Positions 1 through 51,482 of a DNA stretch of 51,482 nucleotides are shown here, piece by piece. Within the stretch, counting starts at the first letter, position 1. Every line of letters starts with the position of its first letter. Position numbers and translations under genes: made by a program. Under the pieces are notes generated by a model that worked only from the letters and a program-made list of their open reading frames with translations, was not told the origin of the DNA and made no database searches. The stretch comes from Verrucomicrobiales bacterium (GTDB taxonomy: Bacteria; Verrucomicrobiota; Verrucomicrobiia; Verrucomicrobiales; V1-33): contig JAGNEJ010000027.1 in the NCBI GenBank assembly GCA_018003315.1, positions 1 through 51,482 on the forward strand, read 5' to 3'.

Positions 1-3000
1 CGCCAGTAGATGGTCCGGGTGCCGGTGACATTCGGATCAGTCAGGGTCAGGTTGTAGTTCAGGGGAACAATCCCCCCAAACTGGCTGAAAATCGGAGCAT
101 CCGTCAGGGGGTAGAGCGGCATGCTCAGCAGACTCGCATCACCGGCGCCGGAACTGGTCCCGCTCACCTTGTCCTTGTAGGCGCGGAGTTGCTGGATGAT
201 GCGGGCGGCACGCCCGGGACCGGACCCTCCGTTGAGGTCCGCAATGGTGCCGCGGTTGACCCAGTTCCTGAGGCGGGTCATGGCGTTGAGCCAGTCATTC
301 TTTCCAAAAAAAGTGCCGCCGCCGGTTTTGGAGTCGCCCCAGCGGGCCGATTCACAAAGGACGATCTGGTCCATGATCGCCGCCCGCTGGTCGATGCGGG
401 CGATCACATTGGCATCGACCAGGGCTCCGCTGTTCTTCAGATTTCTGTGGGCGCGGTCTCCGAACTTGACACGGTATTCCAGGCTGAAGGCCAGGTCTTC
501 GTGGATGTAGGCAGGATTGGATTTCACGTAGGAGCCGCCGGTGCCATACATCCCCTGGTTTTTGAAATTGCTGCCGACGCCGCCCCACGGACCCAGCCGG
601 TTGTCGGATCTGCCATCCTGGTCGGTGGCCATGCCATGTTCGTGGTCGTGGGCGAAGAACACAAAACCGCGGTTGCCGGTGCGATCCTTCATCCCATACC
701 AGTTGTTGCTGGCATTGCTGAGGAAGGTGGACATGGGCGCGTCGAAACTTCCCGAATAAAAACTGTTGAGCATGTAATCGGCAAGATTGTCAGGATCGAG
801 AACCTTCGGTTCACCCGGTGCCGGAGTTGCTCCGTCACCCTGCATGCCCTGGAGGTTGAAATACCGGGTGGTGCGACTGGTTTCGGATGAGGTGTCTGCC
901 CGGAGTTCGCGGGACCGCCACCAGAGGCGGGCCCACATGCTGCCGGGAGCGGCGGATGTCCCCTGGGCCATGGTGCCATCGGTGGCTTCCGTATTGTAGC
1001 CGCCGGAGCTGCCCGCAGACTTCACCACATCATAGTTGTCCTCATCCCCGCCAAGATAAGTTTCGCCAAAGTTTGCGGAGGGACGCTCCTGCGTCAGGAA
1101 GAGTCCCCAGTATTTGCCATTGAGGTAAAGGTGAACATAACGGCTGCGGGTGTAGGGCTGTCCCATGGCCCGCATGTTGTCGCGGGTGGAAACTTCCCGG
1201 ACAAACGTGTAGGGCTGATAGGTTGCTCCAACGCTGGTTCCGGGATCGAATGACCAGGAGTAGTTCTGGGAGGTCTGGACATCGAGCTTTTCGAACGTGT
1301 TTGCACCTTCTCCGCCGAAAAGCGGATACTTGAGGTCGCCGTCATACTGGTTCTGGAAGAAGAGGCGGAAGGCATGCTTGGGGTTGCTGTCGCTGCGGGA
1401 ATAGCCGCCGCGGATCCGCAGTCCGCAGTCGATCTGGAAGGCCCCTTCCCCGTTGGTTTGGCCGCGGTAGGTGTCGTTGATGTATTCCACCGAGCAGGGC
1501 CGCTCCCAGTTTTCCCCGTGCTGGCCGGCGTCCACATAGATGCCGGTCACCGGATGGAGCAGATTGTCCAGCGCGGTGACGATCGACATGGTGGGAATGG
1601 CCTGAAGGGCGGTCTTCAGGGCAGCCTGGTTGCCGGAGACCACCCGGCTGTCCATGCCGTAGTCCAGCACCTGGCCGGCAACCGGACTCTGCGGCCAGCC
1701 GTCCGCGAGGGTGCTGGCAACCGACTGGGTCAGCACATCGTCCAGAAAAAGATAGGTCAGGGTGTCCACATTGGTGGGTTTCCAGTTTTGCTTGAAGGCG
1801 GCCACCCGCAGCACCGTTGTCTTGTTGATGGCCAGCGGAGCGGTGTAAACCGTGCCGTAAATGGCGGAGGGCGGGGTTCCATCCAGCGTATAGCGGATCT
1901 CCGCCGTTGGTTCGTCACAGGTGATGGTGAGCGTGAACGGGGTGGTTTTAATGCCGCGATCCACGCTGAAATGGGTGTCGCCCACAAAGCCGTCCACCCC
2001 GGCGGAATTCGGGCCGCCAGGCGAGGGAACGTCGAAGAAGCCGGTGTAGTTTTCCGCATCATACCGTCCGTAGGAATTGTCCTCCTCCTGGGCGGGATAG
2101 GTGTAGGAATCCACCAGAAGATAGGATCCGGGCGTCCCACTGTCTTTGGTCAGTGCGAGGTATCCACCGCCTTTTGGCAGGGTGAAGTTGGTGTGGAACT
2201 GGTCTGTCGGAAACGTGGTGTCTTTTCCGGAGGCGAAGACGACGAGGTAGCCGCCGGCAGGCAGGCTGTAACTCGGAAAGGCCCACTTGTGGTCGTTGGC
2301 AGGCAGGGCACTGTCGGTGAGGAAATAGCCGGCCAGATTGACCGTGGAAGCCGTGGGGTTGTGGATTTCAATCCAGTCTGGCGTGTCGGCCTGGGCATCG
2401 GCCAGCTCCGTATTGTCAGCGCAGAACTCCGTGATTTTCAGGTCTGTTCCGCCGACTGGCGAGGGGCCCGGCATGTTGGTTGCTAGCAGCACCGCCGCAC
2501 CGTCGGGGCGGATGAAATAACATTCGCCAGCCATTCCGCCGGTGGCTTCGAAGTAGATGTACTCAATGGTGTGGTCCCCAGCCGTGAGAAATTCCGGACT
2601 GGAGGTGATGGAAGTTGGACCATGCACGGCATCATCGACGATGACATCCTGTCCGTCGATGCGCAGCCGCCCTCCGTCGTCGTTGTTGATTCCGAACGTG
2701 TAGTATCCGGCAAAGTGGATGCGCAGAGTGGCGGTGGAACGCACCACGAAGTTGTCGCCATTGCCTCCGGGCGGCAGCGTCTCCCCGCCGACAAAGACGC
2801 CCGTGGCGGAATCCCCCTGATTCACCACCGCCACCGTGGACGGACCAAAACTCGTCGCACCGGGAACGGAACCGGCGAGCAACTGGTCGCACATGCCCAG
2901 ATAGGGCGCGGCGAGCGCCGTTGGTGAGGAAACCCGCGTCTGGATCCAGCCGGGTGAAGCGATGGTCAGGACTCCGGCAACATTCACCGTGGCCTGCTGG

Positions 3001-5159
3001 GATACGGATGCGTAGGCATTGGCTGCCGTGAGCGCATAGGTGGTCGAGGTGGCCGGATTTTCAAAATAGCTGCCGTCCGCCGCCACGCTGCCCGGCCGTG
3101 GCGTGAGTGAAACAGTGTCGGCCAGGGTGGTTTGCCAGCTCAAATGCGCCAGGCCTCCGGGCAGAACGTTGGTGTCAGCCGCACTGAATGCGTCGATGAC
3201 CGGCGGCAGGCCAATGTTGACAGTGGTCTGGGCGGTCACACTGCCAAAGGCGTTGGTGGCCGTCAGGGTGTAGGTGGTGGTCGCCGGCGGAGCGCTGAGG
3301 TTCGTGGAGCCGGTTCCCAGTGGAGTGACCGCGCCGACTCCCTGATCGATGCTGAGACTGGCCGCACCGATGACGTCCCAGTTCAGGGAAATCGGCGCTC
3401 CGGCCACGACCGTGCTGTCATTCACCGCGAAATGGTTGATCATCGGCGGTTGATCCACAAAAATCGTCAGTTGCCGCGTGCGGGTCTGACCTCCGGTGGT
3501 GCCCGTCAGCGTGTAGGTCGTCGTCGAGGTGGGCGACGGCACGGTGACGGAGTTGATGCCTGGAGTGAGCGGCGGATTCCCGGGCAGTGCCGGGGTGATC
3601 GACAGGCTGCTGGCGTATTTGGTATCCCAACTGAGCGTGACGTTCGCCGGATCGAGGGACGGCAGCGTGGTGACGAGATACGCGCTGGAATTGAAGGCGA
3701 ACAGCATTGGCACCTGATCTACGAGGGTGACCGGCCCGGCCGGATCGCCCAGCAGTTTGAAGGTGCCATCATCCCCTGTTTTGTCGCCGGAGGCGATGCG
3801 CACCCGGTTGAAGGCCCCGCCGCCGCGTTCATACCAGAGGTAGCGGAAGTTGTAGTCTCCGGCTGCCAGCGTGGCCACGGCGTAGGTATTGGTATCGCCG
3901 GTCGGCACCATGTTGGTTAGGATTTCTCCGCTGAGCACCGCATTGCCGTTGCTGGCATTGATCTTGGTCCAGTTCGTGCCCATGAAGGCGGCGGTAAAGC
4001 CATCGTCACCTTTGAACTCAAACGTATAGGCTCCCGGGTTGGTCACCCGGATGCAGCAGTTCCCCACCATGGCGAAATCTTCGTCATCGGAGCCGGTGTT
4101 TGTCAGATAAGAAGCCGCCGTGGGCGAACCGCCTCCAGGACTGTTGGGGTCCTTGAAATCCACCACGGAAAATGCCTGGCTGGTGAAGCCGTTTTGGCTC
4201 ATGAGCACTCCCAGGGCGGTGTTGAGGTTGTTGACTTGCCAGGAGGGGGAAAGCGTCTTCGCCTCCTTGATCCCCCACTTGCCGGGAATTCCAAAAGGCT
4301 CGCCCACGTTCCAGGGGACAGCCTGGTTGTGCAGATAGCGGGGGTCGGCGCCGCTGCTCAGTTCATTGATCTGGAGTTGGCTGAGCGCCACATCCCAGAT
4401 GGCCACGTCATCCACCATGGTGCGGGAATACCCGCCAATGGCCCCGGTGTCCCTGGCGCCGAAAACCAGCAGGCTGGTGGAGTCCTGAATCTTGGCATTT
4501 GCATTGGTCTGCTGGGAGACCAACTGGCTGTTCAGGTAAATTTTTTTGTCCGTGCCGTCGAAGGTGCAGACGAGGTGGTGCCAGTTGCCGGTGCGCAGGC
4601 CCGGCGAGGTCAGTCCGGCACCGGTGACCACGGTGCCGGTGTTGAAGTCCCCGTTGCCCTGGGTAAAGCCGGTGGCCGTGCCGCGGGTTGTCCAGTCCAC
4701 CTCGTTGCTGGCACCGCTGCGGCGCACCTGCCAGCCGTTGGGTTCGCCGTTTTTACTGACAAATGGCACCCAGTTGTCCGTCGGCCAGCCTTTCACCCAG
4801 CAGGACACGGTGAAGCTGCTGGTGGCATTGGCGCCGGCATTGTAGGCGTTGTAGAGGCTCTGTGAACCGGGCACGAAAGCATAACAATTGGTTCCGGTGG
4901 TGGGGGAAACCCGGTTGCGCATATCCAGCGAACGGGCATTGGGATTGGCTTTGAACTGCCAGGCGACGTCGGCCGAAAAAACCGGCACCTGACCCGCCGG
5001 TCCTGCCTGCGCCGGGTGATTCTGTCCGGAAAGGTCGTTGTAGTTTCCATCAAACGGCCAGTAACCCAAAAGACCGGCACCGGATGCATGGAACAAGCCC
5101 GAAGCGAATACAAACAAGGCAATGCCGCCCGCAATGGGGTGGAGATTTTTTTTGATCAT
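1..5159 (-). CDS. Giant secreted LamG/PA14/Ig/LTD/CotH-domain protein (partial, 3' end beyond window)
   Basis: I translated the minus strand from the ATG at 5157-5159 and found one uninterrupted frame to the left edge, at least 1719 residues, with no stop; the 3' end lies outside. Visible order: signal peptide (1-27), LamG/concanavalin-like domain (about 35-263, starting GYWPFDG), PA14-like segment (360-457), Ig-like repeats (478-723), second PA14-like segment (736-893), lamin-tail domain (907-1017, DWIEIHNPT), a chitobiase-type module (1067-1127, RYTLDGTPPS), then a CotH-like kinase domain (1140-1640) with NGKYWGLFLTQERP and a His-Asp-His-Glu-His cluster around Asp1505. CotH proteins are atypical secreted protein kinases; activity here is inferred. 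The architecture suggests a cell-surface or extracellular protein binding polysaccharide. The gene that follows in the same direction lies beyond the window; upstream is a DUF1549/DUF1553 gene. Confidence 0.85.
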   Translation of the reverse strand, partial: MIKKNLHPIAGGIALFVFASGLFHASGAGLLGYWPFDGNYNDLSGQNHPAQAGPAGQVPVFSADVAWQFKANPNARSLDMRNRVSPTTGTNCYAFVPGSQSLYNAYNAGANATSSFTVSCWVKGWPTDNWVPFVSKNGEPNGWQVRRSGASNEVDWTTRGTATGFTQGNGDFNTGTVVTGAGLTSPGLRTGNWHHLVCTFDGTDKKIYLNSQLVSQQTNANAKIQDSTSLLVFGARDTGAIGGYSRTMVDDVAIWDVALSQLQINELSSGADPRYLHNQAVPWNVGEPFGIPGKWGIKEAKTLSPSWQVNNLNTALGVLMSQNGFTSQAFSVVDFKDPNSPGGGSPTAASYLTNTGSDDEDFAMVGNCCIRVTNPGAYTFEFKGDDGFTAAFMGTNWTKINASNGNAVLSGEILTNMVPTGDTNTYAVATLAAGDYNFRYLWYERGGGAFNRVRIASGDKTGDDGTFKLLGDPAGPVTLVDQVPMLFAFNSSAYLVTTLPSLDPANVTLSWDTKYASSLSITPALPGNPPLTPGINSVTVPSPTSTTTYTLTGTTGGQTRTRQLTIFVDQPPMINHFAVNDSTVVAGAPISLNWDVIGAASLSIDQGVGAVTPLGTGSTNLSAPPATTTYTLTATNAFGSVTAQTTVNIGLPPVIDAFSAADTNVLPGGLAHLSWQTTLADTVSLTPRPGSVAADGSYFENPATSTTYALTAANAYASVSQQATVNVAGVLTIASPGWIQTRVSSPTALAAPYLGMCDQLLAGSVPGATSFGPSTVAVVNQGDSATGVFVGGETLPPGGNGDNFVVRSTATLRIHFAGYYTFGINNDDGGRLRIDGQDVIVDDAVHGPTSITSSPEFLTAGDHTIEYIYFEATGGMAGECYFIRPDGAAVLLATNMPGPSPVGGTDLKITEFCADNTELADAQADTPDWIEIHNPTASTVNLAGYFLTDSALPANDHKWAFPSYSLPAGGYLVVFASGKDTTFPTDQFHTNFTLPKGGGYLALTKDSGTPGSYLLVDSYTYPAQEEDNSYGRYDAENYTGFFDVPSPGGPNSAGVDGFVGDTHFSVDRGIKTTPFTLTITCDEPTAEIRYTLDGTPPSAIYGTVYTAPLAINKTTVLRVAAFKQNWKPTNVDTLTYLFLDDVLTQSVASTLADGWPQSPVAGQVLDYGMDSRVVSGNQAALKTALQAIPTMSIVTALDNLLHPVTGIYVDAGQHGENWERPCSVEYINDTYRGQTNGEGAFQIDCGLRIRGGYSRSDSNPKHAFRLFFQNQYDGDLKYPLFGGEGANTFEKLDVQTSQNYSWSFDPGTSVGATYQPYTFVREVSTRDNMRAMGQPYTRSRYVHLYLNGKYWGLFLTQERPSANFGETYLGGDEDNYDVVKSAGSSGGYNTEATDGTMAQGTSAAPGSMWARLWWRSRELRADTSSETSRTTRYFNLQGMQGDGATPAPGEPKVLDPDNLADYMLNSFYSGSFDAPMSTFLSNASNNWYGMKDRTGNRGFVFFAHDHEHGMATDQDGRSDNRLGPWGGVGSNFKNQGMYGTGGSYVKSNPAYIHEDLAFSLEYRVKFGDRAHRNLKNSGALVDANVIARIDQRAAIMDQIVLCESARWGDSKTGGGTFFGKNDWLNAMTRLRNWVNRGTIADLNGGSGPGRAARIIQQLRAYKDKVSGTSSGAGDASLLSMPLYPLTDAPIFSQFGGIVPLNYNLTLTDPNVTGTRTIYW

Positions 5160-5268
5160 GAGGGGGAGTGCGTTGGAATGAACGGTTGGCGAGTGCAGGC
5201 TACAACGGGCGTGAAATTGGAAACAATGAGAAAATGCCAGCAGCACCCGCATTTTTTTTCAGGCTGCG

Positions 5269-7341
5269 TTAATCCACGCAGAGCAGCCCGTTCCAGTTCA
5301 GCAGCACCCGGCAGACGTGAACGAGATCGCGGGCATCGAGCAGGCGGAGCAGGATGCCCGCTTCCTCCGGAGTCGGCGGCCGCTGCACCGCCAGGCGCAC
5401 GGCTTCCTCGATCTGCCGGACGCCGTTTTCGCCGGCGGCGTGCCGCACCCGTTCCGCAAAGGCAGCGGCGCATTCCTCGGTGAAGGTGCTGTTGAGCAGC
5501 GTGAGGGCCTGAGGCGCCACGGTCGAAACAGCCCGCCTCCCGCAGGTGGCAAAATTCTCCGGCAGGTCGAACGTCTCCAGAAATGGCTGCCGCACGCTGC
5601 GCTTCTGAATGGTGTAGATGCTGCGCACCTGCAGCTTGTCAGGCGGTGAGGGATACCACCCCTTGGTTTTTTCGGCGTTGTCGTCCGCAAAGGCCGGATT
5701 TGCATGCAGCACTTCCGCAGGCAACGGCGGCCACGCCGCAGGCCCGCCGTCGCTGGGTTCCAGCTTTCCGCTCACCGCCAGCAGGGCATCCCGCAGCATT
5801 TCCGCCGTGAGCCGCCGTGGATTCGCCCGCCAAAGCAGGGTGTTGGCGGCATCCGCCGCCTCGCCTGCGGCACGCCGGGCATCGCCCGGATAGGCTGACT
5901 GGCGGTAGGTGGCGGAGGTCACCAGTCGGCGGATGGTTTTTTTCCACGACCATCCGTTCCTGACAAAATCCTGCGCCAGCCAGTCCAGCAGCGCGGGGTG
6001 CGAGGGGCGCGCACCGCTGAAACCAAAGTCATTGGGCGTGGCAACGATGCCCGTGCCAAAAACCCCCTGCCAGAGGCGGTTGGTGACGACGCGGCTTGTC
6101 AGGGGATTCTCCGGTGCGGTGATCCATGCGGCCAGGGCCGTGCGCCGGCCGCTGCTGCAGGGCAATTTCACCACAGCGGTGTCGTTCGGGTCGAACACGG
6201 CAGGGACTCCCGGGTGGACGACCTGTTTCGGACGGGCTGGGTCGCCCGCTTCAAGCACCCGGGTTTCGGGCGCCTCCGCTCCATTCTCGCTCCCGCAAAA
6301 GCCCGGCACAAAACGCCTGCGCTGGCGGTTGAGTTCCTGCACCTCGCGCTCCAGTTGTTCCTTCCGCGCCTTGTCAGTGCCAACGTTTTCCAGTGCCTGT
6401 TGCAGCGGTTTCAGCTTCCGGTCGAGTTCCGCATTGCAGGACTCGATTTCCCGGCGTGCCGGCGCGAGATCCAGTGGCACGGCCTCGTCATGGCGCACAT
6501 TGGCAAAAAAGGCGCGCATCCGATAGTGGTCGGTCTGCAGCAGGGGCTCGGTTTTGTGGTCGTGGCAGCGGCAGCAGTTCAGCGTCAGCCCGAGGAAGGC
6601 TGCCGCTGTGGTTTCCGTCACGTCTGCCTGCACCGCCGCCAGGTTTTTCGGCTGTTCGTTGAAGAGTTTCGACGAATGGTCATACGGCCCGAGACGGAGA
6701 TACCCGGTGGCCACCAGCGAATCCTGTTCCGACTCATTTTGCGGCGGACCCGTGAGCATTTCATCCCCGGCCAACTGCTCCCGCACGAATCGGTCGAAGG
6801 GCTTGTCCGCTGCAAGGGAACGGATGACATAGTCGCGGAACCGCCAGGCCTCCGGACGGAATTCGTCCCAGTCATAGCCGTTGCTGTCACTGTAGCGCAC
6901 CACATCCAGCCAGAGCCGCGCCCAATGCTCGGCAAAAGCGCGGCTGTTCAGCAGCCGGTCCACCAGCCTGCCATAAGCATCGGGATCCGCATCGCGGAGA
7001 AATTGGTCCAACGCATCCGGCGAGGGCGGCAACCCGGTGAGGTCATGCCAGAGCCGCCGCCCGAGGACGCGGCGATCCGCTTCCGGGGCCGGCTGCAGGC
7101 CCGCGGCTTCCAAGCCATGCAGGATGAAGGCATCGACCGGATTGCGCACCCAGGCCTGATTGCGCGGCTGCGGGGGAACCGCCTGCGGCACGGGCCGCAG
7201 CGACCAGAGATCCAGCCGCTGTCCCTTGAATGCCGTCACTACTGGATTGCGGGCGTCGGTCAGGGCGTCGCCCACCGGCAACTCCGCCGCTCCGGCCGTC
7301 ACGCTGGCGGCTGCAAGCAGGATGCAGCAGATCCCTTTCAT
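5269..7341 (-). CDS. DUF1549/DUF1553 (PSCyt2/PSD1) secreted protein
   Basis: 690 residues from the ATG at 7339-7341, chosen because it gives a signal peptide (MKGICCILLAAASVTAGA); 33 upstream in-frame codons look non-coding. The N-terminal half matches DUF1549 (VDAFILHGLEAAGL, then LTGLPPSPDAL and the YSDSNGYDWDEFRPEAWRFR region), with a CxxCH motif at Cys256-Cys259-His260 followed by DHK, typical of the family and suggestive of c-type haem. The C-terminal half is DUF1553 (NPLTSRVVTNRLWQ, then TYRQSAYPGDARR). These proteins are abundant in Planctomycetes and Verrucomicrobia and often pair with a DUF1501 gene; function is poorly known, with proposed roles in sulfated-polysaccharide use. There is no separate N-terminal cytochrome (PSCyt1) domain and no DUF1501 neighbour here. 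It is divergent from the corA-like gene with about 145 bp between starts. Confidence 0.88.
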   Translation of the reverse strand: MKGICCILLAAASVTAGAAELPVGDALTDARNPVVTAFKGQRLDLWSLRPVPQAVPPQPRNQAWVRNPVDAFILHGLEAAGLQPAPEADRRVLGRRLWHDLTGLPPSPDALDQFLRDADPDAYGRLVDRLLNSRAFAEHWARLWLDVVRYSDSNGYDWDEFRPEAWRFRDYVIRSLAADKPFDRFVREQLAGDEMLTGPPQNESEQDSLVATGYLRLGPYDHSSKLFNEQPKNLAAVQADVTETTAAAFLGLTLNCCRCHDHKTEPLLQTDHYRMRAFFANVRHDEAVPLDLAPARREIESCNAELDRKLKPLQQALENVGTDKARKEQLEREVQELNRQRRRFVPGFCGSENGAEAPETRVLEAGDPARPKQVVHPGVPAVFDPNDTAVVKLPCSSGRRTALAAWITAPENPLTSRVVTNRLWQGVFGTGIVATPNDFGFSGARPSHPALLDWLAQDFVRNGWSWKKTIRRLVTSATYRQSAYPGDARRAAGEAADAANTLLWRANPRRLTAEMLRDALLAVSGKLEPSDGGPAAWPPLPAEVLHANPAFADDNAEKTKGWYPSPPDKLQVRSIYTIQKRSVRQPFLETFDLPENFATCGRRAVSTVAPQALTLLNSTFTEECAAAFAERVRHAAGENGVRQIEEAVRLAVQRPPTPEEAGILLRLLDARDLVHVCRVLLNWNGLLCVD

Positions 7342-7486
7342 GCGCCCACCAGTGCTCGCGGCAGACACCCCGCTCAAGCACAAATCTGCGGAGCCGCTTC
7401 CTTTCCGCAATGTGGCTGGCACCGCCTGCCCCAGGGACATTTCACTTGAGCACCTCCGCCCGCAGGGCTACGGACGCCCGCAAACC

Positions 7487-8470
7487 ATGGTGCGCGCCTA
7501 CTACAAAAACGGACAGTCGCTGGTCATTGCGGAGAACATTGCGGTGGAAAATTTCTCCGATGTGCTCTGGATGGACATTGTTGACCCCACGCCGCAGGAG
7601 GCGCAGTGGATTCGCAGACAGGCCAACATCGACCTGCCCACGCGGGGCGAGGCCCAGGAAATCGAAATTTCCAGCCGTTTGTATCAGGAAAGCGGCGCCA
7701 CCTTCATGACCGCCACCATCCTGATCAACACGGATTCGGACACCCCCGGCACTTCGCCCGTGACCTTCATCTACACCCCGGCCTGCCTCGCCACACTTCG
7801 GTTTTCCAATCCGCGTCCGTTCTCCACCTTCGCCGCCAAGTATTCCCGCCTGCCGGACCCGGCCACGGGCAATCCACAGAAACTGTTTGGTTCCCTGATG
7901 GATGAAATCGTGGACCGCCTGGCCGATATTCTGGAAAACACCGGAGCCACCCTCAATTCCGTTTCCGCCCAGCTTTTCCGCGCTGGAAAATACTCGCTCG
8001 CCAGCCGCAACGACGTGGACTACGGCGAGGTTCTGGAAAAAATCAGCCGCGCCGGAGAACTGGCTGCCAACGCCCGTGAAAGCCTGGTCAGCCTCAACCG
8101 GGTCGTCGGCTATTTCTGCGAAAACCGCCGCACGGCCATCGAAGAGGACCCGGATGCCCACTGGAACCTCGTCAAACAGGACATTGCCTCCCTGGGAGAC
8201 CACGCCACCTTCCTCTCTTCCAAGGTCAATTTCTTCCTCGATGCCGCGCTCGGGCGCATCAACATCGAGCAGAACACCATCATCAAGCTCTTCAGCGTGG
8301 CCGCTGTCATTTTCCTGCCACCCACTCTCATCGCCAGCATCTACGGCATGAACTTTCATCACGGCATGCCCGAACTCGACTGGAAATACGGCTATGTGTT
8401 CTCCATTGTCCTGATGGTCGCCTCCGCCGTCATCACCTATGTCTGGTTCAAGCGCAAACACTGGCTCTGA
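7487..8470 (+). CDS. corA: CorA-family divalent-cation transporter
   Basis: 327 residues from ATG 7487, close to the usual CorA length. A long acidic/helical cytoplasmic N-terminal domain (about 1-265) is followed by two C-terminal membrane helices (about 270-290 and 300-320). The loop between them carries the signature YGMNF, the Gly-Met-Asn selectivity motif of CorA Mg2+/Co2+ channels, and the protein ends in the basic tail KRKHWL. The family forms homopentameric inner-membrane channels for Mg2+ and sometimes Co2+, Ni2+ or Zn2+; which ion is used cannot be read from sequence. The frame is open further upstream to 7160, but that stretch overlaps the opposite-strand gene and lacks family similarity, so the later ATG is preferred. 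No Shine-Dalgarno is visible. Confidence 0.92.
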   Translation: MVRAYYKNGQSLVIAENIAVENFSDVLWMDIVDPTPQEAQWIRRQANIDLPTRGEAQEIEISSRLYQESGATFMTATILINTDSDTPGTSPVTFIYTPACLATLRFSNPRPFSTFAAKYSRLPDPATGNPQKLFGSLMDEIVDRLADILENTGATLNSVSAQLFRAGKYSLASRNDVDYGEVLEKISRAGELAANARESLVSLNRVVGYFCENRRTAIEEDPDAHWNLVKQDIASLGDHATFLSSKVNFFLDAALGRINIEQNTIIKLFSVAAVIFLPPTLIASIYGMNFHHGMPELDWKYGYVFSIVLMVASAVITYVWFKRKHWL

Positions 8471-8510
8471 ACTGACGAGGCGTGCACGGCGGGCGGATTT
8501 GCAGGACATT

Positions 8511-8547
8511 CCGGGGAGCAAATGCACGCCGACAACCGGGGAGCAAA
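8511..8547 (+). repeat. Two 12-bp direct repeats upstream of a PEP-CTERM gene
   Basis: CCGGGGAGCAAA occurs at 8511-8522 and again at 8536-8547, 25 bp start to start, ending just 4 bp before the likely -35 element at 8552. The placement fits paired sites for an activator, but no regulator is identified. The nearby GGCGTGCA (8479-8486) and TGCACGCC (8523-8530) are inverted copies of each other. Confidence 0.5.
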
Positions 8548-8551
8548 CTCC

Positions 8552-8580
8552 TTGACGCAGGGCGGGCCGGTTAGTAACCT
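8552..8580 (+). promoter_or_regulatory. Putative promoter of PEP-CTERM gene
   Basis: TTGACG (8552-8557) and TAACCT (8575-8580) are separated by 17 bp, matching a housekeeping-sigma layout with a TAnnnT -10. The start codon lies about 48 bp downstream of the -10. Confidence 0.5.
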
Positions 8581-8627
8581 CCCACCCGTCCCCCGTTCCC
8601 ATCAACCCCAGCAAAACCACCCGAATC

Positions 8628-9425
8628 ATGAACTCCCAGCACCTCGCCCTCGTTGCCGCCATCACCCTGCTGCCGACAGGGTTGCTCTCCGCCGCCTCGC
8701 TCACCACCGGCAACTTCGCCGGTTACAACACGGCTCCCGGAGATGATCTGGTGGGCCAGCACAGCTGGGCCAGCAACGACAACACCGACGACCTCACATT
8801 TTTCGTCACCCTGAACGGCAACAATGCCGCCGGAGTCGGCGGGCTGTGGTCCGCACCTGCGCTCCGAAACGTGGATGTCTATAATTCCTACGGCGGCTCC
8901 CTGGTCGGTACGACGTTTGACGTGAATTTTTATCTCAGCGGCAGCACCCCCGGTTTCCCGGATCGGGATTCCTTTGGCTGGACGTTCAAGGAGGGCAGCA
9001 ACACCCTCCTGCGCATCGCCTTTGAGCCCAACCTCAATCCTGGAGGTGAAAACAAGATGGAAGTCGTGTGGTATAACCCCTCGGGGACGCGGACATCGTC
9101 CGGCTTCGATATCTTTTACGGCAGCAGCTACTCCCTCAGCGTGGATTTTCTCGGCAGCGGAGCCGATGCCACCTTCAACGCGGCGGTGACCGGCGGGGGA
9201 ACCATTCCCATGAGCGGCACCCTCGCCGGAAAAGGCGCCTCCACCCTGCAAACCGTCGGTGCGGATTTCGATGTTACAGACGCGGATCCCGGCAATTCGG
9301 GGGACAACTACATGGCATTCAATCAACTGACTGTGGTGCCTGAGCCCGGATCCGTCACCCTGATCCTCGCCGCTCTGGCGGGACTGACCGCACGGCGGCG
9401 CGCAACCCGCGCCTTCCGGAGTTGA
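8628..9425 (+). CDS. PEP-CTERM sorting domain protein
   Basis: 265 residues. An N-terminal signal peptide (LALVAAITLLPTGLLSAAS) is followed by a Gly/Asn/Ser-rich beta-type exported domain with no recognised enzyme motif. The C-terminus carries VVPEPGS, a hydrophobic helix (VTLILAALAGLTA) and a basic tail RRRATR: the canonical tripartite PEP-CTERM signal processed by exosortase. The mature protein is therefore expected on the cell surface or in the exopolysaccharide matrix. No exosortase or EPS gene lies in the window, which is normal because one exosortase serves many scattered substrates. The gene appears to be monocistronic, with its own promoter. Confidence 0.9.
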   Translation: MNSQHLALVAAITLLPTGLLSAASLTTGNFAGYNTAPGDDLVGQHSWASNDNTDDLTFFVTLNGNNAAGVGGLWSAPALRNVDVYNSYGGSLVGTTFDVNFYLSGSTPGFPDRDSFGWTFKEGSNTLLRIAFEPNLNPGGENKMEVVWYNPSGTRTSSGFDIFYGSSYSLSVDFLGSGADATFNAAVTGGGTIPMSGTLAGKGASTLQTVGADFDVTDADPGNSGDNYMAFNQLTVVPEPGSVTLILAALAGLTARRRATRAFRS

Positions 9426-9653
9426 TCTCTGGGGGCAGAGGCTGCCGACTGGCCCGGGTGCGGCTTTGCCAAAACCGCTGCACCTGCTGGCAGGCGGAAC
9501 CTGGAGCGGGGAGGATTCCGCCAACCCTGCAACAGCGCGCGCACTCCAGCCCTGACGCTGGCCGCAAACCGGATCATTTTCCTGCTTCCCGCCGGCGCGC
9601 CTGCCCGCTACACTCGTGGGGAAGAATCATCCCGCATTACCCCGCACCTCCCC

Positions 9654-12600
9654 ATGAGATCCGCCCGATCCTCCCCGTCGGTTCGTTGCCATGCGCGCTG
9701 TCTGGCCGTCTTCTGGGCGGCGCTGTCGGTTTTGTCAGGAACGCTGCACGGGCAGGAGACGATTCTCCAGTATTTCAATACCTCGTGGCGGGAAATCGAG
9801 GACCGGCTTCCCGAGGTGGCAGAGGCCGGTTATACCGCGCTGTGGCTGCCGCAGCCGGCGAAGGGATGCTCGGGCACCTATTCGGTCGGCTATGATGTGT
9901 TCGACCGTTTTGACCTCGGAGACAAAAACCAGATGGGCACCGTCCGCACCCGCTACGGGACCAAGGCGGAACTGCTTTCCCTGGTGGAAAAGGCACACCG
10001 GCTTGGGCTCCGGGTGTATTTCGACAATGTGATGGCCCACAATGCCGGACCGCTGGACGATGTGCCGGCCGGCACGCTGTTCCCGAGCATACCGGGATTT
10101 GTGCCGGAAGATTTCCACCTGGTGCGGCGCAGCAGCGGTGGCTGGCGCAAGGCCAATGATTCCATCAACTATCAGGACGCCTGGCAGGTGGTGAACCGCA
10201 ATCCGTTCGCCTGGGACATCGCCAACGAAAACGGGGCTTCGTGGTGGGATCCCGCCCTGCCCGGCGGCACCAACACCAGTTTCGACGCCACCGGACAGGC
10301 GGAAGGAAATGACTATCCAAAATGGGCCGGCATCCGCCATCCCGGCCAGCCCTGGCTCTACCCGGACGCCGACCTGACCGTGGCCGCCAACGGCGACGGA
10401 CAGCCGGTGCATCCGTTCGCCAACAAGGAGTCCTGGCAGGACATCGGCTACGGGGTCGGCAGCACGGGAGCGGGCAATGGCAAATTCGACTGGCAGGATG
10501 CCAATGCCAACGGCCAGCATGACGCCGGGGAACTCAGCGAGCCCTTCTCCGATGATGGAGTGGATGCCACCAACCCCTCGCGCCGCACCGTGCAGTGGGG
10601 CTACGGTGACGGCAGGTATAACATGGGCAACATCGTGCCCGAAGATGTCAATGGAATGCTGAACCGGGCGATGCGCTGGATGGTGGACCAGACGTTCTGC
10701 GATGGCTTCCGCCTCGATGCCGTGAAGCATGTGCCAGACTACTTTTTCGGCGCGATGGGCGGCGCGAACAAGGACCGGTCCAATGCGGGCTTTCTCGGCA
10801 GTGCGCAGGAACAGTTCAACATCACCCGCGGTTTCACGGACTGGAGCAACCACCGCGACAGCAATTTCGACGCCACACTGGCGCGCAATGACCTGGTGCT
10901 ATTCGGCGAGCACTTGGGCGCTCCGCCGGGAGTCGATGAATACATTTCCGCCGGCATGCGCATCGCCAATGATGACTTCCTGAACCGGGTCGGCGGCTTC
11001 GGCGGGATCGGAGGCAGTCTGCAGGGCTATGACGTCTCCGGTCTGCACACCAAGGGGGTGAATACGGGGATGATGTATTGCCTGAGCCACGACAACAATT
11101 CCATGCCCGGCAGTGAACGGGGCGCGGCCCACCAGTATATGCTCCTGCGCAGCGGTCTGCCCATCGTTTACACCGACGGTTATAACATTTCCGGAGGGCC
11201 GGATTATTTCCCCAAGCCCGCCTACGTTCCCTTTCTGGGGCAGTATGGGCAAAACTGGGTCACCGGCCCCCTGCGGGCGAGGCGGGATTTCGCCCGGGGC
11301 GTGCAGGCCGGGCGCTGGAGCAGCCAGGATTTTGCGGCGTGGGAGTTTCGCGACAAGAGCGAAAATGCCGGCATGTCCGACGCCGACGCGACAACATTGC
11401 TGGTGCTCATGGCCCGGGCTTACATTTCCGGGCAGGGTCAGCCCGGCGGCTTCACCACGGTGCTGCCGCAGAATGCGATCCTGCGCAACTACAGCCAGCA
11501 TGGTGGGGCCTTTTACGCCTACGTCGGCAATGATGGGAAAATCAAGGAACTCGACGGAAACGGGAATTTCACCCCCAACCAAGTCATCACCCCCAGCGGC
11601 GGATATTTTGCCTTTGCCCCGCCGGTGCCGGAACCAACCCTGGCTTTTGAAGGATCCGACACGGTGCGCCCCATCACCATCCAGCAAAACGGGGTGGACT
11701 GCGCACTGATGGACCACCCGCGCAAGGATGGCAAAAATGGCGATGCCGGCTATGCCCACACCGCCCGCATTCCGCGGGTCACCGATGCCAGCAATCTCAG
11801 CTTCATTGGCCGTGCCGATGGTTCCTGCGTGAACATGCTCCTCAAGCTTGATGGCGGAATGGATGTCAATTCCCAGCTCGGCCTCGGCCCGGCCACCGGA
11901 ACCAGGCGGGACCATCCACCGGATACCGCTCCGGACGACCCTGACGGGATGGACCTGTTTGTCGGCTACGAACAGATGCAGTTCGAACGGCGCATGACGC
12001 AGAAATTTGCTGCGGAAACCACCGGCAGAAACTGCATCGGAAGTCCCGGTGCGGAAACCTGGGAGGTGACCATCGGCCAGGCGGCAGTCACCACCAACCA
12101 GCGCAGCGCAAACACCACCACGAATACGGACACCGCCCACTGGCTGGTGCATGATCCGCGGGCCGGGCACGATCTCGACGGCACCCTGCAGTTCCATCCT
12201 CCCCCGCAATCCGCCGCCAACCAGCCGCTCACCGTGGTGGTGCAGCTGGGCTATGCAGCGGACTCCATTGGCAGCGTCAAGATTTACTACACCACTGACG
12301 GCGCGAGTTACCCGGAAGGCAGCGGCAACAAGGGGCGCGGCAGCACCCAGGTGGTGAGCCTGACAAAAGTGCAGAATGGCACGCCGGATGCCACTGGCAC
12401 GCCGGAATGGTGGCGCGGCACCCTGCCGGCCCTGTCAGCCGGGACCAGGCTGCGCTACAAGATCGGCGGCTACACTCTGACTGCGGCGGACCGCTATCCC
12501 TCCTCAATGGATGAGGTTCGCAAGAAAGAGCGCATGGAAAGCATTTTCCGCATCACCGGCTTCAACGGCAGCACCGTGATCCACTACCCTCACAACGACA

Positions 12601-13835
12601 AGGGAGTCCAGGCGACCGGTTTGAAGGATGGCCTCCACATGGTGCGGACCCGGGCGTTTCTTTCCCGCAATGGAAAGGCCTCGCTCTACAAAACGACTGC
12701 ACAGACGTTCTACATGGACCAGCAGCGTCCGCAGGGCCTCATCAAGTTCCCCGCCAACAACGGCGACATCATCGGCGGAAACAGCTACGGTGTGGTGGTT
12801 CTGACCGACGATCAGACGCGGGAAGTCTGGCACCAGATCCAGGACACCAGCGGCACCACCGCTTGGGCAAAAGCCAGCGAAGTGAATCCGCCGGCCAACG
12901 CTGCAGGCACCGGTTACACGCGGGAGTGGCGTTTGGATTACAAAAACATCCCCACCAGCGGCACCGCCAACATTCTGGTGCGGCTCAAGGAGCTTTCATC
13001 CTCCACGGACAACAGCCTCAGCGACACCGCCGGTCATTTCACCACCCTGACACGAACCGTGGACACCGGCCACCCGACCAATTTCCGCATTCGCTATCCG
13101 GAAACGGCCGGAGAGGTGGTTTCCGCAGCCTACACGATGAAGGTGTATTTCGACAAATCCCTCGGCTACACCGGAGGGGGTGCGGAGATTCCCGAAAGCC
13201 AGCTTCTTTCTGAATTCAGCATTTACATTGGCAGCGTGGTCAGCGGCCAGTCGGACGGAGAGGTGCTGCAGCCGCGGGCCGGATACACCTTCATCCGTCA
13301 CGAAACCGGAACCGAAAGCGCCGTCGCCTGGAGCTTCCCGAACCTTTACAATGGCGATCCCGATTTCCTGCATCATGTCAGGGCCACGCACCAGCGGGGG
13401 GCGGTCACCCTGAGTGACGACATCACGGTGCGGGCTGCAGTGGGGCCGGCGGCAGATGCGGACAACGACGGGCTGCCGGACTACTGGGAAGGAGTGCACG
13501 GACTGGACCGCAACAACCCGGATGGTGCCCAGGGCGCGGGTGGAGACCCCGATGGCGACGGCATCTCGAACCTGGCGGAGTTTCTTTTTGATCTCAGCCC
13601 CGCCGTCACCGACCTGACGCCGCTGTTGACGGTCGCGCCCGCCGCGCCAGGGGCCTATGATCTGGCGTTTCCCTGCATCCCCAACCGCACCTACCGCTTG
13701 TTCACCTCCACGGACCTTCAGACCTGGCAGCAGGTGGGCAATGCAGCGACCGTCAGCCTGCCGCAGGTGGTGCACTGGACGCACTCCACCAGCCAGCCGC
13801 GCCGCTATTATCGAATGCAGGTTTCCCTGCCGTGA
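9654..13835 (+). CDS. Large secreted GH13 (alpha-amylase family) protein
   Basis: 1393 residues with an N-terminal export signal ending near LSGTLHGQ. The catalytic (beta/alpha)8 domain starts at once (ILQYFNTSWREIEDRLPEVAEAGYTALWLPQP). GH13 motifs: region I DNVMAH; region II GFRLDAVKH with nucleophile Asp355; region III LFGEH with acid/base Glu419; region IV LSHDNN with Asp480. All three catalytic residues are present, so an active alpha-glucan hydrolase or transglycosylase is likely; the exact substrate is not deducible. A Ca-site-like insertion DANANGQHDAGE lies near 282-293. Residues about 660-1250 are beta-rich and unassigned. The C-terminus has DADNDGLPD and DPDGDGISN Ca-binding loops, then a module ending RRYYRMQVSLP that is shared with three other secreted proteins here. 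Confidence 0.9.
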   Translation: MRSARSSPSVRCHARCLAVFWAALSVLSGTLHGQETILQYFNTSWREIEDRLPEVAEAGYTALWLPQPAKGCSGTYSVGYDVFDRFDLGDKNQMGTVRTRYGTKAELLSLVEKAHRLGLRVYFDNVMAHNAGPLDDVPAGTLFPSIPGFVPEDFHLVRRSSGGWRKANDSINYQDAWQVVNRNPFAWDIANENGASWWDPALPGGTNTSFDATGQAEGNDYPKWAGIRHPGQPWLYPDADLTVAANGDGQPVHPFANKESWQDIGYGVGSTGAGNGKFDWQDANANGQHDAGELSEPFSDDGVDATNPSRRTVQWGYGDGRYNMGNIVPEDVNGMLNRAMRWMVDQTFCDGFRLDAVKHVPDYFFGAMGGANKDRSNAGFLGSAQEQFNITRGFTDWSNHRDSNFDATLARNDLVLFGEHLGAPPGVDEYISAGMRIANDDFLNRVGGFGGIGGSLQGYDVSGLHTKGVNTGMMYCLSHDNNSMPGSERGAAHQYMLLRSGLPIVYTDGYNISGGPDYFPKPAYVPFLGQYGQNWVTGPLRARRDFARGVQAGRWSSQDFAAWEFRDKSENAGMSDADATTLLVLMARAYISGQGQPGGFTTVLPQNAILRNYSQHGGAFYAYVGNDGKIKELDGNGNFTPNQVITPSGGYFAFAPPVPEPTLAFEGSDTVRPITIQQNGVDCALMDHPRKDGKNGDAGYAHTARIPRVTDASNLSFIGRADGSCVNMLLKLDGGMDVNSQLGLGPATGTRRDHPPDTAPDDPDGMDLFVGYEQMQFERRMTQKFAAETTGRNCIGSPGAETWEVTIGQAAVTTNQRSANTTTNTDTAHWLVHDPRAGHDLDGTLQFHPPPQSAANQPLTVVVQLGYAADSIGSVKIYYTTDGASYPEGSGNKGRGSTQVVSLTKVQNGTPDATGTPEWWRGTLPALSAGTRLRYKIGGYTLTAADRYPSSMDEVRKKERMESIFRITGFNGSTVIHYPHNDKGVQATGLKDGLHMVRTRAFLSRNGKASLYKTTAQTFYMDQQRPQGLIKFPANNGDIIGGNSYGVVVLTDDQTREVWHQIQDTSGTTAWAKASEVNPPANAAGTGYTREWRLDYKNIPTSGTANILVRLKELSSSTDNSLSDTAGHFTTLTRTVDTGHPTNFRIRYPETAGEVVSAAYTMKVYFDKSLGYTGGGAEIPESQLLSEFSIYIGSVVSGQSDGEVLQPRAGYTFIRHETGTESAVAWSFPNLYNGDPDFLHHVRATHQRGAVTLSDDITVRAAVGPAADADNDGLPDYWEGVHGLDRNNPDGAQGAGGDPDGDGISNLAEFLFDLSPAVTDLTPLLTVAPAAPGAYDLAFPCIPNRTYRLFTSTDLQTWQQVGNAATVSLPQVVHWTHSTSQPRRYYRMQVSLP

Positions 13836-13859
13836 GCAATTCCCAGCCAATCCTCCCGT

Positions 13860-14663
13860 TCAAGGCACCGGACGGTTGCGGGTGTCCCTGGTGCGGCGGC
13901 CAAGGGCATCGGAGACGCGGTTCCAGGCCTTGAGCGCGATTTCCCGCGCAGTCATGGGATCGGTGACGGAAAAGAGCGCCTTGCGCAGCTTCATCGACCG
14001 GGTCCGGTGGTGCAGGATGCGCGCCGCCGGCCAAAGTCCCCGGCTCTTCATTTCGCCCACCATGATGCCGCGGACATTGTAAACGGTGTTTGGAAAGGTT
14101 CCCAGCCGGATGCCGCTCGCCGCCGCTGCTCCTTCCCGGACGATTTTGTTGAAATAATCCTGGTCGCAGTTGTGGCCGGCCCACATGTCCGCCGGGTCCT
14201 GGGCGCGAACCGCCCGCTCCCAGCACTCCAGAAAGGCCCGAGTCTGCGGAGAATTGTTGTAGAGCAGCACTCCGGTGTTGTAGTCGTTCGGTTTGACCAG
14301 ATTCAGCAGCCGCGGCGGACGCTTCGACCAGTCGGCTTCGAACATGTTCGCAACCGCAAAGTCCATTTCCCGCAGAAAGTCGAAAATCGGCGTCACTGAC
14401 CCCAGCACCGTGGTGTCGGTATCCAGAAACAGGGTTTCCGGATAGGGGCTTTGGCGGAGAACCATCACTTTTTGTTTCAGCGGATGCTCCCGCTCATCCA
14501 TCGCCACATAGTCGCACTTCGCGCTGCGCGGCGGAGCGAATTTCGAAAACACCGTCACCGGCAAATCCGGTTCATGGCTGCGCAGGCTCCGCAGGGAGGT
14601 CAGCAATTCCCCGAGGTAACTCCGCCCGCCGCTGGCCAGGTAAATGACTCCCCTTCCGTTCAT
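13860..14663 (-). CDS. GT8-like nucleotide-sugar glycosyltransferase
   Basis: 267 residues from the ATG at 14661-14663 (MNGRGVIYLASGG); a 25-codon upstream extension is less plausible because the GT-A fold begins right at this Met. Features: an N-terminal Rossmann-like strand IYLASGG, a LFLDTDTTV strand with the DxD metal-binding motif (Asp81, Asp83), YNTGVLLYNN and NCDQDYFNK, as in GT8 and related families that transfer sugars from UDP-sugars. There is no signal peptide or membrane helix, so it is cytoplasmic. It is convergent with the GH13 gene (24 bp between stops) and divergent from the TrhO-RluA fusion. Acceptor and sugar are unknown. Confidence 0.75.
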   Translation of the reverse strand: MNGRGVIYLASGGRSYLGELLTSLRSLRSHEPDLPVTVFSKFAPPRSAKCDYVAMDEREHPLKQKVMVLRQSPYPETLFLDTDTTVLGSVTPIFDFLREMDFAVANMFEADWSKRPPRLLNLVKPNDYNTGVLLYNNSPQTRAFLECWERAVRAQDPADMWAGHNCDQDYFNKIVREGAAAASGIRLGTFPNTVYNVRGIMVGEMKSRGLWPAARILHHRTRSMKLRKALFSVTDPMTAREIALKAWNRVSDALGRRTRDTRNRPVP

Positions 14664-14861
14664 GGTTGAATCGTGAAATTTCTGGGAAAAATGCGCTCCA
14701 TGTTTTGCGGAGGCTATGGCAATTCTAAAATTCCGCAATCAGGATTCGGAAATGTGCAAAAATCTCGAAAGTGGGAGAATCTGGAGCAGGAATGTGACAC
14801 TCTCCGCAAACACGAAACGGAATCCCCTTTCTGCGCCGCAGAGGAAAATCCATGAAAGCAC

Positions 14862-16688
14862 ATGAGCCAGCCACCCCCGGTCACCAACATCGCCGGATAT
14901 AAATTCGCCACGCTGACGGACCTGCAGCCGCTGCGCGAGCGGCTGCGCAGTGCCTGCAAGGGCTGGGGGTTGCGCGGAACCATTCTGCTGAGCACCGAGG
15001 GGATTAATCTGTTCCTCGCCGGGACGGAGGCGTCGGTGGCGCTGCTGCTGGAGGAACTGCGGTGCATTCCGGGACTGGAGGACCTGGAGGTCAAACGCAG
15101 CCAGAGCGACGCCCAGCCGTTTTCCCGGATGCTGGTCCGCATCAAAAGGGAAATCATTGCGTTCGGAGTGCCGGGAATCGATCCTGCCAAACGCACCTCA
15201 CCGAAACTCGCGGCGCAGACGCTGCGCCAGTGGCTGGACGAGGGACGCGACCTGGTGCTGCTGGACACCCGCAACGACTATGAAGTGAAGCTGGGCACAT
15301 TTCGCGGTGCCGTGCCCATTGGCATCCATCACTTCCGCGATTTCCCGGAGGCCGTGCGCAGACTTCCTGACGAGTGGAAGCACAAGCCCGTGGTCATGTT
15401 CTGCACCGGTGGCATCCGGTGCGAAAAAGCGGGACCATTCATGGAACGCGAGGGGTTTGAAACGATCCTTCAGTTGGAGGGCGGAATTCTGAAGTATTTC
15501 GAGGAAGTCGGCGGAGCACACTATGACGGAGAGTGCTTTGTCTTCGACCAGCGGGTGGGGCTGGATCCGCAGCTGGCGGAAACGCACGCCACGCAGTGCT
15601 TCCATTGTCTGGCCCCGCTGACCGAGTCGGACCAGCAGTCGCCCCGCTACCGCCCTGGCGTCTGCTGCCCGCATTGCTGGCAGGATCCGGCACAGGAGAC
15701 GGCGCAGCGGCTGCAGCAGCGCCACGCCGCCCTGCTGCGGGTGACCACACCGCTTCCGGGCAGCATTCCGGGAACGAACATCCGCCCACTCAACGTGCCG
15801 GCTGCCTGCGACGGCTGGACGGTCCGGGAAATGCTGCTTGGCCTGTTTCCCCATGTCAGGCCCGAACAGTGGGAGGAAATGACCGCGCTGGGACATCTGC
15901 AGGACGCAAAGGAACGCCCGCTGGTCCTAACCGATGTCGTCCGCGCCGGTCAGCGGCTGCGGCGCATCACCCCGCTGACGGTGGAGCCGGACGTGAGCGC
16001 GGCCATTCGCATTCTGCACGAAGACCAGGCACTGGTGGTGGTCGACAAACCCGCTCCGCTGCCGATGCACCCGTGCGGACGCTGCCAGCGCAACACCCTC
16101 CAGCACTTTCTGGCGCAGGTCTATCGCCCGCAAAAGCCGCGCCCCGCACACCGGCTGGACGCCAACACCACGGGAGTCGCCGTCCTGTGCCGCACCCGGC
16201 AGTTTGCCTCACTGGTGCAGCGGCAGTTCAGCGCAGGCACGGTGGAAAAGCGCTATCTTGCCAGGGTGCAGGGGCACCCGGAAGCGGATCAATTCACCGG
16301 TGATGCTCCCATCGGCTCTGCTCCCGGCGCCGCGGGCTCCCGCGGAATCGACACGGCGGCCGGACTGGCTGCGCGGACCTCCTTCACCGTGCTGGAACGC
16401 TGCAGCGACGGCACAGCACTGGTGGAAGCCGTCCCGCATACCGGCCGGACAAACCAAATCCGCCTGCACCTGCGGCAAGCCGGTCATCCGGTATGCGGTG
16501 ACCGGATCTACACTCCCGGGGAAGCGCCGTCTGGAGGCGCATTTTCCCTCGGGATCGGAGATCCGCCGCTGTGCCTCCACGCGTGGGAGTTGGGGTTTGT
16601 CCATCCCCTGACACGGCAGCCGGTCCGCTTTGCCGCGCCACCTCCGGAGTGGGCGCAGCAGCATTCCAGGCAGGTCGTCGGGAATTGA
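14862..16688 (+). CDS. TrhO (rhodanese tRNA U34 hydroxylase) fused to RluA-type pseudouridine synthase
   Basis: 608 residues. The first 300 or so match TrhO/YceA (UPF0176): an N-terminal ferredoxin-like region (GTILLSTEGINLFLAG), a rhodanese domain (LLDTRNDYEVKLGTF) with catalytic Cys181 in CTGGIRCEKA, then LEGGILKYFEEV and a Cys-rich tail (CFHC and CCPHC). TrhO makes 5-hydroxyuridine at tRNA position 34 from prephenate-independent oxygen chemistry. Residues about 315-370 look S4-like, and 385-595 are an RluA-family pseudouridine synthase with HRLDANTTGV (catalytic Asp433), HTGRTNQIRLHL and HPVCGDRIY. Both catalytic residues are kept, so one polypeptide may carry two RNA-modifying activities. 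GAGGA sits 16 nt upstream of the ATG, further than usual. The rhomboid-like gene starts 40 bp downstream and is probably co-transcribed. Confidence 0.88.
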   Translation: MSQPPPVTNIAGYKFATLTDLQPLRERLRSACKGWGLRGTILLSTEGINLFLAGTEASVALLLEELRCIPGLEDLEVKRSQSDAQPFSRMLVRIKREIIAFGVPGIDPAKRTSPKLAAQTLRQWLDEGRDLVLLDTRNDYEVKLGTFRGAVPIGIHHFRDFPEAVRRLPDEWKHKPVVMFCTGGIRCEKAGPFMEREGFETILQLEGGILKYFEEVGGAHYDGECFVFDQRVGLDPQLAETHATQCFHCLAPLTESDQQSPRYRPGVCCPHCWQDPAQETAQRLQQRHAALLRVTTPLPGSIPGTNIRPLNVPAACDGWTVREMLLGLFPHVRPEQWEEMTALGHLQDAKERPLVLTDVVRAGQRLRRITPLTVEPDVSAAIRILHEDQALVVVDKPAPLPMHPCGRCQRNTLQHFLAQVYRPQKPRPAHRLDANTTGVAVLCRTRQFASLVQRQFSAGTVEKRYLARVQGHPEADQFTGDAPIGSAPGAAGSRGIDTAAGLAARTSFTVLERCSDGTALVEAVPHTGRTNQIRLHLRQAGHPVCGDRIYTPGEAPSGGAFSLGIGDPPLCLHAWELGFVHPLTRQPVRFAAPPPEWAQQHSRQVVGN

Positions 16689-16728
16689 TCGTTGCCATCG
16701 CCCCACGGCTCGGTTCATTGCGCGGCTC

Positions 16729-17511
16729 ATGGCATTACTGGACCGATTGGAACGGAAATTCGGACGCTTCGGCATTCCGGGGTTGCTGCGCATTGTGGCC
16801 GGCCTGCAGGCGCTGGTCTTTGTGCTTTACCTGGTGCTGCCAGAGGATCGCAAGCAGGACTTCCTGGAATTGCTGCTGTTGGATCCGCAGAAGGTGCTGC
16901 GTGGGGAAATCTGGCGTCTGGTGACCTTCTGTGTGGTGCCGCGCTCTTTCCACGTCCTGTGGACGATCTTTATCGTGCTCATCCTCATCTGGATCGGCGA
17001 CCTGCTGGAGCAGGCCTGGGGGAGTTTTCGGCTCACTCTCTACTACTTTTCCTCCGTGGCGCTGCTGGCGATTGTCGCCCTGCTGGGATACCCCAGCTAT
17101 TTCTACGCCAGTTCCCTGCTCTACGAAAACGTCTTCCTCGCGTTTGCCTTCATGTTTCCGCTGATGACCATCAACCTCTACGGAATTCTGCCCGTGCAGG
17201 CCCGGTGGCTGGGTTTGTTGGCAGGAGGAATGCTCTGCTACCAGTTCATCACCCTGCCGCCGCTGCGCATCCCCATCCTCGCCTCCCAGTTGAATTTTCT
17301 GGTTTTCGTGGCGCCCACCGTTTGGAACAACCTGCGCCGCCGCTCCTCCACCCGGGCGCGTCGAACGGAATTCCACGCCCGGCAACTGCCTGACGACGGA
17401 CACTTTTCCCGGTGCCACGCCTGCGGACGCACCGACGCCACCCATCCCGAACTCGATTTCCGCGTGGCGGCAGACGGCGAAGAATACTGCGCCGAACACC
17501 TGCCAAAGTGA
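16729..17511 (+). CDS. Rhomboid-like polytopic membrane protein with C-terminal zinc-ribbon-like tail
   Basis: 260 residues from ATG 16729; the frame extends upstream into the previous gene, but the later start avoids that overlap. About six membrane helices are visible (near 19-38, 75-95, 100-120, 130-150, 160-178, 185-205). The LRGEIWRLVTFCVVP segment before helix 2 recalls the rhomboid/Derlin layout. The rhomboid protease motif GxSG and its partner His are not seen, so it is probably a non-catalytic relative. The soluble C-terminus carries CHACGR and, 20 residues on, CAEH: a CxxC...CxxH zinc-ribbon-like set. Function unknown. Family assignment is moderate. Confidence 0.6.
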   Translation: MALLDRLERKFGRFGIPGLLRIVAGLQALVFVLYLVLPEDRKQDFLELLLLDPQKVLRGEIWRLVTFCVVPRSFHVLWTIFIVLILIWIGDLLEQAWGSFRLTLYYFSSVALLAIVALLGYPSYFYASSLLYENVFLAFAFMFPLMTINLYGILPVQARWLGLLAGGMLCYQFITLPPLRIPILASQLNFLVFVAPTVWNNLRRRSSTRARRTEFHARQLPDDGHFSRCHACGRTDATHPELDFRVAADGEEYCAEHLPK

Positions 17512-17671
17512 GCCCCAGGGGCCAGTCCGGCGACAACGAATGCTGCTGCGCTGCGCGTTGGTTTGGCATTCCAAAGCGCGTTCGCTCGAGCCAGAATTCC
17601 GAAAGGATGGCAGCCTGCAGCCGGTGGTGGAGCGCAACGCCATGCATGGAATTCCGGCGGCGGATATTTCA

Positions 17672-17699
17672 TTGACCCCCCGGTTGATGGTCCTAAAGT
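17672..17699 (+). promoter_or_regulatory. Putative promoter of kamA-like gene
   Basis: TTGACC (17672-17677) and TAAAGT (17694-17699) with a 16-bp spacer. If used, transcription would begin near 17706, past the in-frame ATG at 17687, which supports translation from ATG 17723. Confidence 0.45.
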
Positions 17700-17722
17700 T
17701 CCCACACCTCATCCCACGCGAA

Positions 17723-18922
17723 ATGCAAGCACCCGACCGTCAGGTCCACCCTGACAGAGACTTCAAGTCCCACGCCCCCGGTCATTGGCCAGACATCAGC
17801 CCTGAACAATGGAATGACCACGGATGGCAGTTGCGCAACCGCCTGACCACCCTGGCACATCTGGAGCAGCGCATGCCCCTCACCCAGGAGGAACGCGCCG
17901 GCATCCTGCTCACCGGGCACAAGCTCGCCCTCGCGATTACGCCCCATTTTTTCAACCTCATCGACACCAGCGATCCCGGCTGCCCCATCCGCCGCCAGGT
18001 CATCCCCAGGGTGGAGGAAAGCCTGACGGCGTCCGATGAAATGGCCGACCCCTGCGGCGAGGACAGCCACATGCCGGTTCCCGGGCTCGTCCACCGCTAT
18101 CCCGACCGCGTGCTCTTCCTCGTCACCGACCGCTGCGCCAGCTACTGCCGCTACTGCACCCGCAGCCGCGTCGTCAGCGGCGTGGGGGAACAGGAACTGC
18201 ACACTGAATTCGACGCCGCCTTCCGCTACCTCCAGGAGCACTCGGAGATCCGCGACGTGCTGCTTTCCGGCGGCGACGCCCTGCTGCTTTCCGATTCCAA
18301 GCTCGACAGCCTGCTGCGCCGCCTCCGTTCCATCGACCACATCGAGTTCATCCGCATTGGCACCCGCGTTCCCATTTTCCTGCCGCAGCGCATCACGCCC
18401 GCCCACTGTGCCATGCTCGCGCGTCACCATCCGCTCTGGATGAGCGTGCACATCAACCACCCTCGCGAAATCACCACCGAAGTGCGCGACGCCCTCGCCC
18501 GGCTGGCCGACCACGGCATTCCCCTGGGCAACCAGAGCGTCCTCCTCCAGGGAGTCAACGACGACCTCCCCACCATGACTGCGCTGGTGCATAAACTCCT
18601 GCGCAGCCGGGTGCGGCCCTACTACCTCTACCAGTGCGACCTCATCACCGGTTCCTCCCACCTGCGCACCAGCATCAGCCGCGGGCTGGAAATCATTGAA
18701 GGCCTCCGCGGCCACACCTCGGGCTATGCCGTTCCGCAGTATGTCATCGACGCCCCCGGCGGCGGCGGCAAAGTTCCCGTGAACCCCGAATACATCCTGC
18801 ACCGTGACGGGGAACGCACCTTGATCCGCAACTACGAAGGACACGTCTTCACCTATCCCGAACCCGCAGTGGTCCCCGCTGCCGGTGAACTCATCCCTGT
18901 CGCTGGCAAATCAGATTCCTGA
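17723..18922 (+). CDS. kamA: Lysine 2,3-aminomutase-family radical SAM enzyme
   Basis: 399 residues from ATG 17723; in-frame ATGs at 17687 and 17540 are possible but the first lies inside the likely promoter. A radical-SAM CxxxCxxC (Cys138, Cys142, Cys145 in CASYCRYCTR) binds the 4Fe-4S cluster. The C-terminus has EGLRGHTSGYAVPQYVIDAP with Asp343, then GGGGKVPVNP with PLP-binding Lys350. These match KamA-type enzymes that convert L-lysine to L-beta-lysine, and the long C-terminal part argues against the shorter EF-P modifying EpmB. Physiological uses include lysine catabolism, the osmolyte N-epsilon-acetyl-beta-lysine, or EF-P modification. No acetyltransferase (AblB), lysine-fermentation or EF-P gene is in the window, so the role is open. 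Confidence 0.88.
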   Translation: MQAPDRQVHPDRDFKSHAPGHWPDISPEQWNDHGWQLRNRLTTLAHLEQRMPLTQEERAGILLTGHKLALAITPHFFNLIDTSDPGCPIRRQVIPRVEESLTASDEMADPCGEDSHMPVPGLVHRYPDRVLFLVTDRCASYCRYCTRSRVVSGVGEQELHTEFDAAFRYLQEHSEIRDVLLSGGDALLLSDSKLDSLLRRLRSIDHIEFIRIGTRVPIFLPQRITPAHCAMLARHHPLWMSVHINHPREITTEVRDALARLADHGIPLGNQSVLLQGVNDDLPTMTALVHKLLRSRVRPYYLYQCDLITGSSHLRTSISRGLEIIEGLRGHTSGYAVPQYVIDAPGGGGKVPVNPEYILHRDGERTLIRNYEGHVFTYPEPAVVPAAGELIPVAGKSDS

Positions 18923-19036
18923 TGCAGCCAGCGCTGGCGGTGTGGCCGGCGGGGAGGGATTGGAACGCGGCCCCAAGCCTGTGTGGTTCCTGCGCCACCG
19001 GGCGAATGTTGCGTCGTTCCGAATTCAAAACAGGTA

Positions 19037-19065
19037 TTGATGGATTGCGCGCAAATCGGTATTCT
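19037..19065 (+). promoter_or_regulatory. Putative promoter of lectin/LamG gene
   Basis: TTGATG (19037-19042), a 17-bp spacer, and TATTCT (19060-19065), giving a leader of about 20 nt before ATG 19091. Confidence 0.4.
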
Positions 19066-19090
19066 TGCGGATGCCTTAACCGCAATCGCC

Positions 19091-22000
19091 ATGAAAACCT
19101 CGCTGCTCCGTGTAGGTCGTTTAGCGCCAAGTGTGACTCTACTTTTGTCGGTGCTGGCGCTCAATGCCTGGAGTGCGGAGATGGAAATCTGGGATTTGAA
19201 AAAGGACTGGAGCGATGCCGCGAACCCGAACGGGGTGTGGTCCCTCAACGAGGGAGGCAATCCGCTGCCGCTGAGCCAGCAGCTTGTCGCCATCGATGGC
19301 TGGGGCGGGCCGCAGCCGGCGTGGGCGGAGACCGCGACCGGAAATCACTTTCTGCCCCTGTGGTATCGCAGCACCGGCAACGAACCGTTCCCCGCGGACG
19401 TGCTGGCGGGCGACGTGGTGATGCATTCCATCGACCCCACCAACGGCGTCGGCAACGGCGAGGGCAATGTCACCTGGACCAGTCCGGTCACCGGCACGGT
19501 TTCCATTGCCGGCGGCGCATGGATGATCCGCGAGATCGGCCGCGGCAACGACTGGAAGCTCTACAAAAACGCCACGCTGCTGAGCAGCGGTCACATTCAA
19601 TCCGGTGACGCCTACAACCGCGCCAATCCGTCCGCCTTCCGCAGCGGTTCCGGCGGCGTGGCGGCGGTGCAGAACATCGCGGTCGTTCCCGGCGACGTTC
19701 TCAAGCTGGAGATCGTACGCACCAGCACCGATGGTGATTTCGTGGCGGTCGATTTCCGGATCCTCCGCGGTTCCATCTGGAATTCCGGGACCGGTGCCAA
19801 CGGCCACACCTACATTCCCGTGAAAGCCCCGGGCGGCATCACCTGGCCGGAGGCGGAATCCGCCGCGGTGGCCGCGGGCGGACACCTGGCCAGCATTGGA
19901 TCGGCGGAGGAAAATGCGTTCGTTTATGCACTGATCTCCGGAGACCCGGACTATTGGTTTACCAATGGTTCAGGACACTACATCGGGCCGTGGCTGGGTG
20001 GCATGCAGGCCCCAGTCGGGACGGAACCCGCCGGTGGCTGGCAATGGTCCGACGGCACCGGGTTCGGCTTCACCAGGTGGGGTGCCGGAAACCCTAACAA
20101 TACCGGCGGCATCGAGGATCGCACGGTCTTTTTCAATGCCACGGCAGCTCCCGGCAGCGACTGGGATGACGTGCCTGCCTCGCCTGTTGCTGCCAGCCGT
20201 CCCCGTGGCTACATTGTCGAAATCACCGGAACCGAAGCAGCCTCGACCGTGTGGAATACCGGTCCGGGAGCCAACGGACACTCCTATCAGGCCGTTTACG
20301 TGCCCGGTGGCATCAACTGGCCGGATGCCGAGGCCGCGGCCGTCGCCCGCGGCGGGCACCTTGTCAGCATCGGGTCTGCGGAGGAAAATGCGTTCGCTTT
20401 TTCCCTCGTCGGCAACCGGCCGGAGTTTTGGTTCCTGAACGTTTGGAATGCCAGCATTGGCCCATATATCGGCGGCTTCCAGCCGGACGGATCATCGGAA
20501 CCAAGCGGCGGTTACCAGTGGTCGGATGGCACTCCATTTACCTACACCAACTGGCGGGGCGGTGAACCGAACAATTCAGGCGGTCTCGAAAAATACATCC
20601 ACTTCTACGGCGGTGGTTCCCCGGAGGCTGCATGGAACGACATGCAGATCGCCTCGCTTGCCCTGGGTTACATCATCGAATTTTCCGGCACGCCGGGGGA
20701 ACCCGCCGGTCCGGAGTTTGCCGACATTCTCTATGTGTCCATACCGGGGCAGAACTCGGTGTGCCAATACCGCATCGCTCCAACGGGAACACCGCAACTT
20801 CTGCACACGCTGGCAAACGGCATGAACATTCCTACGGGTCTGGCGTCCAGTCCACGGAACCAACTCATGGCTGTGCAGAGGGGAGCGCTGGGCGGCGGCA
20901 ATGCTCATGTACAGCACTACACCGGCGCCAGGGACACGCCGGTGTTTGTTCGCAATCTGGCGGTTCCCAATCCGCCTGCGCTCAATTCAGCCCACAGCGC
21001 GGCGTTTGCCGGTGACCGCCTGCTGGTGGTGGACTCGTACAACAACCAGTTGCGGATGTTTGAACCGGACGCGGTCGGCGTCTTCGCGGAAAAACTGCCG
21101 GTTGCGACGGCTAACATTTCTGATGGCATGGCGCGTGGAGTCGAGGTGAACCCCCTCACCGGAGAGGCCTTTGTGAGCTTGGGCCACTGGAGAAACCAGG
21201 TGGTTCGGTTTCAGATTTCCCCGGCTGGGGCGATGACGCCAAACGGCATCATCGAAGGCAATGGTTTGTCCAATCCGCACGGCATCGCCTTCAGTCCCTG
21301 GGGGGAAATGTTTGTGGCGAATTTTAACAGTTGGACGATTTCCCGATTCACGTTCGACGCTGCCGGAAATGCCGTGGCCAACGGAAGCATCGAAGGCAAC
21401 GGCCTCAACGGGCCCACCGACGTCGCGTTCAGTCCCTGGGGGGAATTGTTCGTGGGCAACAACGGAAACGGGAAGCTCCTGCGCTTTAAGTTCGACAGCA
21501 ATGGAGCCGCCTTGTCCAATGGATCGATGGATATTCCCGGCGGAGTGTATGCGCTGGAGTTCGTGCGGGCCAGTGCGCCGGAACTGCCGCCGCCCTGCGT
21601 TCCTGGCGTGACCACCAGCGTCAGCGATGGTCTCATCGGCTGGTGGAAAGGCGACGGCAATGCCAGCGATGCAGTGGGCAAAAATCCCGGAACTGAGGAA
21701 AATGGCGTGACCTACGAACCGGGGCGCTTCGGCCAGGCGTTCCGCGTCGGCAGCGCCACGCCCAACCCCAATTCACCGCGGGTGAATCTCGGACACCTCC
21801 CGGACCTCAAAGGTGCCAGCGCATGGACCCTGTCGGTGTGGGTCAAGGCCAGCCGTGACAATGCTCCCAACGGTCCCGAATGGCTCCCCTACCAGCACTA
21901 CATCGGCCTTCCCGTGGGCAACCTCGGTGCCGGCCTCAATGCGCCCTATTTCGCCCGCGGCCTGTGGGCTGGAGCAAATTGCCAATTCAGCGGAAATCTC

Positions 22001-22558
22001 AGTTACACCGTTGAGGTGGGGAGCATCCCCATGGGCATGTGGACTCACATTGCCGGTGTGTGGGACAGCAAGGACGGGTGGGGAGGGGCTTCTTACAAGG
22101 ATGGCCACATCATCGCCGGATTCCGGGGCACACCCGATGTCCGGTTTCCCGAGGGCAGCGGCAACCTCCTGCCAGCCTACATTGGTGCCATGGGTTTTCA
22201 CATGTCCGACGGTTCGACGTTCACCAACACCAGCGAATCCATTCTCTTCGACGACATGCGCCTCTACAACCGTGCCCTGAGCGAGGCGGAGATCGCCCTC
22301 ATCGCCAGCGGCGACGACTTCAACACCTGCCCGATGCCGGACGCCGCCCTGCCGCCGCTCACGGTCACCCAGGTGCCCGCCGGGGTCAAACTCTCCTGGC
22401 CCGCGCGCTTCACCGGGTGGTCGCTGCAGTCCGGTCCGTCGCTCCAGTCCTGGGCACCGGTGCCCGGCACGCCGTTGGTGGAGGGCGATCAGTTTACCGT
22501 GACGAAGCCGTTGAGCGGCGGAAAGCACTTCTTCCGTTTGGTCCTGATTGCTCCGTGA
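19091..22558 (+). CDS. Large secreted protein: two C-type-lectin domains, propeller-like region, LamG
   Basis: 1155 residues from ATG 19091, which gives a clear signal peptide (VTLLLSVLALNAWSA); the frame is open upstream to 18983 but without coding character. After a beta domain (about 30-230) come two C-type lectin-like domains in tandem (about 235-380 and 385-535), each with GGHL(A/V)SIGSAEENAF, WSDGT and NPNN/EPNN segments. Residues about 545-830 look like a beta-propeller, with repeated FSPWGE(M/L)FV blades. A LamG domain follows (about 845-1075, starting IGWWKGDGNASD). The C-terminal 60 residues (SLQSGPSLQSW to FFRLVLIAP) resemble the ends of three other secreted proteins here. A carbohydrate-binding surface role is inferred; no catalytic site is recognised. 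Confidence 0.85.
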   Translation: MKTSLLRVGRLAPSVTLLLSVLALNAWSAEMEIWDLKKDWSDAANPNGVWSLNEGGNPLPLSQQLVAIDGWGGPQPAWAETATGNHFLPLWYRSTGNEPFPADVLAGDVVMHSIDPTNGVGNGEGNVTWTSPVTGTVSIAGGAWMIREIGRGNDWKLYKNATLLSSGHIQSGDAYNRANPSAFRSGSGGVAAVQNIAVVPGDVLKLEIVRTSTDGDFVAVDFRILRGSIWNSGTGANGHTYIPVKAPGGITWPEAESAAVAAGGHLASIGSAEENAFVYALISGDPDYWFTNGSGHYIGPWLGGMQAPVGTEPAGGWQWSDGTGFGFTRWGAGNPNNTGGIEDRTVFFNATAAPGSDWDDVPASPVAASRPRGYIVEITGTEAASTVWNTGPGANGHSYQAVYVPGGINWPDAEAAAVARGGHLVSIGSAEENAFAFSLVGNRPEFWFLNVWNASIGPYIGGFQPDGSSEPSGGYQWSDGTPFTYTNWRGGEPNNSGGLEKYIHFYGGGSPEAAWNDMQIASLALGYIIEFSGTPGEPAGPEFADILYVSIPGQNSVCQYRIAPTGTPQLLHTLANGMNIPTGLASSPRNQLMAVQRGALGGGNAHVQHYTGARDTPVFVRNLAVPNPPALNSAHSAAFAGDRLLVVDSYNNQLRMFEPDAVGVFAEKLPVATANISDGMARGVEVNPLTGEAFVSLGHWRNQVVRFQISPAGAMTPNGIIEGNGLSNPHGIAFSPWGEMFVANFNSWTISRFTFDAAGNAVANGSIEGNGLNGPTDVAFSPWGELFVGNNGNGKLLRFKFDSNGAALSNGSMDIPGGVYALEFVRASAPELPPPCVPGVTTSVSDGLIGWWKGDGNASDAVGKNPGTEENGVTYEPGRFGQAFRVGSATPNPNSPRVNLGHLPDLKGASAWTLSVWVKASRDNAPNGPEWLPYQHYIGLPVGNLGAGLNAPYFARGLWAGANCQFSGNLSYTVEVGSIPMGMWTHIAGVWDSKDGWGGASYKDGHIIAGFRGTPDVRFPEGSGNLLPAYIGAMGFHMSDGSTFTNTSESILFDDMRLYNRALSEAEIALIASGDDFNTCPMPDAALPPLTVTQVPAGVKLSWPARFTGWSLQSGPSLQSWAPVPGTPLVEGDQFTVTKPLSGGKHFFRLVLIAP

Positions 22559-22668
22559 TGCCTGGCACCCCCGCGCGCCCACCTGGCTGCGGTGCTTGGG
22601 GTATACTTGCTTCGGGCGGAGGCCCTTCGGTTCGGCCCTCCCCGGGGCGATCCACGGAGGTGGCCCCC

Positions 22669-22681
22669 GGGGGGGGGGGGG
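22669..22681 (+). repeat. 13-G homopolymer tract
   Basis: Thirteen consecutive G follow five C at 22664-22668, in the intergenic region about 23 bp upstream of the likely -35 of the giant LTD/CotH gene. Such tracts are prone to length change by slippage. Confidence 0.9.
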
Positions 22682-22703
22682 AAAGCAGGAGGGGTAAATC
22701 AGG

Positions 22704-22733
22704 TTGACTCCGATGGGGCGGGCTTGGTATGAG
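22704..22733 (+). promoter_or_regulatory. Putative promoter of giant LTD/CotH gene
   Basis: TTGACT (22704-22709) and TATGAG (22728-22733), 18-bp spacer; the leader to ATG 22790 would be about 50 nt. Confidence 0.45.
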
Positions 22734-22789
22734 CCAGCGTGGCGGGGTTTGCTGATTCCGCCACATTTTCATCCCTCCCCGTCCTCCCC

Positions 22790-25700
22790 ATGCACATCCA
22801 CACCCGTTCCGCTTTCCTGGCGGCACTGCTGGCAGCGCCATTTTCCGCTGCGGCCAGTCCGGTCATCAACGAGATTTTTTTTCGTTCCGCCACCGTTCCG
22901 GAAAACACCGCTCACGAGTGGCTGGAACTCTACAATCCGGATCCCGTTTCGGTGGATGTCAGCGGCTGGCGTCTGAGCAAAGGGGTGGACTTCACCATTC
23001 CTCCGGCGACGACCATCCCGGTGGGCGGCCATCTGGTGATTGCCGCGAATGTGGCAACATTCCAGGCGGAACATCCGGGATTCGCCGGTTCGTTAGTCGG
23101 AGGATGGACCGGACAGCTTTCTAACAACGGAGAGCAGGTCCGGCTCGAGGACACGTCTGGAACTCCCGTGCATGAGGTGAATTACGCCAGCGAAGGAGAC
23201 TGGGCGGTGCGCATCCGTGGGCCGCTATCTTTTTCACATCGCGGCTGGGCCTGGGAATGTCCGGCGGATGGCGGGGGACGTTCCCTGGAACTCATCGGCT
23301 TGTCATTCGGAACCGGAACGGCTCTGGACCACGGCCTGGCCTGGAAATCAAGCACTGCCTCCGGGGGAACTCCGGGTGCCGTCAACAGCGTGGCCGCCGC
23401 CAATCCTGAGCAGGCCATGGCGGTCAACGTGCGCCACAAGCCCGATGTGCCGCACTCCACGGACACGATTCAAATTTATGCCGAATTGCCGCCCGGCGGC
23501 ACCACCAACCGCGCTTGCTACTGGCGCGTGGACGGTGCCGTTTCCTTCAATGTCGCCATTTTTTCACCGACTAGTTCCACTTCCGGCCAGGGATTCTGGA
23601 AAGGCGTGGCCACCATTCCGGCTCAGCCCAATGGCACGGTCATCGAGTATTACGTGGACCCTGACAATGCCAATGCCGCCTCCGTCAACGACAGTTGGCC
23701 GCGCATGGCCCGGACCTCGAATCCCGGCGTGCAGCCGGAAACCTACGGCCACGCCTGCAATGCGCTGATCCAGGTGGACGATTCCTTCAATCCCGCGCTG
23801 GATTTCACCGTCGCTGGCAACCAGCCGCTCCTCCGGCTGGTGATGAAGGATGCCGAACGGGCGGAACTCGCGCAGATTGGCAGCACCAGCGGCCAAGAGG
23901 ATTCCGAAGCGGAAATGAATGCCACTTTTGTTTCGCACGACGGCGAAGGCACCACCGTGCGCTACGTCTGCGGCGTGCGCAACCGGGGGCAGGCCTCCGC
24001 CCTCGGACCACCGAACAATTTCCATGTGGCCTTCGTCAACGGAGACGACTGGAACGGACGGCGCAGCCTGACGCTGAACTGCCAGTATGGTTACGGTCAG
24101 GTGCTGGGAAACGTGCTCTTTGCCCTCGCGGGAGTGGCTCCGCAGGACGCCGTGGCCGTGCAGGTGCGCGTCAATGGCGCGGACCTCGCCGAGTCCGGCA
24201 GCCGCATGTTTGGACGTTATGCCCTGCTGGAAGGCCGCGGCTCCGACTGGGCAAAGAAACACTATCCACTGGACTCCGACGGAAATTTATACCGTCTGGA
24301 CGACCACGCCTCAGGCGCCGTCGGCACGCCTCCCGGCAATCTCGGCAGCGGTGAATTCCAATACGAGGGTGCGGACCCCGCCGCCTACAGCGACACCTTC
24401 ATCAAGGAAACCAACAAGGACGCCAATGACTACAGCGACCTGGTCAATTTTACCCGCGTGGTGAGCGCTCCGGCCACCGGCGGGAGTGCGGAGCAGCCGG
24501 CCATCAGTGACGCGGCGTATCCTGCGGCGGTGGCGGCAGTGCTGGACGTGGACCAGTTCTACCGGTTCATCGCGACGGATGCACTGATCGGCAACCAGGA
24601 GGGAGGCCTGCAAAGCGGACGGGCCGACGACACCAGCATTTACCGTGGCATGATCGATCCCCGCTTCCGGTTTGTCCCGCATGACATGGATGATGTGTTC
24701 GACATCGGCAGTGGCGTGGGCGATCCGGTGACGCGGTCCATTTTCAGTTATGACGAATACGTGCAGCAAGGGAACACCGGCGTGGTGGGCCTGCGGCGGC
24801 TGTTTAACCATCCGGCTCTGCTGCCGAAATACTACGCGGCCCTGCTGGGCGGTCTGGACACCTGGTTTACCCACGCCACGCTGGATCCCATCATCGACCG
24901 CATCATGCAGGGCTGGGTGCCTGCGGGGTCCGGAGCGGCCTCTCCGGCGCGGAACATCGCCGCCATCAAGGCATTCATTGACGCCCGCCGCAGCAACGTG
25001 CTGGCGCAGATTCAGCAGAATTTCTCCCTAACCACCACGGGCACCACTGCGGACAGCCCGGAGGGCTACAAGGTTAGCACCACCGGAGCCGCGACCTTTG
25101 CCGGCACGTTTGCCGTGGCCAGGACCTACAGCATCACCGTCAACGGCATGGCGGCGCAGGCCTTTTACCGCACGGTCGGCGCCGATGCCGCAGGCACCTG
25201 GAAACTGGTGCTGCCCGCGGGCGGCGGCGGGTTGCTCACACCGGGCCTGAACCACGTGGTGGTGCGTTTCTGGAGCGGGCTCAACGGGACCGGCAGCGTG
25301 CTGCAGGAGTTTCTATCCAAAATCGTGTGGAATGGCGTTGCGCCGGATTCCCTGACCCTGACCGTGCCGCAGACCTACGTGCCCGGCGTGCCGGTCCTGG
25401 TGCGGGCAGACCTGAAGACCGGCAACGGCCAGCTCAACCGCGAGGCGTGGAACACCACGGTCAATCTCACCGCCACCAACGGCGTTGCCCTCTCACCCGC
25501 CACCATCACCCTGGCAAACGGCATGGGCAGCGCACTCGTCACCCTGGGCACCAGCTCCGGCGGCGGCACCGTGAACTTCCTGACCTATGGCACCGGCGGC
25601 ACCGGCAGCACGTCCAGCAATTCCGGCACCCCGGGCAGCACTTGGAAATACCGTGGAGATTTCACCTCCGCTACTCTGGCTGCCTTCATCTCCAGCAGCG

Positions 25701-28700
25701 GAACTACCTGGAAAAACGAGGGATTCGACGACTCCGCCTGGCCCAGCATCGTGACCCAGACCGGCTACGGTGACGGTGATGAAAACCGGGCGTTCGCCCG
25801 GGTGGACTATGGCACCGGCAGCGGCACCCAGAGCAGTCCGTCCTATCTTTTCCGCAACACCTTCACCATCGCTGACCTCAGCCAGTTGGCCAGTGTGACC
25901 GGGCAGGTGAAATATGACGACGCCGCGGCGGTGTATGTCAACGGCACCGAAGTCCTGCGCACCGCCACGCTGCCCGCGGGCGCAGCCCTCACATCCTATG
26001 CCAATTCGTCCCCTGCGCAGGAAAATGCCACCACGGCCATCACCGTTCCGCTGGGGCTGCTCCACAATGGCGTCAATACCATCGCCGTGGAGATTCACCA
26101 GGCATCCGCCACCAGCACCGACGTCACCTTCGACCTGCGACTCCAGGGCAATCTGTTTTCGGTCAACGCCGATCCCGGGAATTTCACCCTGACGGCAACC
26201 GCAGGCCCCTCCGTCGCCACCAGGGCCATGACCAGCCTTGGCACGAATCCGCCCGGCACCACGGCCAGCGGCACCCTGCCCGCAGGCACCACCAATTGGA
26301 GCGGCGTGGTGCGCGTCACCGGCGACCTCACCGTTCCCGCCGGAGCCACATTGGAAATTGCCCCGGGCACCCATGTGCTGATGGCCGGCACGTCTGGAGC
26401 AGGCGACACCGGCGGCGCGGACCTCATCTGCACCGGCGGCGGCATCATCAACGCGCTGGGCACCGCGGCACAGCCCATCAGCATCACGGCCAGCGAAGCC
26501 TCCACGCGCTGGGGAGAGGTCAATGTGGGCGGCTCCACGACGCTCTGGCAGTACTGCCTCGTCTCCAGGGCCGCCCATTCGCCCGGCGGCGGCCACACCG
26601 GCACCGGTCCGGCTTTTCGGTTAGGCAACGGGGCGGTCTGGACGTTCGAGGACGGAGTCATTTCCGATCTCTCCGGCAAGATCCTTACCAATTCCGGCAG
26701 CACCACCCTGGTGATGCGCCGCTCCCAGTTCGCTCGCTGCGTCATGGGGCCGGAAATCGACGGCAGCGCCCTCACCGTCGAGGACAGCAACTTTTCCGAC
26801 ATGCTCCCGATCTACCGCGAATCCGGCGGCCCGGACGATGAGGACAACCTTTACATCCACGACAGCGGCGGACGTCCGGTGAACCTGCGCCGCAGTGTGT
26901 TCTACAACTGCGGGGACGATGCCGTGGACTGTCTCTCCGGCTCCCTGAGCATTGAGGACTGCATCATCCGCAATGCCTTCGACAAGGGCCTCAGCCTGCT
27001 GAACAACAACGTCACCGTGCGCCGCACCCGGATTATTGACTGCGACATCTGCGTCAGCACCAAGTGCCAGGTGGGCGGCACCGAAAGCACGCCGTTTCTC
27101 AACTCCTTCGAAAACTGCACCATCGTCGCGGAAAACCACCCGACCAACACCAGCGACGGCACCTTTCACAGCGTCGGCGTGCACACCCGCAACAAATACG
27201 GCACCACCACGATGAACATCACCGTGGACCTGCACAACTGCATTGTCAGTGCGGAGGAGCCCGTCGCCAATGACTACGGCGGAGGCACTTTCCCGCTCAA
27301 CGTCCAGAACTACACCTGCTTTTTCGATCAGGGAGGCAGCAACCCGACAAACCCGCTGCCATCCAGCGGGACCGGCAACCTGACCGCGAACCCGCAGTTC
27401 GTGAATGCCGGCGCGAAAAACTTCAACCTCGCCGCCGCCAGCCCGTGCCTTGATGCCGGCGATCCAGCTCCGGCCTACAATGATCCCGACGGTTCACGCA
27501 ATGACATGGGAGCGCTGCCCGCCGGAAGCGGACCGCCCACCCAGGGCACGCTGGTGAATGCGAACATCACCGCCCCCGGCGAAACGCGCTGGACGCTTGC
27601 AGGTTCACCCTATCATGTGACCGCCAGCATCAGCGTCGCACCGGGTTCTACCCTGCGCATCGATCCTGGCGTCAATGTGCAGTGCGACCAGAATGTGCGC
27701 ATCACGGTCAACGGGCGCATCCTGGCCCAGGGCACGGCGGCGCAGCGCATTGTTTTCTCCCACGTTCCCGGCACCAGCCTCGCCACCGACGTGGACCCCA
27801 TCAAGCTGGGCACCCAGACCGGCGCTCCGAAATGGGGCGGGCTGCGCATCGTGGACAGCATGGCGCAGGAAAACATCGTGAGTTTTGCCGATTTCATCAA
27901 TGCCCAGGGGACTTCACCCGGCAATTCGGAAAACTACGGCAGCCTCGGCTTCATCCGCTCCTGGGGCTGGGCCGACCACTGCACGTTTGCCGGCACCCAC
28001 CTGCGCATGCTTTACGGACGGAACAGCAAACTGACATTCACCTACAACACGATGCCGGACATGTTCCTTTTCGATCCGGCGCTGAACCGCATCGAGGAGC
28101 CGACCACCGATTTCATCCCCGCCGCCGACAACAGCATGGAGCCGATGAAAGTCGAGTATCCGACCACCGACGCGGAAGTTTCCGGAAATGCGAACTATCC
28201 AAATGGCATGCCGCTCAACGGCCACTGGCGCTGTTATTTCAACCAGTTCCACGGCAACCGCGGCCACCAGGACGTTTTCGACTGTGACAGCGGACGCTGG
28301 GCACCGCGCGATCCGGTGACCAACCACCAGACCAACGGACAGTTCGTCATCGACTGCCGCTACAATCATTTTCACGGCCTCGCAGGAGATGAACACATGG
28401 ACCTCGGCGGCGATGCCTACATCGCCAGCAATGTGTTCAAAAATGCCCGCAAGGACTACTGGACCAACGACACCGGCTACTCCAACGCCATCAGCTCCGG
28501 CGACAAGGGCAGCGGCACCACCATCATGGTCGCGCGGAACATCTGCTATGACCTCGACCACGTCATCAACTGCAAGGCAAACACCGCCACCATCTTCGAG
28601 CACAACACGGTGGCGAACCTCCATGCCGACTTCCAGTTCCAGGGCCAGAGCGTGACGCAGAACGTCGTTTGCGCGCCGGTAAACTTCTTCATCCCCGGCG

Positions 28701-31159
28701 ACGGCGTGAACCCCAGCGTGGGTGATGGTGCCTTCATGGGCTTCAACATCGTCAGCAACGTGCCGCACCTCTTCAGCGGACCCGACACCAACGCCCAGGG
28801 CCACGGCATCACCACTAAAATCGAGTTTTTTCACAACCTGCTCGACGCGATCGCCGATCCGGAGATCGGGCCGAACCATCCCGGCGGTTTCTTCAGCGGA
28901 GCCTACGGCCCTAACCAGTCCGGCGCTCCCGGTTTCGTCAATCCTGCCGCCGAGGATTACGGGCTGCGCACCGACTCGCTGGCCCGCGCCACCGCACCCG
29001 GAGGCCTGAACTACGGGGCTGGCATTGCGGAATGGGCCTACCTCCTCGGCGGCCCCAGCGGCACGGTGGCGGAAACGGATGCAGCCTTCACGGTAGGCGG
29101 ACCGGGGGTGGTCGCCTACAAATGGCGGATCGACGGAGGCACGTGGAGTGCGCCCGTTCAGATCGGCTTTGGCGGCCAGCTCAACCGCAGCGGAGCCAAC
29201 CCGCGCCAGGCCACACTCACGCTCACCGGACTGGGCGCTGGTCCGCACACCCTGGAGGTGCTCGGCCAGGACATGGCCGGCAACTGGCAGGGCAACGATC
29301 CCGCCCGCACCTACGACGGCGCCGCCCAAGCCGCCCCCACCACTCGCACCTGGACCGTGGACACCGCCCTGCCCTTGGTGTTCCTCAGCGAAGTCCACGG
29401 CGATACCGCTCCCGGCACTCCCGCACTGCCGGTGCAGTGGGTGGAACTCGTCAACCGCAGCACCACCACGGTGGACCTCACCGGCTGGAGCCTCAGTGAC
29501 GACCCGCTCACTCCCGGCGAGCAAGCGCTCAGCGGACCCATTGCTCCCGGTGCCGCCGTGATTGCTTCCCTGGCGGCCTTCCAGATCGACAACGACGGCG
29601 ATGCCATCTATCTTTTCGACGCCGCCAATGCCCAGCGCGACAGCGTGGTCTTCGGCCCGCTGCCCGACGGGCATTCGCTCGGCCGCGCAGGAGCCCCCGC
29701 TGCCTGGCAGCTTTGCGATCCCACCTTCGGCACCCTTCCGAACACCCCTGCCCGCCTGTCGGATTCCTCACAGGTCGTCATCAACGAATGGCTCGCCGCC
29801 AGCGACGTTCGCTACCGGGACGACTGGGTGGAACTCGCCAATCCCGCGCCCTATCCCGCCAGCCTCACCGGCATGATCCTGACAGATGCCCGCTTTGGCA
29901 CCGGCGTTGCGTTTCCACCGCTCAGCTTCATTGGAGGAAATGGGTACGTGAAACTCATCGCCGACGGCAAATCCGAGGATGGTCCCGGCCACACTTCCTT
30001 CAAGATCGACGGCATCACCGAGGAACTGCTGCTCTTTGCCGCCGGCGGCGCCCAGCAGGACAGCGTCCGCGTCTTTCCCCAGGTGCAGGATGTCAGTCAG
30101 GGCCGCGTTGCCACCGGGGGTGTTGGCGGGCTGGATTTCTTCCCGCTCGCCACCGGGGGAGCCGCCAACGTCACCGGCGGCCCCGGCTATGCCAATGCCC
30201 TGGCCTTGCTGGACGGGCTGCGGATCACCGAAATCATGTACAATCCCCCCGGCGGCAGCAGCTATGAATTCATCGAATTGACGAACATCGGCAGCGCGAC
30301 CCTGGACCTGAGCGGAGTCGTCTTTTTCGACGGAATCGATTTCACCTTTCCACCGGGCACCCTTCTCCCAGGCGGTGGGGAAATCGTATTGGTCAAAAAT
30401 CTGGCCGCCTTTGAGGAACGCTACGGGGCCGGACTCAATGTCGGCGGAGTTTACACAGGATCGCTCGACAACAGCGGCGAGCTGTTGGGCCTGCGCCTGC
30501 CTTATCCGTGGGACGCCGGCATCCTCTGGTTCCGCTACGAAGCCACCTGGCACGACACCAATGCCAGCGGCTACAGCCTCACGCTCCTGAACAGCGCCAC
30601 CCCCAGCGCAGATTTCGACGAACCGGAAACGTGGACCGCATCCACCCAGATCTTCGGCACGCCCGACAGTTGGGTGAATTCGCATCCGGACGGTCTGGCC
30701 GCGTGGCTGGCCGCCCACGCGCTCACTGTCGGCGATCTTCCGCTCGACAGCGACTTCGATGGCCTCGCCAACACCCTCGAATACGCCCTCAACACCGACC
30801 CGCATTCCGGCAGATCACCGCAAGGTGCGGACCGTCTGCCCGCCGCAGGTACGAGTGGCGACGGGTTTGCCACCATCACCTTCGACCTGCCTGCCAGTGC
30901 GCTGGCTGGTGGGCACGGGTGCCCCGGAGTCAGTTACGAAATCCGCACCGGAACGGACCTTGCGGTCTGGTCCACCGTGGCGAAAAAATCGCCGGCCACC
31001 GCCGCGTGGACCGACTCTGTCGGCGGTGCCCTGCCTGCAGGTGCGGTTACCGTCACCCCAATCCCAGGCGGTCTGGTTCGCATCACCGTCAAGGATTCCG
31101 TCCCCGTCGCCAGTTCCCAGCGCCGCTTCCTCCGCCTGCAGGTGACCATTTCACCCTGA
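22790..31159 (+). CDS. Giant secreted LTD/CotH/parallel-beta-helix protein
   Basis: 2789 residues from ATG 22790, chosen because MHIHTRSAFLAALLAAPFSAAA is a signal peptide. Order: lamin-tail domain 1 (about 22-135), CotH-like kinase region (about 345-690) with RNRGQAS, NLYRLDDH and FVPHDMDDVFD near 628-638, a jelly-roll-like domain (about 960-1120; GYGDGDENR, LHNGVNTIAVEIHQ), right-handed beta-helix segments (about 1180-1555 and 1603-2020; Asn-rich rungs), and lamin-tail domains 2 to 4 (about 2194, 2327 and 2476 onward). The C-terminus has a DSDFDGLAN Ca loop and ends RRFLRLQVTISP. It shares LTD plus CotH with the partial protein at the left edge. LTD/CotH fusions are known in Verrucomicrobia and Planctomycetes; beta-helices commonly bind or cleave polysaccharides. 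Kinase or lyase activity is unproven. Confidence 0.87.
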   Translation: MHIHTRSAFLAALLAAPFSAAASPVINEIFFRSATVPENTAHEWLELYNPDPVSVDVSGWRLSKGVDFTIPPATTIPVGGHLVIAANVATFQAEHPGFAGSLVGGWTGQLSNNGEQVRLEDTSGTPVHEVNYASEGDWAVRIRGPLSFSHRGWAWECPADGGGRSLELIGLSFGTGTALDHGLAWKSSTASGGTPGAVNSVAAANPEQAMAVNVRHKPDVPHSTDTIQIYAELPPGGTTNRACYWRVDGAVSFNVAIFSPTSSTSGQGFWKGVATIPAQPNGTVIEYYVDPDNANAASVNDSWPRMARTSNPGVQPETYGHACNALIQVDDSFNPALDFTVAGNQPLLRLVMKDAERAELAQIGSTSGQEDSEAEMNATFVSHDGEGTTVRYVCGVRNRGQASALGPPNNFHVAFVNGDDWNGRRSLTLNCQYGYGQVLGNVLFALAGVAPQDAVAVQVRVNGADLAESGSRMFGRYALLEGRGSDWAKKHYPLDSDGNLYRLDDHASGAVGTPPGNLGSGEFQYEGADPAAYSDTFIKETNKDANDYSDLVNFTRVVSAPATGGSAEQPAISDAAYPAAVAAVLDVDQFYRFIATDALIGNQEGGLQSGRADDTSIYRGMIDPRFRFVPHDMDDVFDIGSGVGDPVTRSIFSYDEYVQQGNTGVVGLRRLFNHPALLPKYYAALLGGLDTWFTHATLDPIIDRIMQGWVPAGSGAASPARNIAAIKAFIDARRSNVLAQIQQNFSLTTTGTTADSPEGYKVSTTGAATFAGTFAVARTYSITVNGMAAQAFYRTVGADAAGTWKLVLPAGGGGLLTPGLNHVVVRFWSGLNGTGSVLQEFLSKIVWNGVAPDSLTLTVPQTYVPGVPVLVRADLKTGNGQLNREAWNTTVNLTATNGVALSPATITLANGMGSALVTLGTSSGGGTVNFLTYGTGGTGSTSSNSGTPGSTWKYRGDFTSATLAAFISSSGTTWKNEGFDDSAWPSIVTQTGYGDGDENRAFARVDYGTGSGTQSSPSYLFRNTFTIADLSQLASVTGQVKYDDAAAVYVNGTEVLRTATLPAGAALTSYANSSPAQENATTAITVPLGLLHNGVNTIAVEIHQASATSTDVTFDLRLQGNLFSVNADPGNFTLTATAGPSVATRAMTSLGTNPPGTTASGTLPAGTTNWSGVVRVTGDLTVPAGATLEIAPGTHVLMAGTSGAGDTGGADLICTGGGIINALGTAAQPISITASEASTRWGEVNVGGSTTLWQYCLVSRAAHSPGGGHTGTGPAFRLGNGAVWTFEDGVISDLSGKILTNSGSTTLVMRRSQFARCVMGPEIDGSALTVEDSNFSDMLPIYRESGGPDDEDNLYIHDSGGRPVNLRRSVFYNCGDDAVDCLSGSLSIEDCIIRNAFDKGLSLLNNNVTVRRTRIIDCDICVSTKCQVGGTESTPFLNSFENCTIVAENHPTNTSDGTFHSVGVHTRNKYGTTTMNITVDLHNCIVSAEEPVANDYGGGTFPLNVQNYTCFFDQGGSNPTNPLPSSGTGNLTANPQFVNAGAKNFNLAAASPCLDAGDPAPAYNDPDGSRNDMGALPAGSGPPTQGTLVNANITAPGETRWTLAGSPYHVTASISVAPGSTLRIDPGVNVQCDQNVRITVNGRILAQGTAAQRIVFSHVPGTSLATDVDPIKLGTQTGAPKWGGLRIVDSMAQENIVSFADFINAQGTSPGNSENYGSLGFIRSWGWADHCTFAGTHLRMLYGRNSKLTFTYNTMPDMFLFDPALNRIEEPTTDFIPAADNSMEPMKVEYPTTDAEVSGNANYPNGMPLNGHWRCYFNQFHGNRGHQDVFDCDSGRWAPRDPVTNHQTNGQFVIDCRYNHFHGLAGDEHMDLGGDAYIASNVFKNARKDYWTNDTGYSNAISSGDKGSGTTIMVARNICYDLDHVINCKANTATIFEHNTVANLHADFQFQGQSVTQNVVCAPVNFFIPGDGVNPSVGDGAFMGFNIVSNVPHLFSGPDTNAQGHGITTKIEFFHNLLDAIADPEIGPNHPGGFFSGAYGPNQSGAPGFVNPAAEDYGLRTDSLARATAPGGLNYGAGIAEWAYLLGGPSGTVAETDAAFTVGGPGVVAYKWRIDGGTWSAPVQIGFGGQLNRSGANPRQATLTLTGLGAGPHTLEVLGQDMAGNWQGNDPARTYDGAAQAAPTTRTWTVDTALPLVFLSEVHGDTAPGTPALPVQWVELVNRSTTTVDLTGWSLSDDPLTPGEQALSGPIAPGAAVIASLAAFQIDNDGDAIYLFDAANAQRDSVVFGPLPDGHSLGRAGAPAAWQLCDPTFGTLPNTPARLSDSSQVVINEWLAASDVRYRDDWVELANPAPYPASLTGMILTDARFGTGVAFPPLSFIGGNGYVKLIADGKSEDGPGHTSFKIDGITEELLLFAAGGAQQDSVRVFPQVQDVSQGRVATGGVGGLDFFPLATGGAANVTGGPGYANALALLDGLRITEIMYNPPGGSSYEFIELTNIGSATLDLSGVVFFDGIDFTFPPGTLLPGGGEIVLVKNLAAFEERYGAGLNVGGVYTGSLDNSGELLGLRLPYPWDAGILWFRYEATWHDTNASGYSLTLLNSATPSADFDEPETWTASTQIFGTPDSWVNSHPDGLAAWLAAHALTVGDLPLDSDFDGLANTLEYALNTDPHSGRSPQGADRLPAAGTSGDGFATITFDLPASALAGGHGCPGVSYEIRTGTDLAVWSTVAKKSPATAAWTDSVGGALPAGAVTVTPIPGGLVRITVKDSVPVASSQRRFLRLQVTISP

Positions 31160-31166
31160 TCCAGAG

Positions 31167-31183
31167 CGCCTTGGCCAAAGGCG
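31167..31183 (+). other. Small hairpin after giant LTD/CotH gene
   Basis: CGCCTT and AAGGCG pair perfectly around GGCCA, 8 bp after the stop codon. No T-run follows, so it may be a 3'-end stabiliser or weak terminator only. Confidence 0.3.
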
Positions 31184-31372
31184 TGCAAGTGATGACGAAG
31201 GCCCGGGTGACGTGCCCCTGCACCTGATCGATGAAAACACGGCCAGGCAATCCGATGGTGATGCCGATGTGGGATTTTCGGCCAAGTCCTGACTGGAACA
31301 GCGGGGGAAATCGCAAATTGCGCCGCGGCGGGTTTCCGGCTACCGGTCCCGCCCATATTTCCCGTTATCTGC

Positions 31373-32398
31373 ATGCAGTCTGATTTCACCGAAGACCAAT
31401 TGATCGAACAAACCCGCCGCCGCCTGGTCGGCTGGGATGCGGCGGAGGTCCATCTGCAAAAGATTGAAAAGGGAGGGAGTGACCGCTGTTATTACCGCGT
31501 GAGCGCCGGGGGAAGGTTCCGTGGACCCGCCACCGTCATTCTCATGGTTTACACCGACCGCCGTCCGGACAATCTGAGTTTTTTTGCGGCAACGGAAGTG
31601 CTGGCCCTGCGCAAGGTTCGGACGCCGCGGGTCTATTTTCATGACCCGAGCCTGCGGCTGGGCTGGATGGAGGACCTGGGCCGACTGGACCTGTGGGAAT
31701 ACCGCAACGCGGCACCGGAAGAGCGGCTTCCACTCTACCGCGACGTGCTCGGCCAGGCGGCACAAATTCATTCCCTGCGCCTCCCTGACATTCCCGATCA
31801 GTTGCGGCACCGGCTGCAGCCGCCTTTTGATGAAAGCCTCTACCGGTGGGAGCAGGATTATTTCTTCGACCACTTCGCCAACAATTTTTCCGCTCTGCCG
31901 CGGGAAGAGATCGACCGCATCCGCCAGCTTCCCGAGTTTGGCGACCTCGCTGCCGCCCTGGCCCAAATGCCGCGCTTCATGGTGCACCGCGACTTTCAAT
32001 CCCAGAATGTGCTGGTGCGCGAGGGCAAGACCTGGCTCATCGACTACCAGGGGCTGCGCCCGGGGCGGCCGGAATATGATCTGGCCTCCCTGCTGTATGA
32101 CCCCTACGTCAGCCTCACCCCGGATGAACGCGATGACCTGCTGGCGCACTACCTGGAAATCCGCCCGGGCGACGACCAGTGGGACACCAATCCCGACATC
32201 CTTGCCGCCTGCTGCAGTCAGCGGCTCATGCAGGCACTGGGAGCCTATGGCAATCTGGGACTCAATCAGGACAAGCCGACGTTCCTCGCCCACATCCCAC
32301 GCGCGGTGGAAAACCTGCTCTTCGTTCTCGACCGCCACGGCGTCCTCCCCTCCCTGCGCAGTCTGCTGCAGATCCGGGAGCGGAATGCCGCTGCCTGA
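31373..32398 (+). CDS. APH-fold phosphotransferase (COG3178, AmgK-like)
   Basis: 341 residues. It has the aminoglycoside-phosphotransferase/choline-kinase fold: an N-terminal lobe with EKGGSDRCYYRV, the catalytic loop HRDFQSQNVLV (His205, catalytic Asp207) and the metal-binding LIDYQGLRPG (Asp224), followed by EYDLASLLYDPY. This combination fits COG3178, whose characterised members include AmgK, the anomeric MurNAc/GlcNAc kinase of peptidoglycan recycling. The usual AmgK partner MurU (nucleotidyltransferase) is not adjacent, so the substrate is uncertain. It is cytoplasmic and probably transcribed alone; the nuoM promoter region follows. Confidence 0.75.
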   Translation: MQSDFTEDQLIEQTRRRLVGWDAAEVHLQKIEKGGSDRCYYRVSAGGRFRGPATVILMVYTDRRPDNLSFFAATEVLALRKVRTPRVYFHDPSLRLGWMEDLGRLDLWEYRNAAPEERLPLYRDVLGQAAQIHSLRLPDIPDQLRHRLQPPFDESLYRWEQDYFFDHFANNFSALPREEIDRIRQLPEFGDLAAALAQMPRFMVHRDFQSQNVLVREGKTWLIDYQGLRPGRPEYDLASLLYDPYVSLTPDERDDLLAHYLEIRPGDDQWDTNPDILAACCSQRLMQALGAYGNLGLNQDKPTFLAHIPRAVENLLFVLDRHGVLPSLRSLLQIRERNAAA

Positions 32399-32461
32399 TG
32401 GGGCAGGATTGTCCGCTGGCAGCGATGGTTGCACCCAAATCCGGGAACCACGGTGCTGCGC

Positions 32462-32479
32462 TTGTGAAAAATTTCACAA
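32462..32479 (+). promoter_or_regulatory. Rex-like operator upstream of nuoMN
   Basis: TTGTGAAAAATTTCACAA is an inverted repeat with perfect 8-bp arms around AA. It fits the Rex consensus TTGTGAA-W4-TTCACAA at every defined position. Rex is an NADH/NAD+-sensing repressor of respiratory genes in several phyla. It also fits TGTGA-N6-TCACA, so a CRP/FNR-family regulator is an alternative. It sits 7 bp upstream of a likely -35. Confidence 0.6.
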
Positions 32480-32486
32480 ATTGGGC

Positions 32487-32516
32487 TTGCCGGTGATTTT
32501 CCTTGGCATCAATAAT
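32487..32516 (+). promoter_or_regulatory. Putative promoter of nuoM-nuoN
   Basis: TTGCCG (32487-32492) and AATAAT (32511-32516) with an 18-bp spacer, immediately downstream of the Rex-like palindrome. Confidence 0.4.
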
Positions 32517-32557
32517 GACAGCCAGCCGTCGGGCCGCCAGCGGCGCAGGCATCTCCA

Positions 32558-34063
32558 TTGATTTCAACCCATTTCCGCGTGAGTCTGCTCGATCTCCTGA
32601 TTTTTCTGCCTGTTCTGGCCGCCATTGGCATGGCGTTTGGGGTGCCGGCCCGGCTGGCGGCGCTGGGTGCTGCCGGGGCGAATTTGCTGCTCGGAATCGG
32701 TCTGGGCGTCGCCTACGATGTGGCCAAGGGAGGCTATCAATTTACTGCCAGCCGTGCGGTGCTGGACAACCCTGCCATTTCTTATGCGGTGGGCCTGGAC
32801 GGTCTGAGTCTGGTGCTGGTGCTGCTGACGGTGCTGGTGACCTTTTGTGCGGTGTGGATTCCGGCACCCTCCGGTGTCCATGAAAAGCTCTATTACGCCT
32901 CCAGTCTGCTCATCTCCGCGGGGGCTTTGGGGGCGTTTGTCTGCACCGACGTTCTCTTCCTCTACGCTTTCCACGAACTGGCGCTCATTCCCACCTTCCT
33001 CATGATCGGCCTCTACGGCAGCGGCGGGCGCGAACGGCGCATGGAGGCAGCCTGGAAAATCACGATTTATCTGGGCCTCGGCAGCCTGATTCTGCTGGCG
33101 GGACTCGCCTGGCTGGTGCTGAAGGGAAGCCCGGCAGGGACGATGACGTTCGACCTCCAGGTGCTCCGGGAGTCGGCGAAGGCGATCGATGCCTCCACGC
33201 AGGAATGGATCTTCGTCACGCTGCTCATCGGTTTCGGCGTGCTCATTTCGCTGTTTCCCTTTCACTCCTGGGCGCCTCCCGCCTATGCGGCAGCACCAAC
33301 GGCGGTGACCATGCTGCACGCTGGCGTCCTGAAAAAATTCGGCCTCTACGGCCTGCTGCGCATCGCGGTGCCGCTGCTGCCGCTGGGGGCGTCCGCCCCA
33401 TGGGTGAACCAGCTCATGCTTTGGCTGCTGCTGGGGAACATCCTCATCATCGGCTTGGTGACCATCGCTCAGAAGGAACTCGATCTGGTGCTGGGCAACT
33501 CCAGCGTCATGCACATGGGGTATGTTTTCCTCGGCATTGCCAGCGGCAATGTCATCGGATATGGCGGCGCCCTGCTGCTGATGTTTGCCCACGGGGTTTC
33601 CATCGCGCTGCTCTTTGCCCTGTCCGCCATGATCCGGGAGCGCACGGGGACACTCGAACTGGCCAGGCTCGGCGGTCTGGCAAAAAAGGTGCCCTTCTTG
33701 GGCCTGGTGTTCGGCATGGCCACCATGGCGTCGATCGGTCTGCCGGGATTCGCGAACTTTTCCTCGGAAATCATGGTATTCTTCGGCGGCTTTCACGGGA
33801 GCGGAGGGAAAATGGGCGCGCTGCAGGTGGCGACGATTCTGGCACTGTGGGGCGTGGTCATTTCTGCGGTTTACATGCTGCGGGCTTACCGCCGGGTATT
33901 CAAGGGGCCGCAGGCTGGTGATCTCACCATTCTGGACATCCCGGTCAATCTGGCACAGCGCTTGCCGGCGGTGCTGCTGCTCGCTGCACTGCTTATTGTC
34001 GGTTTCTTCCCCGACCTCTTGCTCCATTTCGCCAATCCGGTTCTCAAGCTGATTGCCGGTTAA
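32558..34063 (+). CDS. nuoM: NADH-quinone oxidoreductase subunit M
   Basis: 501 residues from TTG 32558, which has AGG 8 nt upstream; GTG 32579 (VSLLDLLIFLPVL) is an equally reasonable start giving 494 residues. It is an antiporter-like membrane subunit of complex I with about 14 helices. Family motifs: AFHELALIPTFLMIGLYG (key Glu of TM5), FPFHSWAPPAYAAAPTAVTMLHAGVLKKFGLYGLLR (key Lys and His of the proton channel) and GLPGFANFSSE. Length matches the family (E. coli 509). It forms part of the proton-pumping arm with NuoL and NuoN. Only nuoN follows, 20 bp downstream; other nuo genes are not in the window. Probably controlled by the Rex-like palindrome upstream. Confidence 0.93.
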   Translation: MISTHFRVSLLDLLIFLPVLAAIGMAFGVPARLAALGAAGANLLLGIGLGVAYDVAKGGYQFTASRAVLDNPAISYAVGLDGLSLVLVLLTVLVTFCAVWIPAPSGVHEKLYYASSLLISAGALGAFVCTDVLFLYAFHELALIPTFLMIGLYGSGGRERRMEAAWKITIYLGLGSLILLAGLAWLVLKGSPAGTMTFDLQVLRESAKAIDASTQEWIFVTLLIGFGVLISLFPFHSWAPPAYAAAPTAVTMLHAGVLKKFGLYGLLRIAVPLLPLGASAPWVNQLMLWLLLGNILIIGLVTIAQKELDLVLGNSSVMHMGYVFLGIASGNVIGYGGALLLMFAHGVSIALLFALSAMIRERTGTLELARLGGLAKKVPFLGLVFGMATMASIGLPGFANFSSEIMVFFGGFHGSGGKMGALQVATILALWGVVISAVYMLRAYRRVFKGPQAGDLTILDIPVNLAQRLPAVLLLAALLIVGFFPDLLLHFANPVLKLIAG

Positions 34064-34083
34064 TTTCTGTCTCCCGCCCCATC

Positions 34084-35535
34084 ATGCCCGCCTACGTCTT
34101 GGAAATTGCCGTTCTGGCCCTCGGGTTGATCCTCCTTTTGTGGGAGGCATTTCTCGCGCCGGACAAGCGACGCTGGATCGGCTATGCGGCCATTGGCGGA
34201 CTGGCGCTGGTGTTTGTCCTGACATTTTTTGCGGAAATGCACCCTGCCGAGGCGGGAGGATTCTGGTCGTATTACACTGCCGACAAGCTGGCCCTGTTTT
34301 ATAAACGTCTCGCGCTGCTCTGCACCGGTGTGGTTTTGGTCCTGGGCCTGGATTTCCTGCCGGTTCTGGAAAAATACTCCGCCCGGGTGGGCGGGGGGGC
34401 GGCCATCGGTGAATTTTTCTCCCTGCCCGTATTCATCTGCACGGGCCTCATGTGGATGGCTTCCGCTGTCGATCTCACCAGCATTTTTGTCTCTCTGGAG
34501 CTGGTCACCATCGCCTTCTATGTCCTCGTCGCCTACATGCGCCGCAATGGCGGCTCCCTGGAAGCAGGGGCCAAATATCTGATTCTGGGCGCGCTTTCGA
34601 CCGGGTTTTTCGTTTATGGCTTCGCCTGGCTTTTTGGGGTCACCGGCCAGACGAACCTTGCCGCCATCGGGCATGCGCTGGCGACCACTTCGCACCACAG
34701 CGCGGCGCTGTTTGCCTTTGCCCTCGTGCTGGTTGGCATCGCCTTCAAGGTGGCCGCCGTTCCGCTTCAGTTCTGGGTGCCCGACGTGTATCAGGGAGCG
34801 CCGACTCCGGTGACGGCCTTTTTGTCCGTGGGATCGAAGGCCGCCGGCTTCATCGTCGCCTTCCGTTTGCTGCAGCCATTCCTGGCCTCGGACGCGCTGA
34901 GCGGTCCGGCTCTGTCCATTCTCGTGGCCGTGGCCGGTGCCACCCTGCTGGTCGGAAACCTCGCGGCCATTCCCCAGACGAATTTCAAACGGCTGCTCGC
35001 CTATTCCAGCATCTCCCATGCGGGTTTCCTCCTGCTGGCACTGGCTTCGAAGGCTCCTGTCGGCGGCCTGCGTCCAGAACAGGTCGTTTCCTTCTACCTG
35101 GCTGCCTATCTGTTCATGACGTTGCTCTGCTTTGCCGTCCTGGCCATCATCAACCGGTGGAAGGCAAGTGACGATCTGACCGCTTTCGACGGTTTGGGCC
35201 AGCGCAGCCCGTTTCTGGCATTCGCCCTGCTCATCGGCAGCGTCAGCTTGGCCGGGGTCCCTCTCACCGCTGGTTTTCTTGGCAAATTCTTCGTCTTCAC
35301 CTTGGCTATCAACAGCGGCTATTTCTGGCCCACGGTAGTGGCGATCCTCGGCGCTGCCGCTGGATTTTACTACTACCTCAAAGTCGTGCGCAGCATGTAT
35401 CTGAGCAAACCCGCGGCGTCCGACCCGGCATTGCCAACGCCGCTCTGTCCGCTGACGCGGATCACCATCATCGTCCTGATCGCTGCAACGCTCCTCTTTG
35501 GCGTCTGGCCGCAGCCGATTCTCTCCCTGCTGTGA
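34084..35535 (+). CDS. nuoN: NADH-quinone oxidoreductase subunit N
   Basis: 483 residues (E. coli 485), hydrophobic throughout with about 14 helices. Diagnostic segments: SLELVTIAFYVLVAY, GAKYLILGALSTGFFVYGFAWLFG, PLQFWVPDVYQGAPTPVTAFLSVGSKAAGF with the channel Lys, RLLAYSSISHAGFLLL and GVPLTAGFLGKFFVF. It is the NuoN antiporter-like subunit in the inner-membrane arm of complex I, translocating protons during NADH-to-quinone electron transfer. It is separated from nuoM by 20 bp and clearly co-transcribed with it. It ends convergently with maf. Confidence 0.93.
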   Translation: MPAYVLEIAVLALGLILLLWEAFLAPDKRRWIGYAAIGGLALVFVLTFFAEMHPAEAGGFWSYYTADKLALFYKRLALLCTGVVLVLGLDFLPVLEKYSARVGGGAAIGEFFSLPVFICTGLMWMASAVDLTSIFVSLELVTIAFYVLVAYMRRNGGSLEAGAKYLILGALSTGFFVYGFAWLFGVTGQTNLAAIGHALATTSHHSAALFAFALVLVGIAFKVAAVPLQFWVPDVYQGAPTPVTAFLSVGSKAAGFIVAFRLLQPFLASDALSGPALSILVAVAGATLLVGNLAAIPQTNFKRLLAYSSISHAGFLLLALASKAPVGGLRPEQVVSFYLAAYLFMTLLCFAVLAIINRWKASDDLTAFDGLGQRSPFLAFALLIGSVSLAGVPLTAGFLGKFFVFTLAINSGYFWPTVVAILGAAAGFYYYLKVVRSMYLSKPAASDPALPTPLCPLTRITIIVLIAATLLFGVWPQPILSLL

Positions 35536-35581
35536 ACCCATGCTCCGGCGGATAGGGGCATAGGGCGATTATCGCCTCAAA

Positions 35582-35617
35582 TCCGTCTGATGCGTCTGAT
35601 CCGTCCGATCCGAGTGA
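35582..35617 (+). repeat. Four degenerate 9-bp tandem repeats
   Basis: TCCGTCTGA, TGCGTCTGA, TCCGTCCGA and TCCGAGTGA lie head to tail in the 197-bp space between the convergent nuoN and maf stops. Just before them GGCGAT-T-ATCGCC forms a tight inverted repeat, but without a T-run. Role unknown. Confidence 0.6.
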
Positions 35618-35732
35618 GGTGAAACCTTTGCCGCAGGCTGGGGCATCCTCGCCCTGATACCGGCGGCAACCACGCACCGAACCGATTTTGAACGCGAAAA
35701 GCTGCAGCCGCAGCAGCAACCGCCAACGACCT

Positions 35733-36323
35733 TCAGGTGTGACTCTGCCAGAGCTGCAGTTCGACCGCCAAGCGTTCCGTGGGCAGGCCAACCACGTTGG
35801 TGAATGAGCCGTCCATCTTCTCAATGATCATTTCACCATGTTCCTGTGCGGCATAAGCGCCGGCCTTGTCCAGCGGATCAATGCGCGTGAGATAGTTGTC
35901 GATGGCTTGCTCCGTCAGCCGACGAAACTGGACCCGGGTCACCACTTCAAAACAGACACTGCGGAAACTGACGGCCTGGGTCAAACAAACCGCGGTGCAG
36001 ACTTCATGCTCGTTCCCGGAAAGGCGGCGCAGCATGGCGCAGGCTTCGGAAAAGTCTGCAGGCTTTCCCAGCGGGGTGCTTTCGATGGATACGAGTGTGT
36101 CCGCCCCAATCACCAGCGCATTGGGAAAGCGTTCGGACACCTCCCAGGCCTTGAGTGCCGCATTTTCCCGCGTCAGGCGCAGCAGGGGTGCCGTGGGGTC
36201 ATGCACCTCTTCAACCCGGGCCGGTTCCACCTGAAAGGTGAACCCCATTTCCGAAAGCAACTCGCGCCGGCGCGGTGACGCGGAAGCAAGAATCAACGGG
36301 GGAAGGTTTAAGGCAGTGGGCAT
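35733..36323 (-). CDS. maf: Maf-family nucleotide pyrophosphatase
   Basis: 196 residues. Maf signature motifs in order: ILASASPRRRELL at the N-terminus (phosphate-binding Ser/Arg), VIGADTLV with catalytic Asp75, LGKPADFSEACAMLRRLSGNEHEVCTAV, and DKAGAYAAQEHGEMIIEKMDGSFTNVVGLP near the C-terminus. Family members hydrolyse dTTP/UTP or modified (methylated) nucleoside triphosphates to monophosphates, as housekeeping enzymes. The YhdE (dTTP/UTP) subfamily is likely, but this is inference. It is convergent with nuoN; the 5' side faces a long gene-free stretch. Confidence 0.92.
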   Translation of the reverse strand: MPTALNLPPLILASASPRRRELLSEMGFTFQVEPARVEEVHDPTAPLLRLTRENAALKAWEVSERFPNALVIGADTLVSIESTPLGKPADFSEACAMLRRLSGNEHEVCTAVCLTQAVSFRSVCFEVVTRVQFRRLTEQAIDNYLTRIDPLDKAGAYAAQEHGEMIIEKMDGSFTNVVGLPTERLAVELQLWQSHT

Positions 36324-37008
36324 TGGCTTGGAAATTTGCAGCCGTTCTCCACAACTGGAAACAGTTGGGGCGCGCCGATTTTCCTGACATACAGCGCTCT
36401 CTTTCCTTCATTGCAAGGCCTTTCCAGAACCACGAACCCGCCTGCATGGTTCTCTGCCGCCAGGCATCCACACCCATAATGACCGGATCACCAGGCTCCG
36501 GGGCGGCAGGGCTGGGTCGTCTGGCGGGTTCCCCACATTCCCAGGAATTCCCTGTCGCTGAAATCCCCGGTGCGCTCGCAGCCAAAGAGCAACCCATGAT
36601 GTGCGGTTGGCAGTTGCCTCGCCTTCGATGGCATCACTGGCACTGTTGGATTTTGGAACCGTGTGTCCATAGGGATGGATCTGATGCCCGCATCGGCCAG
36701 TCTCTACGATGTCATTTTGGCTTCCGAAAATGCCAGGTGACCAATGGTAAAGGCCAGCCGTTCATCAGCGACCCCATCCCCACCGATTGTTCCGTAAATA
36801 CCCCCAAGTTCCTCAGCGTCAGTCCTTGTCATGGGCAGGGTGGGAAACGCTGCCAGGTGCGGTGGTCGGCTGGGAATTGGCTTGCAGCGTGCGGCCGTCT
36901 GCGGTTTGTTCTACCGGGTTGTGGCCGTTGGTGCCAGTGCATTTGCGCATGGTCCGGCAGTCATGACAGCCAGCCCGGGGCCAGCCATCTCCAAGTTCCC
37001 ACTGTACC
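36324..37008. other. Gene-poor stretch of about 685 bp
   Basis: No credible gene was found. Frames are open on both strands (a 245-residue frame on plus, shorter ones on minus), but their translations are rich in Cys, Trp, His and Pro with no hydrophobic core, family motif or plausible start. A perfect 6-bp stem CAACTG/CAGTTG capped by GAAA lies at 36352-36367; it lacks a T-run. No tRNA or rRNA was recognised. It could hold decayed coding sequence or an unrecognised non-coding RNA. Confidence 0.6.
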
Positions 37009-38100
37009 ATGAAATCCTCCACCAAGCCGCTGCCGCGCGACGGTTTCCCTGCGCCGAAGTCGGGGTGGAGTGGCACCGGATGGAGGGCGGCTCAGATCGT
37101 TACCCTGGCAGCCACCGTGGCGCTCATCGCAGGCCTGGTGGTGTGGCCTGCGACGGCACTGCGGGTGCTGTGGAATCTGCTCATTCCCATACTGCCCATC
37201 ACCTTTCTGCTGGCACCGCATCTGTGGCGCGGCATCTGCCCGCTGGCGACGCTCAACCAGTGCACCAGCGGAGCGTTAGGGCACCGGAAACTACGCGGTC
37301 GCCACCTCATGGCGGCGAATGTCCTGGGCATTGTGCTTTTGGCGGTGCTGGTGCCTGCGCGGCGATTCCTGTTCAATGAGAACGGTCCTGCTTTGGCGGC
37401 AACCATTGTGGCCGTGGCGCTGGCGGCCCTGGTCCTGGGCGCCTTGTTTGATGGCCGGGCGGGATTCTGCAATGCGGTGTGCCCGGTGCTGCCGGTGGAG
37501 CGGCTCTATGGCCAGCATCCGCTGTGGAAATTGGACCATCATCGCTGCGATGGGTGCACACTTTGCATTCCAAAGGGCTGCCTCGACCTAGCTCCCGCAA
37601 AATCCATTTTGGCGGCAACCGGCCCGGAGACCGGTGGAAACCACTGGCTGACCACCGCCTACGGCATTTTTGCGGCAGCCATGCCGGGTTTCATCATTGG
37701 GTATTTCACAACCAGCAACGTGTCCTGGACTGAAGCTCCCCGCGTCTATCTGTGGGTGGCTCTCTGCTCGGCTGGAAGCTATTTGGTCGCGGCGCTTGCC
37801 GTCCGATTCCTGGGCCTGACTCGTCCGGTCAGTCTGGCGCTGCTGGCGGCAGTGGCGGTAGCGCTCTACTATTGGTGGGCTGCGCCGTTGATCACCGATG
37901 CGCTGTCGCTGCCGACGGTGTGTGCGTTGGTGGCCCGGGGGGCATTGCTGCTGCTGGTCGCGCTTTGGCTCATGCGGACGTGGCCGCGTCTCCAAGCCAA
38001 CCGGAGTCAGGCACCCGGCAGAACCACGCCTGCTTGCGGACCCCAGGCGACGCCATGCGAGGGGCCAACGCTCCCCGATGAGCAGACCAGGGTGCCGTGA
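37009..38100 (+). CDS. Polyferredoxin-like membrane Fe-S protein
   Basis: 363 residues with about eight membrane helices. Cysteine motifs sit in loops: GICPLATLNQC (about 75-85), FCNAVCPVLPVERLYG (about 150-165) and CDGCTLCIPKGC (about 180-191). The layout resembles NapH/NosR/CcoG-type membrane ferredoxins that pass electrons between the quinone pool and periplasmic or cytoplasmic partners. The last cluster reads CxxCxxCx4C, one residue longer than a standard ferredoxin CxxCxxCx3C, so cluster binding there is uncertain. There is no adjacent nap, nos or cco gene. The C-terminal 40 residues are Pro/Thr-rich and cytoplasmic. The partner is unknown. Confidence 0.65.
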   Translation: MKSSTKPLPRDGFPAPKSGWSGTGWRAAQIVTLAATVALIAGLVVWPATALRVLWNLLIPILPITFLLAPHLWRGICPLATLNQCTSGALGHRKLRGRHLMAANVLGIVLLAVLVPARRFLFNENGPALAATIVAVALAALVLGALFDGRAGFCNAVCPVLPVERLYGQHPLWKLDHHRCDGCTLCIPKGCLDLAPAKSILAATGPETGGNHWLTTAYGIFAAAMPGFIIGYFTTSNVSWTEAPRVYLWVALCSAGSYLVAALAVRFLGLTRPVSLALLAAVAVALYYWWAAPLITDALSLPTVCALVARGALLLLVALWLMRTWPRLQANRSQAPGRTTPACGPQATPCEGPTLPDEQTRVP

Positions 38101-38308
38101 AGCTCATGGCTGCATGGTTTGCACGACCGCACGCGATGACCAGTTTGTTACTTTGCTGTCATGGTGGTGTCAGCATGGGGTGGCAGCAGTTCGATACTCC
38201 CCTGCCTGCACTCGATCACACCCGTGCCTGCGGCTGGCTCTGGGCGAAACCGGTTGCCTGGCTGGATACCACTCTTCTCGTATGTTAGCTGACAACCACA
38301 TTCATCCC

Positions 38309-40261
38309 ATGCGTTGCTTTTGGAGTCATTTCCTGCTTCCGGTTTTGACAGGTTCCGTCCTGTCCTGTGCTTCGGCCGCACCGCCGCGGTATGACCATGT
38401 GGTGATTGTGGTGGAGGAAAATCGCACCGCCGGGCAAATCGTGGGCGATACCATCAATGCGCCTTACATTACGTCGCTGGCTGCTGGTGGAGTGAGCATC
38501 GGGAGGATGTTTGCCCACGAGCATCCCAGCCAGCCGAATTACCTTCAGCTCTTCAGTGGAGCGAATCAGGGAGTAGTGGATGATGAATTGCCGCCGAATT
38601 TTTCCACCACTTCGACGTCAACCTATCCCTTCGTTTCCCTGAATCTTGGCCGGGAACTGCTGGATGCGGGATTCACGTTCGCCGGATTCAGCGAAGACCT
38701 CGAAATGGCAGGTGCCGCCGACTGGGCGGACTTCGATCCCCATTCGGCGACATACCCTGGCGTCAAATACCGCCGCAAGCACAACCCGTGGGCGAATTGG
38801 GTGGCCAAAGAATCCCCGCTGCCCGCGAATCAGTTGCCGCCGTCGATCAACCGGGCCTTCACACAGTTTCCAGCGAACTTTGCGCAATTGCCGACGGTGA
38901 GTTTCGTGATTCCGGATCAAGACCACGACATGCACGACGGCTCGCGACGCGAAGGCGACGACTGGTTGCGCGACCATCTGGACGCCTACGCACAGTGGGC
39001 CAAAACTCACAACAGCCTGCTCGTCATCACCTGGGATGAAGACGACTATGACGAGACCAACCAGATTCCTACCGTGCTCCACGGTGCAGGCCTGCGCACC
39101 GGCACGGTCACTGCGGGAACGTGGACGCTGCACAACCTTCTGCGGACCTTGGAGGACATGTACGGTGTGGCAACCCACGCCGGTGCAGCGGGGCAGGTTC
39201 GCAGCATCATCGGGCCTTTCACCGCGGATCCCGCAGTGACTACCCTCACCTTTCGCCAGGGGCTCAACGGATACACTGGGGCCAGGGACACGATGCTCTG
39301 GGAGGAAACGCCCGACGCCAGCCATGCCGCCACCGTGGAGTTGACCGCAGACCTCGACACAACCTCGTCGGTGTCGGGAAACCAGACTGGTCAGGTGCTG
39401 GTCCGTTTTGACAATTTGTTCGGAGCCGCCGCGGGGCAGATTCCCGCAGGGTCCATCATCCGCTCGGCTAAATTGATTCTCTTCACGCCCTCCGGAAGCA
39501 GCAGTGATTCCGACAGCACCTACCGTGCGCACCGCATGATCGCCGACTGGACGGATGCTGCGACGTGGAACAGCATGTCCGGCGGCGTCTCCAACAACAA
39601 TTCGGAAGCAGCCAGCTCCGCATCGTTCTCGCTGGTGCCGGATGTGGATGGCGGTCCGGCGATTTTCGATGTCACCGCGGACATGGAGCTTTTCCAAAGC
39701 GGCACGCCGAACCGCGGTTGGCTGCTGCGGGCCTCCAGTACGGATCCTGAAGACGGCTGGACGATGAATAGCAGCGAATTCACCACGGACGTGACGCAGC
39801 GCCCCGTGCTGGAAGTCACCTTCACGCCCCCTGCCGCTGGCAATGCATACAGCACATGGGCTGCCGCCGCCGGACTCACCGCCGCCAATCATGCGCCCGA
39901 TGCGGATCCCGACGGGGACGGTGCAGAGAATCTTCTGGAGTTTGCCTTCAACATGATTCCCCTCGCAGCGGATGCAGTGCAAATGGCACCTGCGGGAACA
40001 GCCGGGCTGCCGTTTGGATCCATGGTCGGCATCGCCGGAGGACGGACGCTGGAAATGACCTTTCTGCGTCGCAAGGCACCGGGCGGAACCGGCCTGTCCT
40101 GCGCGGCGCAATTCTCCCCGGACTTGCAGACTTGGAGCGGTGGGCTGCCTCCGGTGGTGACTTCATTGAACGCGGAATGGGAACGCGTGAAGGTCCGCGA
40201 CAGCGCGGCAGCGAATCAACCCCGACGCTTCGGACGCGTGCTGGTGAGTTTCACGCCCTGA
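38309..40261 (+). CDS. Secreted phosphoesterase/acid phosphatase with DNRLRE-like domain
   Basis: 650 residues from ATG 38309, which places a signal peptide first (FLLPVLTGSVLSCASA); the frame is open far upstream but overlaps the previous gene. Residues about 25-320 match the phosphoesterase (phospholipase C/AcpA) family of the alkaline-phosphatase superfamily: YDHVVIVVEENR, HPSQPNYLQLFSG with likely nucleophile Ser74, VIPDQDHDMHDG and VITWDEDDYDE. A beta-sandwich follows (about 325-510; AKLILFTPSG, RPVLEVTF) resembling DNRLRE/CBM96 domains. The C-terminus has a DADPDGDGAENLLEF Ca loop and ends RRFGRVLVSFTP, like three other secreted proteins here. The phosphoester substrate is unknown. Confidence 0.85.
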   Translation: MRCFWSHFLLPVLTGSVLSCASAAPPRYDHVVIVVEENRTAGQIVGDTINAPYITSLAAGGVSIGRMFAHEHPSQPNYLQLFSGANQGVVDDELPPNFSTTSTSTYPFVSLNLGRELLDAGFTFAGFSEDLEMAGAADWADFDPHSATYPGVKYRRKHNPWANWVAKESPLPANQLPPSINRAFTQFPANFAQLPTVSFVIPDQDHDMHDGSRREGDDWLRDHLDAYAQWAKTHNSLLVITWDEDDYDETNQIPTVLHGAGLRTGTVTAGTWTLHNLLRTLEDMYGVATHAGAAGQVRSIIGPFTADPAVTTLTFRQGLNGYTGARDTMLWEETPDASHAATVELTADLDTTSSVSGNQTGQVLVRFDNLFGAAAGQIPAGSIIRSAKLILFTPSGSSSDSDSTYRAHRMIADWTDAATWNSMSGGVSNNNSEAASSASFSLVPDVDGGPAIFDVTADMELFQSGTPNRGWLLRASSTDPEDGWTMNSSEFTTDVTQRPVLEVTFTPPAAGNAYSTWAAAAGLTAANHAPDADPDGDGAENLLEFAFNMIPLAADAVQMAPAGTAGLPFGSMVGIAGGRTLEMTFLRRKAPGGTGLSCAAQFSPDLQTWSGGLPPVVTSLNAEWERVKVRDSAAANQPRRFGRVLVSFTP

Positions 40262-40364
40262 ACAAGGCGCACTCCGGAATCCTGTCTGGAGCGTTGGGCA
40301 GGGGGCACTTAGACGTTGTCGTTGTCAGGGGGCGGAGCATGTGTTCTGATGCCAATGCAACCGC

Positions 40365-40934
40365 ATGAAAACTGAAATGAGCCAGGAATTGAGTCCAAAA
40401 CAAGCGCAGGAATTGCTGGAAAAACTAGCATGGCGCTTTGAGCAGAACCGGCAGCGCCACCGGAATCTGGACTGGGCCAGGGTGCTGGCGAAACTGGCAG
40501 CCAGCGCAGGAAAATTGTGGTCGCTCCGGGAGATGGAGCAGACCGGCGGCGAGCCGGATGTGGTGGGGTGGAATGGAAAGTCCGGAGAGGTGGTTTTCAT
40601 GGACTGTTCGCCGGAAAGTCCAACGGGCCGCCGCAGTGTGTGTTACGACCGTGAAGGATGGGAATCTCGCAAAGAACACCGTCCGAAAACCAACGCCCAG
40701 GATTCAGCGGGGGCCATGGGAGTGGAGTTGCTGACCGAGGCGGAGTATTCCGAACTGCAAAAACTGGGGGAATTCGACACAAAATCCTCCAGCTGGATCA
40801 AAACTCCGCCTGACATTCGCAAACAGGGAGGTGCCCTCTATGCCGAATGCCGTTACGGTCGCATCTTTGTGGGCCACAACGGTGCCCAGTCGTATTATGC
40901 CGTCCGCGGTTTCCGGACGGTGTGCAGGGTTTGA
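40365..40934 (+). CDS. DUF4256-family protein
   Basis: 189 residues, soluble, with no signal peptide. The sequence MEQTGGEPDVVGWNGKSGEVVFMDCSPESPTGRRSVCYDREGWESRK and the later GELYA-like AECRYGRIFVGHNGAQSYYAVRGFR stretch fit DUF4256, a small bacterial family of unknown function. Segments run from a helical N-terminus (8-60) to an alpha/beta core. An alternative ATG four codons later (40377) is possible. It is flanked by the phosphoesterase and the glpK promoter; no operon partner is evident. Confidence 0.75.
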   Translation: MKTEMSQELSPKQAQELLEKLAWRFEQNRQRHRNLDWARVLAKLAASAGKLWSLREMEQTGGEPDVVGWNGKSGEVVFMDCSPESPTGRRSVCYDREGWESRKEHRPKTNAQDSAGAMGVELLTEAEYSELQKLGEFDTKSSSWIKTPPDIRKQGGALYAECRYGRIFVGHNGAQSYYAVRGFRTVCRV

Positions 40935-40969
40935 GGCAACTCGTTCGGTAACGCGGTGAGGCCTTTTTC

Positions 40970-40999
40970 TTGACAGGTTCGTTCACCGGCAGGTAGCGT
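40970..40999 (+). promoter_or_regulatory. Putative promoter of glpKDF
   Basis: TTGACA (40970-40975), an 18-bp spacer, and TAGCGT (40994-40999). Transcription from here would start about 12 nt before the glpK ATG, giving a very short leader. Confidence 0.5.
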
Positions 41000-41017
41000 C
41001 GGAAACCACCCGTTTTC

Positions 41018-42502
41018 ATGAGCGCCATCCTTGCTTTGGACCAGGGCACGACCAGTTCGCGTGCCATCGTTTTCAACCATGACGGGTCGATCCGTGCGGC
41101 GGCGCAGCAGGAGTTTCGGCAGATCTTTCCGCAGGCTGGATGGGTCGAGCATGATGCCAACGAAATCTGGCAGACCCAGCGGGAAACGGCACAGTTGGCG
41201 CTGGAAAAAGCCGGACTGGCCGCCGGAGACATCGCGGCGGTGGGGATCACCAACCAGCGGGAAACCACGGTGCTGTGGGACCGCAAAACCGGCGAACCCA
41301 TTCACCATGCCATCGTGTGGCAGGATCGACGCACGGCAGAGTTTTGCGATCAACTGAAGGCCGCAGGTCATGCCGATCTGGTGCAGGAGCGGACCGGACT
41401 GGTTATCGACGCCTACTTTTCCGGCAGCAAGCTGCGCTGGCTGCTCGACCATGTGCCCGGTGCGCGGCAGCGGGCGCAACGCGGGCAACTGGCATTTGGG
41501 ACCATTGATTCGTGGCTGGTCTGGAAACTGACTGGCGGTGCCCGGCACGTCATCGACCCTTCCAATGCCTCGCGCACCATGCTCTACAATCTGCGCGGCG
41601 GCTGGGATGAGGAACTGCTGCGGCTGCTTGATATTCCGCACGAGGTGCTGCCGGAGGTCCGGGCGTCGAGCGAAGTTCTGGGCGAGATGACCTTGTTAGG
41701 GAAGTCGGTGCCGATTGCCGGAGTCGCCGGCGACCAGCAGGCGGCCTTGTTCGGACAGAACTGTTTTGAACGCGGGCTGGCGAAGAACACTTATGGCACC
41801 GGGTGCTTCATGCTGATGAACATCGGCATGGAGCCGCATCTTTCGCAGCACAAACTTCTGACCACAGTGGCGTGGGAGGTGGACGGCAGGACCGAATACG
41901 CCTTGGAAGGCAGCGTGTTCATCGGCGGTGCGGTGGTGCAATGGCTGCGCGACGGGCTCGGCATCATCCGCAATTCCGCCGAGGTGGAGTCGTTGGCGGC
42001 GAGCGTTCCGGACAGTGGCGGCGTTTATCTGGTGCCGGCTTTTGCCGGGCTGGGAGCGCCCCACTGGGATCAGTATGCCCGCGGCACCATCACCGGACTG
42101 ACACGGGGAACGACTGCGGCCCACCTGGCCCGTGCGGCTCTGGACGGCATTGCCTATCAGGTGGCGGACGTGCTGGAGGTGATGAAGCAGGACAGCGGCG
42201 TCGCCATGAACGGCCTGCGGGTGGATGGCGGCGCCTCCGCCAACGACATGCTCATGCAGTTTCAGGCTGACATTTTGCAGGTTCCGGTGGTGCGGCCAAA
42301 AGTGATCGAAACCACGGCGCTCGGTGCGGCCTACCTCGCAGGACTGGCGGTGGGATTCTGGGCGGACCGGGCGGAAGTCTCGCGAGCCTGGAAGGTGGAC
42401 CGTGTTTTTGAACCCGCCATGACTCCGGACCATGCGGCGCACCTGCGCCACCGCTGGAGCCAGGCCCTCAGTCGTGCCCGTGAGTGGGAGGAACACGCGT
42501 GA
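41018..42502 (+). CDS. glpK: Glycerol kinase
   Basis: 494 residues, the normal length. FGGY-kinase motifs: [15 protein letters not shown] at the N-terminus (phosphate loop), [74 protein letters not shown], and [19 protein letters not shown] near the C-terminus. It phosphorylates cytoplasmic glycerol with ATP to sn-glycerol 3-phosphate, trapping what enters through GlpF. First gene of glpK-glpD-glpF, with 36 bp to glpD. Regulation beyond the upstream promoter is not visible. Confidence 0.96.
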
Positions 42503-42538
42503 AACGCCCAGGATGACATTGCGAATCGGCAACACCCC

Positions 42539-44005
42539 ATGACCACCACCGCCCTGCTCCACCGGGAGACGTTTCTCCAGCGCATCGCGCAACGCCGCGA
42601 GCCATGGGACATCGCCATTGTTGGCGGTGGAGCTACGGGGGTTGGCATCGCCCTCGATGCCGCCTCGCGCGGTTACAGCGTGGTCCTGCTGGAACAGCAC
42701 GATTTTGGCAAAGGCACGTCCAGCCGGTCCACCAAGCTCGTCCATGGCGGGGTGCGCTACCTGCAGCAGGGCAACATTTCGCTGGTGATGGAGGCGTTGA
42801 AGGAACGCGGACTGCTGCTGCAAAATGCGCCGCACCTGGTCCGCGACCAGGAGTTCATCGTGCCGAACTACAAATGGTGGGAGGCTCCGTTTTACGGCAT
42901 CGGCATGAAGGTCTATGACCTGCTGGCGGGGAAATACGGCTTTGGTCCTTCAAAGATCCTGTCGCGCGAGGAAGTGCTCGCCCGCATTCCGACGCTCTCC
43001 CAGGACGGGCTGCGGGGCGGCGTGAGCTATCATGACGGACAGTTTGACGACGCACGGCTGCTCATCGACCTGGCCAGCACGGCCGCGGTGCACGGTGCGT
43101 CCCTGCTCAATTACTGCAGGGTCACCTCGCTCGCCAAGGACAGCAGCGGTTTTGTCAGTGGGCTCACGTTTTGCGACGAGGAAACCGGCATTTCCCACTC
43201 GCTGGCCGCGCGCTGCGTGATCAATGCAACAGGGCCGTTCTGCGATGCGCTGCGCCAGGCGGACGATCCGGCAGCGCGTCCGATGATCGCCCCAAGTCAG
43301 GGCGTGCACCTCACCCTGCCGCGCGATTTCCTGCCCGGTGAAACGGCGATCATGGTTCCACACACCCGCGACGGGCGGGTGATGTTCGCCATTCCGTGGC
43401 ACGGCCACGCCGTCGTCGGCACAACCGACACGCCGATTCCTACGGCAACCCTGGAACCCCGTGCGCAGAGCGAGGAGATCGATTTCATTCTCGAAACTGC
43501 CGGTGACTATCTGGCAAAACGGCCCGGACGTGCCGACGTGCTCAGCGTGTTCACCGGCATCCGTCCGCTGGTGAAGGCCGGCGAAGCATCCAATACCGCC
43601 GCACTTTCGCGCGACCACACCATTGAAATTTCCTCCTCCGGTCTGCTGACGATTGCCGGAGGCAAATGGACCACCTACCGCCACATGGCGGAGGACGCAG
43701 TGGATCACGCCATTGTCCTTGGCAGGCTGGAGGAACGCCCGTGCATCACCCGCAGCCTGCGCATTCACGATCCCGGCGCTCACGATGATTCCGCGGCGTG
43801 GTTCGGGCGGCATGAGATGGCGCGCACCGTCGAGGACGTGCTGGCCCGCCGGACCCGGCTGCTTTTTCTCGATGCCCGTGCGGCGGTGGACCTGGCCCCG
43901 CAGGTGGCGCGGGAACTCGCGCTGGAACTCGGGCGCGACGAAACCTGGCAGCAGGCACAACTAACCTCATTCAACGAAACCGCTTCCCATTACCACGCAT
44001 CATGA
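42539..44005 (+). CDS. glpD: FAD-dependent glycerol-3-phosphate dehydrogenase
   Basis: 488 residues. An N-terminal FAD-binding Rossmann motif IAIVGGGATGVGIALDAASRG is followed by KGTSSRSTKLVHGGVRYL, the substrate-domain RDGRVMFAIPWHGHAVVGTTDTP and the C-terminal FTGIRPLV and TIAGGKWTTYRHMAEDAVD segments, all typical of aerobic GlpD. It oxidises glycerol 3-phosphate to dihydroxyacetone phosphate at the inner membrane and reduces quinone. Its stop overlaps the glpF start by 4 bp (ATGA), which indicates translational coupling. Confidence 0.95.
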   Translation: MTTTALLHRETFLQRIAQRREPWDIAIVGGGATGVGIALDAASRGYSVVLLEQHDFGKGTSSRSTKLVHGGVRYLQQGNISLVMEALKERGLLLQNAPHLVRDQEFIVPNYKWWEAPFYGIGMKVYDLLAGKYGFGPSKILSREEVLARIPTLSQDGLRGGVSYHDGQFDDARLLIDLASTAAVHGASLLNYCRVTSLAKDSSGFVSGLTFCDEETGISHSLAARCVINATGPFCDALRQADDPAARPMIAPSQGVHLTLPRDFLPGETAIMVPHTRDGRVMFAIPWHGHAVVGTTDTPIPTATLEPRAQSEEIDFILETAGDYLAKRPGRADVLSVFTGIRPLVKAGEASNTAALSRDHTIEISSSGLLTIAGGKWTTYRHMAEDAVDHAIVLGRLEERPCITRSLRIHDPGAHDDSAAWFGRHEMARTVEDVLARRTRLLFLDARAAVDLAPQVARELALELGRDETWQQAQLTSFNETASHYHAS

Positions 44006-44736
44006 ACGCCTGTCTTGCAGAATTCATCGGCACCACCCTGCTCGTCCTTTTTGGCAACGGCGTGGTCGCCAACGTCGTCCTCCCGAAAACCAAGGGAAAC
44101 AACGCCGGCTGGATTGTCATCACTGCCGGCTGGGGGCTCGCGGTTTTCATCGGAGCCTTCTGTTCCGCGAAATACAGCGGCGCCCACCTGAACCCCGCCG
44201 TCACGGTGGCCATGGCCATGGCTGGCAAGCTGGAGGTGGCAAATGTGCCCGGATACATCGCCGCGCAGATGCTCGGCGCCTTGGTCGGAGCCGTGCTCGC
44301 CTATCTCTTCTACCAGGAACACTTCAAGGCCACGGACGATGCCAATGACAAGCTCGCCTGCTTCTGCACCGCACCGAACATCCGCAGTCTTCCGCAGGCG
44401 TTTTTTTGCGAAACGGTCGGCACTTTCTGCCTGATCCTGCCCATTTTTCTCATGGTCGATCCCACGCTCGAAATGACCGACAGCTCCAGCAAGATCGGTC
44501 TGGGAACACTGGGCCTGGTTCCGGTTGCGCTGGTGGTCTTTGCCATTGGCCTCTGCCTGGGCGGCACCACCGGATACGCCATCAATCCGGCGCGCGATCT
44601 CGCCCCGCGCATCGCCCACTTTCTGCTCCCGGTTCCGGGGAAGCGGGACAGTGACTGGAACTATGCCTGGGTTCCGGTGCTGGGGCCGATTTTTGGCGGG
44701 ATGCTCGCCGCGGCGGTGTATCAACTCATTCGTTGA
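44002..44736 (+). CDS. glpF: Glycerol facilitator (MIP/aquaglyceroporin)
   Basis: 244 residues with six membrane helices and two half-helices bearing the NPA boxes: HLNPAVTV (Asn64) and AINPARDLAPR (Asn195). The Asp right after the second NPAR is characteristic of glycerol-conducting members rather than water-specific AqpZ. It allows glycerol to diffuse across the inner membrane. The start overlaps the glpD stop. In many bacteria glpF precedes glpK; here it is last. Confidence 0.94.
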   Translation: MNACLAEFIGTTLLVLFGNGVVANVVLPKTKGNNAGWIVITAGWGLAVFIGAFCSAKYSGAHLNPAVTVAMAMAGKLEVANVPGYIAAQMLGALVGAVLAYLFYQEHFKATDDANDKLACFCTAPNIRSLPQAFFCETVGTFCLILPIFLMVDPTLEMTDSSSKIGLGTLGLVPVALVVFAIGLCLGGTTGYAINPARDLAPRIAHFLLPVPGKRDSDWNYAWVPVLGPIFGGMLAAAVYQLIR

Positions 44737-44773
44737 TGGCGATCCGCCTCCTCCTCGCCGCACCAGACATTTC

Positions 44774-46099
44774 ATGATCATTGCCGTGTTCCGGTCAATT
44801 TCCCGTCGCTTTGAAACCAGCCCGTGCTCTCCGTTCGGCCTCGGCCGTTGGAGGAACCGGGTGCTTTCCTTGATGGCCGGCATCCTGACGGCGAGCCCCC
44901 TGCACGGCGCGGAGGAAGCGCCTGGTTTTGCCCTGCGCGACGGGGACACGGTGGCATTTTTGGGCGACAGCATCACCGCGGCGCGCGGTTACACAAAGAT
45001 CGTCGAGCTTTACACCCTGATGCGGCATCCGGAGCGGCGCGTCCATTTTTGGAATGCCGGTCAGGGTGGTGACACTGCGTCCGGAGCCGTGGAGCGACTG
45101 GAGCGCGATGTGTTTTCGCACGGGGCCACGGTGGTGACAGTGGCATTCGGTGTCAATGACATCGGCTGGGGCATGAAGGCCGATGCGGAGCACAAACAGC
45201 GCTACCTCGACGGCATCCGGCGCATTGTGGAGGAATGCCGGAAACGAAATGTCAGGCCGTTCATCTGCTCGCCTGCGATCACCGCAGAGGATCCGGACAA
45301 GGCGGAGAGCGGATTTCTCCAAACGATGACGGATGAAGGCCTGGCGCTGGCAAAATCGTTGGGAGCGGGGACGATCGATCTCTCACGCGGCATGAGGGAG
45401 ATCCAGCGCCGGGTGCTGAAGGCCAATGCCGGCGAGAAGGACAAGGCGAAACCCACCCGGCTGCATGTCGAGGACGGCGTGCATCTGAACGATCTCGGGC
45501 AGCTTGCCATGGCCTATGCAATGTTGAAGGGTCTGGGTGCCGAGCCGGAAGTCTCGGATGCGGTGGTGGACGCGGCGGAGGCAAATGTGATCAGCGCCAC
45601 GGGTTGTGAAGTCAGCGGGGTCCGGAAATTGGAGGATGGCGTGGAATTTGTGCGCCGGGATGCCGGACTGCCGATGAATCTCGGAATCCTGAGCGCCCTG
45701 CAGTATCGTTTTGTGCCGGTGCCGGAAGGACTGAACGGCTATCGGCTCACCGTCAAGGGACTCGCGCCGGGGCGCTACGCGCTGCGCGCGGAAGGGCGTC
45801 TGTTGGGGGAATTCGATGCGAAGCACCTGGCTGGCGGCATGAACATTTCTTCGGCCACCGCCGACGGCTGGCAGCCCGGCGGTCCATGGGATGCGCAGTC
45901 GGATGCGGTGAAGGAACTCGTCGATGCCCGCGACAAACTCTGGATGGCCGCCCGTTTCCGGGTGCAACACAACGCCAACCATCCGGAAGCCGGACAACTC
46001 GCCGCAGAATACGCCCGGCTGGATGAGCAGATCACGTCCCTGGCCCGCGCCCAGGCAAAGCCATATCCCTATCAGTTCGAAATCCGGAGCGCAAAATAG
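44774..46099 (+). CDS. Secreted SGNH/GDSL hydrolase
   Basis: 441 residues from ATG 44774, giving a long basic n-region (GRWRNR) before a hydrophobic core and PLHGA cleavage site. An alternative GTG at 44861 has GGAGGA 5 nt upstream, the best ribosome-binding match in the window, but would lose the basic n-region. SGNH blocks: FLGDSITAARGY (nucleophile Ser66), NAGQGGD, FGVNDIG, and DGVHLN with Asp234 and His237 completing the triad. Such enzymes are esterases, lipases or polysaccharide deacetylases; the substrate is not known. The C-terminal 200 residues are family-typical but unassigned. It lies 37 bp after glpF in the same direction and may be co-transcribed. Confidence 0.85.
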   Translation: MIIAVFRSISRRFETSPCSPFGLGRWRNRVLSLMAGILTASPLHGAEEAPGFALRDGDTVAFLGDSITAARGYTKIVELYTLMRHPERRVHFWNAGQGGDTASGAVERLERDVFSHGATVVTVAFGVNDIGWGMKADAEHKQRYLDGIRRIVEECRKRNVRPFICSPAITAEDPDKAESGFLQTMTDEGLALAKSLGAGTIDLSRGMREIQRRVLKANAGEKDKAKPTRLHVEDGVHLNDLGQLAMAYAMLKGLGAEPEVSDAVVDAAEANVISATGCEVSGVRKLEDGVEFVRRDAGLPMNLGILSALQYRFVPVPEGLNGYRLTVKGLAPGRYALRAEGRLLGEFDAKHLAGGMNISSATADGWQPGGPWDAQSDAVKELVDARDKLWMAARFRVQHNANHPEAGQLAAEYARLDEQITSLARAQAKPYPYQFEIRSAK

Positions 46100-46108
46100 C
46101 TGAAGATT

Positions 46109-46930
46109 TCAGCAGCCGAAAACCTGACGCAGGTAACGGCGGCTTTCCGCGGCGATGGTGTCGGCGTCCGGCGTGTAGTCGAACACTTCCACCGAGACCC
46201 ACCCCTGGTAGTCAGTTTCGCGCAGCGCCTCGACGATGGGTTCGTAGCGGACATCACCCATGCCGGGGCCGCGAAGGTTGGGATCGTTCGCGTGAAAATG
46301 CGCCGTCAGATGCCGCTGCTGGCGGATGATTGCCGGAATCGGCAACGCCTCGTCGCTCATGGCCTTGACGTCGAGGTGAAGCCGGCAGGCAGGATGGTCC
46401 ACAAGACGGATCAGCTCCGCCGTTTCCGCGGCGGTGGTCAGGAAGTTGGTTTCCTTTCTGCCCAAGGGTTCCAGTGCGAGGGTGATGCCGAGAGGGGCAC
46501 AGGTTTCCGCCACATTGCGGAAAACTTCCGCAGCGAGTTTCCGGCATTCCTCGCGGTTCCAACCCTCTTCGATGCTCCGCTGTTTCGGGCTTCCCCAGAC
46601 CAGAATGGTTCCGCCCATGGCGGCGCACAGACATGTCAGGTGCCGGGCAAATTCCGCAGTGGCCCGGCGGGTGGCGGCATCCGGCGTGGTCAGGTGAAAG
46701 CCGGGCGGTTTCACCAGCAGCCAGTGCAGACCCACCACTTCCAGTCCGTGCCTGCGGGCGGTTTCACCTGCCTCCCGGGCCTGGGTTTCGGTCATTTCCG
46801 CCGGGTTTTCACAGAGCGTGAATGGCGCGATTTCCACCCCGCTGTACCCAGCCAGGGCAATGCGTTCGCACACCCGATTGAAGGTCCATTCCGGTCCCTG
46901 CCAGGTTTCGTTGCAGATGGCGAATTTCAT
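46109..46930 (-). CDS. Sugar phosphate isomerase/epimerase-like TIM-barrel protein
   Basis: 273 residues from the ATG at 46928-46930 ([11 protein letters not shown]). AP-endonuclease-2-type TIM barrel with metal-ligand positions LALEPLG (Glu), HLDVKAM (Asp), HFHANDP (His) and VSVEVFDY (Glu), as in xylose-isomerase-like sugar epimerases and hydroxypyruvate isomerases. It is likely to act on a keto sugar; the substrate is not evident. It is cytoplasmic. It sits 16 bp downstream of fabV on the same strand and is convergent with the SGNH hydrolase (9 bp). Confidence 0.85.
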
Positions 46931-46946
46931 TGCGGGCTTCGGATGC

Positions 46947-48155
46947 TCAGGCTCCAGCCGCTTCCTTCGGGATCGACGGAACCCAGGCCGTTGGATCCGT
47001 CCCCGCTGCGTAGTCCACGCCCGGCAGGCCAAATCCAAAAAGCCGCAGAAAACTTTCCTGATAGCCGGAAAAATCCGCCAGATCGCTGAGGTTATCGGTG
47101 GTGACCGCGGCCCAGCGCTCGGCGATCAATTGCTGCACCGGCGCGGCCATTTCCCAGTCGTCGAGCCGGATGCGTCCGGCTTCATCCGGCTGGGGATTGC
47201 CGACTGCGAGGCGGTCGCGAAAGAGCCGGTCCATTTGTTCGATGCAGTCCTCGTGGGTGCCCGCGTCTTTCATGATCCGGTAGAGCAGGGAAATGTAGAG
47301 CGGCACCACGGGAATGGCGGAACTGGCCTGGGTGACCAGCGCTTTGTTCACAGAAACCCAGGCTTTTCCGCCGAGCGGACGGAGCTTTGCATCCAGCGCC
47401 CGCTGCACCCGCTCCAGGTCCTCCTTGGCACGGCCGATCGTTCCGTTTTTGTAGATCGGCCAGGTCAGTTCCGGACCGATGTAGGAATAGGCCACGGTTT
47501 GCACGCCGGGGGCCAGTGCTCCGGCTGCCTGCAGCGCGTCCATCCACATTTCCCAGTCCTCCCCGCCCATGACCGCCACCGTGTGGGTGACTTCCTCCTC
47601 CTCGGCCGGTTCGATGGTCACTTCGTTGACAACGCCGTTGCCGGTGTTCAGGTTCTTGTTGGTGTAAGTGGTGCCGATGGGCTTGAGCACGGATTTATAA
47701 GTTTCCCCGGTCCTGGGATGGGTGCGGCGCGGAGAGGCGAGGCTGTAAATGACGCAGTCCACCTGGGCGAGATCAGCCCGAATCGCCGCGATCACCTCGG
47801 TTTTTAAGGCATCGGAAAAGGCATCGCCATTGAAGGACCGCGCATACAGTCCGGCAGCCGCAGCCTCCTTTTCGAAAGCCGCTGAATTATACCAGCCTGC
47901 GGTGGCGGTGCGGTCCGCATCGCCCGGACGTTCGAAAAACACTCCGACGGTGGCGGCACGGCACCCGAAGGCCGCCGCAATGCGCGAGGCCAGCCCGTAA
48001 CCGGTGGAGGAGCCGATCACCAGCACTTTTTTCGGACCATTGGCAATGGGACCGCGCCCGTTGACCACCCCGATTTGTTCCTGCACATGCTGCGCACAGC
48101 CGTCCGGGTGCGCCGTGGTGCAAATGAATCCGCGGATTTTGGGAGTGACAATCAT
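46947..48155 (-). CDS. fabV: FabV-type trans-2-enoyl-ACP/CoA reductase
   Basis: 402 residues from the ATG at 48153-48155 ([17 protein letters not shown]), matching the canonical FabV N-terminus; the preceding adjacent ATG is one codon longer. With this start the catalytic Tyr-x8-Lys falls at Tyr235 and Lys244 ([10 protein letters not shown]), the same numbering as characterised FabV proteins. The NADH-binding loop is [21 protein letters not shown]. FabV reduces enoyl-ACP in the last step of fatty-acid elongation and is relatively insensitive to triclosan compared with FabI. The isomerase-like gene follows 16 bp downstream; the pairing has no obvious metabolic logic. Confidence 0.95.
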
Positions 48156-48306
48156 CATGGCCGCGAGCGTTGCCCGCCCTGCTGTCACCCGCAACTGATT
48201 TTCGGATGGCGATTGGCACCCGGCACCTCAGAAAATTTGAAGTCCGCTCTTCCCTGGATCGGAAGCTTCTGTTACACTCCACCAACGATTGTTACTTTCT
48301 GATAAC

Positions 48307-49041
48307 ATGAAACTCCCTATCCTCTGTGTTCTGCCAATGGCGTTGCTGGCCCCCTCGGCCCGGGCGACGGTTCTGTTTACCGGTGCTGACTACATCGAGA
48401 CGTTCTCCGTTGTTCCCATTACCGGGGACTGGATTACGTCCACCTCGATCATCGCAGGGGATGCCAACACCTTTACTTCGGTGGCGACTTTGGACACATT
48501 CATTACCACCTTTGATGCCTCTGGTCTGACCACGGCATTTGGCACTTCCGCGACGAATCCGCCTTCCGCACATGCCCTGGCCCGGCAAAATACCACGCTG
48601 CTTGTCGGGCAGATGCGGGCGACTGGGAAGGGGGCAAACGTCATGGTGTTGCGGATGCAAAATACCTCCGGGGGCACCATTCCCAACCTCTACGTCTCCT
48701 ACGATTTTGGCGTTCCCGTTGCCGGAACAGAAGAATTGCCGGGCTGGCAGGCCTATTACAGCACCAGCGGCAACGGCGGCTGGACCAAGATTCCCAGCTT
48801 TTCCACCGCGGTGCCGGGAAACCTCCAGGCGACGCTGGATTTCGGCGGAGGCGGCTGGGCGGATAACTCGCTGGTACACATTCTGTGGGTCGATGACAAC
48901 GCGGTTGCCGGGGGAACCGAAGAGGGGGCCTACACCATCGACAATGTTCTGGTCTCCACCGTGCCGGAACCAGCTTCGCTGGCGGGGATTTTTGGGGGGC
49001 TGGCTTTGCTGTCCACCCGCCGCCGCAGAGCCAACGCCTGA
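48307..49041 (+). CDS. PEP-CTERM sorting domain protein
   Basis: 244 residues from ATG 48307; the TTG six codons earlier is less likely because the signal peptide begins at MKLPILCVLPMALLAPSARA. The exported body is Ser/Thr/Gly-rich with a jelly-roll-like segment (NLYVSYDFG, IHILWVDDN-like) and no catalytic motif. The C-terminus shows VPEPAS, a hydrophobic helix (LAGIFGGLALL) and a basic tail STRRRRANA: the PEP-CTERM exosortase signal. Expected to be at the cell surface or in matrix. Transcribed divergently from fabV across about 150 bp. Probably monocistronic. Confidence 0.88.
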   Translation: MKLPILCVLPMALLAPSARATVLFTGADYIETFSVVPITGDWITSTSIIAGDANTFTSVATLDTFITTFDASGLTTAFGTSATNPPSAHALARQNTTLLVGQMRATGKGANVMVLRMQNTSGGTIPNLYVSYDFGVPVAGTEELPGWQAYYSTSGNGGWTKIPSFSTAVPGNLQATLDFGGGGWADNSLVHILWVDDNAVAGGTEEGAYTIDNVLVSTVPEPASLAGIFGGLALLSTRRRRANA

Positions 49042-49119
49042 AGTGGACGGTCATGGACGTTCGGCTGGCAAGGGGGGCGGCACTGCCGGGCTTCGCAGGT
49101 TAGGACAACCCGCGTCCTG

Positions 49120-50172
49120 ATGGAACTGAGGCTGAATGACCTGCACCTGCCGCTGCGGCATCCCTTCCGCACCACGCACGGTGTCATTTCCCGGCAGCAC
49201 AATCTGCTGGTGGAATTGCGGCAGGATGGCTGCACCGGCTATGGTGAAGGAGCCGCCTCGCGCGCATATCCCGCCTTCAGCGCCAGTGCCATGCGCGAAT
49301 CGCTGGAGGCGGCACGCCCGCAGATCGAATCTGCGATCCTTGAGGACCCGGCGGCGTTTTGGGAGCAAATGTTTCCCCTGCTGCGCCACAACCGCTTCGC
49401 ACTGTGTGCCATCGACCAGGCGGCGCATGACTTGTGGGGAAAACTCCGCGGGAAACCCGTCTGGAAGCTCTGGGGGTTGACCCTGGAGAACCTCCCGGTG
49501 AGCGACTATACCATCGGGCTTGACTCCATCGAAACAATGGTGGCCAAGCTCCAGGAATTTCCCGGCTGGCCCGTGTATAAAATCAAGCTGGGGACCGGCA
49601 ACGATTTGGCAATTGTCAGGGAATTGCGTCGGCACACTGACGCTGTCTTCCGGATTGATGCGAATACGGGCTGGACTGCGGAAACCACCATTGCCCTGGC
49701 TCCGGCGCTCAAGGACCTCGGAGTGGAATTTCTGGAACAACCTCTGCCAGCGGACGACTGGGAGGGGATGCAGCGGGTTCACCGGGAATGTGTGCTGCCG
49801 GTCATTGCGGATGAAAGCTGCCAGGTGGAGGAGGATGTGGAGCGCTGCGCGGGTTTTTTCCGCGGAGTGAACATCAAACTCATCAAGGCCGGCGGACTGA
49901 CCCCCGCTCGCAGGATGGCGGCCACGGCAAGGAGACTCGGCCTCAACGTCATGGCCGGCTGCATGACGGAAAGCACGGTGGGCATCAGCGCTCTGGGTCA
50001 GTTGCTGCCGCTGCTCGATTTTGTGGACATGGACGGAGCCGTGCTGCTCGCCCGCGACATCGCCTTCGGCGTGCATCTGGACCGCGGACGTGCGGTGTTT
50101 CCCACCACCAATGGCAACGGCGTCACCCTCCTGCCAGAGGCCGCTGCCTGCTTTCGTCCGCCGGAAGGTTGA
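49120..50172 (+). CDS. Dipeptide epimerase (L-Ala-D/L-Glu epimerase-like), enolase superfamily
   Basis: 350 residues. Enolase-superfamily muconate-lactonizing subgroup: acid/base Lys154 and Lys156 in YKIKLG, metal ligands Asp180 (RIDANTGW), Glu206 (LEQPL) and Asp231 (IADES), and second Lys253 (NIKLIKAGGL). The spacing matches dipeptide epimerases of the AE-epimerase (YcjG/YkfB) type that invert the second residue of L-Ala-D-Glu in peptidoglycan recycling. Specificity varies in this subgroup, so other dipeptides are possible. Cytoplasmic, Mg-dependent. It lies upstream of rpsL, but the rpsL gene has its own promoter. Confidence 0.85.
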   Translation: MELRLNDLHLPLRHPFRTTHGVISRQHNLLVELRQDGCTGYGEGAASRAYPAFSASAMRESLEAARPQIESAILEDPAAFWEQMFPLLRHNRFALCAIDQAAHDLWGKLRGKPVWKLWGLTLENLPVSDYTIGLDSIETMVAKLQEFPGWPVYKIKLGTGNDLAIVRELRRHTDAVFRIDANTGWTAETTIALAPALKDLGVEFLEQPLPADDWEGMQRVHRECVLPVIADESCQVEEDVERCAGFFRGVNIKLIKAGGLTPARRMAATARRLGLNVMAGCMTESTVGISALGQLLPLLDFVDMDGAVLLARDIAFGVHLDRGRAVFPTTNGNGVTLLPEAAACFRPPEG

Positions 50173-50203
50173 AGGTGCCAAAGGAAAATCTTCACTTTTC
50201 CCC

Positions 50204-50231
50204 TTGCGCGGGTGGGGGTGACTTCTATATT
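50204..50231 (+). promoter_or_regulatory. Putative rpsL-rpsG promoter
   Basis: TTGCGC (50204-50209) and TATATT (50226-50231) with a 16-bp spacer, the best -10 match in the window. It predicts an rpsL leader of about 145 nt. Confidence 0.55.
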
Positions 50232-50272
50232 CGCCGCTCCTTTCTGGCCCCGTGGAATGCGACGGGAAGGCA

Positions 50273-50305
50273 GGGCGGACCGGCTCAACCAGAGGCTGTC
50301 CGCCC
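50273..50305 (+). promoter_or_regulatory. Hairpin in the rpsL leader
   Basis: GGGCGGAC (50273-50280) pairs perfectly with GTCCGCCC (50298-50305) around a 17-nt loop, followed by a pyrimidine-rich CGCTTTCTTTC stretch. It lies within the predicted 5' leader and could be an autoregulatory or attenuator element of the ribosomal-protein operon. Confidence 0.4.
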
Positions 50306-50382
50306 GCTTTCTTTCGGAAAATCCGGAACCATCCCTCCGCCGGGCAATGCAGAAATTCACCTTTTCAAGCCGTCAATCACCC

Positions 50383-50793
50383 ATGCCCACCATCAATCAA
50401 CTCGTAAACCACGGACGCAGCGCCAAGCGGTACAAATCCAAGTCCCCTGCGCTGGAAAACTGTCCGCAGCGCCGCGGCGTGTGTCTGCAGGTGATGACCC
50501 GGACCCCGAAGAAGCCGAACTCCGCCTTGCGGAAGGTGGCCAAGGTCCGCCTGACCAACGGATTTGAAGTCATTGCCTACATTGGCGGGGAAGGACACAA
50601 CCTGCAGGAGCACTCCATCGTGCTGGTGCGCGGGGGACGGGTGAAGGACCTTCCCGGTGTCCGCTACCACATCGTCCGCGGCACACTCGACTGCCTGGGG
50701 GTTGATTCCCGCCGCCGTGGGCGTTCCAAGTACGGAGCCAAGCGTCCGAAACCCGGTCAGGCCGCCAAGGCCGCTCCCGGCAAGAAGAAATAA
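50383..50793 (+). CDS. rpsL: 30S ribosomal protein S12
   Basis: 136 residues from ATG 50383 ([12 protein letters not shown]). Universally conserved S12 segments are present: [20 protein letters not shown] with Lys43 (the streptomycin-resistance site; wild-type Lys), [13 protein letters not shown] and [13 protein letters not shown]. The C-terminal tail ([14 protein letters not shown]) is longer than in E. coli. S12 sits at the decoding centre and controls fidelity. First gene of the str-type unit rpsL-rpsG, with 34 bp between them. Confidence 0.98.
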
Positions 50794-50827
50794 GTTTTTT
50801 CCCATCAGATCCCTACTCCTTTCATTT

Positions 50828-51301
50828 ATGGCCCGCAGAAAACGCGTTTACAAAAAGCCCGAGCACAAGGACGCCCGCTACGAAAGCCAATTGGTGTCCC
50901 GCTTGATCACCAAAGTCATGGAGCGCGGCAAGCGTTCGACCGCCGAGCGCATCGTGTATGCCGCGATCGACAAGGTGAACGAGAATGCCCAGACCGTGGA
51001 CCCGCTGGAAATCCTGACCCGCGCAGTGGAAAACGCCAAGCCGCGCCTCGAAGTTAAAAGCCGCCGCGTCGGCGGTGCCACCTATCAAGTGCCGCTGGAA
51101 GTCGCACCGGACCGCTCCGAATCGCTGGCCATGCGCTGGCTGGTCAATTTCGCCCGCTCCAAAAAGGGCGTCCCCATGCACCAGGCGCTGGCCAACGAAA
51201 TCCGCGACGCCTCCACCAACCAGGGCAATGCCGTCCGCAAGCGCGATGACGTGCACAAAATGGCCCAGGCCAACCGCGCCTTCGCCCACTTCCGCTGGTA
51301 G
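50828..51301 (+). CDS. rpsG: 30S ribosomal protein S7
   Basis: 157 residues from ATG 50828 (MARRKRVYKKPEHKD). S7 is a primary 16S-rRNA-binding protein that organises the 30S head. Conserved segments: RLITKVMERGKRSTAERIVY, RRVGGATYQVPLEV, RWLVNFARSKKG and KRDDVHKMAQANRAFAHFRW at the C-terminus. In many bacteria fusA follows rpsG; here a strong terminator and then an intron-like sequence come next, so fusA is not adjacent in this window. Confidence 0.98.
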   Translation: MARRKRVYKKPEHKDARYESQLVSRLITKVMERGKRSTAERIVYAAIDKVNENAQTVDPLEILTRAVENAKPRLEVKSRRVGGATYQVPLEVAPDRSESLAMRWLVNFARSKKGVPMHQALANEIRDASTNQGNAVRKRDDVHKMAQANRAFAHFRW

Positions 51302-51330
51302 GCACGGACGTTTTTTCTGATTTCTCCTGC

Positions 51331-51362
51331 AGGCCGCCGGATCACCGGCGGCCTGTTTTTTT
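51331..51362 (+). terminator. Rho-independent terminator of rpsL-rpsG
   Basis: AGGCCGCCGG (51331-51340) and CCGGCGGCCT (51345-51354) form a perfect 10-bp GC-rich stem with an ATCA loop, followed by G and seven T (51356-51362), 30 bp after the rpsG stop. Confidence 0.92.
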
Positions 51363-51363
51363 G

Positions 51364-51482
51364 GTGCGCCCGGCAGGGCGCATTCACTTGACGGTTCAAG
51401 TCCGTCGCACACCCGGCAAGGGGAAGTGCTAGCTGAAATCCAAGGGCGTCAGTCGCGAGGCTGAGTCTGGAGGAAGGAAGAG
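51364..51482 (+). mobile_element. 5' end of a probable group IIC intron (truncated by window)
   Basis: Starting at GTGCGCCCGGC, directly after the terminator T-run, the sequence resembles, from memory, the 5' domain I of class C group II introns such as the Oceanobacillus iheyensis intron (GUGUGCCCGGCAUGGG). A GCGCCC-GGCA-GGGCGC hairpin (51366-51381) and GACGG/CCGTC stem (51390-51406) match its helices. Downstream AAGGGCGTC (51443-51451) and GAGTCTGGAGGAAGG match the conserved AAGGGUGUC and GAAUCUGAAGGAAGC segments. Class C introns characteristically insert just after rho-independent terminators, as here. The reverse transcriptase and 3' end are beyond the window. Confidence 0.75.

Follow-up and report, generated by a model that had tools for sequence, protein, structure and literature searches.

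The window, that is, the whole stretch of 51,482 nucleotides that was analysed, contains a two-gene unit for the complex I subunits NuoM and NuoN. A perfect 18-bp palindrome, TTGTGAAAAATTTCACAA, lies in front of this unit and fits the form TTGTGAA-W4-TTCACAA, with AAAT as W4. The features of the locus are as follows.

31373..32398, + strand, upstream neighbour, APH-type phosphotransferase (PF01636, E 2.2e-18)
32460..32461, + strand, GC directly ahead of the palindrome and within the extended consensus of the operator (66/83 sites have the G, 63/83 the C)
32462..32479, no strand assigned, predicted Rex operator with the core TTGTGAAA-WW-TTTCACAA (pattern match and alignment of 83 sites)
32487..32492, + strand, -35-like box TTGCCG, 7 bp past the operator (64/66 nuo/atp/ndh sites are followed by a TTG that begins at base 5-10)
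32511..32516, + strand, putative -10-like box AATAAT, with an 18-bp spacer from the -35-like box (AT-rich bump at roughly this distance in the 83-site alignment)
32579..34063, + strand, nuoM, with the listed open frame running from TTG 32558 (PF00361, E 7.6e-54; TIGR01972, 360.5 bits, cutoff 263.8)
34084..35535, + strand, nuoN (PF00361, E 1.7e-65; TIGR01770, 363.4 bits, cutoff 332.6)

We infer that the in-frame GTG at 32579 is a likelier start of nuoM than the TTG at 32558. The gene upstream of nuoM is of the APH type and does not belong to complex I, so nuoMN forms a unit separate from the other nuo genes. The palindrome was the sole match to the Rex form at up to three mismatches in the window. 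Shuffled sequences averaged 1.25 such loose matches, so the loose count in the window was uninformative, while the exact match was informative. The first-pass annotation had described an 18-bp palindrome of the Rex form, 7 bp ahead of the promoter of two complex I subunits. All of this was borne out: the match is perfect, the palindrome ends at 32479 with TTGCCG starting at 32487, and both NuoM and NuoN scored over the cutoffs of their models.

Rex and its predicted sites in the genome

A search of the whole genome (5,085,353 bases) found 13 copies of the exact form TTGTGAA-N4-TTCACAA, none with one mismatch and seven with two. The reversed control pattern gave no match at up to two mismatches in the whole genome. 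Given the dinucleotide composition estimated on the window and on the loci fetched from this genome (62% G+C), about 0.014 exact sites were expected genome-wide. We read the genes at every site, and all 13 sites preceded respiratory genes. Eight complex I units carried a site (nuoBC, nuoD, nuoE, nuoF, nuoG, nuoH, nuoIJKL and nuoMN), as did four ATP synthase units (atpBEFH, atpA, atpG and atpDC), in which the identities of atpD and atpG were backed by NCBIfam models. The remaining site preceded an actA-like multihaem cytochrome gene at a contig end. This name is based on Pfam cytochrome c7, on a QrcA match under cutoff and on a likeness to alternative complex III. The genes nuoB to nuoN and atpA to atpH were thus fully accounted for in 12 scattered units, and every located unit carried an operator, the units having been located via their sites with one copy per gene considered. 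For nuoA, a motif scan that covered the window and the fetched loci returned nothing. The first-pass annotation had proposed looking for the palindrome before other nuo and atp genes, where it was present, and also before cyd, ldh and adh, none of which lay downstream of any of the 13 exact sites.

These counts bear on the reading of the palindrome as a product of chance or as a structural element, for example a terminator. In favour of this reading, the palindrome starts 64 bp past the end of the APH-type gene, and short palindromes rich in A and T occur often. However, the excess of exact copies over expectation, all of them before one functional gene class, and the recurrence of the site in four named relatives, equally far from nuoM, leave this reading hardly credible.

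At the nuoD site, an 874-residue open frame on the plus strand (L021:4886-7510, contig C63) diverges from nuoD and matched no Pfam family. Its listed start is 10 bp from the nuoD operator, which it might share.

The first-pass annotation had made a Rex operator dependent on a Rex homologue, and the genome carries one full-length Rex. This protein gave the sole PF06971 match (E 4.4e-17, over cutoff, at C105:8942-9085), and its NAD-binding Rossmann domain matched PF02629 with an E value of 3e-17. Nine NCBIfam Rex models matched it, six of them over cutoff, with 234.2 bits for NF003995 (cutoff 126). Residues 85-284 of the open frame aligned over the full length with the solved Rex 2vt2 (E 5.2e-42). 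The same full-length alignment was obtained across eight distinct sequences of solved Rex proteins (2vt2, 3keo, 3ikv, 3ikt, 1xcb and others; E 5.2e-42 to 2.5e-37), with which the protein shares LRKDLAHFGQFGTRGLGY in the N-terminal domain and GTGNLG in the Rossmann domain. By these sequence criteria, its identification as the Rex transcriptional repressor is well supported. Autoregulation of this rex was rejected, with no site at up to three mismatches in the 9 kb around the gene. A site-like stretch with four mismatches, 14 bp before the probable ATG, was not counted as a site.

To read the targets in relatives, we fetched all exact sites from 12 genomes of the class, own included (G000, G001, G002, G003, G019, G029, G033, G291, G294, G339, G345 and G364), which gave 88 sites. 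Nearly all of them (85/88) preceded genes for complex I, NDH-2-type enzymes, ATP synthase, actA-like, NrfD-type, cytochrome oxidase or cytochrome c proteins, or polyprenyl synthase. The other three stood at genes without a clear respiratory role, with a sigma-70-type factor downstream (L092), in a glycosyltransferase region (L141, at 4377) and with a ribosomal S12 gene on the other side (L158). The polyprenyl synthase gene carried the same operator in five relatives (L095, L122, L133, L135 and L143). This enzyme perhaps makes the quinone tail, and quinone supply may then be tied to the Rex regulon.

Joint distribution of rex and the site

The site and rex occurred together among the relatives. 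In a set of 57 genomes, own included, 44 carried the motif, with at least two sites each, and 41 carried rex. The 13 motif-less genomes all lacked rex, and all of them belonged to genus g5. Sites without a rex match were seen in three genomes (G004, G007 and G016) with completeness of 77, 86 and 83%, and all 35 site-bearing genomes at 90% completeness or above carried rex. A second set covered the phylum, with 383 genomes at least 90% complete (52 in the order, own included, 92 elsewhere in the class and 239 outside it). Its 221 rex-positive genomes were listed in full and 142 of the 162 negatives were not, so some negatives were read from absence among the positives. Among the 52 order genomes, the 27 with sites were identical to the 27 with rex. 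The union of the 57-genome set and the order part of the phylum set comprised 88 genomes, of which 60 had both sites and rex, 25 had neither, three had sites only and none had rex only. Since 23 of the 25 genomes with neither belong to one genus, the pattern implies few independent losses of rex and site.

Genus g24, which adds a further case independent of g5, contains both states. Three rex-bearing genomes (G280, G291 and G396) had five, six and four exact sites, whereas two with no rex match (G253 and G411) had none. In G253, one site with a single mismatch was left, before nuoD. G411 had nothing below two mismatches, and before its nuoD a stretch with four mismatches was found at about the expected position. 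No site upstream of atpB was found in the fetched 1.5 kb of either genome. In these two genomes, the pattern looks like site decay following the loss of rex.

Elsewhere in the class, strong rex matches were found in four of the 92 genomes, three of which (G294, G339 and G345) had four, two and two sites, while G327 had none that was exact. Five weak rex matches (E 1e-4 to 9.4e-4) came without a site, and three rex-less genomes had one site each. These single sites, placed by frame inside gcvP (G118) and an Abi_2 gene (G167) and lying in an unassigned open frame in G242, were taken as chance. Outside the class, 185 of the 239 genomes had a rex match and seven had one exact site each, six of them with rex. 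With exact sites in only 6/185 rex genomes there, the majority of distant Rex proteins must recognize different or less strict sites. In three of these distant genomes (G105, G204 and G281), the sole exact site was upstream of rex itself, at a distance of 22, 43 and about 76 bp, respectively. In G128 and G099, the single site lay 400-500 bp before NuoE-like genes, and in G077 it lay beside AraC-type and desaturase genes; the seventh genome was G090.

Two of the distant loci have a further feature. In G281, a single open frame on the minus strand (L182:332-1474) comprises a complete Rex (PF06971 and PF02629) and a NuoE-type 2Fe-2S thioredoxin-like domain (PF01257), with the exact site about 76 bp upstream. 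It is possibly a fusion of the sensor with an NADH-oxidising subunit. In G204 (L099), rex is followed on the same strand by a NuoE-like gene, with the sole exact site of the genome before rex, an unfused version of the pair.

The joint distribution helps to decide which protein binds the palindrome. CRP/FNR-family sites have the form TGTGA-N6-TCACA, which the palindrome letters also fit. If a CRP/FNR protein were the binder, the respiration genes would answer to cyclic nucleotides, oxygen or NO. The genome has six cNMP-binding proteins, two of which (L031 and L032) also have a Crp-type helix-turn-helix domain. ArcR is a CRP/FNR-type protein. In S. aureus, the motif as described for ArcR is reported to be a Rex target, so one kind of site may be mistaken for the other (PMC2883068). 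However, the conserved letters in the relatives reach TTGTGAAA and TTTCACAA, past the CRP pentamer. L031 and L032 were far under the cutoff of each CRP/FNR-type NCBIfam model that they matched. Among the 57 genomes, HTH_Crp_2 was over cutoff in 30 and present at E <= 0.001 in 47; this was the only family searched, so another Crp-type family could be missed. It was not found in ten genomes, nine of which carry 3-9 sites; thus 9 of the 44 site-bearing genomes lack it, in contrast to the presence of rex in every site-bearing genome at 90% completeness or above. Many of the weak HTH_Crp_2 matches probably come from helix-turn-helix proteins of other kinds, and counting the positives therefore overestimates the true Crp proteins. 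The first-pass annotation was right that the same bases fit a CRP/FNR site. A CRP/FNR protein as the binder is very unlikely, because rex tracks the motif and HTH_Crp_2 does not.

A different regulator of respiration might bind the palindrome if its gene had been gained and lost along with rex. Co-occurrence is not binding, and at nuo and atp genes the operator lies upstream of a -35-like box, a position from which an activator could work too. Against such a regulator, the motif is identical to the published Rex consensus (PMC5355995, PMC2883068), and the lone site in three distant genomes stands before rex itself, as is reported for S. avermitilis (PMC5355995). We regard this alternative as improbable.

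Predicted Rex control of respiration

We consider it highly probable that the palindrome is the operator of Rex, the NADH/NAD+-sensing repressor, on nuoMN, on the remaining scattered units of complex I and ATP synthase and on the actA-like gene, where binding, the NADH switch and repression are expected by analogy with other bacteria. At low NADH, Rex dimers, either NAD+-bound or free, would occupy the site beside the -35 box and keep nuoMN repressed. At rising NADH levels, Rex would bind NADH and come off the DNA. Transcription of nuoMN would then start, along with that of the other scattered units of complex I and ATP synthase and of the alternative-complex-III-like cytochrome gene. Repression was taken as the default because S. 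avermitilis Rex represses nuo and atp, and because turning on NADH oxidation at high NADH makes sense. Activation might operate instead. The Rex-like operator of the first-pass annotation thus gained support from 13 sites, one rex and their co-occurrence in relatives, with binding and the NADH response carried over from other bacteria.

S. aureus Rex binds TTGTGAAW4TTCACAA, with binding enhanced by NAD+ and prevented by NADH (PMC2883068). Its consensus is identical to the palindrome here, while its targets are genes of anaerobic metabolism, for example fermentation, and not the respiratory chain and ATP synthase as in this genome (PMC2883068). The same Rex motif was used in a 2026 Parageobacillus paper (PMC13077300). 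S. avermitilis Rex represses nuoA1-N1, atpIBEFHAGDC, ndh2 and other aerobic respiration genes, and NADH lowers its DNA binding (PMC5355995). The S. avermitilis genome was searched with the consensus TTGTGAANNNNTTCACAA, which is the same as here (PMC5355995). Its sites are imperfect, with one mismatch in two genome motifs, two in 10 and three in 24, whereas those described here are perfect and many (PMC5355995). Its nuo and atp genes are described as single operons (PMC5355995), in contrast to the operon fragments with a site each in our genome. Targets in S. avermitilis include the cyd and rex-hem operons (PMC5355995), but no cyd or heme target was found among the 88 sites.

The motif and the nuo, atp and ndh2 targets were therefore known from Rex elsewhere. 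New are the predicted Rex regulon in this group, the presence of one identical operator on the pieces of broken-up operons, and the position of that operator immediately ahead of -35. If the prediction holds, the aerobic Rex regulon extends to a Verrucomicrobia group. A literature search for Rex in Verrucomicrobia, Verrucomicrobiota and Akkermansia, by title and abstract start and with most subscription papers outside its scope, found no Rex study. Searches on split operons with regulatory sites found none, and those on scattered respiratory genes of Verrucomicrobia gave Aquifex only. Rex was treated comparatively by Ravcheev et al. (2012).

Promoter geometry and operon breakage

We aligned 83 of the 88 sites in two classes, 66 of nuo/atp/ndh and 17 of cytochrome/quinone type, which were drawn after seeing the data. 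The core TTGTGAAA-WW-TTTCACAA was usually preceded by GC, and had A at position 8 in 83/83 sites and T at position 11 in 78/83. A TTG box started at base 5-10 past the site in 64/66 nuo/atp/ndh sites, against 2/17 of the cytochrome/quinone type. In 40 of those 64 sites, the best -10 match followed the TTG box at 16-17 bp, a count with seven spacings allowed and without a shuffle control. By strict hexamer count, a conserved -10 box was weak, with 4/66 at the best offset, and shuffles reached 5 at some offset. If the boxes are real, the operator at nuo and atp units is centred near -51. The cytochrome/quinone-type sites may then overlap the core promoter and themselves hold the -35. The mapped operators of S. 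avermitilis rex, nuoA1 and atpI encompass -35 (PMC5355995), whereas here most nuo and atp units have the operator ahead of the -35-like box, with about 7 bp between the two. This makes simple occlusion less obvious here. The nuoG and nuoM promoters both carry GGTGATTTT after their -35-like boxes.

The relatives show how the operator is placed when operons break. We examined 49 named NuoM loci, of which 47 had Verrucomicrobial names; the other two (L083 and L084) were from other phyla, one a Chloroflexi and one a Zipacnadia record, and one locus (L079) is truncated. In four of the 49 loci (L038, L039, L041 and L074), nuoMN stood without nuoL, and in all four an exact site lay 99 bp before the NuoM match. 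In 42 loci, nuoL adjoined nuoM, and in none of these was there a site between them. One of the 42 (L046) has a unit beginning at nuoJ, with the exact site directly before nuoJ. Another (L075) is an exception, in which nuoLMN apparently heads the unit and the fetched stretch has no exact site. Within the own genus, in G001, nuoHIJKL and atpAG are joined, with one site each, while in our genome (G000) nuoH, nuoIJKL, atpA and atpG are apart, with a site each.

The atpG and atpD promoters of our genome (L017 and L020; contigs C2 and C62) were alike in 28/40 bases after the site and in 43/80 around it. The latter value exceeded the largest of 2000 shuffles (37), and among 78 pairs only this one did so. 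From this sequence similarity, one promoter of the pair was likely copied from the other.

Both complex I and ATP synthase require numerous subunits in set amounts, and the coordination of these is usually explained by shared operons. With an operator at each fragment, a single sensor could control genes that lie in one operon elsewhere. We tentatively propose, as a possibility that we hold with less than even confidence, that the operator replaces the operon. Each break in complex I or ATP synthase operons would supply the new head with a perfect Rex operator at a constant spacing from a -35 box of its own. In some cases at least, this would come about by copying of an operator-promoter cassette, as at atpG/atpD, and the operators would be lost when rex is lost. 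Rex may then act from upstream of -35, blocking the polymerase alpha subunit or acting by contact, rather than covering the promoter core. Among the relatives, nuo and atp operons are broken up to differing degrees and the new heads carry operators, which makes it testable whether co-regulation by one repressor can replace an operon.

Two other genes of the window were also noted. On the plus strand, an open frame of 2806 residues (22739-31159) has four stretches of lamin tail domain and a CotH kinase domain. On the minus strand, positions 5269-7440 code for a PSCyt2/PSD1 (DUF1549/DUF1553) protein.
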